NCBI GenBank assembly: GCA_002726235.1
Contig: PBSN01000007.1
Span: forward strand, 41,813-105,812
DNA from: Nitrospiraceae bacterium
Lineage (GTDB): Bacteria; Nitrospirota; Nitrospiria; Nitrospirales; UBA2166
DNA: 64,000 nucleotides
Direction: 5' to 3'
Part shown: positions 1 to 64,000 of the stretch, in pieces
Layout: each line of letters opens with the position of its first letter
Position numbering within the stretch: the first letter of the stretch is position 1
Notes under the pieces: generated by a model
Told to the model about the DNA's origin: nothing
Database searches by the model: none
What the model saw: the letters and a program-made list of their open reading frames with translations, nothing else
Position numbers and translations under genes: made by a program

Positions 1-2
1 GT

Positions 3-722
3 GGGACTGGTATTGGAAAAGCGATAGCTATATGTTTTGCAGCAGAAGGTGCGCGGGTGATGATTGTTGGTCGGCGGAAAAGTCCTTTGGCCGAAACCGT
101 ATCCGAGATTCATTCGCATGGGGGGCAGGCTGCGTATGTGATTGCAGATTATGCGCAGGTGAAACAGGTGAAGGAGTCGATTGCTGCGACAATATCTACA
201 TTTGGGACGCTTGATATTTTGGTGAACAATGCCGGGGTGGCGGGGTTTAAGCCTATTCTTGAGGTGACTGAAGAGGATTATGAGTACCAGACAAGCATCA
301 ATCTCAAGGGTCTGTTGTTTGCCACCAAGTTTGCGATTCCTCTGCTTGCTTCCCAGGGAGGTGGTTCTATCGTGAATATCTCATCCGGTGCGGGATTGAA
401 GGCGGTGCCTTTATCGTCCGTCTATGGGACCACGAAGGCAGGAGTGGTTCATCTCACCAAGATCAGTGCCCTCGAGACAGCCGATAAAAACATCCGAGTC
501 AATTGCATCTGTCCAGGGTTTATCGAAACGCCCATCTTTGACACGTTCATTCCAAAGGATCAATTGAGGGCATCAAAAGCCAGTTTTAGCGAGATGACTC
601 CGTTGAAACGAATGGGGCGTGCGGATGAAGTTGCAAAGGCGGCACTCTACCTCGTATCCGAAGATGCCTCATGGATGACAGGTAATGTGGTGACCTTGGA
701 TGGGGGCCTGAATATCGCATAA
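3..722 (+). CDS. SDR family oxidoreductase, 5'-truncated by window edge
   Basis: Frame open from base 3 reads GTGIGKAIAICFAAEGARVMIVGRR; NNAG, YGTTKAG and C-terminal TGNVVTLDGG are SDR signatures. Confidence 0.93.
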   Translation, partial: GTGIGKAIAICFAAEGARVMIVGRRKSPLAETVSEIHSHGGQAAYVIADYAQVKQVKESIAATISTFGTLDILVNNAGVAGFKPILEVTEEDYEYQTSINLKGLLFATKFAIPLLASQGGGSIVNISSGAGLKAVPLSSVYGTTKAGVVHLTKISALETADKNIRVNCICPGFIETPIFDTFIPKDQLRASKASFSEMTPLKRMGRADEVAKAALYLVSEDASWMTGNVVTLDGGLNIA

Positions 723-729
723 TTTTTGT

Positions 730-1179
730 ATGAGCCGCGCTGTCCCAAAGGGGTTGCTGAGTGTGTTTGCGTGTGGGGTCATGTTATGTGCGATCCCGTC
801 TTTGGCCACCCAGAAGAGTTTTCAATCGACAACAATTTCAAACATTGCGAATGATCCTGGTGCCTATGACCGCAAAAAAGTTGCTGTCTCTGGGAAGATT
901 GTGAGTTTGCAAGTGCTTCGATCCTTTCGAGGGGCTACTTACGTTTCCATGGTGTTGATTGATGAAGACCAAGTAGATTCCCTGCCTGCTTTGACGGTTC
1001 TCTTCTGGCCATCCCATCCCTTGGCGATGGGGGATGTCGTGACTATTGAGGGGCGCTATCATGTGCAATGGAGATTTGGCGGGCTTGAACATGATCATTT
1101 CGTCGACGCTAGTAAGGTGGTGCGTGAAGGTGAAGTTGAATTACCGTCTGCCTCACCGTCTCCGCGTATTCAGTTGTAA
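730..1179 (+). CDS. Hypothetical exported protein, possibly OB-fold-like
   Basis: ORF with N-terminal signal-like hydrophobic segment; DPGAYDRKKVAVSGKIVSL...GDVVTIEGRY resembles small periplasmic OB-fold proteins. Confidence 0.6.
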   Translation: MSRAVPKGLLSVFACGVMLCAIPSLATQKSFQSTTISNIANDPGAYDRKKVAVSGKIVSLQVLRSFRGATYVSMVLIDEDQVDSLPALTVLFWPSHPLAMGDVVTIEGRYHVQWRFGGLEHDHFVDASKVVREGEVELPSASPSPRIQL

Positions 1180-1197
1180 CCGATTTGCTTTGAAGGT

Positions 1198-1869
1198 ATG
1201 GATTGGACACGAGAAGAACTTAGTGCATCGGTGGTTGCGTATATCGAAATGCGTGACTTCGAGCAGCGTGGTGAAAAGTTCGTTAAAAAACGATTCTACG
1301 AGGCACTAAGCGAGCGATTCGATAGGTCTCCAAAGGCATTCGAGTATCGAATGCAAAATATCTCCTACGTCTATTCTGTCTTAGGAAGGCAGTGGGTTAG
1401 TGGTCTAAAACCCGCAAAAAACGTTGGTGCAAACGTTCTCCCCGTCATTGAGGAACTGATTTTCCAACACGAAGGCGTCATATCCACTCCGAAAGTAGAG
1501 TTTGAAGAACAGGTCTCCAAACTGAGGCGGGAGAAAACTCTCCCCAAACCGCAGGGAAGCAAGTCCCCGCAAAAACAAAGCAAGGAGACTACATCCTACG
1601 ACAGAGACCCAGAGGTAGTAGCGTGGATTCTCAAAAAATCAGGTGGTATCTGTGAGAGTTGCGAGAACCCCGCACCTTTTGTGAAACCTGACGGGGACTT
1701 CTATCTCGAAGTTCACCATCTTCGCAGATTGGCAGATGGTGGAAGTGACACTGTGACCAATGCAGTGGCAGTTTGTCCTAACTGTCACAGAGAATTGCAT
1801 TACGGCAGCAACAGAGAAAATGCACTAAAACACCTGTATCTTGTTATGGAGAGATTAGAGCGGGAGTAA
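1198..1869 (+). CDS. HNH endonuclease
   Basis: CESC...LEVHHLRRLADGGSDTVTNAVAVCPNCHRELHYG is a classical HNH motif. Confidence 0.9.
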   Translation: MDWTREELSASVVAYIEMRDFEQRGEKFVKKRFYEALSERFDRSPKAFEYRMQNISYVYSVLGRQWVSGLKPAKNVGANVLPVIEELIFQHEGVISTPKVEFEEQVSKLRREKTLPKPQGSKSPQKQSKETTSYDRDPEVVAWILKKSGGICESCENPAPFVKPDGDFYLEVHHLRRLADGGSDTVTNAVAVCPNCHRELHYGSNRENALKHLYLVMERLERE

Positions 1870-1943
1870 TTGAAATGAGAACATACCGAACAATTCAATC
1901 AGGCACTCTGTAAGGGTTAAATTATCTTTGTAGAGACAATCAT

Positions 1944-2621
1944 TTATTCGACAAGATGACCGCGGGCAATCCAGTGGCGATCGTCAGGGCAGGTGATGAC
2001 AAAGTGGCCCAATCCGGATTCGGCTAATTGGGCTGAAACCTCTTCGTGGGTGAAAGCAGCTAGCATAGAGTTGTAGAAATCGCGGCGAAGGATTTCCGGT
2101 TCGTGATATGCGTACTGCTCAACGATGGTTTGAGCGATTGTTGTCGATTGAGGGCGGGAGAGATCCATGATGAGAACGGGTGCAGAGGGCTTTGCTAAGC
2201 GTGTGATCGTGGTCCAGAAATCCATAGGGCGGGGAAGGTGGTGCAGCAAACTATTGGAGATGACGGCATCAGCCAGGTCAGGCAAAAAAGTTCTTTGGAT
2301 TGTTTCACAACGTAACTGGATGCAATCGTGTAGCTGCGCGGTGGTGATGGCTTTTTCTCCAAGCTGGATCATTGGACGTGAGGCGTCGATGCCAATAACG
2401 CGACAGTCGGGGAGTGCTTGGACAAGCCGGATTGGAATATCCGCTGGGCCACATCCGAGGTCGATCACGGATCCAGAGAGGAAGTCCGGAAAACGCCGAC
2501 GAAATTCATTGATAAAATATTCGTTTTCTTTTGAGAAGTCTGCTTGTGCGTATGCCTGCGCCTGGTCCGGATCGTCCATGAATTCTGGCTCAAGCACACG
2601 TTTCATTTCACGGAATTCCAA
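1944..2621 (-). CDS. Class I SAM-dependent methyltransferase
   Basis: VIDLGCGPADIPIRL motif I, DAVISNSLLHHL motif IV. Confidence 0.88.
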   Translation of the reverse strand: MEFREMKRVLEPEFMDDPDQAQAYAQADFSKENEYFINEFRRRFPDFLSGSVIDLGCGPADIPIRLVQALPDCRVIGIDASRPMIQLGEKAITTAQLHDCIQLRCETIQRTFLPDLADAVISNSLLHHLPRPMDFWTTITRLAKPSAPVLIMDLSRPQSTTIAQTIVEQYAYHEPEILRRDFYNSMLAAFTHEEVSAQLAESGLGHFVITCPDDRHWIARGHLVE

Positions 2622-2904
2622 CAGTCAATGCCATCTAACGTTTGATCTGGGATTACCTAGGTTTGTGGGTAGGATGCCCGTAGCATCAGGGGTGACGTAG
2701 TAAATAAAGCAAGTGGCTGCTCTTGGGAAAGGAGTGCCTTGCCTGGTCAATAATCGATTTGGTCAGTTGAAAGAGTTGTATCAGGATTCATGGGGATTCG
2801 TGGAGTCCCTTCTGTCTCCAGTGCCATCGGGACGTTGTAATTGGCAATGGCAACAGCGGCATCAATTGTAGCGTGGCGTATCATGATTGGGTTTTTCTGC
2901 TGAT

Positions 2905-3264
2905 TTATAGTTCGTCACCAAACGTATTCCATGACCATCTTCGGTTCTGTTCCAACAAAATATTTGAGCGGGCGTGCATTTCCGACATGCGTTGATAGTT
3001 TTCCTTCCGCTTCAGATTCAAATGTGGATTTGTGAGGTTCTGGTTGATTCGGATGTCATTATCCACGTGTAACGCGTCTTGCTCAGGCTAGTATAGCAGG
3101 GTTGCGTTTTGATCGATGATGCTGGCGAGGTCGTCATATGCGTTGAGAGCGAACACATCTGCTCGAAATCCTGCGATGAGGGGTGGAATGGGTGTGTAGG
3201 ATGCGGGTATTTCCATGGAAGAGGCTTTGGGGAGAAGAAAGAGCCGTTGAGGTGGTAGTATTTC
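2905..3264 (-). pseudogene. Possible decayed CDS with an in-frame TAG
   Basis: Manual reading: EILPPQRLFLLPKASSMEIPASYTPIPPLIAGFRADVFALNAYDDLASIIDQNATLLY*PEQDALHVDNDIRINQNLTNPHLNLKRKENYQRMSEMHARSNILLEQNRRWSWNTFGDEL*; same frame on both sides of TAG at 3088-3090. Confidence 0.3.
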
Positions 3265-3489
3265 AAATTTTCCACAGACTCGGTACTATGCAACGAGGAT
3301 ATATGAACAGTGTAAAGAGGCTAGGCGTTCCATCCATTTTTCTCCAGCCAAGACATTGCCCGATGCCACACACGAAATATCGTCACTCTTTCAATTGATT
3401 GTTTCATTGATTCTATTGCGGGCAAGAAAAGGCGATTTGCGAAGTGTGATTCTCGATGGCACGTTGATTGCGTTTTAGGGGGGGGAGAC

Positions 3490-4614
3490 TTGAAGAGTTC
3501 GTTAATGCGTACAAAGATAAGGGGAATCATGATCCGATTGAGGATAGTGCTGTTCACCCTTGGAGTACTTCTGATTGTTCTCAATGGGTGCAGCCAACTC
3601 GGACCCGGAAGAATTGAAGTAGGCCGTGGACACTATAATGCGGTCGTTCAGCAGACCGACAATGAACAAATGCTTCTCAATCTGGTTCGCCTGCGTTACC
3701 GTGACACGCCGTTTTTTCTTCAGGTAGCAAGCGTGTCTACGAACTTCGAGTTCCAAGTTTCCGCAGATACCAGTGCGTCATTGAATACGGGCCCAGACGT
3801 GTATGGCCTTGGCGTTGCGGGTAAGATGATCGAATCGCCGACTGTCACCTATACGCCTCTGCAAGGGGATCTATTTGTCAAAGAGTTGCTTTCGCCCGTA
3901 AGTCTGTCCACAGTAGTCTTGTTGTACCATTCTGGATGGGCAATTGATCGGATCTTTAACGTCACGATGCAATATCTTAATGGGATTCCAAACGCGCCGA
4001 GTGCGTCAGGCCCGACACCGGATGGGGTTCCTGAATATGCGGTCTTTCATCGGATCACCGATCTTCTTCGGGTTCTCCAAAAGCGGGGGGACGTGACCCT
4101 TTGGCAGGCTGAAGGAGGTGTTCCGGCTCAAAGCATGATTTTGCGCATCGCACCGCGTGCGCTTGATTTACCGGAAGGGAGTCAACTGGTTGAACTCCTT
4201 CGTTTGCCCCCTGGGAAAACCGATTACACGATCACTACCACTGTGGATTCAAGTAACGGCGAGGAAATGAGCGTTGTGATGCGATCATTGATGGCAAGCT
4301 TGTTTTATGTGTCGCAGGGTGTGCAACCGTTGCCTGAAGATGAAACACGTGGTCGTGTCACGGTCACTCGTGATGCCAGTGGCCAACCGTTTGATTGGAG
4401 GCGGGTGACTGGAGAGTTGATGCAGATACATTCAAGTGTGAACCAACCAGAATTTGCGGCCGTACGTGTTCAATACCGTGGAACATGGTTTTACATCGAT
4501 GATTCCGATTTGACCTCAAAGTCGACGTTTGCGTTGCTCATGAATCTCTTTGCGTTGCAGGCTGGCGATGTTCCAGCAACTGCGCCTGTGCTCACACTTC
4601 CTGTCGCTCGATAA
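3490..4614 (+). CDS. Conserved hypothetical lipoprotein
   Basis: Long ORF; hydrophobic leader with Cys in LIVLNGCSQLG (lipobox-like). Confidence 0.75.
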   Translation: MKSSLMRTKIRGIMIRLRIVLFTLGVLLIVLNGCSQLGPGRIEVGRGHYNAVVQQTDNEQMLLNLVRLRYRDTPFFLQVASVSTNFEFQVSADTSASLNTGPDVYGLGVAGKMIESPTVTYTPLQGDLFVKELLSPVSLSTVVLLYHSGWAIDRIFNVTMQYLNGIPNAPSASGPTPDGVPEYAVFHRITDLLRVLQKRGDVTLWQAEGGVPAQSMILRIAPRALDLPEGSQLVELLRLPPGKTDYTITTTVDSSNGEEMSVVMRSLMASLFYVSQGVQPLPEDETRGRVTVTRDASGQPFDWRRVTGELMQIHSSVNQPEFAAVRVQYRGTWFYIDDSDLTSKSTFALLMNLFALQAGDVPATAPVLTLPVAR

Positions 4615-4680
4615 GGTCAGTTGAGGAATAGCTCTGTCCTCCGAAGGCAGAGGTCAGAGGTTCGAATCCTCTCGGGTGCA
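4615..4680 (+). tRNA. tRNA-Arg(CCG) partial/degenerate: intact anticodon arm, T arm and 3' acceptor strand, mismatched 5' acceptor
   Basis: CTGTC-CTCCGAA-GGCAG (anticodon CCG), AGGTC, AGAGG-TTCGAAT-CCTCT, CGGGTGC-A; expected 5' GCACCCG absent upstream. Confidence 0.65.
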
Positions 4681-4883
4681 GCGCACGTTTGGGAACGGGT
4701 GTCTCATCCTGGAGACTAATGCCAAATTGCCTTAGTTTTTACTAGTTAGTATTCGTTTGAAGTGAACCACGAAATTGTGTCGGTGGGGGATGAACCCCTT
4801 GAAAATATTGCAAAATATGCCCCATATTCTTACAATGATGGCTTCCTCTCCAATTATTATCAGTGTAAGGATCACTGGATGTT

Positions 4884-5840
4884 GTGAAACGGACTTTATC
4901 AGGCCGGGTGGTGACGATTCTCTTTGTTATTACCGGTGCGGCTTTTGGGCTTGCGAGTATTCTAAATAGCCTACTTGCACACGCTTTAGCATCGCCTTCT
5001 ACCGTTTCCATGCGCGTGGATTTTCCGCATCCACTACAACAGGCTATTGATATTGATCAGGTTGTACGGGTTATTCTCAGTGGGGACCTGTTTCTGCAGC
5101 CCGAACATCTCAAATCAGCTTCTATCAATGGAGATCCCTTATCGGACTCTTCTGGTTATGAGATTTCATCGTCTGGAGAGATCGTGACACCCGATGGACC
5201 TATTCCGCTTCGTCTGATGGGCACGGTCGTTGGACCTCCGCGGCTGACCTATGCGATTATCGAGTCTGATGATGAGGGACAGCGGCTGTATCATCTCCAC
5301 GACATGGTTCTTGATGTGGCAAAAGTGGTTCGGATCGTGCGGAATGAAGTTACTGTTGAGGTGGGGGGGGTACCGGCGTTACTGCGGACGGAATTCGAAC
5401 CCGCGCGCTCGAGCTCTGAATCCCAACCTAGCGCTTCAAGTACGGCATCGATCTCATTAAGAGGATCCAAAGCCATCGTCGTGGCCCCGCGAAAATCAGC
5501 GCGGAAAGGGAAAAAATTAAAGCATCGATTAACGTTAGACCGTAAGGAGGTTGACGCAGCGTTTGCCAATCTCCCCAAGCTTCTGACGCAAGCACGGGTG
5601 ATGCCTCATTATGCCAGTGGGAAAATGGCTGGGTTCCAAGTGGTCTCTGTGAAATCAGAAAGCCTGTTCGATCGTATTGGGTTGCAGTCTCAAGATGTGC
5701 TGAAGCGAATCAATGGGATGGAAATCAAAGATCCATCGAGATTCCTCAGTGCGTTTCAGCAGGTGAAGGAAGAGGAAACAATTACTCTTGACCTCGTTCG
5801 GCAAGGGAAGTCAAATACCTTCGTGTACGAGATTCGGTAA
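4884..5840 (+). CDS. gspC: Type II secretion system protein GspC with C-terminal PDZ-like domain
   Basis: N-terminal TM, HP-like region, GFQVVSVKSESLFDRIGLQSQDVLKRINGMEI; first gene of gsp operon; GTG start. Confidence 0.85.
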   Translation: MKRTLSGRVVTILFVITGAAFGLASILNSLLAHALASPSTVSMRVDFPHPLQQAIDIDQVVRVILSGDLFLQPEHLKSASINGDPLSDSSGYEISSSGEIVTPDGPIPLRLMGTVVGPPRLTYAIIESDDEGQRLYHLHDMVLDVAKVVRIVRNEVTVEVGGVPALLRTEFEPARSSSESQPSASSTASISLRGSKAIVVAPRKSARKGKKLKHRLTLDRKEVDAAFANLPKLLTQARVMPHYASGKMAGFQVVSVKSESLFDRIGLQSQDVLKRINGMEIKDPSRFLSAFQQVKEEETITLDLVRQGKSNTFVYEIR

Positions 5841-7424
5841 TTGCTAATGGGTTATTTCTCCTGTCATCCAATGAACGTTTCCCAATGGATGGGTTTACTG
5901 TTGGCGGTCTGCGTGCTCACTGGCGGTCTACTAGCCACAGATCATGTGTACGCCCAGCCTGCGGCTGATGATGTGATTCCCCAAGCGGGGGAGGCAATCA
6001 CGTTGGATTTTCAAGATGTTGAACTCCCGGTTTTCATTCGATTTGTCAGTGAGTTTACCGGGAAGAACATTATGATTGACGAATCGGTGAGGGGAAAAGT
6101 TTCATTGTTTTCTCCGACAAAAGTTGCGAGTGATGGTGTTTACCAAGTGTTTCTTGATGTTCTCAAGCTGAAGGGATATGTCGCTGTTGACGCTGGGGAA
6201 GTGATTCAAGTGCTGTCGGCTTCCGACGCACCCTCAGGTCGCCAGATTTATGTGCATCAGTTAGAGAACGCGAAGGCTGCTGAGATTACTGCTGTCCTTG
6301 TAGGGCTTGTCAGCAGGTCAAATGCGGTTACGCCTCCACAACCTGGTAAGCCCGTTGTGCGTCGCGCAACAGAGTTCGAAGGGCCTGTGCAGATTTACCC
6401 AGACAAGACATCGAATAGGCTCGTCATTACGGCGACCCCTGTTGACTATGAACGTTTGGTGACGATCATCGATGGGTTGGACGTGCAATTGGGTCAGGTC
6501 TTTGTCGAAGCCGTGATTATGGAGGTGAACATTTCAACATTAAAAGAATTGGGCAACGAACCCAATGCACTGCTTGCCACAGGTGGTGTGGGTGAGTCTG
6601 TGACCTCGCTTGGCGGGTTTAACCGGGCACCCGAGGATATTGTAGGCATTGCCTCGCTGTTGGCAGGACAAATCTCAGCTGGCATCGAAGATTTAAGTCC
6701 GATAACGGTTCGGAACTTCTTGCATGCGCTCTTGACCCGTAAGGACGTGAATTTGCTTTCGACCCCTCATATTCTCACGACAGATGGCCATAAGGCGAAA
6801 ATTATCGTGGGTGAAAACCGGCCTTTTGTGACTGGGCAGAGTCAGTCGGTGGGTGGAAATACGATGACCACGATTGATCGAGAAGATGTTGGGGTTGTCT
6901 TGGAGTTGACGCCGCATCTTATGGAGAATGATATGATCACGCTTCAGGTCTCACAAGAAATTACGGCGGTGGATGAGACCATCGCTCAGAATATTGGGAA
7001 TACTCCTGTGGGGCCTACGACGACGAAGCGAGGGACCAACACAACCGTGATTGTTCGCGACGCTCAGCCTATTGTGTTGGGGGGGTTGATTCGTGACAAC
7101 ATCACTGAATCGAACCGAAAGATTCCAATTCTTGGGGACATTCCGTTTATTGGCGCGATGTTTCGGTTTGAAACTCGTAACAGTGAGAAGGTCAATCTTT
7201 TGATTTTCTTGACGCCTCATATCGTGCGTGGTCCAGAAGATGTTTCCGAACTCAAGAAGCTGAAGCTTGAAGAGTTGCAACCGATGGTTGATGACAGCAT
7301 TATTGAAGGTAGCGGAATACCCGACACAATCAGACAATTGCACATCGTTCCTTCGGGTGAAGTGGTTAATCACTCATTTTCTTTTCAGCCGCCTCCTCTA
7401 GTGTCGGCTGCTTCCGGAGCCTAG
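5841..7424 (+). CDS. gspD: Type II secretion system secretin GspD
   Basis: NVNLLSTPHILTTDGHKAKIIVGENRPFVTGQ and VGVVLELTPH...RDAQPIVLGGLIRDN secretin motifs; start could be 5847. Confidence 0.95.
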   Translation: MLMGYFSCHPMNVSQWMGLLLAVCVLTGGLLATDHVYAQPAADDVIPQAGEAITLDFQDVELPVFIRFVSEFTGKNIMIDESVRGKVSLFSPTKVASDGVYQVFLDVLKLKGYVAVDAGEVIQVLSASDAPSGRQIYVHQLENAKAAEITAVLVGLVSRSNAVTPPQPGKPVVRRATEFEGPVQIYPDKTSNRLVITATPVDYERLVTIIDGLDVQLGQVFVEAVIMEVNISTLKELGNEPNALLATGGVGESVTSLGGFNRAPEDIVGIASLLAGQISAGIEDLSPITVRNFLHALLTRKDVNLLSTPHILTTDGHKAKIIVGENRPFVTGQSQSVGGNTMTTIDREDVGVVLELTPHLMENDMITLQVSQEITAVDETIAQNIGNTPVGPTTTKRGTNTTVIVRDAQPIVLGGLIRDNITESNRKIPILGDIPFIGAMFRFETRNSEKVNLLIFLTPHIVRGPEDVSELKKLKLEELQPMVDDSIIEGSGIPDTIRQLHIVPSGEVVNHSFSFQPPPLVSAASGA

Positions 7425-7452
7425 GCTCAGGTTTCCGTCTCCTTTCTCGGCT

Positions 7453-9168
7453 ATGTCCACAACGGACGAACGGCTTAGCGAAATTCTCCAAGACAAGTAT
7501 TCGGTTGATCCCGCACGTATTGAGGAAGCGCTTACGGCCCAGCGCGAGAAGGGGGGGCGACTGAGCGATATTCTTCTCACGCAACAGGTTGTACGGGAAG
7601 AAGAGTTGCTCGAGGCGCTCAGTATTCAATATCACCTTCCACATCGTGCGCACCTTCGTCCTCCCGACATTGAACTTACTCTTGTGTCGCGGGTGCCAAT
7701 TGCTTTTGCCAAGCGGCATTTGGTGCTTCCCATTCAGGTTCGTGATGGTGTTGTTGAAGTCGTTACGGCTGACCCCTTGAACTTCGCCCCATTGGATGAT
7801 CTGCGGATCTTATTGAACCATAATGTCCAACCGGTATTGAGTACCGCAATGACTATTTTGGGGTGCATTAACCAGGTTTACGATCAGACCGCGTCGAATC
7901 GCGCTGAACAAGCCATCGAGGATATGTCGGGGGCAGAAGATGTTGACGCGTCAGCTGGGGAGTGGACAGAGCCTTTAGATTTGCTCGATGCGACTGATGA
8001 GGCGCCGATGATTCGGCTGGTCAATTCTATCCTCTATCAGGCCGCACGACAGCGTGCAAGCGATATCCATCTCGAACCGTTTGAACAGGAAGTGCTGGTC
8101 CGATATCGAATCGATGGCGTGTTGTATAACAATATGACTCTTCCGCGGAGGTTGCACCCGGGGCTTATTTCACGCGTAAAAATTATGGCGGGACTGAATA
8201 TTGCTGAAAAGCGTCTCCCGCAAGACGGGCGTATTACCATACGAACTGCAGGGCGCGCAATCGATTTGCGTGTTTCGGTCATTCCGACAGCGTTTGGTGA
8301 GCGAGCGGTGCTCAGATTACTCGAAAAAGGAACGCGTCTATTTAGTCTTGTCGATCTTGGACTTTCAAACGAGAAGATGACTGTGATGGATCAACTCATC
8401 CGAATGAGTCACGGGATCTTGTTAGTGACGGGTCCCACAGGAAGTGGAAAGACCACAACTCTATATACCGGATTGACCCAAATCAATACGTCGGACAGAA
8501 ACATTATCACCATTGAGGATCCTGTAGAATATCAATTAACCGGTATTGGGCAAATGCAGGTCAATGCTAAAATTGGCATGACATTTGCTAATGGACTTCG
8601 GGCGATCCTTCGACAAGATCCGGACGTAATCATGGTTGGCGAGATCCGAGATCGTGAGACCGCCGATATTGCCATTCATGCTTCGCTGACGGGGCATCTG
8701 GTGTTGTCAACTTTGCATACCAATGATGCGGCTGGTGCGGTCACCCGACTGATTGATATGGATGTTGAGCCGTTTCTCGTTTCGTCGTCTGTCTCTGCAG
8801 TCATCGCACAGCGGTTGGTTCGAGTGTTATGTCCGGAATGTCGTCAGTCGGCATCCCCGTCACACGAAGAACTTGTGAAACTCGGCTTAGAAGCTGAATC
8901 GGTAACCACAACAATTTATCATGCTGTTGGCTGTGAGACCTGCATGCAGACAGGGTATCGTGGGCGGCAAGGCATCTATGAGATTTTGCTTGTCGATGAT
9001 GATATCCGGGCACTCATTATCGCGAAAACTGATTCGGCACAGATTCAAAAGTGCGCGATTGAAAAAGGAATGACGACTCTTGCTCATGAAGGGGCGGTCA
9101 AAGTTCTTGAGGGTGTAACAACGGTAGAAGAAGTGCTTCGCGTGACATTGCAGGATGTCGCTTGGTAG
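7453..9168 (+). CDS. gspE: Type II secretion ATPase GspE
   Basis: Walker A GPTGSGKTTTLY, DPDVIMVGEIRDRETADIAIHASLTGHLVLSTLHTNDA, CPECR...CETCMQTGYRGR zinc motif. Confidence 0.97.
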   Translation: MSTTDERLSEILQDKYSVDPARIEEALTAQREKGGRLSDILLTQQVVREEELLEALSIQYHLPHRAHLRPPDIELTLVSRVPIAFAKRHLVLPIQVRDGVVEVVTADPLNFAPLDDLRILLNHNVQPVLSTAMTILGCINQVYDQTASNRAEQAIEDMSGAEDVDASAGEWTEPLDLLDATDEAPMIRLVNSILYQAARQRASDIHLEPFEQEVLVRYRIDGVLYNNMTLPRRLHPGLISRVKIMAGLNIAEKRLPQDGRITIRTAGRAIDLRVSVIPTAFGERAVLRLLEKGTRLFSLVDLGLSNEKMTVMDQLIRMSHGILLVTGPTGSGKTTTLYTGLTQINTSDRNIITIEDPVEYQLTGIGQMQVNAKIGMTFANGLRAILRQDPDVIMVGEIRDRETADIAIHASLTGHLVLSTLHTNDAAGAVTRLIDMDVEPFLVSSSVSAVIAQRLVRVLCPECRQSASPSHEELVKLGLEAESVTTTIYHAVGCETCMQTGYRGRQGIYEILLVDDDIRALIIAKTDSAQIQKCAIEKGMTTLAHEGAVKVLEGVTTVEEVLRVTLQDVAW

Positions 9169-9171
9169 ATC

Positions 9172-9191
9172 CCCGTTTGGTAATAAACGGG
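9172..9191 (+). terminator. Short stem-loop between gspE and gspF
   Basis: CCCGTTT-ggtaat-AAACGGG, 7-bp perfect stem. Confidence 0.35.
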
Positions 9192-9306
9192 AGGTCTGGT
9201 CGCGGTTTTTGGCTTGAGCTCAAGATAAAACAGGTTGCTCATCCTCATATGCATGGATGGAAAATACTGGCGTTGCCTTCTAGGTGCTGGATGCGGTTGG
9301 TGCCTG

Positions 9307-9444
9307 ATGAAGGGGCGACGCTATGTGAGTTTGCATGAGCTTGCCTGGACGACCATTGCTCCTTTTCGTTCTCGCCGTTACGTTCTTGTCAGTGTCTTAC
9401 TATTGATTTGCGGCTGTGCGGATTTAGCCAACCAATATCAATAG
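9307..9444 (+). CDS. Putative very short lipoprotein
   Basis: MKGRRYVSLHELAWTTIAPFRSRRYVLVSVLLLICGCADLANQYQ; TM/lipobox-like ICGC in the gspE-gspF gap. Confidence 0.35.
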   Translation: MKGRRYVSLHELAWTTIAPFRSRRYVLVSVLLLICGCADLANQYQ

Positions 9445-9526
9445 TTTCGTCTCGCCTTGCTCTGTTGTATGATTAATGCCGCAGGGTGTATTTTCGGTAC
9501 GTTAGTAGGGGAGCGGAGTCAAGCAA

Positions 9527-10744
9527 ATGCCAGTCTATGAATACCGGGGGTTGACTGTAGCGGGGAAAGAGGTATCTGGCATGATCGATGCCGATACTGC
9601 GAAAGGTGCGCGGCTTAAGCTTCGAAGCACCGGTGTCTTTCCTACTGATCTGAATGAGGGAGGATCGGCAGGAGCAAAAGGACTGTTTGCCTTCAAGGAT
9701 CGATCAGAATCGATCTCCCTGAAGGAACAGGCCCTATTGACGCGGCAACTCGGGACATTGGTGACTGCGGGGTTGCCCCTCGTCGATGCACTCAGCGCCT
9801 TGATCGACCAAATCGAGAAAACCAATATCAAGGGCGTGATGGCAGATATTCGTGAACGAGTGCGGGAGGGGAGTGCGCTAAGTCAGGCGCTCGAATGTCA
9901 TCCTGAATCGTTCTCTCCGCTCTACATCCATATGGTTTCAGCCGGGGAAGCTAGCGGAGCTTTGGACGAGGTTCTGGCACGCCTGGCTGATTTTCAAGAT
10001 GGTCAAATTCGGCTTAAAAATCGAATCACGACTGTTTTGATGTATCCGGTATTTATGTTTGCGGTTGGGGCTAGCGTGCTCTTTGGGCTGGTTACGTTCG
10101 TGGTGCCCAAGATTACTGCAGTGTTCACTGAAATGGAACAGGCTTTGCCACTTCCGACTATCATTCTGTTGACCGTGAGTGAGGGGCTGGCCGATTATTG
10201 GATGTGGATTCTCGTTGGATGTGCGCTCGCAGTACTGATGCTGAGGAGGTTTTTGCAGACGGAGACTGGCCGTGAACGATACGATGCGTTTTTGCTCAGG
10301 CTTCCAGTGCTGGGGACTGTTGTACAAATGGTTGCAGTCTCTCGATTTACGCAGACACTCAGTACGATGTTGAGTAGTGGCGTGCCATTGATGCAAGCCC
10401 TTGGGGTGGTTTCACGGGTAGTGGACAACCGAGTGCTTCAACATGCCATTGATGAAGCTCGTCAGAATATTCGGGAGGGTGAAAGTCTTGCAGCCCCGTT
10501 AAAACGAAGTGGTTTGATTCCGCCGTTGGCCACTCACATGATCGCGGTTGGGGAAAAGAGTGGCGAATTGGAATCGATGTTAATTCGTGTGTCGCAGGTA
10601 TACGATTCCGAAGTCGAAACGTCTGTGAATCAACTGACTGCACTACTGGAACCCATTATGATTGTGGTGATGGGAGTGGTTGTCTTATTTATTGTTCTGG
10701 CCATTTTGCTTCCGATCTTTGAAATGAGTTCGATGGCACGGTGA
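9527..10744 (+). CDS. gspF: Type II secretion inner membrane protein GspF
   Basis: MPVYEYRGLTVAGKEVSG...; two GspF repeats with TRQLGTLVTAGLPLVDAL and MIAVGEKSGELE. Confidence 0.96.
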   Translation: MPVYEYRGLTVAGKEVSGMIDADTAKGARLKLRSTGVFPTDLNEGGSAGAKGLFAFKDRSESISLKEQALLTRQLGTLVTAGLPLVDALSALIDQIEKTNIKGVMADIRERVREGSALSQALECHPESFSPLYIHMVSAGEASGALDEVLARLADFQDGQIRLKNRITTVLMYPVFMFAVGASVLFGLVTFVVPKITAVFTEMEQALPLPTIILLTVSEGLADYWMWILVGCALAVLMLRRFLQTETGRERYDAFLLRLPVLGTVVQMVAVSRFTQTLSTMLSSGVPLMQALGVVSRVVDNRVLQHAIDEARQNIREGESLAAPLKRSGLIPPLATHMIAVGEKSGELESMLIRVSQVYDSEVETSVNQLTALLEPIMIVVMGVVVLFIVLAILLPIFEMSSMAR

Positions 10745-10766
10745 GCCTAACTGGGGAGGGTGCGGA

Positions 10767-11195
10767 ATGCGAGATCAACGAGGATTCACGTTCGTCGAAA
10801 TTATGGTGGTTGTGGCAATTCTTGCTGTTTTAGCAGCCATTGTGGTGCCTCGCATCATGGGAAGAACAGATGAAGCTAAAATTACGGCAGCAAAAGTGCA
10901 GATGCGCAATATTGAGGGTGCGTTGAAGTTATACAAGTTGGATACGGGGCAGTATCCATCCACAGAGTACGGACTCGAGGCACTTGTCACCAAGCCAACT
11001 GCCGGGAAGGTTCCAAAAAACTGGCGTAAAGGAGGGTACATCCAGGCTGTCCCAAAAGATCCATGGGGGACGCCGTTTGTTTACCTGAGCCCTGGCGTCC
11101 ATGATGACTATGACCTCGTCTCAAACGCGCGTGATGGTGAGCCAGGTGGAGAAGGGGAAGACGCAGATATTCAAAGCTGGAATCTTGAACGATAA
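10767..11195 (+). CDS. gspG: Major pseudopilin GspG
   Basis: RGFTFVEIMVVVAILAVLAAIVVPRIMGRTDEAK...YKLDTGQYPSTEYGLEALV. Confidence 0.96.
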   Translation: MRDQRGFTFVEIMVVVAILAVLAAIVVPRIMGRTDEAKITAAKVQMRNIEGALKLYKLDTGQYPSTEYGLEALVTKPTAGKVPKNWRKGGYIQAVPKDPWGTPFVYLSPGVHDDYDLVSNARDGEPGGEGEDADIQSWNLER

Positions 11196-11691
11196 CAGAC
11201 GTCGCACTTGCGTTGATGGCTTCTCTCTTGTCGAGCTTGTCGCCGTCATTTTTGTACTGATACTGATGGTGTCTATTGTGTATCCTAAAATTCGAACTGG
11301 AGGGGATTTAAAAACCGTTTCTCGGCAGATTATTGGGACGATTCAACATACCTATTCGAGAGCTGAGTCGGAGAAACAACCCTACCGACTTCATTATGAT
11401 CTCACCCATGGCGAATACTGGGTATCTGTAGCACCAACTGCCGTCGATAACGACGCGTCGCAAGATGTTAAGCCAGATCAGCCACGACTCCTTCCCAAGG
11501 GCATCAAATTTGCAAAAATCGAAACCATGCATTTTGGCGTAGTAGTGGATGGACGTGCGTTTACCAATTTCTATCCCATTGGCCGTGTTGAGCCGACGGT
11601 GATTCATCTCCGGGATAAAGAGCACGAAACCTTTTTGCTCTCCATCAATCCACTTACCGCCCGCGTGACCGTGAGTTCTGACACGGAATAG
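11185..11691 (+). CDS. gspH: Pseudopilin GspH-like
   Basis: DGFSLVELVAVIFVLILMVSIVYPKI prepilin motif; TTG start at 11185 proposed (ORF track starts at 11101). Confidence 0.8.
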   Translation: MNDNRRRTCVDGFSLVELVAVIFVLILMVSIVYPKIRTGGDLKTVSRQIIGTIQHTYSRAESEKQPYRLHYDLTHGEYWVSVAPTAVDNDASQDVKPDQPRLLPKGIKFAKIETMHFGVVVDGRAFTNFYPIGRVEPTVIHLRDKEHETFLLSINPLTARVTVSSDTE

Positions 11692-11765
11692 CCGCTCGCG
11701 GTCACGCACATGACCGTTGCAAAGCCATCGCACGAGCGCGTAGGATACGCATTGATACGACACGC

Positions 11766-12197
11766 GTGATGGCATTGAAAGACAATCAGGGTTTTACTCT
11801 CCTAGAAGTAATGATTTCGCTCGCGATTTTTGGTATGACAGCCACCGTTTTGTTGGGGTTGCGTAACTGGGATATTGATACTCGGATGTTTTCACAAAAC
11901 GTGACAATCGCCACGCTTTTGGTGCAAGAAAAACTTGTCGAAGCCGAATTGGCGGTCGATGGTCCACCAGCGTTTGGTGTTTCCACTGGTGATTTTGGCG
12001 ACCGTGCCCCAGGATTTTTCTGGAGGCAAACAGTGTCCGCTACTCCCTTGACTATTGATGTTCGAGAAGTAAAGGCCCGCGTTTCTTGGGGACAGGGTAA
12101 TGAAGAAGAAAATTTTGTGCTATCGTCGGGGTCGGATGAAGAGACAGAAACCGCTGATGCAGTAGAGGCCGTAGCCTACTATCTCTTTGAGCAATAA
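11766..12197 (+). CDS. gspI: Pseudopilin GspI-like
   Basis: NQGFTLLEVMISLAIFGMTATVLL; position in operon. Confidence 0.85.
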   Translation: MMALKDNQGFTLLEVMISLAIFGMTATVLLGLRNWDIDTRMFSQNVTIATLLVQEKLVEAELAVDGPPAFGVSTGDFGDRAPGFFWRQTVSATPLTIDVREVKARVSWGQGNEEENFVLSSGSDEETETADAVEAVAYYLFEQ

Positions 12198-12202
12198 GCC
12201 AG

Positions 12203-12949
12203 GTGCATGTATCTCCGATAAAACACTCGGCAAACAATCAGCGTTCTTTAATGGGGTTTACGCTGATTGAAATATTGCTCGCTATGGCGATGGTAGCGAT
12301 TCTGTTTACTATGCTGTATGGAACGTTTGGGAGTAGCGTAGATCTTATCCAAGCGGCTGAACAAGAGGGAGAAACATATCATATGGCGCGACTGACTATT
12401 CGTCAGCTCTCGCAAGAATTGACGTCTGTCGTCCAATCGCTCAATGGGGTAATGTTTGAGGCTACTGCAGGAGAGAAATGCCCGCAGATTGCGCGTATCG
12501 AGTTGCTAGATGCCGATGCAGTTGAGGAAGAGGAGGAGGAAGCGGAAGGGGGCAGGATAGGGTTTATCGCAGTTGATGTCGAAGAAGGCAATCGCCCCAT
12601 GGACTGTTTTACCTTTGCAACCTATGCTCATGGACGATATCGGCCGGATGTGAAGGAGTCAGATCTTAGCGTGGCGACCTACTGGCTTGATGGTGATAAG
12701 GTTATGCACAGAGAAGAGACCAATCTCTTCAGCCTTTCATCGAAAAGCGTGGAATCTTACCCACTTGCCGAAGGCGTCGAGGGAATGAATTTCAAGTTTT
12801 TTGATGGCACTGAGTGGGTTGATGAATGGGATGCTGGCAAGCTAGACATGCTCCCATATGCCGTTGAAGTCGAGTTGACGTTCCTGCTGCCGTCTGCAGA
12901 GCGTCGGGTATTCACAACTATGGTATCGGTATCACGCGCGTCAGAATGA
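12203..12949 (+). CDS. gspJ: Pseudopilin GspJ-like
   Basis: LMGFTLIEILLAMAMVAILFTMLYGTF...RLTIRQLSQEL. Confidence 0.85.
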   Translation: MHVSPIKHSANNQRSLMGFTLIEILLAMAMVAILFTMLYGTFGSSVDLIQAAEQEGETYHMARLTIRQLSQELTSVVQSLNGVMFEATAGEKCPQIARIELLDADAVEEEEEEAEGGRIGFIAVDVEEGNRPMDCFTFATYAHGRYRPDVKESDLSVATYWLDGDKVMHREETNLFSLSSKSVESYPLAEGVEGMNFKFFDGTEWVDEWDAGKLDMLPYAVEVELTFLLPSAERRVFTTMVSVSRASE

Positions 12950-13881
12950 CGTGGTCATTGGCGAGCCTATGGCGATGGGGCGCCTATGCCTTCTACGCGA
13001 TTCTTATTTTCGGGATATGCGTATATGTCACGTTTCCATCTCCTCAATTTCATGCCTGGTTAATTGCCGAAGCTGATCGGCGTTTTGGCGTTCAGATTGA
13101 AGCGCAGGCACTACAGTCACACACACCTCTTCGTTTTGCTATTGACAAAGTCACTCTCTCGATCGATCCAGCGCGTGTTCCATTCTCACGGATGGACACT
13201 GGGAGCATTCGCGTCGTGCCAATTGAGCATTTGAGTCTAGAATTGCACTCATGGCCCCTCTTGTTGGGACAGTATGTGCTGAGTACGGACATCAATGTGT
13301 TTGGCGGCGGGGTTCGTGGAACACTCACGGCTGAAAAAGATGGTGGCCAATGGCGTTATCATGTGGATGGCGAGAGCGAGAACATTGACCTCCAGTCTCT
13401 AGAGAAGGGCATACTCGCATCGAGAGCGGGTGGACAGGTATTGACCTCCGGTATTGGAGCTATTCGCTTTGATCTCACGTGGATTGGGAAGGATGGTCGT
13501 TCCGGAGCCGGTACGGTCTCCGTCAGTCTGGGGGACGCGATTGTCAATCTGTCGGGTTTGCCTTCTGTTGCCATCTCAGAACTCTCAGCGAATCTGACAC
13601 GTGACCAACAGGGCTGGTGGCGAACCGATGATTTGCGGGTGGCTGGGGAGAACGATGGGTTTGCAGCGACTGGGCAGGGGCGCTTTCTGCTTGATGAATC
13701 CCTTTTGAGTAGCATGGTCAATCTTTCGGTGAGCGTTACGATCAATGATGCCGTAAAACGTCAGTACCCTCAGCTTGAGGTTTTCATGCCAAATATTGGG
13801 GAACCTGTTCGCCTGACAGTCACTGGAACGTTGGGTCGACCAATCATTCTGATCAACGGAGTTCCAATTTTGGCATCCTGA
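12946..13881 (+). CDS. gspN: GspN-like protein
   Basis: N-terminal TM then AsmA/GspN-like beta region (YVTFPSPQFHAWLIAEADRRFGVQIEAQ); inside gsp operon. Confidence 0.7.
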   Translation: MTWSLASLWRWGAYAFYAILIFGICVYVTFPSPQFHAWLIAEADRRFGVQIEAQALQSHTPLRFAIDKVTLSIDPARVPFSRMDTGSIRVVPIEHLSLELHSWPLLLGQYVLSTDINVFGGGVRGTLTAEKDGGQWRYHVDGESENIDLQSLEKGILASRAGGQVLTSGIGAIRFDLTWIGKDGRSGAGTVSVSLGDAIVNLSGLPSVAISELSANLTRDQQGWWRTDDLRVAGENDGFAATGQGRFLLDESLLSSMVNLSVSVTINDAVKRQYPQLEVFMPNIGEPVRLTVTGTLGRPIILINGVPILAS

Positions 13882-15500
13882 TGCTGACTCGATTCACACA
13901 AATGGTTGCACGCCTGTTTCGACCGAGGAGCTTCGTCGGACTTGATATTGGTAGCACTACTGTGAGGGTTACTCGGTTTCGGCGTGGGCGCGCTGGTCCA
14001 GATGAGATTGTGTGTCTGCAACAAGAGCTTTTGGGTGACGATTCCACGGAGCTTGGGGCAGATGCAGTCTCTCAAAGACTGCGTGTGTTATTTCAGGAAC
14101 ACTCGTTATTTGGTGTTCCCGTTGTGGTGGCGATGCCAACGCATTGGGTATTTTCTCGGATCCTCACGATCCCCTTCACTGACCCAAAAAAAGTTGCCCA
14201 AGTCATCTCTTATGAAACGGAGGAACTGATTCCCCTCGGGTTAGATGAGGTGGTTTTTGATCACACCATTATTGACTCGCATGAGGGAGAGAGTACAGTT
14301 CTTGTCGCTGCGGTTCCTCAGGATCGAATGACTCAATATCTGGAGTTATTGGCAAACGCGGGTATTGATCCGGTGTCGATGGATCTTGATAGCTTGGCAC
14401 TGTTTCACTTTTATCGGTACGCGCTTAAGGAATCGGCGCAGGATGTCGTGTTGATTGATATTGGGGCATCCAAGAGCACGATATGCATCGTCAGCGGAGG
14501 GAAGTTGCGAGTGATCCGGAGTATCATGATGGCCGGTGAATCCTTGACGCGGAATTTGGCAGCTCACCTTGGAGGGACTCACGCTGAGGCTGAATCTGAG
14601 AAACATCAGTTCGTTGTTCCCGAAGATGACGATGGGTTTGATGTCAGTAACCCTGACTTAAAGGCATTGCGAGATTTTCTTGATCCCTTTACCACTGAAA
14701 TACGAAATACAATTCAAGCTCACGAAACAGCAGCCGGTTTGACGATAACGCAGCTTTATTTGTGTGGCGGTGGAGCCAAGTTGAATGGGCTATCAGCTTA
14801 CCTTGCCCATCGGCTCAATATTCAGATTGTCAATTCACTGGATGGCCGATTTGGCACCGCACAAAAAAAAGGGGATCTGTGGGATGGGGATTATGCGTCT
14901 AGCCTTGGCTTGGCAGTGAGGCCTGCGTTATGGGGGCACGGTGTCTCGATTAATCTTCGGCAGGGTCCATTTTCCATTCCCCATCGCGAACGATCAGCGA
15001 AGCAAAAAAGTTGGATGCGCCTTGTAGTGGGGGTAATGCTAGTTGTTGGGATCGGGTTTGCCAACTTTTACGTCGACTACTCCATTAAAGAAACACGACT
15101 ACAGACGTTGAAAGATACACTCCGCCAGGATTTTCGAACGACGTTTCCTGATATCACGAGTATTGTTGATCCAGTGCAACAAGGGCGGATGGCGCTAGAT
15201 CAGGCCAAACAACGCCTCTCGGTGTTCGGTCATAATGATCCGGCCACGATCCTCCTCATTCTGGCTGACTTGACTGAACATCTTCCAGCGGACCGAACTC
15301 TCGAGGTCAATGAGTTGATCGTGGAGGGTGCGAAGGTCAAGATCGAAGCTTCAACTGATTCGTTTGAATCTGTCGACGCGATTAAAGCCGCCTTGACAAA
15401 TTCTGAACGTTTGGTAGAGGTGGTTGTCAGTGATGCCAGAATGGGTGCAAAGCCAGGACAGGTCAAATTTCGAGTGACGTCGGTGGTTGGAGCAGAATAA
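13881..15500 (+). CDS. gspL: GspL, PilM-like actin-fold assembly protein
   Basis: VGLDIGSTTVRVTRF, VLIDIGASKSTICIV, LCGGGAKLNGLSAYL; TM then periplasmic part. Confidence 0.85.
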   Translation: MLTRFTQMVARLFRPRSFVGLDIGSTTVRVTRFRRGRAGPDEIVCLQQELLGDDSTELGADAVSQRLRVLFQEHSLFGVPVVVAMPTHWVFSRILTIPFTDPKKVAQVISYETEELIPLGLDEVVFDHTIIDSHEGESTVLVAAVPQDRMTQYLELLANAGIDPVSMDLDSLALFHFYRYALKESAQDVVLIDIGASKSTICIVSGGKLRVIRSIMMAGESLTRNLAAHLGGTHAEAESEKHQFVVPEDDDGFDVSNPDLKALRDFLDPFTTEIRNTIQAHETAAGLTITQLYLCGGGAKLNGLSAYLAHRLNIQIVNSLDGRFGTAQKKGDLWDGDYASSLGLAVRPALWGHGVSINLRQGPFSIPHRERSAKQKSWMRLVVGVMLVVGIGFANFYVDYSIKETRLQTLKDTLRQDFRTTFPDITSIVDPVQQGRMALDQAKQRLSVFGHNDPATILLILADLTEHLPADRTLEVNELIVEGAKVKIEASTDSFESVDAIKAALTNSERLVEVVVSDARMGAKPGQVKFRVTSVVGAE

Positions 15501-16045
15501 TGTTGAAGTGGCTTGAACCTCTGAAACGACTCTCTCTTCGCGAACGAGTCATGGTGATTGCGGGCGGACTTTTTCTGTTCATCCTCCTCATCTATACCAC
15601 TGCGATTGAGCCGATGATTGATCGCATGCAACGACTCGATCGGCTTGCTGCTGGAAAACAAAGCGCGATTCAGGAGCTGGCAGCGATTCGTGAGGAATAT
15701 GTTGGAGTTCATGCTCAGGCGATACAGATTGACCGAGCGATCGATGAAGTGTCAGGCACATTCTCTCTATTGGCTTTTCTTGAAGAGGTAGCAACGGATG
15801 TTCATATCAAGTCACAGATCGTCGCGATGCGCCCCCAAGCGGCATTGCCGTCGAGTGAATATCGAGAAAATTCTGTTGAGGTGAAAATCGAGAAGGTTGC
15901 CATTCCATCTGTTGTTGCCTTGCTCAGGGCGATGCACACCGCGTCTGCCGTTCTTCGGTTTAAACGCTTCCATTTACGGCCGCGGTTTGATGATCCGGCG
16001 TATCTCGACGTCTCGTTTCTCGTGTCAACCTACGAACGCGTCTAA
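15500..16045 (+). CDS. gspM: GspM-like protein
   Basis: LSLRERVMVIAGGLFLFILLIYTTAIEPMIDRMQRLD; position after gspL. Confidence 0.8.
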   Translation: MLKWLEPLKRLSLRERVMVIAGGLFLFILLIYTTAIEPMIDRMQRLDRLAAGKQSAIQELAAIREEYVGVHAQAIQIDRAIDEVSGTFSLLAFLEEVATDVHIKSQIVAMRPQAALPSSEYRENSVEVKIEKVAIPSVVALLRAMHTASAVLRFKRFHLRPRFDDPAYLDVSFLVSTYERV

Positions 16046-16097
16046 CAGGGTGCTGAAAAATCCTGGCAGCGTTGTTCGCGCATTGCTTAGAGTCTCA

Positions 16098-17117
16098 ATG
16101 CACACACATGTACGCCGTAAAGCCATTTTTCAACAGTCGACATCGTTGATACAACGACAGTCTGAGCGTGGCGTCGCGCTCGTTATTACTCTATTGATGG
16201 TGGCGTTACTGGTCACCTTGATTCTGGAATTTGATGTGTCGACGCGCAATGAACTCAATGCAGCCACTAATTTCCGTGATGGCATGAAGGCATCGTATCT
16301 TGCAAAAGCTGGGGTGTCCGCTGCACAAGCAATTATGGCGGAAGATGCGAGAATCGATAAAATGTTTGGACGAAATTACGACACGTTGTTTGAGGTATGG
16401 GCTACACCGTTGCCGAACTATCCCATTGGTGATGGTGTTGTTTCCGTGCAGGTGACGGATGAAATGGGAAAGCTTAATCTCAATGATCTAGCCGCATTAA
16501 CACAGGGTGAAGCCTCAGACTCCCTCAGACTGCTGGATCATACTAGGCGCTTCGAACAGTTATTTGAGCTTCTGGTTCTAGATACCCGCTTGCTTGATGC
16601 TATTTTGGATTGGGTCGATTCCGATGACCGTCAAAGGAAAGACGGGGCAGAGATACAATACTATGGAGAACTAGATCGGCCGTATGTTACTAAGAATGGC
16701 CCATTCGATAGTCTTTCTGAACTTCGCTTGGTCAAGGGCATTACGGATCAGGTGTTCGAACGGCTGAGTCCGTTTGTGACCGTCTATCCGCGAAAACCCG
16801 ATGGAGTTACACCCGTAAATATCAATACTGCCGATCCAGTTGTGCTTCAAGCGCTTGATGATCAGGGGAATATTTCCACAGCGCTGGCCGGCGATATACT
16901 GCAGGCGAGACCCTTTCAAAGTGCGCAGGACCTCAATCGCGTGACGGCGCTGGGCGATATCGATGAAAAACTACGTGCGGATAGAGTCGTCGAGGTGGCA
17001 AGTTCGTATTTTTCAGTGCGGGCGGTTGGAACGGTTGGCGAGACGTCAAAGATTGCAAAGGCCGTCATTAAACGTGATGCAGAAAAAACTGAGTTGGTGT
17101 ATTTGCGGATGGAGTAA
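16098..17117 (+). CDS. gspK: Minor pseudopilin GspK
   Basis: RGVALVITLLMVALLVTLILEFD...AKAGVSAAQAIM...DEMGKLNLNDL...VNINTADPVVLQAL; start set at 16098 rather than 15897. Confidence 0.9.
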   Translation: MHTHVRRKAIFQQSTSLIQRQSERGVALVITLLMVALLVTLILEFDVSTRNELNAATNFRDGMKASYLAKAGVSAAQAIMAEDARIDKMFGRNYDTLFEVWATPLPNYPIGDGVVSVQVTDEMGKLNLNDLAALTQGEASDSLRLLDHTRRFEQLFELLVLDTRLLDAILDWVDSDDRQRKDGAEIQYYGELDRPYVTKNGPFDSLSELRLVKGITDQVFERLSPFVTVYPRKPDGVTPVNINTADPVVLQALDDQGNISTALAGDILQARPFQSAQDLNRVTALGDIDEKLRADRVVEVASSYFSVRAVGTVGETSKIAKAVIKRDAEKTELVYLRME

Positions 17118-17284
17118 TGATGATGGCGTATGGAATTTTGGGGTACTGATGTCATAGGAGATTGAGCTCGCAAGCGTGGTGTTGGACGATCAGGCGAATG
17201 AATTTGGAGGTCGGCGAGTTGATGATGTGATAGTCGGAGAACTACGCCGGTGATTAGGGGTCTGATGTGGACAGGGAGGATGTC

Positions 17285-17947
17285 ATGACGCGTGAACTTA
17301 CATACCAACATGCCATGAGAGATTTGGTGAATTTGTATGCGGAAATTGATCATCTGACGATGGAGTGCTGTGCTGCATGGCTTCCGAAGGCTCCAGATCG
17401 TCATGCGCAACTTGAAATGGCAGAACAGATTGGAGAGGAACGAAATCACTATCTTTCCCAAGTTGAGTGGCTCAATTGTCATGCTGGAGGGCACGCCTCG
17501 ATTGTGCTGCCGTCGTGGGCAGATAGCCTTCGGACGTTAGTAAATGGCATGCAATGGCCGGAATACCTTGCGTGTGTCCATCTTGCGATTGAGGGTGTTG
17601 GGATTGCCTTAGTCGAGCGCGTAGCGCGCGACGCTGATCAGGGTGTAAAGGATTGTCTCGCACCATCCTTGCGAGACGAAGGGGGACATGCGAGTTTCGG
17701 AGTGCGTCAGTTGGAGCAATTGCTTCAGAGCGTTGATGGTAAGAAGCGCGAGGAGCTTAAACGACGGATTATTGCGAGTGTTACGGCGATTGCTCGATTG
17801 GCCAGTTCGTTGCCTGTCACATCAGCACATTGGGAGGCCGTTGGGACGTCGACGGAGGAACTCCGTGATATTGCTGCTCAGCGGCTAGGAACATTACTCT
17901 CGCCGCTTGGTATTTCTCAATCGGTAAATCTCTCAGCATCAGCGTGA
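17285..17947 (+). CDS. Ferritin-like hypothetical protein
   Basis: Helical ORF with repeated E/H residues (MAEQIGEERNHYLSQVEW; DEGGHASFGVRQLE). Confidence 0.6.
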   Translation: MTRELTYQHAMRDLVNLYAEIDHLTMECCAAWLPKAPDRHAQLEMAEQIGEERNHYLSQVEWLNCHAGGHASIVLPSWADSLRTLVNGMQWPEYLACVHLAIEGVGIALVERVARDADQGVKDCLAPSLRDEGGHASFGVRQLEQLLQSVDGKKREELKRRIIASVTAIARLASSLPVTSAHWEAVGTSTEELRDIAAQRLGTLLSPLGISQSVNLSASA

Positions 17948-17960
17948 AACGGTATCTCAT

Positions 17961-18377
17961 ATGGCACAGAAATTTGGAAATGCTCGCTGGGTCAAGGAAG
18001 GTTTTCTAGACAATCACATTGCTGGAACGGTGGTTGGGCGTATCACGTTTGCGGCTGTTGGAGTGGTCCCGATCGTGCTTCGAGGAGACTTCAAAGATGA
18101 TATCAAGGGTGAGGTCATCCTGTTTGAAAATTCTAACTTCGAGGATGATGATCGTGCAGCCCTCGGCCTTGCCGATCTTGATTCTGTGCTGCGCGGGGCT
18201 GTGCACCTGATATCGCTTGATCCGCATCCGCTTCTTGAGCCACACCCCTATATTGAGTGGTTTTCTGCCGAAGGGACACACTATCGGATTGAATTGCAGG
18301 ATGGGGATGCCAGAATTGCCTCACAACAGGAGACTTCTGCTTTGTTTGAGGAGAGCAAAAAACTGCGGTCAATATAA
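17961..18377 (+). CDS. Hypothetical protein
   Basis: Well-formed ORF directly after 17285..17947; no family recognised. Confidence 0.6.
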   Translation: MAQKFGNARWVKEGFLDNHIAGTVVGRITFAAVGVVPIVLRGDFKDDIKGEVILFENSNFEDDDRAALGLADLDSVLRGAVHLISLDPHPLLEPHPYIEWFSAEGTHYRIELQDGDARIASQQETSALFEESKKLRSI

Positions 18378-18385
18378 AATTTGAC

Positions 18386-18414
18386 TTGACACACGTAAGA
18401 CGCACGTCTATAGT
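18386..18414 (+). promoter_or_regulatory. Near-consensus sigma70 promoter upstream of the OMP-like cluster
   Basis: TTGACA - 17 bp (cacgtaagacgcacgtc) - TATAGT. Confidence 0.6.
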
Positions 18415-18636
18415 CGCGCTGATTGAGTGAGATAAATTACAAATCTGAAGGAATGTTGTGAGATGGATCATACTTTGAGGTGTCTGTTGTTAATAAAAAC
18501 GGGAAAGACGGTGGTTCATGGTTGATGAGGTAACGAAGGAAAGGAGTGGATCCATGACCAGATGTATAATCCGAAGATATTCCACAAGGTGTAGCTCAAG
18601 TTGATAGTGTGCAATCCTAGACGGGAGGATCTCAAA

Positions 18637-19425
18637 ATGGAAAGAGCGAAATGGAAGACTATGGTGCTGCTCGTGGCGCTACTTTCCCCGCTTCTCTTCT
18701 TCGCTGCTCCCCCCAACGCGTCGTGGGCGCAGTTGCCCACCGAGATCAATGGTTTGGTCAAACTGAAGGGTGGGTTTGCGGCTCTCGAGAACAATCGATC
18801 TGGTGAAGCCTTCACAGACTGCTTTGCCATGGGATCGCCTGCCTGTAACGCTCCAGGCGCGACGCTTAATGACGGCACTACAGGGTTTAATGTTGGAGCT
18901 GGGTTGGATCTTCCACTCTGGCTGTTACCCTGGGGGCATGTTGTTGTTGCCGAACTTGACATAGGATTTTCAAAGTTCAGTTCCGGCAAGAGCTTTTTGC
19001 AGCTGATCGAGAATGGGCCGACTACGCTTGGTGGGGCAACCCCATGCGGTAGTCCGCGGTGTGCGACCGGGACCAAACCTGGGTTCCCAGGGCGTCCCCA
19101 AGAGCCAGGCGTTAGGCATGTCAATGTATCCACGGTCAATGCGGGGATCAGTCCGAAGTACCGAATGGACACGTTGTTTGGGGATGACCGGAAGTTCAGG
19201 CCATGGATTATCCCGGTGGGTTGGGAGCTCCAGGTCTTTAGTCCCCCGCCGAATTCCATGCAGATGTGGGAGATTGGTGGCGTGACTGGAGTTGGTATGG
19301 ATGTCCACGTATGGGAACGTATTTGGGTTGGTGTTGAAGGCCGGTACCACTACCAGTACACGGATCATACGGGCATCGACGGGAATTGGTTTACAGCTGG
19401 GGGATATGTAGGACTCTCATGGTGA
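18637..19425 (+). CDS. Outer membrane protein-like paralog 1
   Basis: MERAKWKTMVLLVALLSPLLFFAAPPNASWAQLP signal peptide; beta-rich; C-terminal GGYVGLSW. Confidence 0.8.
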   Translation: MERAKWKTMVLLVALLSPLLFFAAPPNASWAQLPTEINGLVKLKGGFAALENNRSGEAFTDCFAMGSPACNAPGATLNDGTTGFNVGAGLDLPLWLLPWGHVVVAELDIGFSKFSSGKSFLQLIENGPTTLGGATPCGSPRCATGTKPGFPGRPQEPGVRHVNVSTVNAGISPKYRMDTLFGDDRKFRPWIIPVGWELQVFSPPPNSMQMWEIGGVTGVGMDVHVWERIWVGVEGRYHYQYTDHTGIDGNWFTAGGYVGLSW

Positions 19426-19499
19426 GGGGTATCTCAAACATGAGCCAGCTCATGGCACCGAAAATGCCGCAAAGCCTTGAGACACGGGAGGATTTCACA

Positions 19500-20216
19500 A
19501 TGGAAAGAGCGAAATGGAAGAAATCATTGTTGCTCTTAGCGCTAGTAATCCCGCTTCTTTTCGTCTTGTCGTTCCCCCAGACCTCGTCAGCACAGTTGCC
19601 TTTCCATGTGAATGGAAACTTCTTCTTTCAGGCTGGGGGTAAGTTCCTTATGAACGATAGGGCGAATGAGCCGTTCACGGACTTCTTTTCGGGTTCGACG
19701 GGAACGGAGCCAGCGGATAATACCGCGGGCTGGTATGTCGGAATGGGTATTGACATGCCGCTCTGGGAACTACCGTGGGGAGATGTCATCGTTGGAACCA
19801 TCAACATTGATGTAGGTCATTTTGACCAAGCTGATAAAACGTTTTTAACCGCGCAGGGCTTGCCGTCGCTAACTGCTCCGGGTCGTGGACAAGATCTGAA
19901 GCAACAGGGTGGGTTGACGACGATGGGCATCATGGTGCACCCGAAGTGGCGCATTGCGGCACTTTCGACGGAGGTGAACGGGAAACTTATTCAGCCGTGG
20001 ATTATTCCCTTCGGATTTGAAGTGCAGGCATTCGCACCACCGACAGCTGGGATGAACATCTTTGATGTGGGGTCAATTTTTGGTGTCGGCGTTGACATGG
20101 TGTTGACGAAGCGGTTGGTGGTCGGTATCGATAACCGGTGGCATGTTGGCACCGGCCAGTCTCGTATTGACACACTGAATACGACCGTTGGGGGATACGT
20201 CGGAATCCGCTTCTAG
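19500..20216 (+). CDS. Outer membrane protein-like paralog 2
   Basis: MERAKWKKSLLLLALVIPLLFVLSFPQTSSAQLP leader; ANEPFTDFFSG, WIIPFGFEVQAFAPP; C-terminal GGYVGIRF. Confidence 0.8.
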   Translation: MERAKWKKSLLLLALVIPLLFVLSFPQTSSAQLPFHVNGNFFFQAGGKFLMNDRANEPFTDFFSGSTGTEPADNTAGWYVGMGIDMPLWELPWGDVIVGTINIDVGHFDQADKTFLTAQGLPSLTAPGRGQDLKQQGGLTTMGIMVHPKWRIAALSTEVNGKLIQPWIIPFGFEVQAFAPPTAGMNIFDVGSIFGVGVDMVLTKRLVVGIDNRWHVGTGQSRIDTLNTTVGGYVGIRF

Positions 20217-20281
20217 CGGGACGACGTCCTAAGTAACCAAGGATGACCTGCAACATGCGACATATACGGGAGGATTTGACA

Positions 20282-20971
20282 ATGGAAAGAGCGAGATGGA
20301 AGACTACATTATTGCTCTTGGCATGGCTATTCCCGCTTCTGTTCATCCCGGTCTTCCCCCAGCTATCATGGGCTCAGATGCCGGTTGAGGTGAATGGATC
20401 AACCTACTGGGGAGGCGGAATTGCCGGCTTGATCAATGATCGAGCAAATGAAATGTTTACTGACTTAAACTCGTCTCTCACGGGGAGCAAGCCAAATGAT
20501 GACACGCTTGGCTGGTACGTGAGTACGGGTATGGAAATCCCAATCTGGGGCCGCTCAAATGGACACGTCATTTTGGGCGAAATTAACATGGATTTTAGGA
20601 AGTTTGGTGGTGAGGAGGCGGGTTTCCCGGGCAGTGGGGGCGGTAAAGGTTCGGGTTTCGAGATCCATAGAGTCGACTTGATTCAGATTTCAGCCAGTTT
20701 CTCGCCGAAATATCGTTTCGATAACTTTCACTCATCTGGGCGGATCTGGCCGTGGATTATTCCAGTTGGCTTAGAGCTTGGTGCGATAAGCCCTCCAGGG
20801 CCTGACGTCAATCCGATTGATATTGGTACAGTTCATGGGTTTGGCGTTGATTATATGTTGAACCGCTACTTTATCGTCGGTGTTGATTTTCGGTATCACT
20901 TGGCCTCAGGTATCAATGCAATTGAAACCAGCAGCTTCACTTCAGGTGTGAAGGTCGGGCTACGGTTCTGA
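20282..20971 (+). CDS. Outer membrane protein-like paralog 3
   Basis: MERARWKTTLLLLAWLFPLLFIPVFPQLSWAQMP leader; NDRANEMFTDLNSSLTG, WIIPVGLELGAISPP; C-terminal KVGLRF. Confidence 0.8.
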   Translation: MERARWKTTLLLLAWLFPLLFIPVFPQLSWAQMPVEVNGSTYWGGGIAGLINDRANEMFTDLNSSLTGSKPNDDTLGWYVSTGMEIPIWGRSNGHVILGEINMDFRKFGGEEAGFPGSGGGKGSGFEIHRVDLIQISASFSPKYRFDNFHSSGRIWPWIIPVGLELGAISPPGPDVNPIDIGTVHGFGVDYMLNRYFIVGVDFRYHLASGINAIETSSFTSGVKVGLRF

Positions 20972-20983
20972 GGATTTGAGGAG

Positions 20984-22336
20984 GTGGTGCTGATGAAACG
21001 ATGGGCTGTAAAAGTTGCGAGATGGAGGGAACCAATCATGAGAAAACATGGGCCAACAACCAGGTTCGGCCCTGGGGTCCGATACGGGCTCTTGGCGCTG
21101 ACTGTGGTCGGTATGATGGTGGGTCCAGTCATTTCTTCAGTGCTGGCGCAAGTTGTCACTCTAACGCCAACCGAAGGGGGGGCGGCTCTGGGTGTTCAGC
21201 CTGGGACTGCGACCATCGATGTTAAGCAAAACGGAAATGCGAAAGTTACATTTGACCTTTCTGGGATACCGGCGCCAAACCCAGGCCGTGAGTGTCGTGG
21301 TCTGGACAGTGACCAGTCATTGTTGTCCGGGTGGTTTCGGTTTATCAATGACGCTGGGGAATCCACGGTTAATGCGGATAACCTAGTCGAGCGGTGGGGG
21401 CCTCCACCAACTATTATTGAGGATGCTCCTGAAGGGTGCGTTGCGGAATATCCGATTTCGCGAGGGAGAAAGCCGTTCGACCCAGAGAATCCTGAGAGTA
21501 CAGATCGAGGCGGAGGGACATCTGGCTGTTATGGGAAGGCTCCAAACGTGATTACGTGGAGTCCGATAGCCAAATCGACGGCTGGCTTCACTGCCGGGAT
21601 GGGTGGAACTTCGCGTCCTGATCCGAACGGGTTTGTGTCTGATATAGACGGCGATGCGAATGCAACCCTGAAGACCAATTTTGACCCTACCGATGGGGCA
21701 ACGACACCGTTGGTTCTGAATCCATGGCATTTTGGATCGAGTGTTCCACCGTTCTGGGCGCAATGTACGAATCCAAAGGTCACTCCCGCACCGCCGGTCT
21801 GCCTTGCTGCTGGAGGAAAGCTCCGGGCGAATGACAGCGGGTATAAGCGGGTATATGAGAACAAGCCATTCAATGACCATGTTGGCCCGAATGGCGAACG
21901 CATTCCGTCGAGAATACCGGGTATCGGGGTGATCGGTGAGATGAATACTTTTGGCGAAGTTGATGAGAGGGCATATGGTCGAGGCCTTATTTTTGATATC
22001 AACGGACCCTGTGACAACAATCCTCTCGCCAGAACGCCGTGTGGGCCTGGTGGGTTTGGAAAAGAAGGTGGTCCTCCGGCACATCCGGCTGGGCGAGATA
22101 TGATGGGCTTCCCGCCGAAGCCTGGGAGTGCAAAGGGTCAGCGGTTCCAAGTTCCTGATGAAAAGGGACGGCAAACTCTTGCTCGAGCAGAGGCGACGCA
22201 CATATCGGTTGTTCTGCACAACGATTGTTTGACGCATGGTCACATTCCTGGGCATGGGCCAGGGATTGGACTTCCTCCACCGGCGCAAGGGTTGCCGGAT
22301 GATTTTGTCGAGATCTTGAGAGGAGAAATACGATGA
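20984..22336 (+). CDS. Large secreted hypothetical protein, Gly/Pro/Cys-containing
   Basis: Signal-like RYGLLALTVVGMMVGPVISSVLAQ; C-terminal CLTHGHIPGHGPGIG. Confidence 0.75.
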   Translation: MVLMKRWAVKVARWREPIMRKHGPTTRFGPGVRYGLLALTVVGMMVGPVISSVLAQVVTLTPTEGGAALGVQPGTATIDVKQNGNAKVTFDLSGIPAPNPGRECRGLDSDQSLLSGWFRFINDAGESTVNADNLVERWGPPPTIIEDAPEGCVAEYPISRGRKPFDPENPESTDRGGGTSGCYGKAPNVITWSPIAKSTAGFTAGMGGTSRPDPNGFVSDIDGDANATLKTNFDPTDGATTPLVLNPWHFGSSVPPFWAQCTNPKVTPAPPVCLAAGGKLRANDSGYKRVYENKPFNDHVGPNGERIPSRIPGIGVIGEMNTFGEVDERAYGRGLIFDINGPCDNNPLARTPCGPGGFGKEGGPPAHPAGRDMMGFPPKPGSAKGQRFQVPDEKGRQTLARAEATHISVVLHNDCLTHGHIPGHGPGIGLPPPAQGLPDDFVEILRGEIR

Positions 22337-23316
22337 AACGTATGATAGTGGTCATGTTGGTCGGGTTTGCTCTTGTGATGGCTGCTCCGGTCGGCTCCCT
22401 GCTTGGATCGTCGAGCGACGCTTTGGCCGCGGGGCCAGGGGAAAAAATGATCAAGATGTTCAAGGCGCCCTTCCTGAGCCTTCCGCTCCGCGGGTTTTAC
22501 TATCCACCCGCAGTGGAAACTGACAACTTTGCGACGGTCAAGGTGTTTGAGTCTGGACAGGGAGTGCGACACTCTGAGTTGAGGTATACGTTTAGAGGGT
22601 TAACGGCTAACACGGTGCATACCTTGTGGTTTGTCAACCTGTTTATGATTACGCGTCATAGCGCGTTCCCTGGCGTTGCTCCACCAAGTCCGCAGGGGAA
22701 TCCCTACTTGCCGTGGACCTCTGGGACGGCTGGTGTAGGGTATGATGCAGATGGCGACGGTGTTCTGACTTGTGGGGAGGGTGTTAGAGGCTTTGACCCC
22801 GTTCTTACCACGGAAGAACCGACGCCGGGTAACATGAATGGTGTGGCCTTTGGAACTGGGCAGTCACCGACGTTTGACCAGAATTCCTTCTGTACAAATG
22901 AATGGGGACATGCAAATCCAGTGATTCGGTTGCCCTACGACATTACGACAAAAAATGTCCCGGCACAGACGCCTCCTCTTTTCCAAACGGAGGTAGTCGA
23001 GTTTCCAAATGGCGAAACTCTGAAGCACCGACATGTTATCGATATTTCATACAAGCGTCTCTACGATGAGAATCCAGACTCTCCTCGGTTTGGTTTTCAA
23101 AAGGTTGATAACCTTGGACGGCCAATTTTTCAGACTTGGAGGCTCATTCCGATGGTGGTCTGTACCCACTATGATGGAGGTATTGGCATGACCCATGGCC
23201 ATCACCCTGGCAATGGGCCTGGGACTGGTCCTACTCCAACGGCGTTCGGGACGGATCATGAGTGTTTGATGGCGGCGATGCCAACCACTCAGGCACGAGA
23301 CACACAAGAGGATTAG
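22333..23316 (+). CDS. Large secreted hypothetical protein, partner of preceding gene
   Basis: Signal peptide MKRMIVVMLVGFALVMAAPVG; DADGDGVLTCGE; MTHGHHPGNGPGTG; 4-bp overlap with upstream CDS. Confidence 0.78.
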   Translation: MKRMIVVMLVGFALVMAAPVGSLLGSSSDALAAGPGEKMIKMFKAPFLSLPLRGFYYPPAVETDNFATVKVFESGQGVRHSELRYTFRGLTANTVHTLWFVNLFMITRHSAFPGVAPPSPQGNPYLPWTSGTAGVGYDADGDGVLTCGEGVRGFDPVLTTEEPTPGNMNGVAFGTGQSPTFDQNSFCTNEWGHANPVIRLPYDITTKNVPAQTPPLFQTEVVEFPNGETLKHRHVIDISYKRLYDENPDSPRFGFQKVDNLGRPIFQTWRLIPMVVCTHYDGGIGMTHGHHPGNGPGTGPTPTAFGTDHECLMAAMPTTQARDTQED

Positions 23317-23358
23317 CATCACGTAGAGATAGTTTAAATACGGTTTGTATTCGGCAGG

Positions 23359-23389
23359 ACGGCCTGCGTAACGGTGTTACGCAGGCCGT
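23359..23389 (+). terminator. Strong stem-loop, putative terminator of secreted-protein operon
   Basis: ACGGCCTGCGTAAC-ggt-GTTACGCAGGCCGT, 14-bp perfect stem followed by TT. Confidence 0.7.
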
Positions 23390-23436
23390 TTGGCGTTGTT
23401 AGCGAGTTTGTCACGATCAGGAGGGGTTCTCGAGAG

Positions 23437-23838
23437 GTGGTTGCGTTGATTGTCAGTCTCGTTGTTTTGACGTTTCCGATCTCAGTCGGTGCCTATCATA
23501 CCCCTGATCATTTTTGTGAACAGTGTGTTGCTGAGAGTTGCGGTGGTGGGGCTTCCGATCGGAATTATTTATGGTGTGTTTCTTCAGCGTGCGGCATCGA
23601 GTGTGAGGTTTGGGTGGCGGATAGGTTCGGGGCGACTGATGGGTGTGTGGCGCAGTGTGATGCGATGCTGGAAACTTGCCAAATGGCCTCGGAAGACTCC
23701 GGTGGCCTGATTGATGATTATTGTGCGGATACCGCTCAAGCGTGTTACGTTGATTGTGAAGGTGGAGTAGAAGACGAGGATGATATGTATATCGAGGAAG
23801 GTGGGGAAGACGGATACGCTGTCTTGGATGAGGAGTGA
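23437..23838 (+). CDS. Small secreted Cys-rich protein with acidic tail
   Basis: GTG start after AGGAGGGG; signal MVALIVSLVVLTFPISVGA; many Cys; tail EDEDDMYIEEGGEDGYAVLDEE. Confidence 0.6.
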   Translation: MVALIVSLVVLTFPISVGAYHTPDHFCEQCVAESCGGGASDRNYLWCVSSACGIECEVWVADRFGATDGCVAQCDAMLETCQMASEDSGGLIDDYCADTAQACYVDCEGGVEDEDDMYIEEGGEDGYAVLDEE

Positions 23839-23861
23839 TGGGGTGGGGTAGATTCGTGGTG

Positions 23862-24509
23862 CTACCGTCCTGAGAGAAAGATATTTCCGTAGTATGCGAT
23901 CGCGGATTGCTTGGAGTTGTCGGTATCCGTCATCAGAGCAATCCCATTAGCAAACCGTGCATCCTCACTAAAATACCGGCGGTAATCGTCGCGAATATTT
24001 CGTTTCTGTATGACCCACTGTCCGACATTGGTGTTTTTGGATTGCACTGCAATTACTATGGAATGGCGTGTATACGCGCTTTGCCATGATGAGTTGATTG
24101 GCTGGTCGCTCGACCATACATAGGTCAGGAAACGACTGCGCCGAAACATGCCCCCATTTTGAAAAATGACATATACTCGTGCAGGGTAGTCATCTCCAGC
24201 CTTCGTAAGTTCATCCAATCCTCGCAACGTGTTATTAACACGCCACGACCAGTTTAGGTATGGGGTTTTATCGAGAGCAATATCAACCAACTTGTACAGA
24301 CCTGAAGCAGAGGCTGAACTTTTGGCCATGAGTGCCCGTTTTCCATCAACTTGCCCCAAGGCGTAAGTCGTTTTTCCTTTAAATTGTTTCTCTTTCCATC
24401 CAGTCAGGTCACCTGCTTCAAAGTTTCCAATTGTTACGATCATGATAGCAAAGTATACCTGAAGTTGATCTGTCTCGTTTAAGTGTGGCGTTTGACACCC
24501 TGTTTTCAT
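23862..24509 (-). CDS. DUF3047-like protein
   Basis: C-terminal part of 452-aa ORF: FQNGGMFRRSRFLTYVWSS...DDYRRYFSEDARFANGIALMTDTDNSKQSAIAYYGNIFLSGR; rest is antisense to hemE. Confidence 0.65.
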   Translation of the reverse strand: MKTGCQTPHLNETDQLQVYFAIMIVTIGNFEAGDLTGWKEKQFKGKTTYALGQVDGKRALMAKSSASASGLYKLVDIALDKTPYLNWSWRVNNTLRGLDELTKAGDDYPARVYVIFQNGGMFRRSRFLTYVWSSDQPINSSWQSAYTRHSIVIAVQSKNTNVGQWVIQKRNIRDDYRRYFSEDARFANGIALMTDTDNSKQSAIAYYGNIFLSGR

Positions 24510-24530
24510 CACCCGTAGAATGTTTCCGCA

Positions 24531-25583
24531 ATGAATGGACAGTCCAATGATCGTTTTCTGAAAGCGTGTCGGCGAGAACCCGTTGACTGTACCCCAGTCT
24601 GGTTCATGCGCCAAGCTGGCCGATACATGACGGAATATCGGAAGATACGGGAACAGTACGACATTTTGACGGTCTGCAAGACCCCAGAGCTTTCCGCAGA
24701 AGTAACTATGCAGCCGGTCCAACGCTTGGATATTGATGCGGCGATCATTTTTGCGGATATTCTTCTCCCGTTGGAGCCCATGGGTCTCAATCTGGAGTTC
24801 TCCGCAGGAGAAGGACCGGTGATCCATAATCCAGTTCGAGATAGCATCGGGGTGAGCGCGCTGAATGAAGTCGATGGCGATAGCCTTCGCTATGTCGGCG
24901 ACGCGATTCGGTTGGCGCAACGAAGGCTTCAAGAACAGCCGTGTCCTATTCCGTTGATAGGGTTTGCAGGCGCACCATTTACGCTCGCTAGTTATGCTAT
25001 AGAAGGAGGGGCGTCGCGTAATTACATCTATACGAAAGGAATGATGTACGGAGATCCAACGGCATGGCATGCGCTCATGGGAAAGCTGTCTCATGTCGTT
25101 ACGGAGTATCTTCGAAGTCAAATCCACGCTGGAGCCCAGGTTGTTCAACTTTTTGATAGTTGGGTGGGATGTTTGAATCCGGATGACTATCGCGAGTATG
25201 TGCTTCCACACGTGCAGCAAATCATATCGAGTTTACGTAATGAAACGGTGCCGATCATTCATTTTGGCACTGGTACTGCCACCTTGTTGGAGTTAATGAA
25301 GGAGGCTGGCGGGGATGTCATCGGGGTCGATTGGAGGACGCATATTGACGACGCATGGCAGTGTCTTGGTCCGGATGTCGCAGTACAAGGCAATCTTGAT
25401 CCAGTCACACTGTTTGCTCCAATTCCAGAAATTCGGCGCCGTGTTTCGGATATTATGCGGCGTGTCGCAAAACGGCCTGGACACATCTTTAACCTCGGAC
25501 ACGGGATTTTGCCACAGACACCAGTTGAGCATGTCCAAGCCGTGGCGAAGATGGTTCACGAGCTGAGTGCCAACCCATCGTGA
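24531..25583 (+). CDS. hemE: Uroporphyrinogen decarboxylase
   Basis: CTPVWFMRQAGRYMTEYRKIRE; FAGAPFTLASYAIEGG; NLGHGILPQTPVEHV. Confidence 0.98.
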   Translation: MNGQSNDRFLKACRREPVDCTPVWFMRQAGRYMTEYRKIREQYDILTVCKTPELSAEVTMQPVQRLDIDAAIIFADILLPLEPMGLNLEFSAGEGPVIHNPVRDSIGVSALNEVDGDSLRYVGDAIRLAQRRLQEQPCPIPLIGFAGAPFTLASYAIEGGASRNYIYTKGMMYGDPTAWHALMGKLSHVVTEYLRSQIHAGAQVVQLFDSWVGCLNPDDYREYVLPHVQQIISSLRNETVPIIHFGTGTATLLELMKEAGGDVIGVDWRTHIDDAWQCLGPDVAVQGNLDPVTLFAPIPEIRRRVSDIMRRVAKRPGHIFNLGHGILPQTPVEHVQAVAKMVHELSANPS

Positions 25584-27043
25584 AGGTCACGATTATTGGG
25601 GGAGGCATTGCTGGCCTGGCAACTGCCTACTCCTTGCTGAAACACGCTGATTCAGCAAATATTCCTGTCTCCTGTACGCTCGTCGAGTCTGCGCAACACT
25701 TCGGCGGCAAGATCCTGACCGAATTGATCGATGATTTTGTTATCGAGGGTGGCCCTGATTCGTTTCTCTCATATAAGCCGTGGGGTGTTGGGTTGTGTCG
25801 AGAACTTGGGCTTGGTGATCGCCTCATGGGCACGAATACGAAACATCATCGAACCTATGTTCTCTATAACGGGAGTCTCAGGGAGTTTCCCGAGGGGATG
25901 GTGACGCTGTCACCCTCTCAATCCCTGCCATTGCTGATGAGTCCGCTTCTCTCGTGGGCGGGAAAATTTCGATTGGTTATGGAACCTTTTATTGCCAAAG
26001 CAGCAACTGGTGGAACCGATGAATCGTTAGCGAGTTTTTTTCAACGACGGTTTGGGGTCGAGGTTTTCGAACGGCTCATTGAGCCGTTGATGACTGGGAT
26101 TTATGCAGGTGATGCGGAGCAGTTGAGTCTCAAGGCGACGTTTCCGCGGTTTCTTGATTTTGAACAACAATACGGAAGTATTATCAAAGGAATGCTGGCA
26201 AGTCGTCGACAGAGAATGAAAACAAAGCTTGACACTAACGCGCGACTGACGACATTCGTCACCCTTCGCGGGGGCCTTGCTGAGATGGTTCGTGCACTGG
26301 TCGCGTCTCTGGAGCGCATTGGGAAAGAAAAAATGTTGTTGCGAACCGGTGTCAAGGTCACTGGTCTCACCAAGTTAGTTTCAGGGAAAAATCCCAAGTA
26401 TGAAGTAAAATTAAGGAGTGGGGAGAGTCTCATCAGTGATGCGGTCGTGCTGGCGACGCCCGCATTTACAGCAGCAGATTTGTTAATGGCTATCGATAAA
26501 GGGATTACTGACCAGTTGCGTTACATTCCGTACACGAGTACGGCAACGGTCTCATTAGCGTATCCGGTAGCAAGTCTTTCACATGCTCACTCTTTGAACG
26601 GGTTTGGTTTTGTTATTCCCCGGGTTGAGAATCGTCTGTTGGTCGCTTCGACATGGACCTCAACAAAATGGGCGCATCGGTCCCCGAGTGATCACGTGCT
26701 TATTCGGTGTTATCTTGGAGGTGTCGGGCGGGAAGACGTTGTGTTTCGAGATGATCAAGACATCGTTCATCTCGTACGGAAAGAACTGCGAGATATTCTT
26801 GATATCACTGCTGATCCAGCATTATCGCGAATATATCGATGGAAGAATGCCATTCCGCAGTATCTGGTTGGACATCTTGATCGGCTTGTTGAGATTGAAA
26901 AACGTTTAATTCAGTATCCTGGGTTGTGTGTGACAGGATCAGCCTACCGGGGTGTGGGTTTGCCGGATTGTATTCACGAAGGTGACCTGACTGCGAAAAA
27001 AATAGTCGATTACTTCCTGGACTCAGGGTTGGTAAAACAATAG
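25580..27043 (+). CDS. hemY: Protoporphyrinogen/coproporphyrinogen oxidase
   Basis: IIGGGIAGLATAYSL; GGPDSFLSYKPWGVGLCRELGLGD; GLCVTGSAYRGVGLPDCI. Confidence 0.95.
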   Translation: MKVTIIGGGIAGLATAYSLLKHADSANIPVSCTLVESAQHFGGKILTELIDDFVIEGGPDSFLSYKPWGVGLCRELGLGDRLMGTNTKHHRTYVLYNGSLREFPEGMVTLSPSQSLPLLMSPLLSWAGKFRLVMEPFIAKAATGGTDESLASFFQRRFGVEVFERLIEPLMTGIYAGDAEQLSLKATFPRFLDFEQQYGSIIKGMLASRRQRMKTKLDTNARLTTFVTLRGGLAEMVRALVASLERIGKEKMLLRTGVKVTGLTKLVSGKNPKYEVKLRSGESLISDAVVLATPAFTAADLLMAIDKGITDQLRYIPYTSTATVSLAYPVASLSHAHSLNGFGFVIPRVENRLLVASTWTSTKWAHRSPSDHVLIRCYLGGVGREDVVFRDDQDIVHLVRKELRDILDITADPALSRIYRWKNAIPQYLVGHLDRLVEIEKRLIQYPGLCVTGSAYRGVGLPDCIHEGDLTAKKIVDYFLDSGLVKQ

Positions 27044-27399
27044 CATGGGCAATTGGGAGATGCGGATTTGAACTTGGGGGTGCTTGGGGGATGTGCTGGC
27101 GGTTCTCATCTCTTCCCGTCTCTAGGTATGCGCACGCTGTGTTTCTCAGTGAGATTCAAAATCGCCTCTGGCCAATGAGCCATGTTATTATTCTGTAGCC
27201 CAGTGTGGGCTCGAATGAGAGGCACGGCCCATCCAATCGTTGAAATAATCTGTGGCCAATGTGAGAGTGCTTCATGCTGATTGTTGGTTGCGATCATTGA
27301 GCAGTCTGGATACAAGGTATCATGGAGATATTGACAAGCGTTTGCGGGGTCGTTGTATGGTGGAAAAACACTCTGCGGCTGTGACTAGTTTCGAAAATT

Positions 27400-27633
27400 A
27401 TGGATATTGTTGTTAACGACGAGCCTTGTCAGGTTGATGAAGGCCTTTTGGTGAGTGGGCTTCTTGCGCAGTTAGGATTGTCGTTAAGGTATCTTGTGGT
27501 GGAGCGAAATCGCGTGATTATTCCTCATGACGCGTTTGACACAACGGTTTTGGCTGCCGATGATCGCGTGGAGGTTATTCGTTTTATTGGAGGGGGATGC
27601 GATCAATACACCCCGCATAATAGCAGAATATAA
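27400..27633 (+). CDS. thiS: Sulfur carrier protein ThiS
   Basis: Small ubiquitin-fold ORF with VEVIRFIGGGCDQYTPHNSRI near C-terminus; upstream of thiG. Confidence 0.8.
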   Translation: MDIVVNDEPCQVDEGLLVSGLLAQLGLSLRYLVVERNRVIIPHDAFDTTVLAADDRVEVIRFIGGGCDQYTPHNSRI

Positions 27634-27650
27634 TATAGTGGTGAGGTAGG

Positions 27651-28475
27651 GTGATTGACGTGAAGAACACGACGCTAGAGGAACAGGCGAAGATTTCGGC
27701 AGGTGTTGATCCAGATCTGTTAGTGATCGCCGGGATGGAATTCAAATCTCGTCTTTGGGTTGGCACTGGAAAGTATAAAGATTTTCGTGAAACGAAGCAG
27801 GCCATTGAGGCCTCGGGTGCCGAAGTGGTAACGGTGGCCGTGCGGCGTGTTAATATCACAGACCGAGGGCAAGAGAATCTGCTTGATTATATTGATCCCA
27901 AGAAGTACTACATTCTCCCCAATACCGCGGGGTGTTATACAGTTGAGGATGCTCTTCGAGTGTCTAGGCTTGCTAGGACTGCCGGCATCTCTGATATGGT
28001 AAAGCTTGAGGTCATTGGAGATGAGCAGACGCTGTTTCCTGATACAGAAGGCTTGATCGAAGCTGCGAGAATTTTAGTCAAAGAAGGATTCATCGTTTTG
28101 CCGTATACAAATGATGATCCCATCGTGGCGAGAAAACTTGTTGATGTGGGATGTCCGGCTGTCATGCCACTCGCAGCACCAATTGGATCAGGCCTGGGTA
28201 TTCGGAATCCTTATACCCTGCGTATTATTCTTGAAACCATTAAGGTGCCAGTGATTGTGGATGCTGGTGTTGGAATCGCATCGGATGCGGCGCTGGCAAT
28301 GGAATATGGTAGTGATGCGGTGTTGATGAATACTGCGATTGCCGGCGCAAAGGATCCAGTCAAAATGGCACGTGCCATGAACTATGGAGTCCAAGCAGGC
28401 CGCCTAGCTTATCTGGCTGGGCGAATACCGAAGAAATTATACGCCACAGCGAGTAGCCCTGAACCGGATCTTTAA
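27651..28475 (+). CDS. thiG: Thiazole synthase ThiG
   Basis: [65 protein letters not shown]. Confidence 0.98.
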
Positions 28476-28572
28476 TAAAGGTTTTCTTTTCCTCTACGGG
28501 TCATTGTGGTGATCCACTCAGCGAGGTCGATGTCACGATGCGTGGATTTCAGTTTGGCGTGAGCCCTTATTC

Positions 28573-29217
28573 ATGCCCCGAATTGATTTTTCTCTCTATC
28601 TGATCACCGACCGGCATAATACTGCTGGTCGCCCTCTCCATGTCGTGCTTAACGCAGCGCTTGAGCATGGTGTTCGTGCAGTTCAGATTCGAGAAAAAGA
28701 TTTACCCGTCCGGTCGCTACTGACTCTTACCAGAGAAATTGCCACACAGACCGAAAGATGTGCTGCCAGGTGTTTCGTTAACGATCGTGTTGATGTGTGT
28801 TTATCCGTTCCTGGTGTTGGGATTCATCTGCGGTCTGACAGCCTTCCGGTTGATAAGGTTCGCCGGTTGGTCGGACCAGATCGACTTATTGCGGTGTCAA
28901 CGCACAGTGTTGATGAGGTTAAGCGTGCGGAACAGCAGGGAGCTGATTTTGTGGTACTGGGTCCGATCTATGATACGCCATCAAAGCGCGCATTTGGGCA
29001 ACCGATTGGACTCGCTGCCATCGATATGGCGCGCAGCAAAAGTAGCTTTCCTGTTTTTGCTATTGGAGGGATCACGCGAGAGAATGTTGGTGAGGTGATG
29101 GGAGTTGGGGCATCAGGGGTTGCTGTAATTTCTGAGATCATGGCAGCCCCGGATGTTGGTCTCACCACGCGGGAGCTATGTTTAGAAATTGCGCGTCACC
29201 GCACAGTAATACGTTGA
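28573..29217 (+). CDS. thiE: Thiamine phosphate synthase
   Basis: LYLITDR; VQIREKDLP; FVNDRVDVCL; DFVVLGPIYDTPSK; VFAIGGI. Confidence 0.96.
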   Translation: MPRIDFSLYLITDRHNTAGRPLHVVLNAALEHGVRAVQIREKDLPVRSLLTLTREIATQTERCAARCFVNDRVDVCLSVPGVGIHLRSDSLPVDKVRRLVGPDRLIAVSTHSVDEVKRAEQQGADFVVLGPIYDTPSKRAFGQPIGLAAIDMARSKSSFPVFAIGGITRENVGEVMGVGASGVAVISEIMAAPDVGLTTRELCLEIARHRTVIR

Positions 29218-29353
29218 GTTGACCACCCTATAGGGCTGTGAAACAATGCCGCAATTATCAGCCGATCGTTTATGTTTGGAGCATGCAAAGGTTTCGGGTT
29301 GATGAGAGATATCAAACTTTGCGGTGAAGTGTGGGAATCTGAGGATATTATTG

Positions 29354-31060
29354 ATGGATTATGATATTCGACGTGACAACGACGGAATGAGAAGTGGCGA
29401 AGTGTCTCGCGTGGAGATGGATGAGCTACACTGTCAAGTTCAGTCGCTGGAAGAGGCCATTAAGGAACTCTACGAAGTTCGTCGCAAACTCAACCAGGCT
29501 CATACGCAAAATGAGCGACTGACTGCAATCCTTCACGAAACGCGGACACAAGTTGAGTCCTTACGTGCCGAAGTCGAAAAGCTTACTGCGGTGCCATCGA
29601 CGTTTGGCATCTACTCTCATGCCAATCTTGACAATACGGTAACAGTCTTTGTTGGAGGGAGGAAAATGTGCGTCAATCTTCACCCTTCGATTCGCATTGA
29701 ACAGCTCATGAAGGGCCAAGAGATTGTCTTGAATGAAGCGTTAAACGTGATTGAAGCAAAAGGCTTTGATGGACGGGGCGAGATCGTAGAATTGCGTGAG
29801 TGCATCGATGGTGCGCGCGCTATTATCCTTTTGCGAGCTGGTGAGAAACGTGTGGCTGAATTGAGCGATCCACTCCGAAAAGTGTCATTGAAAGCTGGGG
29901 ATCATCTACTGTATGACCACTGGGCGGGCTGCCTACTTGAGAAGCTTCCGAAGTCCGAGGTTGAAACGCTTGTGCTTGAAGAGGTTCCTGATGTGACGTA
30001 TGAGGATGTCGGTGGTCTTGCGGAACAGGTGGAACAAATTCGTGATGCGGTTGAACTTCCGTTTCTGCATCCGGATGTTTTTCGGGACCATCAATTACGC
30101 CCACCTCGCGGATTGCTTCTTTATGGCCCTCCGGGGTGTGGAAAAACCATGATTGCAAAAGCGGTGGCGCATTCGTTGGCACAAAAACTGGAACATATGA
30201 ACGGAAAAGAAACCCGGAGCTTCTTCTTGCACATTAAAGGGCCGGAGTTATTGAACAAGTACGTGGGTGAGTCAGAACGGCATGTGCGGGAGGTATTTCA
30301 ACGTGCCAAGGAATGTGCGAATGATGGCATGCCGGTGATCGTGTTTTTTGATGAAATGGATGCACTGTTCCGAACTCGTGGAACAGGCATTTCGTCTGAT
30401 CTTGAATCGACCATCGTTCCTCAGTTTCTTGCCGAAATTGATGGCATGGAGCAGTTGAACCACGTTATTGTCATTGGCGCGAGTAACCGACAAGACCTCA
30501 TTGATCCTGCAGTCCTGCGTCAAGGGAGGTTGGATCTGAAGATAAAAATTGATCGACCTAATAAGGATGCCGCCACGGACATTTTTGAAAAATATCTGAC
30601 GCCAGACCTTCCATTCCATGCCGATGAACTCAATAGAGATGGCCAGAATGTAGCGGAAGTCGTGACCCGAATGGTCATGGCGACGGTTGATGCCATGTAC
30701 AGTTTGACTGATGAGAATCGGTTTTTGGAGGTCACCTATGTCAATGGAAGTATAGAAATATTTTATCTGAAGGACTTTGTCAGTGGCGCCTTTATTGAAG
30801 GAGTGGTATCTCGTGCCAAGAAAGTGGCGGTCAAGCGGTTCCTTGCAAGTGGGGAGAAGGGGCTAAAAATAGATGATCTTCTCCATGCAGTCCGTGAAGA
30901 ATTCAAAGAACAAGAAGATCTTCCGAATACAACCAATCCAGATGATTGGGCGAAGATATCGGGACGAAAAAACGAGCGTATCGTTCATGTTCGTACCTTG
31001 ACCTCTACATGCCATGATGATGTAGCTAGTAAGACCATTTCGACTGGACACTATCTTTAA
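29354..31060 (+). CDS. mpa: Proteasome-associated AAA+ ATPase Mpa/ARC
   Basis: Coiled-coil N-terminus; EDVGGL; LLYGPPGCGKTMIAKAVA; FFDEMDALF; C-terminal GHYL. Confidence 0.95.
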   Translation: MDYDIRRDNDGMRSGEVSRVEMDELHCQVQSLEEAIKELYEVRRKLNQAHTQNERLTAILHETRTQVESLRAEVEKLTAVPSTFGIYSHANLDNTVTVFVGGRKMCVNLHPSIRIEQLMKGQEIVLNEALNVIEAKGFDGRGEIVELRECIDGARAIILLRAGEKRVAELSDPLRKVSLKAGDHLLYDHWAGCLLEKLPKSEVETLVLEEVPDVTYEDVGGLAEQVEQIRDAVELPFLHPDVFRDHQLRPPRGLLLYGPPGCGKTMIAKAVAHSLAQKLEHMNGKETRSFFLHIKGPELLNKYVGESERHVREVFQRAKECANDGMPVIVFFDEMDALFRTRGTGISSDLESTIVPQFLAEIDGMEQLNHVIVIGASNRQDLIDPAVLRQGRLDLKIKIDRPNKDAATDIFEKYLTPDLPFHADELNRDGQNVAEVVTRMVMATVDAMYSLTDENRFLEVTYVNGSIEIFYLKDFVSGAFIEGVVSRAKKVAVKRFLASGEKGLKIDDLLHAVREEFKEQEDLPNTTNPDDWAKISGRKNERIVHVRTLTSTCHDDVASKTISTGHYL

Positions 31061-31094
31061 CCTCACTCTTTATCAGAGGTTCATCAGAGCAGGC

Positions 31095-32603
31095 ATGCAC
31101 ATTTACGGGACAGAAACAGAGTTTGGGATTACGACGCGTGATGGACAGGTTGCTGATCCTGTTGTTGAGTCGCTGTTTCTTGTCAACCACTATCCTCTGC
31201 TTCCGTCTGCGCCAGTGGTGTGGAATTACGAAGAGGAAAGTCCTCTGTTGGACAGTCGAGGATTTGAAGTTGAGGGAGTCCCTGAGAGTCCAGGATCGGA
31301 TTACAATCGGCTCCTGAATAAGCCGTTGCACAATGGTGGTCGATTGTATGTTGATGGTGCGCACCCTGAATATTCGACGCCTGAATGCTCTAGTCCGCGT
31401 GAAGTTGTCATTCATGAAAAAGCTGGTGAGCAGATTATGCTGGATTGTCTTCGCGCGGTGTTGCGAGCAAGGCCAGATCGCGGCGTGATTGTGTACAAAA
31501 ACAATACTGACGGGAAGGGTAATAGTTATGGCTATCATGAAAATTATCTATTTCCACGAGAATTTCCGTTTGACCAATTGACGGCTGCACTCATCCCATT
31601 TTTTGTAACACGGCAAATTTTTGCAGGCGCGGGCAAGGTAGGAGCAGAGAATGGAACGGATCCTGCTGTATTTCAGATTTCCCAGCGGGCTGATTTTTTT
31701 GAAACCATTGTTGGACTTAATACCATGAACAAACGCTCGATCATGAATACGCGCGACGAGCCACATGCCGATTCAAAGAAGTATCGGCGGATCCATGTGA
31801 TCGTTGGTGATGCGAATATGTCGGAAACGTCAATCTACGTGAAGATTGGTATTGCTGGAGTGGTGTTAGATATGATTGCAGCTGGCATATCGTTTGCGTC
31901 GTTAGAGTTGGCCGATCCGCTTGGGGCGATGAAAAGCATTTCACGAGATCTAAGCGTCACTGCTCCGGTGCGTTTGGCGAGTGGAAAAGTGTCTTCTGCT
32001 ATTGAGATTCAACGGACCTATCTCAAGAAAGCTCAAGACTTTATTGCGAGTGATGGTACTGATGAGCAACGCACCGATGTGTTGCGGCGATGGGATAATA
32101 TTCTCAATGAACTCGAACGGGATCCTATGACACTTGTGACAGAGCTTGATTGGGTGGCAAAGTACGCAATGATGACTTCTTACATGGGTCGTAAGGGATG
32201 TGGGTGGGATGACCCCCGCATCCGCATGATGGATTTCCAATATCATGATATCCGGCCGGAAAAGGGCCTGTATTTTGCCCTCCTTCGACAAAACCGGATA
32301 AGTCGATTGGTCAGTGATGAAGAAATTGTTCGTGCGGAGATGGATGCCCCAGCCGGGACCCGAGCCTATTTTCGATCCGCATGTTTGAAGAAATACCCCA
32401 AAGAGGTGTATGCCACCAGTTGGAGTTCGATCCTGTTTGCGACCGAATCAGATATCCTGACCAAACTGTCTTTACTCGAACCAACTCAAGGCACGGAACA
32501 GCTTACCAAGAAAATGCTTGACGCATCGGACAGTGTTCCCATGTTACTTGCGAAACTCGCAGATTCATCACGGAATGTTAGGGATGTTTCGCATGCGACT
32601 TGA
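31095..32603 (+). CDS. dop: Pup deamidase/depupylase Dop-like
   Basis: IYGTETEFGITT; Dop loop-like VVWNYEEESPLLDSRGFEVEG; NGGRLYVDGAHPEYSTPECSSPREVVIHEKAGE. Confidence 0.93.
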   Translation: MHIYGTETEFGITTRDGQVADPVVESLFLVNHYPLLPSAPVVWNYEEESPLLDSRGFEVEGVPESPGSDYNRLLNKPLHNGGRLYVDGAHPEYSTPECSSPREVVIHEKAGEQIMLDCLRAVLRARPDRGVIVYKNNTDGKGNSYGYHENYLFPREFPFDQLTAALIPFFVTRQIFAGAGKVGAENGTDPAVFQISQRADFFETIVGLNTMNKRSIMNTRDEPHADSKKYRRIHVIVGDANMSETSIYVKIGIAGVVLDMIAAGISFASLELADPLGAMKSISRDLSVTAPVRLASGKVSSAIEIQRTYLKKAQDFIASDGTDEQRTDVLRRWDNILNELERDPMTLVTELDWVAKYAMMTSYMGRKGCGWDDPRIRMMDFQYHDIRPEKGLYFALLRQNRISRLVSDEEIVRAEMDAPAGTRAYFRSACLKKYPKEVYATSWSSILFATESDILTKLSLLEPTQGTEQLTKKMLDASDSVPMLLAKLADSSRNVRDVSHAT

Positions 32604-33408
32604 TTTGTATGCGTATGCGGGCACTAGTTTTTCCGAGTATGTGCGCCAATGTCGGCCGGAGGTGTTGCCACGATTTGGGGCTTCGGTTTCATCACCGGAT
32701 GAGGTGCGTCATCTCGGGCGCTCTGTGCCTACCGCTACCACAATCCTGGCTTTGAAGTATGAGGGTGGAGTAGTGCTGGGTGGCGATCGGCGAGCCACCG
32801 AAGGGTCACAAATTGCCAGCAACCGGATTGAGAAAGTTTATGCCGCCGATGCCCATTCTGCTATTGCGATTGCTGGAACTGCTGGTCCATGTATTGAATT
32901 GGCCAAGCTCTTCAAGACTGAGCTTGAACACTATGAAAAGCTTGAGGGAGATGAACTCTCTTACGAAGGCAAAGCAAATAAGTTGGCTCAGATGGTGCGC
33001 GAACAGTTTCCTATGGTCTTTCAAGGGCTGGTGGTCGTTCCCATTTTTGCCGGGTATGATCTGCACCGTAGGCAGGGCCGCATCTGTCAATATGATGTTA
33101 CGGGTGGGCGGTATGAAGAGATCGATTTCTGCGCCGTCGGTTCCGGAGGAAAGGATGCGCAGAATATGATTAAGGAGCATTATCATCGATCGCTTGTTGA
33201 AACCGAGGCGATCAACCTTGCACTCTCTGCGTTATTTAGCGCGGCCGAGGAGGATTCCGGGACCGGTGGACCGGATCTCGTCCGAGGAATCTATCCCACC
33301 ATGAAGCTTGTGCAGGAAGAGGGGGTCGTTGACATTGGTGACGATCGTTTAGCCGCGATGTGCATGGAGTTGATTGAAGCGAAAAAGAGGAGGCATGACG
33401 CGGTATGA
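32584..33408 (+). CDS. prcB: 20S proteasome beta subunit
   Basis: Propeptide then TTILALKYEGGVVLGGDRRATEGSQIAS; ATG 32584 or 32593 preferred over 32518. Confidence 0.95.
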   Translation: MFRMRLDLYAYAGTSFSEYVRQCRPEVLPRFGASVSSPDEVRHLGRSVPTATTILALKYEGGVVLGGDRRATEGSQIASNRIEKVYAADAHSAIAIAGTAGPCIELAKLFKTELEHYEKLEGDELSYEGKANKLAQMVREQFPMVFQGLVVVPIFAGYDLHRRQGRICQYDVTGGRYEEIDFCAVGSGGKDAQNMIKEHYHRSLVETEAINLALSALFSAAEEDSGTGGPDLVRGIYPTMKLVQEEGVVDIGDDRLAAMCMELIEAKKRRHDAV

Positions 33409-34085
33409 TGCCCTATTACGTGGCTCCAGAACAGATGATGCAGGACAAGGCGGAGTATGCCAAAAAAGGTATCGCCAAAGGCCGATCAATTATCGCTATG
33501 GAATACGCAGATGGACTCTTGCTGATAGCCGATAATCCTGCCGCATCGCTCTGCAAAATCTCTGAAATCTATGATCGTATTGCATTTTGCGGTGTGGGAA
33601 AATATAGCGAGTTCGAAAGCCTTCGGAAGGCTGGAATTCGTCACGCCGACCTCAAAGGCTATATGTATAGCCGTGAGGATGTAAGTGCGCGGTCTTTGGC
33701 GAGAGCCTATTCCGAAACCTTAGGGGGCATTTTTAGCCAGGAAGTGAAACCTATGGAGGTAGAAATCTTGGTCGTTGAAGTTGGAGCGGTGAGCAAGCCA
33801 AACGAGATTTATCGCATTACATTTGATGGAAGTATCATCGACGAACATGGTGTGGTTGCCATTGGAGGAAGGTCCGATGCCATTCTACGATTTTTTGATG
33901 ATTGTGATCATGCTAATGACGTTTCGCTTGATACTGCCGTTGCATTATGTCGTGATGCCTTTGCGCATGCCAATGCGCAGGATGTAACCGTGGATGTTTT
34001 GGAAATTGCTGTACTGGGACGAGATCGATCGGGACGGGCGTTTCAGAGAATTACTGCCGCAGTACACGACGAAATGGATACGTGA
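33405..34085 (+). CDS. prcA: 20S proteasome alpha subunit
   Basis: YYVAPEQMMQDKAEYAKKGIAKGRSIIAMEYADGLLLIADN; overlaps prcB. Confidence 0.95.
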   Translation: MMPYYVAPEQMMQDKAEYAKKGIAKGRSIIAMEYADGLLLIADNPAASLCKISEIYDRIAFCGVGKYSEFESLRKAGIRHADLKGYMYSREDVSARSLARAYSETLGGIFSQEVKPMEVEILVVEVGAVSKPNEIYRITFDGSIIDEHGVVAIGGRSDAILRFFDDCDHANDVSLDTAVALCRDAFAHANAQDVTVDVLEIAVLGRDRSGRAFQRITAAVHDEMDT

Positions 34086-35449
34086 AGCCACGCATCTTCG
34101 GCATCGAAAGCGAGTATGGATTGGTTTTTTCGCCAACTGTGTTGCTATCTCTTCCAATTGAGAAAGTCATTGGATATATCTTCGAAGGACTGATTCCCAA
34201 GAACTGGCCATCCAGCACCTTTCTTCAGAATGGGGCTCGCCTCTATCAGGATACGGGATGTCACCCCGAATATGCGACTCCGGAGTGCTCTACCATTGTA
34301 GATTTGATTGTTCACGATAAGGCTGGTGAGCGGTTGTTGGAGGCCTGTTTGCCAGCAGCAGAAAAGCGGCTTCGCGAGGAGGGGTTGTCTGGGGATATCT
34401 CGGTGTTCAAAAACAATACCGATTTCCTTGGTAATACCTACGGGTGCCACGAAAATTTCTTGATGAACAGGCATGTCAATTTTTGGAATGTGACAGAACA
34501 ACTCATTCCATTTTTCGTGACTCGCCAAATCTTTGCTGGGGCGGGCAAAGTTATGAAAGTAAATGGGCACCCGCATTTCTTTATTTCTCAGCGTGCGCAA
34601 CATATTCACGAAAAGACGTCTTCGTCTACAACCTCATCGAGGAGCATTATCAATACCCGCGATGAGCCACATGCGGACGCGGAAAAATATCGACGTCTCC
34701 ATATCATCGTTGGGGATTCCAACATGTCTGAGTTCACGACCTATTTGAAAATCGGAACCGCGGCTGTCGTTTTGTCGATGATCGAGGACGGGTTTCAGGT
34801 TCGAGAGCTGCAACTGGATGATCCAGTTCGTGCCATCCGCGAAATTTCTCGTGATCCCACTCTGAAGCAGAGAGTGAAGCTTGAAAATGGTCAAGAGTTG
34901 AGTGCGATTGAGATCCAACGGACCTACTTAGAGTGTGCGCAAAATTACATTGATGCAGGCCGAGAGGATGAGGTCTCAAAAGACGTGCTTTGGAATTGGG
35001 CGAGAGTGCTTGATAGACTTGATGCTGATCCTATGAGCCTTACGCGTGAACTGGATTGGGTGAGTAAGCGCCATCTCATGTGTTCCTATGTTGATGGAAA
35101 ACGGTGTGGGTGGGATGACCCTCGGATTGCTATGATTGATCTGCAGTATCACAATATCCGGCACTCCAAAGGAGTGTACTATCTGCTCGAGCGGAACAAC
35201 CGTATGGATCGGATGGTTGATGATCAGGCTATCCGCGACGCGATGTCGATCCCTCCGCAATCCACGCGTGCGAAAGTCCGTGGAGACTTCATTCGTTTTG
35301 CGCAGGCCAAAAATCGTCCGTATACCGTTGACTGGACGTACCTGAAATTAAACGGGTATTGGGAAGAGACGATCTTATGTATGGATCCATTTGAAGCTAC
35401 AAACATGCGTGTGAGTGAGTTGCTCGAACAACTTCCTGCGTCGACATGA
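34082..35449 (+). CDS. pafA: Pup-protein ligase PafA-like
   Basis: RIFGIESEYGLVF; NGARLYQDTGCHPEYATPECSTIVDLIVHDKAGERLLE; overlaps prcA; start GTG. Confidence 0.93.
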   Translation: MKPRIFGIESEYGLVFSPTVLLSLPIEKVIGYIFEGLIPKNWPSSTFLQNGARLYQDTGCHPEYATPECSTIVDLIVHDKAGERLLEACLPAAEKRLREEGLSGDISVFKNNTDFLGNTYGCHENFLMNRHVNFWNVTEQLIPFFVTRQIFAGAGKVMKVNGHPHFFISQRAQHIHEKTSSSTTSSRSIINTRDEPHADAEKYRRLHIIVGDSNMSEFTTYLKIGTAAVVLSMIEDGFQVRELQLDDPVRAIREISRDPTLKQRVKLENGQELSAIEIQRTYLECAQNYIDAGREDEVSKDVLWNWARVLDRLDADPMSLTRELDWVSKRHLMCSYVDGKRCGWDDPRIAMIDLQYHNIRHSKGVYYLLERNNRMDRMVDDQAIRDAMSIPPQSTRAKVRGDFIRFAQAKNRPYTVDWTYLKLNGYWEETILCMDPFEATNMRVSELLEQLPAST

Positions 35450-35459
35450 TGGTCGTAGC

Positions 35460-36377
35460 ATGATGTTGAAAGGTTCTATCAGTAGTGCGCTTCTTGTATT
35501 TCTGGTGGCTGGAGGTATTGGATTGTGCACGAGTTGGACAGTGTTGGCGGATGGGGCAAGTGTTGACCCACCGGTCTTTCAGGTAAGGCAAGGCGAGATT
35601 GTGGAGATTGTACTTTCTGTTCCCGATCACTCGACCTCTGTGGAAGGAACGTGGGGAGGAAGGAATATTCCATTTTTCCAACTTCAAGATTCCACCACGT
35701 TGTTAGGGTTGGTTGGAGTTGATTTGGATGCGAAGTTGGGAACCTCCTCCTTAAAAGTCACCATTGTATCTTCGCAGTGGACAGAAACGCGGAAGTTCAT
35801 CATTGAGATTGCAGATGCATCATTTCCTGTTCAAATGCTTCAATTGCCTCGCAATATGGTTGATCTTGATGCTGATACTCTCAAACGTGTTCGGAAAGAA
35901 GCGAAACTTTTACGAACCCTCTTTGCGCAAACCAACACTCCACTCGCGTGGACGGATAATTTTATTGTGCCGCTTGAGGGCAAGATTAGTGGTGCCTTTG
36001 GTCGTCAACGGATTATAAATGGGCAGAAGAAAAATCCGCACACGGGAGAAGACATTTCTGCTCCTCATGGTGCCAAAGTTCAGGCATCGAATCGCGGTAT
36101 CGTGCGCTTGGCCGACGAACAGTTTTTCAGTGGAAAGAGCATTCTCATCGATCATGGTTTGGGTCTTTTCACCATGTATTTTCACCTGTCAGAGATGTTC
36201 GTGGAAGAAGGGAATACCGTTGATCGTGGTGAGTTGATTGGATTGGTTGGGTCGACCGGACGGGCCACCGGGCCACATCTACATTGGGGCGCACGACTCA
36301 ATAATGCGCGTGTCGACCCCTACGAGCTTATTCAAATGAAGATAGGAGGAAGATTTAACAGTGTTAGAGTCCAATAA
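35460..36377 (+). CDS. M23 family metallopeptidase
   Basis: Signal-like N-terminus; HTGEDISAPHGAKVQA; IDHGLGLFTMYFHLSE; STGRATGPHLHWGARL. Confidence 0.93.
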   Translation: MMLKGSISSALLVFLVAGGIGLCTSWTVLADGASVDPPVFQVRQGEIVEIVLSVPDHSTSVEGTWGGRNIPFFQLQDSTTLLGLVGVDLDAKLGTSSLKVTIVSSQWTETRKFIIEIADASFPVQMLQLPRNMVDLDADTLKRVRKEAKLLRTLFAQTNTPLAWTDNFIVPLEGKISGAFGRQRIINGQKKNPHTGEDISAPHGAKVQASNRGIVRLADEQFFSGKSILIDHGLGLFTMYFHLSEMFVEEGNTVDRGELIGLVGSTGRATGPHLHWGARLNNARVDPYELIQMKIGGRFNSVRVQ

Positions 36378-36783
36378 GAAGTTCGTCATTTTCTCGCATG
36401 GCGCAACATACGATAAGTTGCACCAAGTGGGTACTTTGGCACTCACTGCTGCAGCTTTGGGACGTGATGTGTACGTGATTTTGATGTTTTGGGCAATCAA
36501 GAAACTTGAGATGGGTCGGTTAGACACGATAGATTTTCCTCCGGAGTACAGTGCATATACCGAAGATGTTGCCCGACTTCTCGGAGAAAAGAAAATCCCA
36601 ACGATCACCAAGATGTTTTCCGATGCCAGACAGGTCGGAACATTTCACCTCATTGCTTGCAGTGCAGGATTAGAATACATGGGCGTTGATTCTGACAAAC
36701 TCATACCCCTCGTTGACGAGATCCTGGGTCTTCCAGCAATCCTCTCCATGACCTTTGACTCAGAGACATCGCTTTTTATCTAG
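36361..36783 (+). CDS. DsrE/DsrF-like protein
   Basis: KFVIFSHGATYDKLHQVGTLALTAAALGRDVYVILMFWAI; FHLIACSAGLEYMG. Confidence 0.75.
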   Translation: MLESNKKFVIFSHGATYDKLHQVGTLALTAAALGRDVYVILMFWAIKKLEMGRLDTIDFPPEYSAYTEDVARLLGEKKIPTITKMFSDARQVGTFHLIACSAGLEYMGVDSDKLIPLVDEILGLPAILSMTFDSETSLFI

Positions 36784-36822
36784 TTTCATCAACGGGAACG
36801 TAGTCAGGCTCGACGTTGTAAG

Positions 36823-36839
36823 TCACCCTTAGAGGGTGA
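36823..36839. terminator. Short stem-loop between convergent genes
   Basis: TCACCCT-tag-AGGGTGA. Confidence 0.4.
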
Positions 36840-36855
36840 AGATATTGGTATTGTG

Positions 36856-37677
36856 TCAGTTTGTGGTTGATCGACCGGTGTGTCGTTGTGGCAGGATTAG
36901 CGCAATGAAGAAGAGTGTCGTCTGAAGGAGTACAGTTGTTGGACCTGAGGGAAGGTCAAACCAGTATGAGAGGAGAACTCCAGCAATTGCTGTCACGATG
37001 CCGATTGCAATTGAGATTCGTGTCATCCGACTGAGACTATGGGTGAGTTGATACGCCGTTGATGCTGGTATGAGGAGCATCGCGAAGACCAGCATAGCGC
37101 CGATTGCCTTCAACGAGAGAACGACGGTTATGGCAATTAGGGTGAGCATCAAAAAGAAAAGCGGTCGTGCTGGAATGCCAGACGATTCTGCCATGTCCTG
37201 ATCGAAGGCGATGAAATAGAATTCTTTTGAGAATGCGAGCAGTGTTGCGACAACGACAATGCTCAGGAGCACGATAATCTTCATCTCCGATGGTGTGACC
37301 GAAAGGATGCTTCCAAACAGGTAGCTGTAGACTTCGGCGCTATAGGCTTTTATCAATCCGATAAAGAGAATGGCCATTGCCATAGTGCTGGTAAACAGAA
37401 TGCCGATGGATACGTCGAGCTTCATTCTCCCTTTCTCTTCTAGCAATCCTGCTGCCCATGCCGTTAGTACGCCAAATGCAATGGCTAGCAGTAATGGGGG
37501 AACTTGGAGCAGATAGGCGAGGGCAACGCCTGCAAATGCTGCGTGTGCGGTTCCTGCGCCAATAAAAGCCAAGCCGCGGAGCACCACAAAGACGCCAAGC
37601 CACGAACACACCCCTCCGACAAAAAACGCCGTTATTAAGGCGCGTTGCATGAACTCGTAGGCTAGAAACTCAAACAT
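36856..37677 (-). CDS. znuB: Metal ABC transporter permease (ZnuB-like)
   Basis: Multi-TM ORF; GGVCSWLGVFVVLRGLAFIGAGTAHAAFAGVALA. Confidence 0.92.
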   Translation of the reverse strand: MFEFLAYEFMQRALITAFFVGGVCSWLGVFVVLRGLAFIGAGTAHAAFAGVALAYLLQVPPLLLAIAFGVLTAWAAGLLEEKGRMKLDVSIGILFTSTMAMAILFIGLIKAYSAEVYSYLFGSILSVTPSEMKIIVLLSIVVVATLLAFSKEFYFIAFDQDMAESSGIPARPLFFLMLTLIAITVVLSLKAIGAMLVFAMLLIPASTAYQLTHSLSRMTRISIAIGIVTAIAGVLLSYWFDLPSGPTTVLLQTTLFFIALILPQRHTGRSTTN

Positions 37678-37749
37678 GCCTTATGTCTTTGGAGTAGTTG
37701 CAAAACACGAGAAGAGAGAAGTATGTAAAACGATATATCGTGTCATGCA

Positions 37750-38553
37750 TTACTCATGATGAGAATCACCACCAATGACATATCCGTTGTCGGTTACAAT
37801 GATTTCATCGCCGTAGACTTGAGAGAGGATGTTGTGCTGCAGTACATCGCATGGGTGCCCATTGGCAAAAAGGCGAGTGTTAAGCAACACCAGACGGTCC
37901 ACGAATGGGCTGATGAGGTTAATGTCGTGGGTCACTAGTAGAATGGTGAGTTGTAGCTCGCGATGGAGGCGCCGGATGAGTTCTAGGATAGTATGCTGTG
38001 TGGTAGTGTCGATGCCGGTGGTGGGTTCATCCAGCAGCAATACCTGCGGTTGTTGGGCTAGTGCGCGAGCGATGAATATGCGTTGCTGTTGCCCTCCCGA
38101 GAGTTGACCAAACGGGTAATTTTTAAAATCACGCATTCCTACATCTTCTAAGGCCTGAAGTGCAATTGTCCTATCTTCTTTCCCGCTTTGGTGAAAGAGT
38201 CCTCGGACGCCATAGCGACCCATGAGTACCGTTTCAAACACTGTAATCGGAAAGTTACGATCGATTTTCCCTTTCTGTGGAAGATATCCAATGCGCGCAC
38301 GGTGATAGCATCGGAGATTTTCACATGCGCAGTCGAAGATCTGCATGGTCCCTGTTTGTGGGAGAACCAAGCCAAGAATGGCTCGCAGGATGGTCGTTTT
38401 TCCAGACCCGTTCGGTCCAATAATGCCCACGAATTCGCCTTCGTTGATGTTGAGGCTGACCTCTTCGAGAGCTGGCGTGTGTGAGAGGGTATAGGTGGCG
38501 TTCGAAAATGCTATGACGCGCCGTGGCTGTTCTTTTGCGCGATTCGTTAACAT
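37750..38553 (-). CDS. znuC: Metal ABC transporter ATP-binding protein (ZnuC-like)
   Basis: GPNGSGKTTILRAI; LSGGQQQRIFIARALAQQPQVLLLDEPTTGID. Confidence 0.93.
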   Translation of the reverse strand: MLTNRAKEQPRRVIAFSNATYTLSHTPALEEVSLNINEGEFVGIIGPNGSGKTTILRAILGLVLPQTGTMQIFDCACENLRCYHRARIGYLPQKGKIDRNFPITVFETVLMGRYGVRGLFHQSGKEDRTIALQALEDVGMRDFKNYPFGQLSGGQQQRIFIARALAQQPQVLLLDEPTTGIDTTTQHTILELIRRLHRELQLTILLVTHDINLISPFVDRLVLLNTRLFANGHPCDVLQHNILSQVYGDEIIVTDNGYVIGGDSHHE

Positions 38554-38603
38554 TGTATTGTACAGTGCTAGGTAGCTAGGGAAGGAGAACGACTGGTGTG
38601 ATC

Positions 38604-39524
38604 CTAAGGGGTCAACACTTCTGCGAGTTTTAAGACATTGAATTGTAGCATGCTGGTGTAGGTGTTGGTTCCTGGGAGAGCTCCTGGAGTGGCGGTTAGC
38701 GTGACTATGCGAGCGCCAGTTTCTTGTGCGAGGATTCGCGGAATTTTCTGATTGAGTTGGGGCTCCGACACGATGACTTTGATTCCTTCTTTTTTGATGT
38801 GCTGCGTCAAGGTGCTGAGATGTTTTGCAGATGGCTCTGTCCCAGGTTGCTCAATGATATTCCCAACGATCTTAAATCCGAACCGGCGGGCAAAGTATGG
38901 CCACGCAGGATGATGGGAGACGAAACGCCGATCCGAAAGTTTTTTGACGCGGCGTTTAATGTCAGTTTGCAGCGTGTCGAGTGTACGTAAGTACTCAGCC
39001 TGATTGGCCAGATAGTCGCGTTTATTTGAGTGATCAAGCTTGATAAGTCGGGTAGTAATTTGTCGAACTATGCTCTTTGCATTCTCGGGGTCAAGCCAGA
39101 TGTGTGGGTTGCCCAACGCATGCCTCTTATGGTGCGTGTGCATTGTTCCAGTATTTCTCAGAAGAGAAATGCCTTTGGATGAGACCACGACTTCGAGTGA
39201 ATTGTTCTGTGCGCTTTTCACTAGCTGATTGGCCCAGACTTCGAGGCCAGCCCCAATCGTCACGAACATGTGAGCCTGACGAATCGCAAGGACATCGCTG
39301 GGTTTGAGTGCGTAACTGTGGCCATTTTCAAGTCCGCTAATCAGACTGGTCACGGTGACGTGTTCACGTCCGATTTGTTTGACGTAGTCTTTTAGGACAG
39401 TGAGGGTGGTGACAACAATTGTGGTGTTCGTTTTGGCGTCAACGTGGGAAATTACGCTGGTTAGCAGGAATCCTATAATCAGCGTATAGATCAAGGGTTT
39501 TGCCATGGAGAAGGACGCTATCAC
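38604..39524 (-). CDS. znuA: Metal ABC transporter substrate-binding protein (ZnuA-like)
   Basis: Signal-like N-terminus; MHTHHKRHALGNPHIWLDPENAKSIV; RRFVSHHPAWPYFARRFGF. Confidence 0.92.
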   Translation of the reverse strand: MIASFSMAKPLIYTLIIGFLLTSVISHVDAKTNTTIVVTTLTVLKDYVKQIGREHVTVTSLISGLENGHSYALKPSDVLAIRQAHMFVTIGAGLEVWANQLVKSAQNNSLEVVVSSKGISLLRNTGTMHTHHKRHALGNPHIWLDPENAKSIVRQITTRLIKLDHSNKRDYLANQAEYLRTLDTLQTDIKRRVKKLSDRRFVSHHPAWPYFARRFGFKIVGNIIEQPGTEPSAKHLSTLTQHIKKEGIKVIVSEPQLNQKIPRILAQETGARIVTLTATPGALPGTNTYTSMLQFNVLKLAEVLTP

Positions 39525-39819
39525 CCTAGTCGAGAGAAAGTCAACGTAGTGACTCGGGGGTTGTCGGAAAAGTGCGCAACGGTGTTCTCAGCTCATTGTC
39601 GTGCTCATGTATTCCGTGTACGTTCCGCGTGCCAACGACCCTCAGGTCTGCTGGATTGCCTTTTTGAACAGCCTTGTTTTCTCGTAACACTTGAGGAGTG
39701 GCAATTTTTGAATTATTCAGCTGAGCACTTGGGAAGGACAGATGTTTTTAGGTTCATCTGCATTGGTAATGGTCGTGCAACATTGACAGGAAGGGGCATC
39801 CTGCGTAAACTCCTAAATC

Positions 39820-39831
39820 CTATCGGGATAG
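39820..39831. promoter_or_regulatory. Candidate operator 11 bp upstream of the Rrf2 start codon
   Basis: CTATC-gg-GATAG inverted repeat. Confidence 0.3.
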
Positions 39832-39841
39832 AGTAATTTGC

Positions 39842-40300
39842 ATGAAAGTATCAATCAAAGGGGAGTATGGCGTTATGGCCGTTCTGGAGTTGGCGCTCAA
39901 TGGAAACCATGGACCGCTTCAGGTCAAGGTCATCGCGAAGAAACAGAATATTCCCCACCGTTTTCTGGAGCAGGTGATGAGTGCATTGAAACGCAATGGT
40001 TTGGTTCGTAGCATTCGAGGGGCACAGGGGGGGTATCTGCTCGCCAAATCGTCGGATGAAATCCTCCTTGGAGATATCATCGAAGCGATTGAGGGTCCTG
40101 TCACTCCCATGCCGTGTGTGGGGAATGGAGCCGCGGGGACGTGTTGGCAAGAAACTGATCCGAAGTTGTGCGTGCTTCATGGTGTGTGGAGCGACGTGAA
40201 AGATTCAGTACTGAACGTGTTGAATGCGACGACTGTTCAGGATCTGTGCAATCGTATCCACGCGTTGAATGGTCAGCGTATTCTCATGTACCATATTTGA
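39842..40300 (+). CDS. Rrf2 family transcriptional regulator
   Basis: MKVSIKGEYGVMAVLELALN; IPHRFLEQVMSALKRNGLVRSIRGAQGGYLLA; Cys residues in PMPCVGNGAAGTCWQETDPKLCVLHGVW. Confidence 0.92.
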   Translation: MKVSIKGEYGVMAVLELALNGNHGPLQVKVIAKKQNIPHRFLEQVMSALKRNGLVRSIRGAQGGYLLAKSSDEILLGDIIEAIEGPVTPMPCVGNGAAGTCWQETDPKLCVLHGVWSDVKDSVLNVLNATTVQDLCNRIHALNGQRILMYHI

Positions 40301-40336
40301 TTTGCGGGTTTGCCCTTGGTTATTGGAGGTTCTGGT

Positions 40337-42781
40337 ATGGATGTACAGCAACCCACGTTGAAGGTTCCTGTTCCGGACGCGATTTTAGCTGAGATTGCCG
40401 GTTTTGAAGCCGAAGCCGAGAAAGTGAAACGGGGTGAACTGTCTGATGATGTGTTCCGGCCCTTTCGTCTGCAACATGGCATTTATGGGCAACGACAGGC
40501 TGGCTATCAGATGATTCGAGTGAAGATTCCGTTTGGTGGCCTCACCTCGACCCAAATGCGTTGCTTGGCGGCGCTCGTTGAGGAGTACAGTTCTGGCATT
40601 GGTCATGTAACCACTAGGCAAGACATCCAATTTCATTTTGTTCCGCTCGACATGGTGGGAACGGTGATGCTTCGGCTTGCTGAGGTTGATCTCACTACCA
40701 GAGAAGCATGCGGCAATACGGTGCGTAATGTGACCGCCTGTCCGTTGGCAGGAGTGTGCCAGGAAGAAGCATTCGATGTCACTCCCTATGCGCTCACGGT
40801 GTCACGTCATCTTATGCGTAATGCGCTGAACCAGAGTCTCCCAAGAAAATTTAAAATTGCGTTCTCAGGGTGTGCAACAATGGATTGCGCTAAGACGATG
40901 ATTCACGATATTGGCCTCTCAGCTATCCAAAAAGGTGATGGAACTCGCGGATTTCGCATGGTGGTTGGTGGAGGTCTCGGGTCGGCACCTCGTTTAGCGA
41001 AACTTTTTCGAGAGTTTCTTTCGGTTGAAGACCTGATTCCCATGTGTGAAGCTGTCGTTAAAGTTTTCGATAATCACGGTAATCGGAAAAATCGCACGAA
41101 AGCTCGGATGAAGTTTGTAGTGACAAAGTTGGGCATTGATGAGTTTTTCCGTCAGATCGAAGCCGAATATGACGCGATCAAACAGGAGAGAAACGGATCG
41201 AGAGGGTATGATTTTCTGTCATATGCCGATGAGCCCTTCGTGGCCGATGTTCCGTTTTCGGTGAATGGAGGTCCAGGCTCCGGCGCTTCTCACGCGAATG
41301 GAGACGCCTCGGATGCGTTCGAGCGTTGGAAAAAGACAAATGTTATCCCACAGCGACAGCCTGGGTATAGTGCGATCACGTTGAAGCTTCCAACTGGTGA
41401 CATGACTCCAACTCAGATACGGTTTGTGGCGGACCTGATCGATACCGAAGCAAATGGTAATATTCGAACCACTATTGGACAGAATGTGTTGATTCGTTGG
41501 ATTTCGACAGCACGATTGCCTGAGATATATCCTAAACTTATTGAAGCTGACCTTGCTGATTCAGGTGCTCATCTCGTTGAGGATATTGTGGCCTGTCCAG
41601 GAACCGATACCTGTGGTCTTGGCATTACCTCTTCGAAGGCCTTGGCCCGGGCTTTGAAGGAAGTATTTCCTGCAGGAAACACGGGGGACGATTTGACGGG
41701 AATGTCGATCAAAATCAGTGGATGTCACAACTCCTGTGCCCAGCATCACATTGCGACCATCGGGCTCCATGGCGTGACCAAGCGCTATGGGGATCACATC
41801 GCGCCATTCTATGAAATGCATCTCGGTGGTTCATCTGGTGGTGACGGAGCGCGTATTGGACAAATGACCATCAAGCTTCCGTCTAGAAACGTTTCGAGAG
41901 CGATTACACATCTGGTGGGATTGTTTCGACAGGAACGTCAGAACGAGGAATCGTTCCCGCAGTATCTCGATCGTGCGGGCAAATCCAAACTTAAACAGGC
42001 ACTGATCCCGTATTCGATCATTGGCAACTTTGACGAGACACCTGAATACTTTTATGACTGGGAAGCGAAGTCTGAGTTCAGTATCGTTGATCTTGGTCCT
42101 GGGGAATGTGCGGGTGGCGCGTTAGAGATGATTACCGATGGGATTTTGGAAGCCGACCAAGAGTTGTATCAAGCAGAGACACTGGCCCAAAGTCAACAAT
42201 ATGCCATGACGGTTAATAAAGCCTATCGGGCTGTGTTGGCAGCAGCAAAAGCGTTGCTGGTGACTGAAGGGATCGAACCTGCGACCGATCTGCAGACGTT
42301 TGGAGATTGTGAGGCGCGGTTGATTAAAACTGGCGTTCTTCCTGCAGAATTTTCGGAGCATCTTGCGATCATCAGGGCACTCAATGATAGTGATAAGAAA
42401 CCGACGGTCGCATTTGCCGAAGAAAAACTTCGAGTGGCAAAATTGTTTGTTGAGGCATGCCGTTCAGCCTTGGAAGGGATTGGTGAGGATTTGAAGTTAA
42501 CCAAGGGTGAAGACATGGGTGATATTGCCTCTGCTCCACCAGCACTGGATGTGGGTGACGATATCGCGCTACTGGATTTGCGTGGGGTGAAATGCCCGAT
42601 CAACTATGTGAAAACGAAGCTTCGTTTAGAAATGATGGATTCGGGTGAACGCCTGGCTGTCTTTCTTGATGACGGAGAGCCAATTAGAAATGTGCCAGCA
42701 AGTCTAAAAAATGACGGTCATACTGTCCTATCGCAAGAACCTATTGACGAATATTTCAAACTGGTGGTGGAGAATGCTTAA
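40337..42781 (+). CDS. Siroheme/Fe-S nitrite/sulfite reductase with C-terminal TusA-like domain
   Basis: Two ferredoxin-like/hemoprotein repeats; CPGTDTCGLGITSSKALARAL, SGCHNSCAQHHIATIGLHG; C-terminal LLDLRGVKCPINYVKTKLRLEMM. Confidence 0.9.
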   Translation: MDVQQPTLKVPVPDAILAEIAGFEAEAEKVKRGELSDDVFRPFRLQHGIYGQRQAGYQMIRVKIPFGGLTSTQMRCLAALVEEYSSGIGHVTTRQDIQFHFVPLDMVGTVMLRLAEVDLTTREACGNTVRNVTACPLAGVCQEEAFDVTPYALTVSRHLMRNALNQSLPRKFKIAFSGCATMDCAKTMIHDIGLSAIQKGDGTRGFRMVVGGGLGSAPRLAKLFREFLSVEDLIPMCEAVVKVFDNHGNRKNRTKARMKFVVTKLGIDEFFRQIEAEYDAIKQERNGSRGYDFLSYADEPFVADVPFSVNGGPGSGASHANGDASDAFERWKKTNVIPQRQPGYSAITLKLPTGDMTPTQIRFVADLIDTEANGNIRTTIGQNVLIRWISTARLPEIYPKLIEADLADSGAHLVEDIVACPGTDTCGLGITSSKALARALKEVFPAGNTGDDLTGMSIKISGCHNSCAQHHIATIGLHGVTKRYGDHIAPFYEMHLGGSSGGDGARIGQMTIKLPSRNVSRAITHLVGLFRQERQNEESFPQYLDRAGKSKLKQALIPYSIIGNFDETPEYFYDWEAKSEFSIVDLGPGECAGGALEMITDGILEADQELYQAETLAQSQQYAMTVNKAYRAVLAAAKALLVTEGIEPATDLQTFGDCEARLIKTGVLPAEFSEHLAIIRALNDSDKKPTVAFAEEKLRVAKLFVEACRSALEGIGEDLKLTKGEDMGDIASAPPALDVGDDIALLDLRGVKCPINYVKTKLRLEMMDSGERLAVFLDDGEPIRNVPASLKNDGHTVLSQEPIDEYFKLVVENA

Positions 42782-43508
42782 AGAAATGGATGCACAAACA
42801 GTGAACACAAAAGAAGCGGAATACGATGCCCTCAATACCAAATCAGCGGAAGATGTTTTGCAGTGGGCCTCTGAGACGTTTAGCGATCGAGGTGCGCTTA
42901 TGTCGAGTTTCGGGCTCGAGGATGTTGTCCTCATCGATATGATGGCCAAGATCAATCCCAAGGCACGTATCATTACCTTGGACACCGGGCGACTGAATCA
43001 AGAAACCTATGATGTGATGGATAAGATACGAGACAAGTACGGCGTCTCCATTGAGGTGATGTTTCCCGATGCGGAGAAGGTGCAAGCAATGGTACGAACC
43101 AAAGGGATGAACTTGTTCTACCATTCTCTTGAGAACCGCAAGGAGTGTTGTCGGATACGGAAGGTTGATATTCTCAACCGTTCGCTTGCCGATTTGGATG
43201 CGTGGATTACCGGGTTGCGCCGTGCCCAGGTCGTGACGCGAACCGAGACCAAAAAAGTCGAGATTGATCATGATCGCGGAGGAATGGTCAAAATAAACCC
43301 CATTGCTGATTGGGCGGTGAATCAAGTCTGGGACTATATTAAAGCCAACCATGTTCCGTTCAATGTTTTGCATGAGCGAGGGTATCCATCAATCGGATGT
43401 GCTCCCTGTACTCGTGCGATCTCGACTGGTGAGGATTTGCGGGCCGGGAGATGGTGGTGGGAGCTTCCGGAACATAAGGAATGTGGTCTTCACGTGCAAT
43501 CGCCCTAA
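42774..43508 (+). CDS. cysH: [4Fe-4S] adenylylsulfate reductase (CysH family)
   Basis: SFGLEDVVLIDM; LDTGRLNQETYDVM; RKECCRIRKVDIL; GYPSIGCAPCTRAIS; KECGLH. Confidence 0.92.
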   Translation: MLKEMDAQTVNTKEAEYDALNTKSAEDVLQWASETFSDRGALMSSFGLEDVVLIDMMAKINPKARIITLDTGRLNQETYDVMDKIRDKYGVSIEVMFPDAEKVQAMVRTKGMNLFYHSLENRKECCRIRKVDILNRSLADLDAWITGLRRAQVVTRTETKKVEIDHDRGGMVKINPIADWAVNQVWDYIKANHVPFNVLHERGYPSIGCAPCTRAISTGEDLRAGRWWWELPEHKECGLHVQSP

Positions 43509-43576
43509 CGAACTTTTCCGTATTGTATTTTAAAACAAAAGATAGTGTGCTTAGTGTCATTACATAAAAACGAGGT

Positions 43577-44083
43577 ATGGACGTGGAAAATATGACGGCA
43601 GAAAATATGAAAATAGACAAATGGGAATCTCAGAATCATGGTGGAAGCCCAACGACCAATGAAAGCAAGAAATATGCAATTTTTGTTGGGCGCTATCAAC
43701 CGTATCATCAGGGACATACCTCATTGATCATGCAAAAAATTAAGCAGGGAATTCCGGTATTAATCATGGTACGAGACATTGCTCCTGATGCAAAAAATCC
43801 TTTTACAACAGAGCAAACGGTTGAGATGATTGAAAAATTTCATTCAGATCACGGCCATGACGTGAAGGTCATGATCATCCCTGATATTGAAAGCGTGAAC
43901 TATGGGAGAGGCGTTGGATATGAAATCAATGAATTTACTCCGCCTGAAGACATTGGGTTTATCTCAGCAACAAAGATCAGACAATCCATTAAAGATTCCA
44001 ATGATGATTGGAGACTATTAGTTGATGAATCGATTCAGGCGGATGTAGAAAGGCACTTACTGGAAAGTGACGTAGAACTATAG
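43577..44083 (+). CDS. Cytidylyltransferase/NMNAT-like nucleotidyltransferase
   Basis: FVGRYQPYHQGHTSLI (HxGH) and ISATKIRQSI. Confidence 0.82.
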   Translation: MDVENMTAENMKIDKWESQNHGGSPTTNESKKYAIFVGRYQPYHQGHTSLIMQKIKQGIPVLIMVRDIAPDAKNPFTTEQTVEMIEKFHSDHGHDVKVMIIPDIESVNYGRGVGYEINEFTPPEDIGFISATKIRQSIKDSNDDWRLLVDESIQADVERHLLESDVEL

Positions 44084-44094
44084 AAATAAAAAAA

Positions 44095-45150
44095 ATGTAC
44101 GCTGTGCCTCTCGATGAGATCATCGCGAAGGTGAGCCAAGGCCCGCGAGCTTCGAAAGATCTTACGTGGGGTGAGGCGAAAGCTGTTATGAAAGGGGTTG
44201 TTGAAGGCCGTGTGACCCCATTTCAAGTTGGCGCATTAGCTGTTGGTCTGCGGATCAAAGTCGAATCAGTAACCGAGTTAGCGGCATTTGCCAGTGCTGC
44301 CCGCGATTACCTCTCGGCAACTCCGTTTCCTGACGATATCGGGCTTCTTGATGTTCCCACCTATGCACGGGAACGGACGATCCGTTCGATGCTTGTTCCT
44401 GCGGCCATAATTGCCGTTGCGTGTGATGTCCCAGTGCTGATGCATGGGTGTGAGTCGCGTGGGTCATCTTGGAACACCGGTAGCACCTTACGGGCATTAG
44501 GCGTTCAAGCCGATGGGCACATGGCTGTGGCGTCTGACATGGTAAGGAAAACAGGGTTTGGGTATCTTGATATCGCGCTGTTTCATCCACCGATGAGTCG
44601 TTATCTTGATTTTGCGGAAAAGCTTGGGTCCACATCATTTTTCCATCCCGTTGCTTGTCTGCTGAATCCTGGACGTGCAAAGCGGCATCTCATTGGTATG
44701 TCTTCCGGACAGTATTTTGACAAGTTGGGGGAGACTCTTCGCATGCTTGGCTGTGACCATGGTTTGGTTGTCCAAGGGCAAGACGGTGAACCTGAACTTT
44801 CGATGATTCGGTTGCTGCGTACGTTCGAGGTGAATGCATCAATGAGTAGACCTTACGCAATGCGTCCTGCAGATTTTGCACTTTTATCGGGGACGGCTCG
44901 TGACTTTGCAATTGAAAGCGTTCAGGCAGAAGCGGCAGACATTGAACGGTTGTTGCAGAATGAGGTCACTGGAATCCGCACTGATGGGGCAGTGTTGAAT
45001 GCTGCGACCATGCTGTATTTAGGTGGAAAGGCCGCCACCATTCAAGAAGGGATCCCCGTGGCTCGTGAAGCGCTTCGATCTGGTGCGGCGCAAGAGGCGT
45101 TTGTCAAGATTCGAGACGTCGAACTGTCAGTCGATAATAACGCAAGGTAG
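44095..45150 (+). CDS. Anthranilate phosphoribosyltransferase-like (TrpD2/YbiB-type)
   Basis: LTWGEAKAVMKGVVEGRVTPFQVGALAVGLRIKVESVTELAAFASAAR; PVLMHGCESRGSSWNTGSTLRALG. Confidence 0.82.
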   Translation: MYAVPLDEIIAKVSQGPRASKDLTWGEAKAVMKGVVEGRVTPFQVGALAVGLRIKVESVTELAAFASAARDYLSATPFPDDIGLLDVPTYARERTIRSMLVPAAIIAVACDVPVLMHGCESRGSSWNTGSTLRALGVQADGHMAVASDMVRKTGFGYLDIALFHPPMSRYLDFAEKLGSTSFFHPVACLLNPGRAKRHLIGMSSGQYFDKLGETLRMLGCDHGLVVQGQDGEPELSMIRLLRTFEVNASMSRPYAMRPADFALLSGTARDFAIESVQAEAADIERLLQNEVTGIRTDGAVLNAATMLYLGGKAATIQEGIPVAREALRSGAAQEAFVKIRDVELSVDNNAR

Positions 45151-45158
45151 CGGACATT

Positions 45159-45929
45159 ATGCAGGCATGGCTTGGTCAATCAGGTTTTCTCGGAACTCAC
45201 GGAACGTTTGGTGCCGATCTGAGTTTTATCTTGGCAGTGGTTTTTACGCTGCTATTTCTGTGGGGTTGGGTTCTTGCGCGGAACCGCAAAGGGAGCCACC
45301 ACCACATTGTCACTCTGTGGGCTATGGTTTCGATGATCGTCTACTTCGCAGGCTATTATTTTGCGCGGAACTTAGGTGTTCTGGCGGTTGAAGGCAAGGA
45401 AGGCTTCGGGGGATCTGACGAGTTGTACAACAACGTATTCCTCCCCATTTTGACCGCCCACATTACGGTTGTGGCGTTTGGGTTGATTATGGCGATGTAC
45501 ATGATCATTCTCGGTTTTCGTGTAGCAATCACGGTTAATGGCGAGCGTGTGTTGAGAGACGCAAAACTTGTACTAACTTGGCGGGGTGCCGTGAATGTTG
45601 TTTTATGGTCGTTGGGAATTTTTGCGCTGATTTTTGGCACCATTCGGTTGGGGAAGGGAGAATTCACGCTGAGTTGGGGGTTATTTGTTGTATACCTTGT
45701 CGGTTTCATCATCGTGCTCGCGGTGTTGATGATTGAGAAGATTATCGAACGAATTTGGCCAGATGGCTCGCGTCGTCACCGCATGCTTGGGCGTTTTACC
45801 ATGACTTTGTTTGTGATTGTGTTGATTACTAGCACGGCTACCTACGTCATGCTCTATATACTGTATCCAGCCAAGGTCGAAATTCTATCGCATGAGGCTA
45901 TGTATGCTGTTGAGCTCGCTGCAAGTTAA
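45159..45929 (+). CDS. DUF420-like membrane protein
   Basis: Multi-TM ORF; FLPILTAHITVVAFGLIMAMYMIILGFRVAI; RRHRMLGRFTMTLFVIVLITSTATYVMLYILYP. Confidence 0.75.
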   Translation: MQAWLGQSGFLGTHGTFGADLSFILAVVFTLLFLWGWVLARNRKGSHHHIVTLWAMVSMIVYFAGYYFARNLGVLAVEGKEGFGGSDELYNNVFLPILTAHITVVAFGLIMAMYMIILGFRVAITVNGERVLRDAKLVLTWRGAVNVVLWSLGIFALIFGTIRLGKGEFTLSWGLFVVYLVGFIIVLAVLMIEKIIERIWPDGSRRHRMLGRFTMTLFVIVLITSTATYVMLYILYPAKVEILSHEAMYAVELAAS

Positions 45930-46008
45930 GCCTCAGAAATGGTGTCTACGTACCAGTGGGATTTCGCGACTTGAATTTGATTGATCAGACTAGTATTGAC
46001 TATGGAAT

Positions 46009-46878
46009 ATGATGGTTACTGAGTATGAAGCCAAATCTATTCTGACTCCCACTGGAGGATTTCTTACTGGGTTTTCCCACACGCTTAATCCTTACGTGGG
46101 TTGTTCCTTAGGGAGAAGTCTGTGTGGCATGGCATGTTATGCGTCAGAAATGCGGTTTGCATCCTGCGAAATGCCTCACTGGGGACAATCGTTAAAGGTA
46201 AAATTAAATGCGGGGTCATTGTACCGGCGTGATCAGGCGAGAGCACGACAAAAGGGAGAACCGCTCTCAATTTTCATGTCGAGTGTGACAGATCCCTATG
46301 TGCCGCAAGAACGACGCTATCGTATTACTAGAGGGGTTCTTTCGGAAATGCTGGAGTCGCCGCCAGATATACTGGTGATTCAGACTCATACGCCAAATGT
46401 GCTTTGGGATGTTGAGACCTTGTATCGCCTCCACAAGCAATGTTATTTGACGGTGCAGATTAGCATTGAAACCGATCAGGAGACGCTTGCAGGTTTTCCA
46501 CGACATGCCTATTCGGTTTCTGCGCGATTAGCTGCACTGCGTGAATTGACGAAGGCTGGTTTGAAGACTGTTGGGGTAGTAAGTCCACTTCTTCCATTGG
46601 CGGAACCGGAATTGTTTGCAGCTTGTCTCGGTGAGGCGGCATCGGCGGTGATTCTTGACCACTACCTGATTGGTGATGGAAGTCCTAATGGCATGCGTAC
46701 TAGAAGAAAAAAGCCCTTTCACTACCTGCCTGTCCCCGAGTTAATTGCGGAGGCTGATTGTGATGCTTGGAATACGTTGGGAAAATTTTACCAAGTGGTG
46801 GAAACTTTTCAGAGAATCTTAGGCAGTGATCGTGTCGGCGTGAGTGCGGAAGGTTTCCAGGCGATGGCAGGAAATTGA
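46009..46878 (+). CDS. SplB-like radical SAM protein
   Basis: TGGFLTGFSHTLNPYVGCSLGRSLCGMACYASEMRF; FMSSVTDPYVPQERRYRITRGVL. Confidence 0.8.
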   Translation: MMVTEYEAKSILTPTGGFLTGFSHTLNPYVGCSLGRSLCGMACYASEMRFASCEMPHWGQSLKVKLNAGSLYRRDQARARQKGEPLSIFMSSVTDPYVPQERRYRITRGVLSEMLESPPDILVIQTHTPNVLWDVETLYRLHKQCYLTVQISIETDQETLAGFPRHAYSVSARLAALRELTKAGLKTVGVVSPLLPLAEPELFAACLGEAASAVILDHYLIGDGSPNGMRTRRKKPFHYLPVPELIAEADCDAWNTLGKFYQVVETFQRILGSDRVGVSAEGFQAMAGN

Positions 46879-46901
46879 AATGAAGCATGGAGATGCAATG
46901 C

Positions 46902-46970
46902 TAAATAATGAATGATGAATGGTGAAAGAGATGAGTAGCAGTGACAATGATCTTGGACACTCATTATTTA
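46902..46970. repeat. Inverted repeat in intergenic region
   Basis: TAAATAATGA (46902-46911) and TCATTATTTA (46961-46970), perfect 10-bp arms. Confidence 0.5.
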
Positions 46971-47010
46971 TCATTATGAGTTTTGCATTTCAGTCACCGG
47001 TGGCCTGTCC

Positions 47011-47604
47011 ATGGATGTGAAACAGGCGCTGGTTCGCGCTTTCGTTGAAACTGGTGCGTTTCAATGGGACAAGTCGAGTCCATTTGTTCTCGCATCGGGG
47101 GTGAAGAGTGAGTACTATGTTGATTGTCGCCGCTTTCTTTCTGATCCGGCCAACTGTCTCTTGGTTGCCGAGGCGGCTTATTCTTTAGTGTCGTCACTAG
47201 GAATTACTGCCGTTGGGGGACTGGTGCTTGGCGCGGTGCCGTTTTCAACTAGTCTTGCGATCGTTGCGCATCAGAGGAGTAGTGGGAATGAGCATTGGCG
47301 CACTTTCATGGTTCGCAAAGAACCAAAAACATATGGACTTGGAAATCTCATTGAGGGAGATCTTCGTTCAGGCGATCAAGTATTGATTGTGGATGATGTA
47401 TTGACCAGCGGAAAGTCTATTGGTTGTGCGATCGAATCCCTCATGCAGTCCGACCTCGATGTCTGTGTGAATCATGTGCTGGTCATTGTGGATCGTCAGG
47501 AGCAAAACGGACGTCAGCAGCTTGAACAACAGTATGGAGTCAAGAGCCACAGTATTCTGATGCTTGATGAGCTCAAAGCGGCTCAGATTATGCTCAGGCC
47601 ATGA
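47011..47604 (+). CDS. pyrE: Orotate phosphoribosyltransferase
   Basis: FVLASGVKSEYYVDCRRF; VGGLVLGAVPFSTSLA; VLIVDDVLTSGKSI. Confidence 0.93.
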   Translation: MDVKQALVRAFVETGAFQWDKSSPFVLASGVKSEYYVDCRRFLSDPANCLLVAEAAYSLVSSLGITAVGGLVLGAVPFSTSLAIVAHQRSSGNEHWRTFMVRKEPKTYGLGNLIEGDLRSGDQVLIVDDVLTSGKSIGCAIESLMQSDLDVCVNHVLVIVDRQEQNGRQQLEQQYGVKSHSILMLDELKAAQIMLRP

Positions 47605-47713
47605 GACTCTTTTGCACCTTAACAAGGTATGTTGCTGACCTTGAGAGGGAGGCGAAGCTTTTTGATGGCAGGGCCATGCCTAACTCATGTCATTGGTAAA
47701 AATGACGGATTTC

Positions 47714-47743
47714 TTGACAATAAAAAGTGATCTTTAGTAGAGT
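47714..47743 (+). promoter_or_regulatory. Putative sigma70 promoter for the atp operon
   Basis: TTGACA - 18 bp - TAGAGT, about 0.23 kb upstream of the first atp CDS. Confidence 0.4.
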
Positions 47744-47970
47744 GCGCAGCGTTTTTGGATCCCTTCATGGGACTTGCCTTCAGCGATCAACTCTACATCT
47801 CAAGCAGGGGTGGGTGGTCGATCGTTTTTTGCGGTCGGCGTGGTTCCCGTGGGGATGCTATGGGCAGGGTTTCGGGGTTTGGGAATCTAAAGCGATCGTT
47901 TTTTTGCAAGCCAGTTTTTCCTTACACATGGGAAGCATGTTTAGCTCTTTAGCTTAGTGGGGATGCTTGT

Positions 47971-48447
47971 TTGGATGTGTGTACGGGAAAAGGGGGTGGT
48001 GTGAGTGAAGGGAGCAGAAAGATTGTTTTCAAAGTTTGGCCAGTGATTCGATATCATCTCCTTGGGGCATTAGTTCTTGCCGGGGTTCTTCTTTTTTTCG
48101 GATTGCCCAATGCGGGCTTTAGTCTTCTCTTTGGCGCGGTCTTAGGCACCATCAACGCTGCGGTGATGGCGAAGCGGTTGGATGACTCCGTCGCGCTAGT
48201 TTCAGGAAAACAGAATTTATATCTATATGTTGGGATGGCTTCTCGGTTTTGTCTTGTTTTAGCGCTAATGGGAATGGGATTTTATTTCTTTCAACTTCAT
48301 ATAGTGAGCCTGCTCTCTGGTTTTCTTCTTTTCCAGATTATGTGCCTTTTTGTTCTTTGGAGAGAGGCTAGGGAACCAGTTCCTGAGAAAAGCATAAAGC
48401 ACGGTTGCACCGTGAGTGTTCAGCACGAGGGATACTTAAAGAGATGA
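47971..48447 (+). CDS. atpI: ATP synthase subunit I-like membrane protein
   Basis: Four-TM pattern; GAVLGTINAAVMAKRLDDSVAL; directly before atpB. Confidence 0.75.
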   Translation: MDVCTGKGGGVSEGSRKIVFKVWPVIRYHLLGALVLAGVLLFFGLPNAGFSLLFGAVLGTINAAVMAKRLDDSVALVSGKQNLYLYVGMASRFCLVLALMGMGFYFFQLHIVSLLSGFLLFQIMCLFVLWREAREPVPEKSIKHGCTVSVQHEGYLKR

Positions 48448-49163
48448 CCGGAGAAAAACATGGTGTGGCCGAACATCTTGAGCATTCGGAGTGGGTGCCC
48501 CCGTTTCTCGGCTATGCCGTTCATCTTGATACTTTTTTGATGACCGGGATTGTCGTAGGGTTCTTGATCGTCATTCTCTTCTTGCTTATGAGAAGCTTGC
48601 ATGATGGTGCTCCAACTGGGCTTCAGAATTTCTTGGAGGTTGTTGTTGAATTTATCGAAGATCTCGTCAGGGAGAACCTCCCTGTCTATGTTTCTTGGGT
48701 GACGCCTCTCGCTCTCACGCTTTTTATCTTTATTTTGTTGGGAAACTGGCTTGGTGAAATCCCTGGGATGCAATCTCCAACAGCCGACATTAACACGACG
48801 GTCAGTCTTGGTCTCATTTCTTTCACCTTACTACTGTATTTTAGCTTGAAGCATAAAGGACTTGGCTATTTTTCTGAGTTTTTATTCCACCCGTTTGGCA
48901 AATGGTTCATTCCGGTCAATCTTTTTATGAAAGTTATCGAGGAAGTGGCAAAGCCAGCAAGCCTCTCCCTGCGGTTATTTGGCAATATGTTTGCTGGGCA
49001 TGTGGTGATTCTCTTAATTGCTTATATGATTCCTTGGTATTTGAATTGGGCTGTGGGGGTTGTATGGTTGGGTTGGCATCTGTTCGTTGGCCTTATCCAA
49101 GCTTTTGTCTTTACCATCCTAACCGTGGTGTATATCGCGATCGGACAGCAAAAAGAACACTAA
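48444..49163 (+). CDS. atpB: F1Fo ATP synthase subunit a
   Basis: NWLGEIPGMQSPTADINTT; KPASLSLRLFGNMFAGHVVI; LIQAFVFTILTVVYIAI. Confidence 0.96.
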   Translation: MTGEKHGVAEHLEHSEWVPPFLGYAVHLDTFLMTGIVVGFLIVILFLLMRSLHDGAPTGLQNFLEVVVEFIEDLVRENLPVYVSWVTPLALTLFIFILLGNWLGEIPGMQSPTADINTTVSLGLISFTLLLYFSLKHKGLGYFSEFLFHPFGKWFIPVNLFMKVIEEVAKPASLSLRLFGNMFAGHVVILLIAYMIPWYLNWAVGVVWLGWHLFVGLIQAFVFTILTVVYIAIGQQKEH

Positions 49164-49207
49164 ATGATTCGTTAAGGCGATCAATTAGTCAATAAGGAGG
49201 GTGAATC

Positions 49208-49474
49208 GTGGAACCAGGAACAATTATCATCGCAGCAACGGCCGTTTCTATTGGTCTTATTCTCGGGGCCGCGGGGCTTGGCTCTGCCATTGGGTGGGGA
49301 CTGATTACTGCAAAAGCCCTCGAAGGAATTGCACGACAACCTGAAATGCGGCCGCAGCTTCTCTTTAATATGTTTATTTTTGCGGGACTCATGGAGTCCT
49401 TCCCGTTTATTGTCATGGCCTTTGCTCTCTGGTTTCTCTTCGCCAATCCGTTTATGCTGCAATTGGCGGGATGA
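49208..49474 (+). CDS. atpE: ATP synthase subunit c
   Basis: GLITAKALEGIARQPEMRPQLLFNMFIFAGLMESFPFIVMAFALWFLFANPF. Confidence 0.96.
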   Translation: MEPGTIIIAATAVSIGLILGAAGLGSAIGWGLITAKALEGIARQPEMRPQLLFNMFIFAGLMESFPFIVMAFALWFLFANPFMLQLAG

Positions 49475-49526
49475 ACACCATGAAATCGTAGGCAAACGCT
49501 AAGGACAAGAAAAGGCGAGGATAATT

Positions 49527-50012
49527 GTGGAACTGAATTTGACTGTTTTTGGGCAATGGATAACATTTTTCCTGCTCCTTTTTCTGCTGACAAAATTTCT
49601 CTATGCCCCTTTAAGCAGGGTGATGAAGAACAGGACAGCCAAAATCCAAGAGGGGTTAGATGCTGCTGAAAAAGCTCGTCACGATCTGGCAGAGGCTAAA
49701 GCATTCTATGAAGCTCAACAGGTGAAGGCTAAAACGGAAGCCCAGGAGATCATCCAAAAGGCCCAACATCGAGCCGGAGCGCTCAAGGAAGAGTTTGTTG
49801 CTCAAGCCAAAGAAGAATCCAACCGTATTATCCAGAAGGCGCGTGAAGATGTTCAGCTTGAATGGGAAAAAGCCCGGATGGAACTCAAGCGGGAAATGGC
49901 TGACATCATTTTCATTGCCACCGGAAAGGTTCTTGGGGAAACCATCGATCGGGATCGTCACATGGCGCTTGTCACGGATGTGGTTGAAAATGTAAAGGTC
50001 GACGGTGTCTGA
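49527..50012 (+). CDS. atpF: ATP synthase subunit b
   Basis: N-terminal TM, long charged helix, FLLTKFLYAPLSRVMKNRTAKIQEGLDAAEKAR. Confidence 0.93.
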   Translation: MELNLTVFGQWITFFLLLFLLTKFLYAPLSRVMKNRTAKIQEGLDAAEKARHDLAEAKAFYEAQQVKAKTEAQEIIQKAQHRAGALKEEFVAQAKEESNRIIQKAREDVQLEWEKARMELKREMADIIFIATGKVLGETIDRDRHMALVTDVVENVKVDGV

Positions 50013-50550
50013 CCATAGAGCCACAAATCGATACGCTGATGCTATCTATCAGCTTGCTAAGGAAAAAGGGGAAGAATCGCTTTGGAATGAAGAATTGGGT
50101 AAAGCTATGGCTGTTCTTCATTCAACAAAGGTTGTTCAGATTCTCTCGCATCCCAAACTTGATCTTTCCAAAAAATGGGATGTGCTTGAGTCGTTTTTTG
50201 GAGATGGCAGGGCCATTCCTCTTCGAAAACCAACGCTCAATCTCGTGAAACTTCTTCTCCAGAATCACCGAATCTCTCTTATTGCAGCGATCCGTGAAAA
50301 ATTTCAGGTTTTCTGGGAAAGAGATCAAGGAACGGTTTCTGTTCGATTGACTACGGCCGTTTCGTTGACATCTGAGGAACAAGGAACCATGAAAGCAATA
50401 CTGGAGGCATCTTTAGGCAAGACTGTCCGTTTAGACCAAATAGTAGATCTCTCTATCTTGGGAGGAGCGGTTATTCAGATTGAAGACCAAATGATTGATG
50501 GAAGTCTCCAGGCGAAAATGAGGATTATGCGGGAAGAATTGGTAGCCTAA
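50005..50550 (+). CDS. atpH: ATP synthase subunit delta
   Basis: ATNRYADAIYQLAKEKGEE...LSILGGAVIQIEDQMIDGSLQAKM. Confidence 0.93.
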   Translation: MSDHRATNRYADAIYQLAKEKGEESLWNEELGKAMAVLHSTKVVQILSHPKLDLSKKWDVLESFFGDGRAIPLRKPTLNLVKLLLQNHRISLIAAIREKFQVFWERDQGTVSVRLTTAVSLTSEEQGTMKAILEASLGKTVRLDQIVDLSILGGAVIQIEDQMIDGSLQAKMRIMREELVA

Positions 50551-50600
50551 AGGAGCCACCCGGCGTTATCAGAAACGACTCTAGATAGAAGGGATTTTTC

Positions 50601-52109
50601 ATGTCCATCAAGACTTCAGAGATCAGTTCAATAATCAAACAGCAGATCGAAAACCTGGATGTTCCTCTTCTTTCATCCGATACCGGGGTTATTATTGCAG
50701 TGGGAGATGGAATCGCCCGTATTTCAGGACTCAAAGGAGTTATGGCCAGTGAAATGTTGGAATTTCCTGGAGGAACCACGGGCATGGCGCTCAACCTAGA
50801 GGAAGATAGTGTAGGAGCGGTCATTCTTGGAGCGTATGAGCATCTGAAAGAAGGTGATCAGGTCAAGACTACTGGAAAAATTATGGAGGTTCCTGTAGGA
50901 GATGCTCTCATTGGCCGTGTGGTAAATGGAATTGGCAAACCTATTGATGCGAAAGGACCCATTCACGCCACTTCTCACAGTCCCGTAGAGAAAATTGCTC
51001 CAGGCGTGATTGCTAGACAGTCGGTCAGTACTCCTCTCCAGACTGGGATCAAAGCCATTGACACGATGATTCCAATTGGAAGAGGGCAGAGGGAGTTAAT
51101 CATCGGGGATCGGCAAACAGGCAAAACCGCGATTGCTATTGATACCATCATCAATCAAAAAGGGAAAAACTGTATCTGTGTCTACGTTGGTGTTGGCCAA
51201 AAGGCGTCGAGTGTTGCGCAAGTGGTGACAGTTCTACAGGAACATGGGGCGATGGAATATACGATTGTGGTTGCAGCCAATGCAAGTGATCCTGCCTCAA
51301 TGCAATATATTGCGCCTTATGCTGGATGTGCCATGGGAGAATATTTTCGAGATAATGCCAAAGAAGCCTTGATTGTTTATGATGATCTGACCAAACATGC
51401 CTGGGCATATCGTCAGATTTCTCTGTTGCTGAGAAGACCGCCAGCCCGTGAGGCTTATCCGGGGGACGTTTTCTACCTCCATTCCAGACTGCTAGAACGG
51501 GCTGCCCGTCTTAGTCCTGAATTTGGAGGGGGCTCATTGACGGCGCTTCCCATTATCGAGACCCAGGCTGCTGATGTGTCTGCGTATATTCCAACCAATG
51601 TTATTTCTATTACTGATGGGCAGATCTATTTAGAAACGGATCTTTTTTATGCTGGGATTCGACCAGCTATTAATCCTGGGTTGTCGGTGTCACGTGTGGG
51701 AGGGGCAGCTCAAATTAAGGGAATGAAACAGGTTGCTGGAAAACTTCGTTTGACGTTGGCTCAGTTTCGGGAGCTGGCAGCCTTTGCCCAGTTTGCCTCA
51801 GACTTGGATAAAACAACCAAGGCTCAGATTGATGTGGGGATGCGGGTAACGGAGCTTCTGAAACAACCTCAATACAGCCCTATGGATGTAGAAAATCAAA
51901 TTATGGTTGTGTTTGCTGTAATCAATGGGTTTATGGATGATGTTGCTGTCGAAAAAGTTAGTGACTTTGAAGAAGCCTTCCTTTCGTATATGAAGGCAAC
52001 ACATCCTGATATCGGGCAAAAAATTTCCTCTGAAAAAGTCATTAGTGATGAAACACGTGAAGCCATGAAAAAAGCATTACAAGACTTTAAGTCAACCGCA
52101 GCCTTTTAA
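50601..52109 (+). CDS. atpA: ATP synthase subunit alpha
   Basis: [41 protein letters not shown]. Confidence 0.98.
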
Positions 52110-52117
52110 GACTAGTC

Positions 52118-52972
52118 ATGGCAACAGCGCGCGAAATCAAGAGACGTATCAAGAGTATTAAGAATACTCAGCAGATTACTAAAGCCATGCAGATGGTTGC
52201 GGCTTCAAAGATGCGCCGAGCTCAAATTCAGGTCGTAGAAACACGGCCGTATGCGGAAAAAATAAGGGCAGTCATCAGCCACCTTGCGGAACGGCACCCA
52301 GAGTATCGACATCCATTCATTGTCCCGAGGGAGGTCAAGAGGGTTGGACTGATCGTTCTTTCAAGTGATAAAGGTTTGTGCGGACCTTTAAATAGTAATC
52401 TTTTGCGGCAAGTTCTGCATTTTGTGCGTGGACAGTCTGTTTCCACAGATCTTATTACCTTGGGGAGAAAGGGCAGAGATTTCTTGCGACGAACTGGCCA
52501 AGCTATTTTGGCAGAGGCTACTGGGATTGTGGATAAACCAAAGCTCATTGATGTAGTTCCTGCGGTTAAGGTAGCGATGGATGAGTTTCTTCACGGTAAG
52601 CTCGATCAAGTCTTTGTAGCCTACAATGAATTTATTAATACCATGGTCCAGAAGCCTACGATTGCTCAAATTCTTCCTTGTCCGCTTCCACCTGGTGTAG
52701 TAAGGATGCAGAGCTGGGATTATATATATGAACCATCGAGTGAGAAAGTTTTGGATGGCCTTATGCCTAGGTATGTGGAATTTCTTGTTTATCAATTTCT
52801 GTTAGAAAACATTGCCAGTGAGCATAGTGCCAGAATGATTGCCATGAAGAATGCTACTGATAATGCCAAGGATATTATTTTTGATCTTAATTTAACCTAT
52901 AACAAAGCTAGGCAAGCTTCTATTACTACTGCAATATCAGAGATTGCTGCCGGATCGGCGGCAGTGAGTTAA
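52118..52972 (+). CDS. atpG: ATP synthase subunit gamma
   Basis: REIKRRIKSIKNTQQITKAMQMVAASKMRRAQ; SSDKGLCGPLNSNL; RQASITTAISEIAAGSAAV. Confidence 0.97.
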   Translation: MATAREIKRRIKSIKNTQQITKAMQMVAASKMRRAQIQVVETRPYAEKIRAVISHLAERHPEYRHPFIVPREVKRVGLIVLSSDKGLCGPLNSNLLRQVLHFVRGQSVSTDLITLGRKGRDFLRRTGQAILAEATGIVDKPKLIDVVPAVKVAMDEFLHGKLDQVFVAYNEFINTMVQKPTIAQILPCPLPPGVVRMQSWDYIYEPSSEKVLDGLMPRYVEFLVYQFLLENIASEHSARMIAMKNATDNAKDIIFDLNLTYNKARQASITTAISEIAAGSAAVS

Positions 52973-53004
52973 CATGTTTAGGCGTGAGTTATGGGTCACG
53001 GTAA

Positions 53005-54420
<1,416 letters not shown>

Positions 54421-54423
54421 TAA

Positions 54424-54870
54424 ATGGCCACCATTAAATTAGATATCGTAACCGCTGAAAAACTTGTCCTCTCTGATGAGGCAGACTTTGTGGTTGCTCC
54501 GGGGATTATGGGAGAACTTGGAATCTTTCCCAAACACGCTCCCCTGCTGGCCACTTTGGATGTTGGGGAGGTTCGAGTGACAAAGGCAGAGGAGGTGTAT
54601 TCTTTCTTTATTAGCGGCGGGTTCATTGAAATTCTTCCTGAACAGATAACAATCCTCGCGAATACGGCTGAGCGGGCGGAAGACATCGATGAATCCAGAG
54701 CCAATGAAGCGCGAGATAGAGCCGAAATACTGATGGCTCAACAAGGAGATAATATCAGTTTTTCTCAGGCGGAAGATTCTCTTAAACGCGCAGCTGTGCG
54801 CCTAAAAGTTGTGCAAAAAAAGCGTGCGTCCCGTGGCGGTGGACTCGCCGGGACTTCTCTCGATGGTTGA
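54424..54870 (+). CDS. atpC: ATP synthase subunit epsilon
   Basis: LDIVTAEKLVLSDEADFVVAPGIMGELGIFPKHAPLLATL. Confidence 0.95.
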   Translation: MATIKLDIVTAEKLVLSDEADFVVAPGIMGELGIFPKHAPLLATLDVGEVRVTKAEEVYSFFISGGFIEILPEQITILANTAERAEDIDESRANEARDRAEILMAQQGDNISFSQAEDSLKRAAVRLKVVQKKRASRGGGLAGTSLDG

Positions 54871-55080
54871 TTTCACGCTTAACACGATGTGGAAATGCTT
54901 CTCTCCATCAGCCTCCTAGGAGATCGTCGATAGGGGTGAGCTGTGCTGGGGATGTTTCTTGGTGAGCTTTCCCAATGGGGGTTGCCTAAAAGCCATCCCT
55001 GATCTTGAGCGCGTCAAGGTCTGCAAGGCTGACTCCAATGCGTTTCGAGAAGATGGCGAAGCGTTTTTCACGTCTTCAGC

Positions 55081-55767
55081 CTAAGCCGCCTTTCGGTTGA
55101 CGCATTCAACGAGGTTCCCAAGGCCAAGGGGAGTCACGCGTTGTGTCCGAATAACCTGCATGGTTGTTCCATCTAGTACGGCCTGAAGGCCTAGGTCGGT
55201 GCGAAACCCCAAGTGCCGGCACAAGGGGGAGGCCAATTTCTCAATTGAACCAATAAATTGGTTTCCGTTACTGAAGTGGTTGAGGAATACGATTCTGCCG
55301 CCTGGTCGGCAAACTCGAACCATTTCTTGGATAACGGTTTTGTGGTCTGGGACTGCAGTGATAACGTATGCAGCCATAACCGCGTCGAAGCTGTTGTCCG
55401 AGAACTGCATGTTCCCTGCGTCCATATTTTCGAGAGTCACATGACTGAGGGCATGTTTCTCAACTTGCAGATGGCTGTGCTCTAGCATCTCATTGCTCAC
55501 GTCAATAGCAGTGATCGCGCAGTCTTTTCGATAGTGCGGAAGTGAAATGCCTGTCCCGACTCCGACTTCGAGAATGCGTTCGGCGCTTTGTGCATCAAGC
55601 CACCTTACCGCAATTAGACGTGGTTCATTAAAGAGTTTTCCGAAGGTGACGTCGTAAAGGTGAGCATATCTGGAATATGCACGCTCGACTTGTGTAATGC
55701 TAAGGTAGGGGGCTGATATTTTCGACAAGTTCGTTACCATGAAGAGAGTTGTATTTCTCGAATGCAA
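55081..55767 (-). CDS. Class I SAM-dependent methyltransferase
   Basis: ERILEVGVGTGISLPHYRKDCAITAIDVSNEML; FDAVMAAYVITAVPD. Confidence 0.88.
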   Translation of the reverse strand: MHSRNTTLFMVTNLSKISAPYLSITQVERAYSRYAHLYDVTFGKLFNEPRLIAVRWLDAQSAERILEVGVGTGISLPHYRKDCAITAIDVSNEMLEHSHLQVEKHALSHVTLENMDAGNMQFSDNSFDAVMAAYVITAVPDHKTVIQEMVRVCRPGGRIVFLNHFSNGNQFIGSIEKLASPLCRHLGFRTDLGLQAVLDGTTMQVIRTQRVTPLGLGNLVECVNRKAA

Positions 55768-55828
55768 CCATTGTGCAAGGCCGCCGCAATCTACCCAAGC
55801 ACAGACGAAAAGTCAACAATTACTGTAG

Positions 55829-56920
55829 TTGTCATGGCGCTGTTTTGCTCACCAAACGATGATGCTCTGCAGCCTCTTGACAAATCAAGAGAGCGGTGCA
55901 TACGATTCGCCGATGATAAGCGATTCACACGTTAGCAGCCTACAGACCATGGCCGATGTCTGGGATTGTTATCACTGGGATCTTGCTGCAGTCGAGGATC
56001 AAATTCTCTCCAACATTGGCTCTGATGTGCCTCTTGTTAGGGAAATAGCAACGTTCGTTCTCCAGGGGGAGGGTAAGCGAGTTCGGCCGCTCCTGTTGCT
56101 TCTGTCCGCTCGCCTGTGTGGCTGTCAAGGTCATGAGATGCATGCCCTCGCCAGTTTTGTCGAATATATCCATACCGCAACGTTGTTGCATGATGATGTG
56201 GTTGATGATGCGGGGTTTCGGCGCGGTAAAGAAGCGGCGCATAGACTCTGGGGAAATCAATCAAGCATTCTCGTTGGGGATTACCTCTACACGAAGGCAG
56301 TGCGGTCGATCGTTGATTTTCGCATTCATGAATTGAATTCTGTCATTGCGGAGTCTGTTCAGCGGATGACAGAAGGTGAGATTATGCAAATCTCGCTCAA
56401 TTGCCATAAAAGCGTATTGTCGCAAACCGAATATATCCAAATGGTTGAGCGCAAAACAGGCGCGCTGATTGCGGCGGCATGTCAAATGGGTGCCATTCTT
56501 GCGGATGCCGATGCATCGGATCAGGAGGCGCTTTTTCAATTCGGCCTACTGCTGGGGACGGCATATCAGATTGTCGACGATATGCTTGATTATGTTGGTC
56601 AGGGAGATCGGTTAGGTAAGACACTCGGAAACGATATACGGCAGGGGAAAATTACGCTCCCTCTCTTGCACCTTCTGCATCATGTTGATGAAATACGACG
56701 AGGTGACGTTCAGGCGGTGCTTGAACAATCGCATGTGGATCATGGCGATATTGAGCGGATTGTAGCACTTATGAACGAGTACGGGTCTGTCCAGTACTCA
56801 ATGACGATTGCCCGCGAGTACGTTGACAAAGCGAAATCGGCACTTGTTGGATTTGGTGAGTCAACGGCTAAACAGGCATTGTACATTGCGGCAAATTATA
56901 TGACGACTCGTGATCACTGA
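55829..56920 (+). CDS. Polyprenyl synthetase family protein
   Basis: GEGKRVRPLLLLLSARL; LLHDDVVDDAGFRRGK; YQIVDDMLDYVG. Confidence 0.93.
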   Translation: MSWRCFAHQTMMLCSLLTNQESGAYDSPMISDSHVSSLQTMADVWDCYHWDLAAVEDQILSNIGSDVPLVREIATFVLQGEGKRVRPLLLLLSARLCGCQGHEMHALASFVEYIHTATLLHDDVVDDAGFRRGKEAAHRLWGNQSSILVGDYLYTKAVRSIVDFRIHELNSVIAESVQRMTEGEIMQISLNCHKSVLSQTEYIQMVERKTGALIAAACQMGAILADADASDQEALFQFGLLLGTAYQIVDDMLDYVGQGDRLGKTLGNDIRQGKITLPLLHLLHHVDEIRRGDVQAVLEQSHVDHGDIERIVALMNEYGSVQYSMTIAREYVDKAKSALVGFGESTAKQALYIAANYMTTRDH

Positions 56921-56977
56921 AACATCCTAAAGTCGTTCTGATTTCCCCGTTCCTCAGGTTGTGGTTCTTCTCTCCCC

Positions 56978-57496
56978 TTATTTCTTGCGTTTTTTTCGCG
57001 GCGTGCCTCCATGCTTTGCTCGGTTCAATCGCTTGCGTCGTTGCGTCGTAAACAGATAGATCCCACTTCCGATGATGATTATCGCAGTGAGGGTAAGGAA
57101 TGTGGGTGATTCCCATAATGGGGTTGCCACGCCAACGGCTCCAAAATGCACTTCGACTTCGCGTTCATCTTTCACATTATCTGGGTCAAATTTGACCTGT
57201 ACTTCTTTGGTCCGTGTTCCCGTTGAGACCTCGAATTTTCTTCCGACATCCTCGCTGTGAAGATGGAGACGTATGCTATAGAATCCGGTGGGTCCTGATG
57301 TTGCCTTTCCAAGGGTGCCACCTGTGGTGTCTTTCACCACAACGTTTTTCCCGCTCTGGGCTTCCCCTTGGTCATCCCTCACGTATCCCGCAATCGTGAA
57401 CCGATGGTCGATCTCATGCAAGGCATATGCCGTATTCGAGAACAGCGTTACAAAAAATAGTATGGTGCATACTCGTGGAAGCATCGCGAATATCAT
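56978..57496 (-). CDS. Membrane-anchored periplasmic protein with carboxypeptidase regulatory-like domain, paralog of 57637..58182
   Basis: Signal peptide; HEIDHRFTIAGYVRDDQGE...GFYSIRLHLHSEDVG; C-terminal TM and basic tail. Confidence 0.72.
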   Translation of the reverse strand: MIFAMLPRVCTILFFVTLFSNTAYALHEIDHRFTIAGYVRDDQGEAQSGKNVVVKDTTGGTLGKATSGPTGFYSIRLHLHSEDVGRKFEVSTGTRTKEVQVKFDPDNVKDEREVEVHFGAVGVATPLWESPTFLTLTAIIIIGSGIYLFTTQRRKRLNRAKHGGTPRKKRKK

Positions 57497-57636
57497 TTGT
57501 CCTCCCTCACCACTCAGCGGTTGTTAGGGTTCCTCATTATTCCTCTACTACGCTTCAAAATCACCGTCGGTTAGCCAGGTTCCGAGAGATCAATATGTCC
57601 ATGTGAATCATGAATATTGACAAGTGAAGTCGTGTT

Positions 57637-58182
57637 ATGCAAGATGTGTGGTCCGTCATGATGCGATTTTTGCGTGCTCAGCACCTAGTATACATTGCTG
57701 GCTTGGCCCTCGGTGTTTGGGGTGTGTTTGTCCCCTCGTCGGAGGTGTTCGCAACCCATGAAAATGATCATCGGTTTATTGTTGAAGGGTATATCACAGA
57801 TTCGAATGGGAACGGGCTACCCAATACTAAAGTGTTCGTTAGAGCGGAGGTCTTGGAGACAGGGATCACGGCATTCGCTGATCAGGCAGGATTTTATTCT
57901 GCGCTTCTCCATCTGCATGATGCGGATGCGGGCAAGGCTGTTACCGTCACGGCACTTGGAACGACCGAGCATATTGCTGCCGATTTCGATCCGGAGGACA
58001 AGGAGACCGAGCGAAAGGCGATCGTTAATATCGTGCATGCTGTTCCTCCCGTACAGTATCAAAATGATGCATCCGACAGTAGTGTTTATTTGATTTGGGG
58101 ACTTGTTGTTCTTATCGTGGGAATTTCATTCGGTGTTTTCACGCGAAAATTACTACGTCGACGGAAGGCTCCATTGGCGTAG
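57637..58182 (+). CDS. Membrane-anchored periplasmic protein with carboxypeptidase regulatory-like domain
   Basis: HENDHRFIVEGYITDSNGNG...GFYSALLHLHDADAG...DFDPEDKETERKAIVNI; C-terminal TM. Confidence 0.72.
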   Translation: MQDVWSVMMRFLRAQHLVYIAGLALGVWGVFVPSSEVFATHENDHRFIVEGYITDSNGNGLPNTKVFVRAEVLETGITAFADQAGFYSALLHLHDADAGKAVTVTALGTTEHIAADFDPEDKETERKAIVNIVHAVPPVQYQNDASDSSVYLIWGLVVLIVGISFGVFTRKLLRRRKAPLA

Positions 58183-58245
58183 TTATATTTAGCGTCCTGA
58201 GCGATTTTTACTTAAGGACAGTACACTCTTATTACTAGGGGAAAG

Positions 58246-58905
58246 GTGGAGATTGTGACACGATTGGCGAAAGATGGTGGTACAAAACAATGGTATTTCT
58301 ATGTTCTCATGATGATTGCGATCTTGGCACTTACTGCCTACGTGGGATGCTCGAAATCATCTGAGGAGGGACCTGCGTCAGCGGCAAAACTCATTCCGCC
58401 ACCAGAGCCGCCGCCGGCTTATGCTGATAAACATATGCCTGAAGGGTGGTGGAGCGATCCGGATATTATTGAGCAGGGGCGTCAACTTTACATCGGTGCG
58501 GAAAATATCGATGTCAATTGTGCCGCATGCCATGGGAAAAATGGCAAACCGGTCAAGAAAGGAGCGAGGGATTTCAGGCAGAAGGAACGAATGCAGATGT
58601 ACTCTGACAGCCAGTGGTTCTGGCGTGTCTCGGAGGGTGTGAAGGGCACCAAAATGCCCGCTTGGAAAAAGAAACTTAAGAGCGAAGAAGATCGGTGGAA
58701 AATTATTGCCTATGAACGTACGTTTGGTTTGGATGGTCTTGGCTGGGATGTTGCACGCGCAGAGTGGGTTCCGGTTGCCGAACTTGGCAAACCGGTCGTA
58801 GAGACCGAAGTGGTTCCTGGTGCGGAGGGGGTAGTGCCCGCCAGTGATCCTATTGAAGGGGATGCCCCAGCCTCACACGACGCCTCAGGACAGAGCGAGG
58901 GCTAG
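58246..58905 (+). CDS. Cytochrome c, membrane/lipoprotein-anchored
   Basis: TM with AYVGCSKS; heme motif CAACH; TKMPAWKKKL. Confidence 0.85.
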   Translation: MEIVTRLAKDGGTKQWYFYVLMMIAILALTAYVGCSKSSEEGPASAAKLIPPPEPPPAYADKHMPEGWWSDPDIIEQGRQLYIGAENIDVNCAACHGKNGKPVKKGARDFRQKERMQMYSDSQWFWRVSEGVKGTKMPAWKKKLKSEEDRWKIIAYERTFGLDGLGWDVARAEWVPVAELGKPVVETEVVPGAEGVVPASDPIEGDAPASHDASGQSEG

Positions 58906-58907
58906 CC

Positions 58908-60674
58908 ATGAATCGATTGCGGGCGATAGCCGGCCTCACTGGGCTTCTTGTTCTCAGCGCTGCCGCGGCCTATGCGCAAGTTCCTGACCCTCAACCGGTT
59001 GATCTGCCGTACGGAGGTAATCGCACTTGGACGTGGGTCGCCGCCCAGTTACACATTCTGTTTGCTGCGTTTATTCTGGGCGCCCCGATTTTCGTGGTGA
59101 TTTGCGAATGGATCGGGATGCGTGGCAAAGATCCGCGGTATGAACGGTTAGCCAAAGAAGTTACCAAGGTCACCGCGATCTTGTATAGCATGACCGCCCT
59201 AACCGGTGCATTGTTTATTTTCGTGTTGCTGGTTGCGTATCCGCAGTTCACGAGTTGGTTTGTCTCCCGTTTCTCACCAATCTTTGCATTTATTTATCCC
59301 GGGCTGTTTATCGCGGAAACGATTGTTCTCTATTTGTATTGGTACACCTGGGATGAGTGGCAAGGTCCGAAAAAGGCAAGGCATGTCGCATTGGGCGTTC
59401 TGCTTAACATCATAGGAACGACCACATTAATTGTCATCAACGGGCCGACTTCTTTTATGAATACGCCGGCACGGGCAGCTGGTGATGTGGACATGGACCT
59501 GAAAACCTTTGTCTTCGAACAGGCATCGGTGTTTGAGTTAGTCTACAATTTCAGCTGGATTCCACTGAATATCCACCGCTTTATTGGGAACGTCGTCTTT
59601 GGGGGCTTTATTGCCGGGCTCATTGCCGCCTACATGTATATGGCTGCGAAGTCTGATGAAGACCGGGCCTACTACGATTGGATGGGTTTCGTAGGGAATC
59701 TCATTGGTGTGGGGGCGTTGTTGCTGTTGCCGTTTGCCGGCTACCTTTTGGCCTTTGAGTTCTTCGAATATGACGCCTCGGTGGGTCCGTACATGATGGC
59801 CGATCAGCTCTCGATGTTTTTCGAAATGCAAGGCGCATTGGTAGGGCTCATCTTTTTGGCGAGTAACTACTATATTTGGCTTAGTATGAAACGTATTGAA
59901 GGGTTGGAGGATGCCCGCGGCACTATCGGGATGCCGTTGATGATGATTCTGTTTCCCATCGTCATGCTTCCAGCACTACAATTGGCTCCGCTGTACGAGG
60001 GAGTGATCAGTTGGAGTGTGTTCTTTGGTTTGTTGCTTGCAACGCTCGTGCTTCCACCAATCATTGCGAAAATTCCCCCCTTTCGAAAATGGACGGTATC
60101 GCCAACGGCAATTATCAAGTTGGGCTTTCTTATGGTGATTTTTGGAAATGCGATTTGGATGACACCACATGCGTTTGTGGCGACACAAGCCTTGGCTACA
60201 CATGAAACGGAACTTCCCGATGTCGGGTTTACGATTGGGGCGTTCGCGTATTCGACGATGGATCTTGCTCTCATGCCAACGAAGAATGTGGCGGTGGCTC
60301 TCATTGTTCTGGTGACCATCATTAACTTTGTGATCTACAACCGAGCAATCCGGCGTGGAAGGATTCAATGGGGAAAGATTGATTTCATTTCCCAATTCGT
60401 TTTGATTTTTCTTGCGTTCAGCGCCATTTACACCATGTGTCTGATGGGGACGGTTCGTTCGCTGGTCAGGAAGTATTTCCATGTCTACAATGTCCTGCCT
60501 GACTTTACTGCACACTCGTTTACTCCCACCTTGGTCTATTCAGGTTACCTGTGGATTGCGATTACGCTGACATTCTACGCGGTGGTCAGTTTCGCAATTT
60601 GGGTCAGTTTAAAACCGGGAGGTGAGAAGGCAAAAACATCCGCTCAAAGCGGAACCCCTGAGTTGGCAACTTAG
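58908..60674 (+). CDS. Cytochrome bd-like oxidase subunit I-related membrane protein
   Basis: Many TM helices, signal-like N-terminus, QLHILFAAFILGAPIFVVICEWIG, NGPTSFMNTPA similar to CydA region. Confidence 0.75.
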   Translation: MNRLRAIAGLTGLLVLSAAAAYAQVPDPQPVDLPYGGNRTWTWVAAQLHILFAAFILGAPIFVVICEWIGMRGKDPRYERLAKEVTKVTAILYSMTALTGALFIFVLLVAYPQFTSWFVSRFSPIFAFIYPGLFIAETIVLYLYWYTWDEWQGPKKARHVALGVLLNIIGTTTLIVINGPTSFMNTPARAAGDVDMDLKTFVFEQASVFELVYNFSWIPLNIHRFIGNVVFGGFIAGLIAAYMYMAAKSDEDRAYYDWMGFVGNLIGVGALLLLPFAGYLLAFEFFEYDASVGPYMMADQLSMFFEMQGALVGLIFLASNYYIWLSMKRIEGLEDARGTIGMPLMMILFPIVMLPALQLAPLYEGVISWSVFFGLLLATLVLPPIIAKIPPFRKWTVSPTAIIKLGFLMVIFGNAIWMTPHAFVATQALATHETELPDVGFTIGAFAYSTMDLALMPTKNVAVALIVLVTIINFVIYNRAIRRGRIQWGKIDFISQFVLIFLAFSAIYTMCLMGTVRSLVRKYFHVYNVLPDFTAHSFTPTLVYSGYLWIAITLTFYAVVSFAIWVSLKPGGEKAKTSAQSGTPELAT

Positions 60675-60711
60675 GCATAGACCAAATAATCTGACGGAGA
60701 GTTTGCACGAA

Positions 60712-61521
60712 ATGTTGTGGTTTAACATCTTCAAGAAGACATTCTTCGGGATCCTGCTGGCATTGATTGTGTGGTGGGTCGCGGGGGCCATGCACTTCCC
60801 ATTTGTGTTTCAGGTGATGTTCATGCTGTACGTGCTGCTCGGCGTGGTCGTTTTTATTCTCCTTGATGCGCCTCCCATGGCACCAATGTCTGGGGGCATG
60901 GCATTTGTTGGACTCGTTGTTTTCTATCTTGGAGTATCCATGTTCTTTATTGGCGGGTCTGCGGTGCTTCCTCAGTACGATCCTAATGTTGAGAAGGGGA
61001 AAATCCAGAAGCTGCTTGCGCCGCGACTTGCCAAAACCGAATATGGACAACAGCTAGCACTTCAGAAACAAATCGATGCGCTTAACCAGCAAGCGGAATC
61101 AATTATGAATCGTTTGAGTGTTATTGGGGGAACGGCTGTTGCAGCTGTTGGCCCGGTGGCAGTCGAGTCAGGTCCACTGGACCTCGCGTCATTTGGCGAT
61201 GATCACGTTGCTGCGGGAAAAGAGGTTTATAACCTGTACGAATGCTACAACTGCCACAAGTTAGGTGGGAAGGGTGGGACCAAGAAGCGCGGACCGCATA
61301 TGGATAATCTTGGAAATGTGCTCACCAAGGAGCAGATCAAACAGAAGATTTTTGAACCAATGGCGTTTTACTCTGAAGGGTTTGAGAAGGAATATAAAAA
61401 GGGGCTGATGCCTAAAAAGTACAAAGAGCTGATGACAGATGGTGAACTTGAGGTGTTGGCCACCTACTTGGTGACGCTTAAGGATACAAGTGTGAAGACT
61501 CCGAAACCGATATTCCCCTAG
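60712..61521 (+). CDS. Membrane protein with C-terminal cytochrome c domain
   Basis: N-terminal TMs; CYNCHKLGGKGGTKKRGPHMDNLG; GLMPKKYKELMTDGELEVLATYLVTL. Confidence 0.85.
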   Translation: MLWFNIFKKTFFGILLALIVWWVAGAMHFPFVFQVMFMLYVLLGVVVFILLDAPPMAPMSGGMAFVGLVVFYLGVSMFFIGGSAVLPQYDPNVEKGKIQKLLAPRLAKTEYGQQLALQKQIDALNQQAESIMNRLSVIGGTAVAAVGPVAVESGPLDLASFGDDHVAAGKEVYNLYECYNCHKLGGKGGTKKRGPHMDNLGNVLTKEQIKQKIFEPMAFYSEGFEKEYKKGLMPKKYKELMTDGELEVLATYLVTLKDTSVKTPKPIFP

Positions 61522-61529
61522 GGTAAAGT

Positions 61530-62468
61530 GTGGCTATGCTGATGCAACCGAAGATTAAGATGAAGGTAGTTGGGAGTGATCGGGATGTTGGCGAGGTGGC
61601 CAATGTCATTGCCGATCCAGTTGCGAAGACTATCAGTCATATTGTTGTTCGTACTGGAGATCGAGGACAGCGGGTGGTTCCCCTTGATCAGATTGCAGAG
61701 GTGTCCGAAGATGTGCATCTGCGATGTTCTGCGGTGACGGTGTCTGGGTATCCACTTCTGTGTCGTGGCGACTATACGACGGTTCATCAACAGGAGGTTG
61801 CGGGTCTTGAGGCACGTTTGGATGTTGAACCTGGAGAAATCCTGATTCCAGTTCCCGAAGGCGATAGAGACATTCCTCGCCGTGGGTTTTTTACTAAGTT
61901 TACTGTCGCGATTAACGCCGTACTGGCTCTTCCCTTAGCCTATCCAATCTTAAAGTTTCTCATCCATCCGATGTATGGGGCGTATGACAATACGTGGGTG
62001 AAATTGGCGAGGGCTGACCAATTTTCAGACGTTGATGCTCCCCGGAGCTATCGTTTCAAGAAAACGCTCAAAGAAGGATATTTGGAACGGACGTTCGATA
62101 AATCCCATTGGGCTATGAAAGCATCACCTGAAACGTTGGAGGCTGTCTATCAAGGCAAGGACCTCGAGTTTCGCGATAAGAATGGTGATGTGTATTGGGT
62201 CAATCGACGGAATGTGCCCTACATTGTATATTCTGGGAAGTGCCCGCATTTGGGCTGTGGTTACAAATGGCGAAGTACTAAAAAATATAACATGGCGTTT
62301 TTGTGTCCCTGCCATTTGACCATTTACAACATTGCTGGGAGTGTGCTGACGGGTCCGGCTCCGAGGACGCTTGACGTTCTTCCGGTGCGTGTGACGCCGG
62401 GAGGTGACATCGAAACGATTGACGTTGAGTACAAGGCAGGTCTTGTAGGTCGAGTGCGGGTGATCTGA
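61530..62468 (+). CDS. Rieske [2Fe-2S] protein with N-terminal PRC-barrel-like extension
   Basis: KMKVVGSDRDVGEVANVIADPVAKTISHIVVRTGDRGQRVVPLDQI; CPHLGC...CPCHLTIYNIAG. Confidence 0.88.
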   Translation: MAMLMQPKIKMKVVGSDRDVGEVANVIADPVAKTISHIVVRTGDRGQRVVPLDQIAEVSEDVHLRCSAVTVSGYPLLCRGDYTTVHQQEVAGLEARLDVEPGEILIPVPEGDRDIPRRGFFTKFTVAINAVLALPLAYPILKFLIHPMYGAYDNTWVKLARADQFSDVDAPRSYRFKKTLKEGYLERTFDKSHWAMKASPETLEAVYQGKDLEFRDKNGDVYWVNRRNVPYIVYSGKCPHLGCGYKWRSTKKYNMAFLCPCHLTIYNIAGSVLTGPAPRTLDVLPVRVTPGGDIETIDVEYKAGLVGRVRVI

Positions 62469-63547
62469 TGAGTAGGATCGCAAAACAGATATTCGACTGG
62501 GTCGACGAACGCGCAGGTCTCAGAGAACTCAGCGACAAAATGCTCAATGAGCCGATGCCGGGAGGGTCGAGATACGCCTACGTATTCGGTTCGATTCTGG
62601 TGTACATTTTCGTCATTCAGTTGGTGACCGGTATCTTGTTGATGTTTTATTACGCACCTACTGCCGATCATGCTTACGAGAGTACTCAGTACATTATCAA
62701 TAACGTGGAATACGGATGGTTTATCCTGAGTTTTCATTTCTGGAGTTCATCCGTCATGGTGGTGATGGTAGTAATACACATGTCGCAGGTCTTTCTGTGG
62801 GGTGCGTACAAAAAACCAAGTGAGTTAGTATGGGTGGTTGGAACTGTCCTGTTTGTGCTGGTTGTGGCGATGGGCTTCACCGGCTACCTGCTCCCTTGGG
62901 ATCAGCGTTCATTCTGGGCAACCACTGTCGGTATTGAAATTGCGGACAAGGTGCCTTTGATTGGAGACTTTATTGGACAGTTTCTTCGTGGCGGGCCAAC
63001 GACCGGGGCGCATACGATTAATCGGTTCTTTGTGCTTCATGTAATGATTCTTCCACTCGCTATCATGGGGCTGGCCACTCTTCACATCTATCTCTTTCGC
63101 AAGGCCGGGCCTGCCGGTCCGTATAAGGGCACCCATGGAGAGTTGACACGAACTAGTGAGTATTTTTTCCCGCGCCAAGTCTATAAGGATAGTGTTGCTA
63201 TCGGGATCGTGTTTCTCATTACCTGTGCGCTCGCATTTTATGAGCCGGTTGAGTTGCTTCAAGAGGCGACTCCGGAGCCTGGAGATTATAACCCTATTCC
63301 AGAATGGTATTTCTTGTTTATTTTTCAGATGCTTCGTTATGAGATGTTTTCTGGCGAGTGGGGACAAATTATCGGGTCGATCGTGATTCCGATGGCATTC
63401 ATGATCTGGTTGGTAGCAATTCCTTTTATATTTCGAAACCCCGAGCGACGCTTGTGGAAACGGAAGCTTGGTATTGCGACTTGGGCGCTCATTCTCTTTG
63501 CGGTCGCATGGTTAACTTACGATTTCAGCATCACAGAGGTTCACTGA
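62468..63547 (+). CDS. Cytochrome b (b6/subunit IV-like fusion)
   Basis: FHFWSSSVMVVMVVIHMSQVF; HTINRFFVLHVMILPLAIMGLATLHIYLFRK; PEWYFLF. Confidence 0.94.
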   Translation: MSRIAKQIFDWVDERAGLRELSDKMLNEPMPGGSRYAYVFGSILVYIFVIQLVTGILLMFYYAPTADHAYESTQYIINNVEYGWFILSFHFWSSSVMVVMVVIHMSQVFLWGAYKKPSELVWVVGTVLFVLVVAMGFTGYLLPWDQRSFWATTVGIEIADKVPLIGDFIGQFLRGGPTTGAHTINRFFVLHVMILPLAIMGLATLHIYLFRKAGPAGPYKGTHGELTRTSEYFFPRQVYKDSVAIGIVFLITCALAFYEPVELLQEATPEPGDYNPIPEWYFLFIFQMLRYEMFSGEWGQIIGSIVIPMAFMIWLVAIPFIFRNPERRLWKRKLGIATWALILFAVAWLTYDFSITEVH

Positions 63548-63548
63548 A

Positions 63549-64000
63549 GTGCAGGTTCCAAAGGATCCAAACCTTTACCTGACGGTGTTCACTGGCATTT
63601 GCGTGACGATCGTCGTGGCGTTCTGGATTCTAACGCCAGTGTATACCCCCCACCTTGAGGAGGAAAGTGAGCACGCCGCTTTGATAAAGCCTGAACAGGC
63701 GCTTGGACAGGTTGATGCCATGCTCACGGCCGCCGAGACAACTCTTGCTGAGATGGGTGGGGGGGAAATGGAATCAAAAGCATTGTCTACGCAAGAAGGT
63801 TCAAACCTAGCGAATGTAGTGCCGGCATCTGGTCCTGATACTGGTCCTGATACTGGCCATGATCATGCTATGGGCGGCCATGATCATGCTATGGGTGGGC
63901 CTGATCACGATATGGGTGGGCCTGATCACGATATGGGTGGGCCTGATCACAATATGAGTGGGCCTGATCACGATATGGGTGGGCCTGACCATGCTATGGG
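63549..64000 (+). CDS. Membrane-anchored protein with Met/His/Asp-rich tandem repeats, 3'-truncated by window
   Basis: GTG start 1 bp after cytochrome b stop; single TM (YLTVFTGICVTIVVAFWILTPVYTP); GHDHAMGGHDHAMGGPDHDMGGPDHDMGGPDHNMSGPDHDMGGPDHAMG; no stop before edge. Confidence 0.75.
   Translation, partial: MQVPKDPNLYLTVFTGICVTIVVAFWILTPVYTPHLEEESEHAALIKPEQALGQVDAMLTAAETTLAEMGGGEMESKALSTQEGSNLANVVPASGPDTGPDTGHDHAMGGHDHAMGGPDHDMGGPDHDMGGPDHNMSGPDHDMGGPDHAM
63831..64000 (+). repeat. Coding tandem repeat, mainly 21-bp unit gggcctgatcacgatatgggt plus two ggtcctgatact units
   Basis: Direct reading of the right edge; array continues to the window end. Confidence 0.9.

Follow-up and report, generated by a model that had tools for sequence, protein, structure and literature searches.

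Exported proteins encoded alongside outer-membrane barrels are a kind of system that is already known, and the locus described here is of this kind. Its nearest described counterparts are the barrels of a Nitrospirales-wide family, which are homologous to the three barrels of this locus and occur near genes for MnxG-like multicopper oxidases and CopD-like proteins. More limited resemblances involve the OMP_b-brl family (PF13505), DUF4438 proteins (PF14505/PF20999, TM1086), CHRD domains (PF07452), and the calcium loop of EF-hands.

UBA2166 is a rarely sampled marine family represented by four genomes in a 2025 comparison, in which it alone among Nitrospirales clades lacked nitrite oxidoreductase; this comparison counted 544 family-specific genes, and a sulfur role is suspected (PMC12342949). 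The four UBA2166 genomes compared here presumably are the same four. A conserved, family-specific outer-membrane operon would provide a concrete handle on the cell-surface activity of these organisms.

A five-gene operon

The window, meaning the whole stretch of 64,000 nucleotides that was analyzed, derives from Nitrospiraceae bacterium assembly GCA_002726235.1 (PBSN01000007.1, positions 41,813-105,812, forward strand). Three barrel genes and two further genes, termed ORF1 and ORF2, form an operon at 18637-23316 on the plus strand, with the following features.

18386..18414, plus strand: probable sigma-70 promoter, TTGACA-N17-TATAGT, agreeing with 11 of 12 consensus positions
18637..19425, plus strand: barrel 1, of the small outer-membrane type and with a signal peptide; the listed ORF opens at 18601, but the ATG at MERAKWK is the likely start
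19500..20216, plus strand: barrel 2; the listed ORF opens at 19386, but the ATG at MERAKWK is the likely start
20282..20971, plus strand: barrel 3; the listed ORF opens at 20243, but the ATG at MERARWK is the likely start
20993..22336, plus strand: ORF1, predicted exported protein of about 447 aa, with eight conserved cysteines and C-terminal HNDCLTHGHIPGHGPGIG
22232..22270, plus strand: motif THGHIPGHGPGIG in ORF1
22333..23316, plus strand: ORF2, predicted exported protein of 327 aa and probable paralog of ORF1, with calcium-loop-like DADGDGVLTCGE and C-terminal THGHHPGNGPGTG
22744..22779, plus strand: loop DADGDGVLTCGE in ORF2, which reads DANGDGVLTCGE in locus L004
23191..23229, plus strand: motif THGHHPGNGPGTG in ORF2
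23360..23388, plus strand: hairpin (13-bp stem, perfectly paired) plus a short T run, a probable operon terminator kept in locus L003

ORF1 lies directly after barrel 3, and ORF1 and ORF2 overlap in the sequence ATGA. The mechanically called start of ORF1 is a GTG at 20984, but the ATG at 20993 is favored because GGAGG precedes it and because MKRW/MERW aligns in all three relatives. When co-occurrence of the five genes was checked, the same operon was found in the source genome (G000), in G198 (locus L003), and in G200 (locus L004), which supports the view that the genes constitute a single transcription-like unit, conserved across these three related genomes. The promoter is likewise conserved in three genomes: L004 and L080 retain its hexamers and TATAGTCGCG but differ in the spacer. 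The hairpin at the end is conserved in two genomes, and termination there is only presumed, given the short T run.

The operon is present in all three UBA2166-family genomes in which the locus is assembled. In the fourth genome (G199), the contigs break off on either side of the locus; this genome is not part of the count, and the absence of the pair from it was discarded as evidence. The three carriers of ORF1 and ORF2 belong to a single genus; the records are UBA2166 and OFTM238. No operon of this type was found outside the family in any genome searched. Similarly, profile searches of 396 sampled Nitrospirota genomes gave nothing for ORF1 or ORF2 beyond weak, mostly short matches; those inspected were due to chance or to DUF4438, and the inspected matches to the ORF2 profile fell mostly antisense to response-regulator genes and look accidental. 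One match in the source genome was dropped because it sits over groEL. Searches of plasmids and viruses yielded nothing credible. Across 85,462 species genomes, a scan that requires exact peptide words recovered only the same two relatives, such that distant homologs may exist elsewhere.

A type II secretion system (T2SS) gene set, in which GspC, D, E, F, J, L, M, and K were recognized, lies just upstream of the operon, in matching order in G000 and G198. The preliminary description had linked this system to the downstream genes, and its presence and adjacency are real, although the operon is a separate unit. This arrangement bears on the idea that ORF1 and ORF2 are T2SS substrates encoded in an island of T2SS cargo, a proposal that would fit either of the functional readings considered below. 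Both proteins carry signal peptides and the neighboring secretion genes keep their order in G198, but two other genes (at 17267 and 17961) and the operon's own promoter intervene, adjacency is the only link, and barrel relatives elsewhere occur without T2SS genes alongside. Overall, we regard cargo status as rather unlikely.

The barrels and their relatives

The presence of three barrel-like genes upstream of the pair, as described previously, was borne out; the genes are paralogs, and the putative barrels represent a tandem expansion within a family that spans the Nitrospirales. A profile built from them has matches in 97 of 148 Nitrospirales genomes, in most cases a single one, and comparisons with other genera give E values down to 2e-45. 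OMP_b-brl matches are weak for barrels 1 and 3, where they are confined to the C-terminal strands, and extend over nearly the full length of the relatives, but all of these barrel matches fall below the Pfam cut-off.

Twenty barrel loci were fetched, 18 from other genera and two from this genus. A MnxG-like multicopper oxidase gene lies near the barrel in 11 of the 18 loci from other genera and a CopD-like gene in 14 of them, counts that may run low at the ends of contigs or fetched stretches. Complete copies of the oxidase are about 1,640 aa; the protein scores far under the curated equivalog cut-off, and thus it can only be called MnxG-like. Unlike the usually single barrels of other Nitrospirales, the barrels here are arranged in tandem and joined to ORF1 and ORF2 in an operon that lacks both oxidase and CopD genes. 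None of the 20 fetched loci has T2SS genes or ORF1/ORF2 beside the barrel relative, and no oxidase is found near the single other barrel of the source genome (L046).

Giant MnxG-like oxidase genes near a barrel gene are seen in L061 (positions 2-4930) and also in L057, L058, L062, L060, and L047. The giant-oxidase loci additionally carry FGE-sulfatase-domain, CopD-like, and Crp-like genes.

Family assignment of ORF1 and ORF2

The two proteins agree with their original description as products of adjacent, overlapping genes that have signal-peptide-like N termini (judged by inspection) and carry THGHIPGHGPGIG and THGHHPGNGPGTG near their C termini. These are the only two matches to the motif in all six frames of the window. 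No family had been recognized initially, and searches of Pfam, NCBIfam, and PDB with ORF1 and ORF2 likewise returned no matching family. AlphaFold2 runs from three-row alignments gave pLDDT values of 27.7 and 26.1 for the pair, and hence no reliable structure.

Over about 22 residues (HxDC..GHxPG), ORF1 resembles DUF4438, with RAEATHISVVLHNDCLTHGHIPG aligning to RGAVTIGVVVHSDCLRAGHGPG of true DUF4438 proteins, which raises the prospect that ORF1 is a divergent, TM1086-like member. However, the match to DUF4438_C (PF20999) scores 14 bits, where the cut-off is 27, covers 23 of 124 positions, and was selected from about 25,000 families and 396 genomes. The N-terminal domain (PF14505) has no match in ORF1, whereas real members match both domains, and the PDB search did not link ORF1 to TM1086. 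Furthermore, ORF1 differs in having a signal peptide and another layout, with no further similarity, and ORF2 has no DUF4438 match. Membership in this family is very improbable, and the identity was rejected on the basis of the sub-cut-off score, the missing N-terminal domain, and the lack of a match for ORF2.

The likeness to CHRD proteins is a loose impression of an exported beta-sandwich, and neither protein matched CHRD in Pfam or in a search of the source genome. The only CHRD match in that genome is an exported protein with two CHRD domains (L066, G000:C8:208158-208979). Multicopper-oxidase homology was also rejected, since Pfam detects no Cu-oxidase domain in the pair and scores against 11 Nitrospirales multicopper oxidases are mostly at shuffle level, the best being an isolated 56 (maximum of 49 in 40 shuffles). 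Judged by these comparisons, the pair belongs to no known family and constitutes a new one.

The EF-hand-like loop noted previously in ORF2 has fared less evenly. The spacing DxDxDGxLxxxE is kept in L003 and L004, and both DADGDGVLTCGE and DANGDGVLTCGE conform to the 12-residue EF-hand loop (D1, D/N3, D5, G6, hydrophobic 8, E12); a loose form of this pattern occurs once more in the window, among about 128,000 positions over six frames. However, the loop fails PS00018, taken as the 13-residue EF-hand pattern of PROSITE, because position 13 is G. Also unlike in EF-hands, flanking helices are not demonstrable.

Relationship and conservation of the pair

ORF1 and ORF2 probably are paralogs. Their local alignment scores 81 (shuffles: mean 41, sd 6.5), and an hhalign profile comparison gives an E value of 8.6e-6. 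Much of this similarity is owed to the motif, because without it the C-terminal piece scores only 24, a value reached by 54 of 500 shuffles. The ORF1 of L004 nevertheless aligns with the ORF2 of the window (score 77, P about 5e-4) and with its own ORF2 (score 78, P about 3e-4), where the middle block aligns; the comparison of window ORF1 with L004 ORF2 is not significant (P 0.07). In the two significant alignments of L004 ORF1, a middle block and a C-terminal block come in unchanged order. The motif DNA of the two genes is identical at 28 of 39 positions, such that very recent copying of the motif is a needless explanation.

Identity to the relatives in L003 and L004 is 95% and 47% for ORF1, and 97% and 65% for ORF2. 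Despite the 47% identity, all eight ORF1 cysteines align in matching positions in L004. The dN/dS values relative to G198, about 0.09 for ORF1 and about 0.05 for ORF2, indicate purifying selection. The shared THGHxPGxGPGxG motif is present in both proteins as originally stated, but it is poorly conserved: the 598-aa ORF1 of L004 keeps HxDCLTHGxxPG, loses GPGxG, and reads CLTHGVVPGNPMQW, and the C terminus of L004 ORF2 is either lost at the contig end or diverged. Because the motif is kept only in part, its suggested role as an assembly element is weak.

A block of low synonymous divergence

In comparison with G198, dS is 0.16-0.35 from barrel 2 through ORF2 and 0.62-0.82 in the neighbors on both sides (gspK was left out). 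In G198, barrel 1 is divided between two contigs, and the dS of its first part is 0.64. Correspondingly, positions 19150-23250 share 88-98% DNA identity with L003 against about 82% in the flanks, and where ORF2 ends, identity drops to about 79%. The simplest reading suggested by these values is that the block from barrel 2 to ORF2 was exchanged as a unit. Synonymous constraint or assembly mixing are the alternatives; codon bias in this comparison is weak (ENC 52-61).

Possible function

The description of the locus as an undescribed secreted or outer-membrane assembly has held insofar as the pair has no known family and the five-gene unit is conserved, and an assembly is the natural reading of such a unit. 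We favor, at a probability of roughly one half, a lineage-specific outer-membrane or extracellular module in which elements of the pair may bind a divalent metal. The three small paralogous barrels would sit in the outer membrane, as their homology implies, and the disulfide-rich, Gly/Pro-rich ORF1 and ORF2 would be exported via their signal peptides and act with the barrels at or outside this membrane. The shared C-terminal HxD..THGxxPG and the calcium-type loop of ORF2 most likely would bind the metal, which could be structural or part of a working site.

Metals are pointed to by the MnxG-like and CopD-like neighbors of the barrel relatives, although these neighborhoods may serve as a lead and not as proof. 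This association belongs to the relatives of the barrels and not to the operon itself, the L046 barrel has no adjacent oxidase, and L004 retains just part of the metal-like motif. The tie to copper-oxidase neighborhoods elsewhere in the Nitrospirales nonetheless gives a testable direction. A more specific version, namely a new metal-handling or extracellular redox module that combines the barrel triplet with a paralogous pair sharing a His/Asp metal site and that is specific to non-nitrifying UBA2166, is doubtful.

A structural surface coat without metal chemistry fits the data nearly as well. In that case, ORF1 and ORF2 would be extracellular coat, matrix, or adhesin proteins anchored by the barrels, with calcium or another metal serving only for stabilization. 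The Cys-rich and Gly/Pro-rich composition, the large insertions tolerated between ORF1 orthologs (450 versus 598 aa), the calcium-like loop in ORF2, and the resemblance of the low-dS block to exchanged surface loci all suit such proteins. However, strong purifying selection and a conserved His/Asp element exceed the needs of a bare scaffold, and none of the repeats typical of adhesins were seen in the pair. A purely structural role is possible but on balance less likely than the possibly metal-related module, which is preferred.

Genes flanking the operon

The gene at 17267-17947, which follows GspK, has a faint DUF455/ferritin-like match below the cut-off and is conserved in G198. At 23374-23838, 3' of the hairpin, a small exported Cys-rich protein is encoded, with its real start probably near 23440; it is kept in L003 and L069 and has a higher dN/dS than its neighbors.
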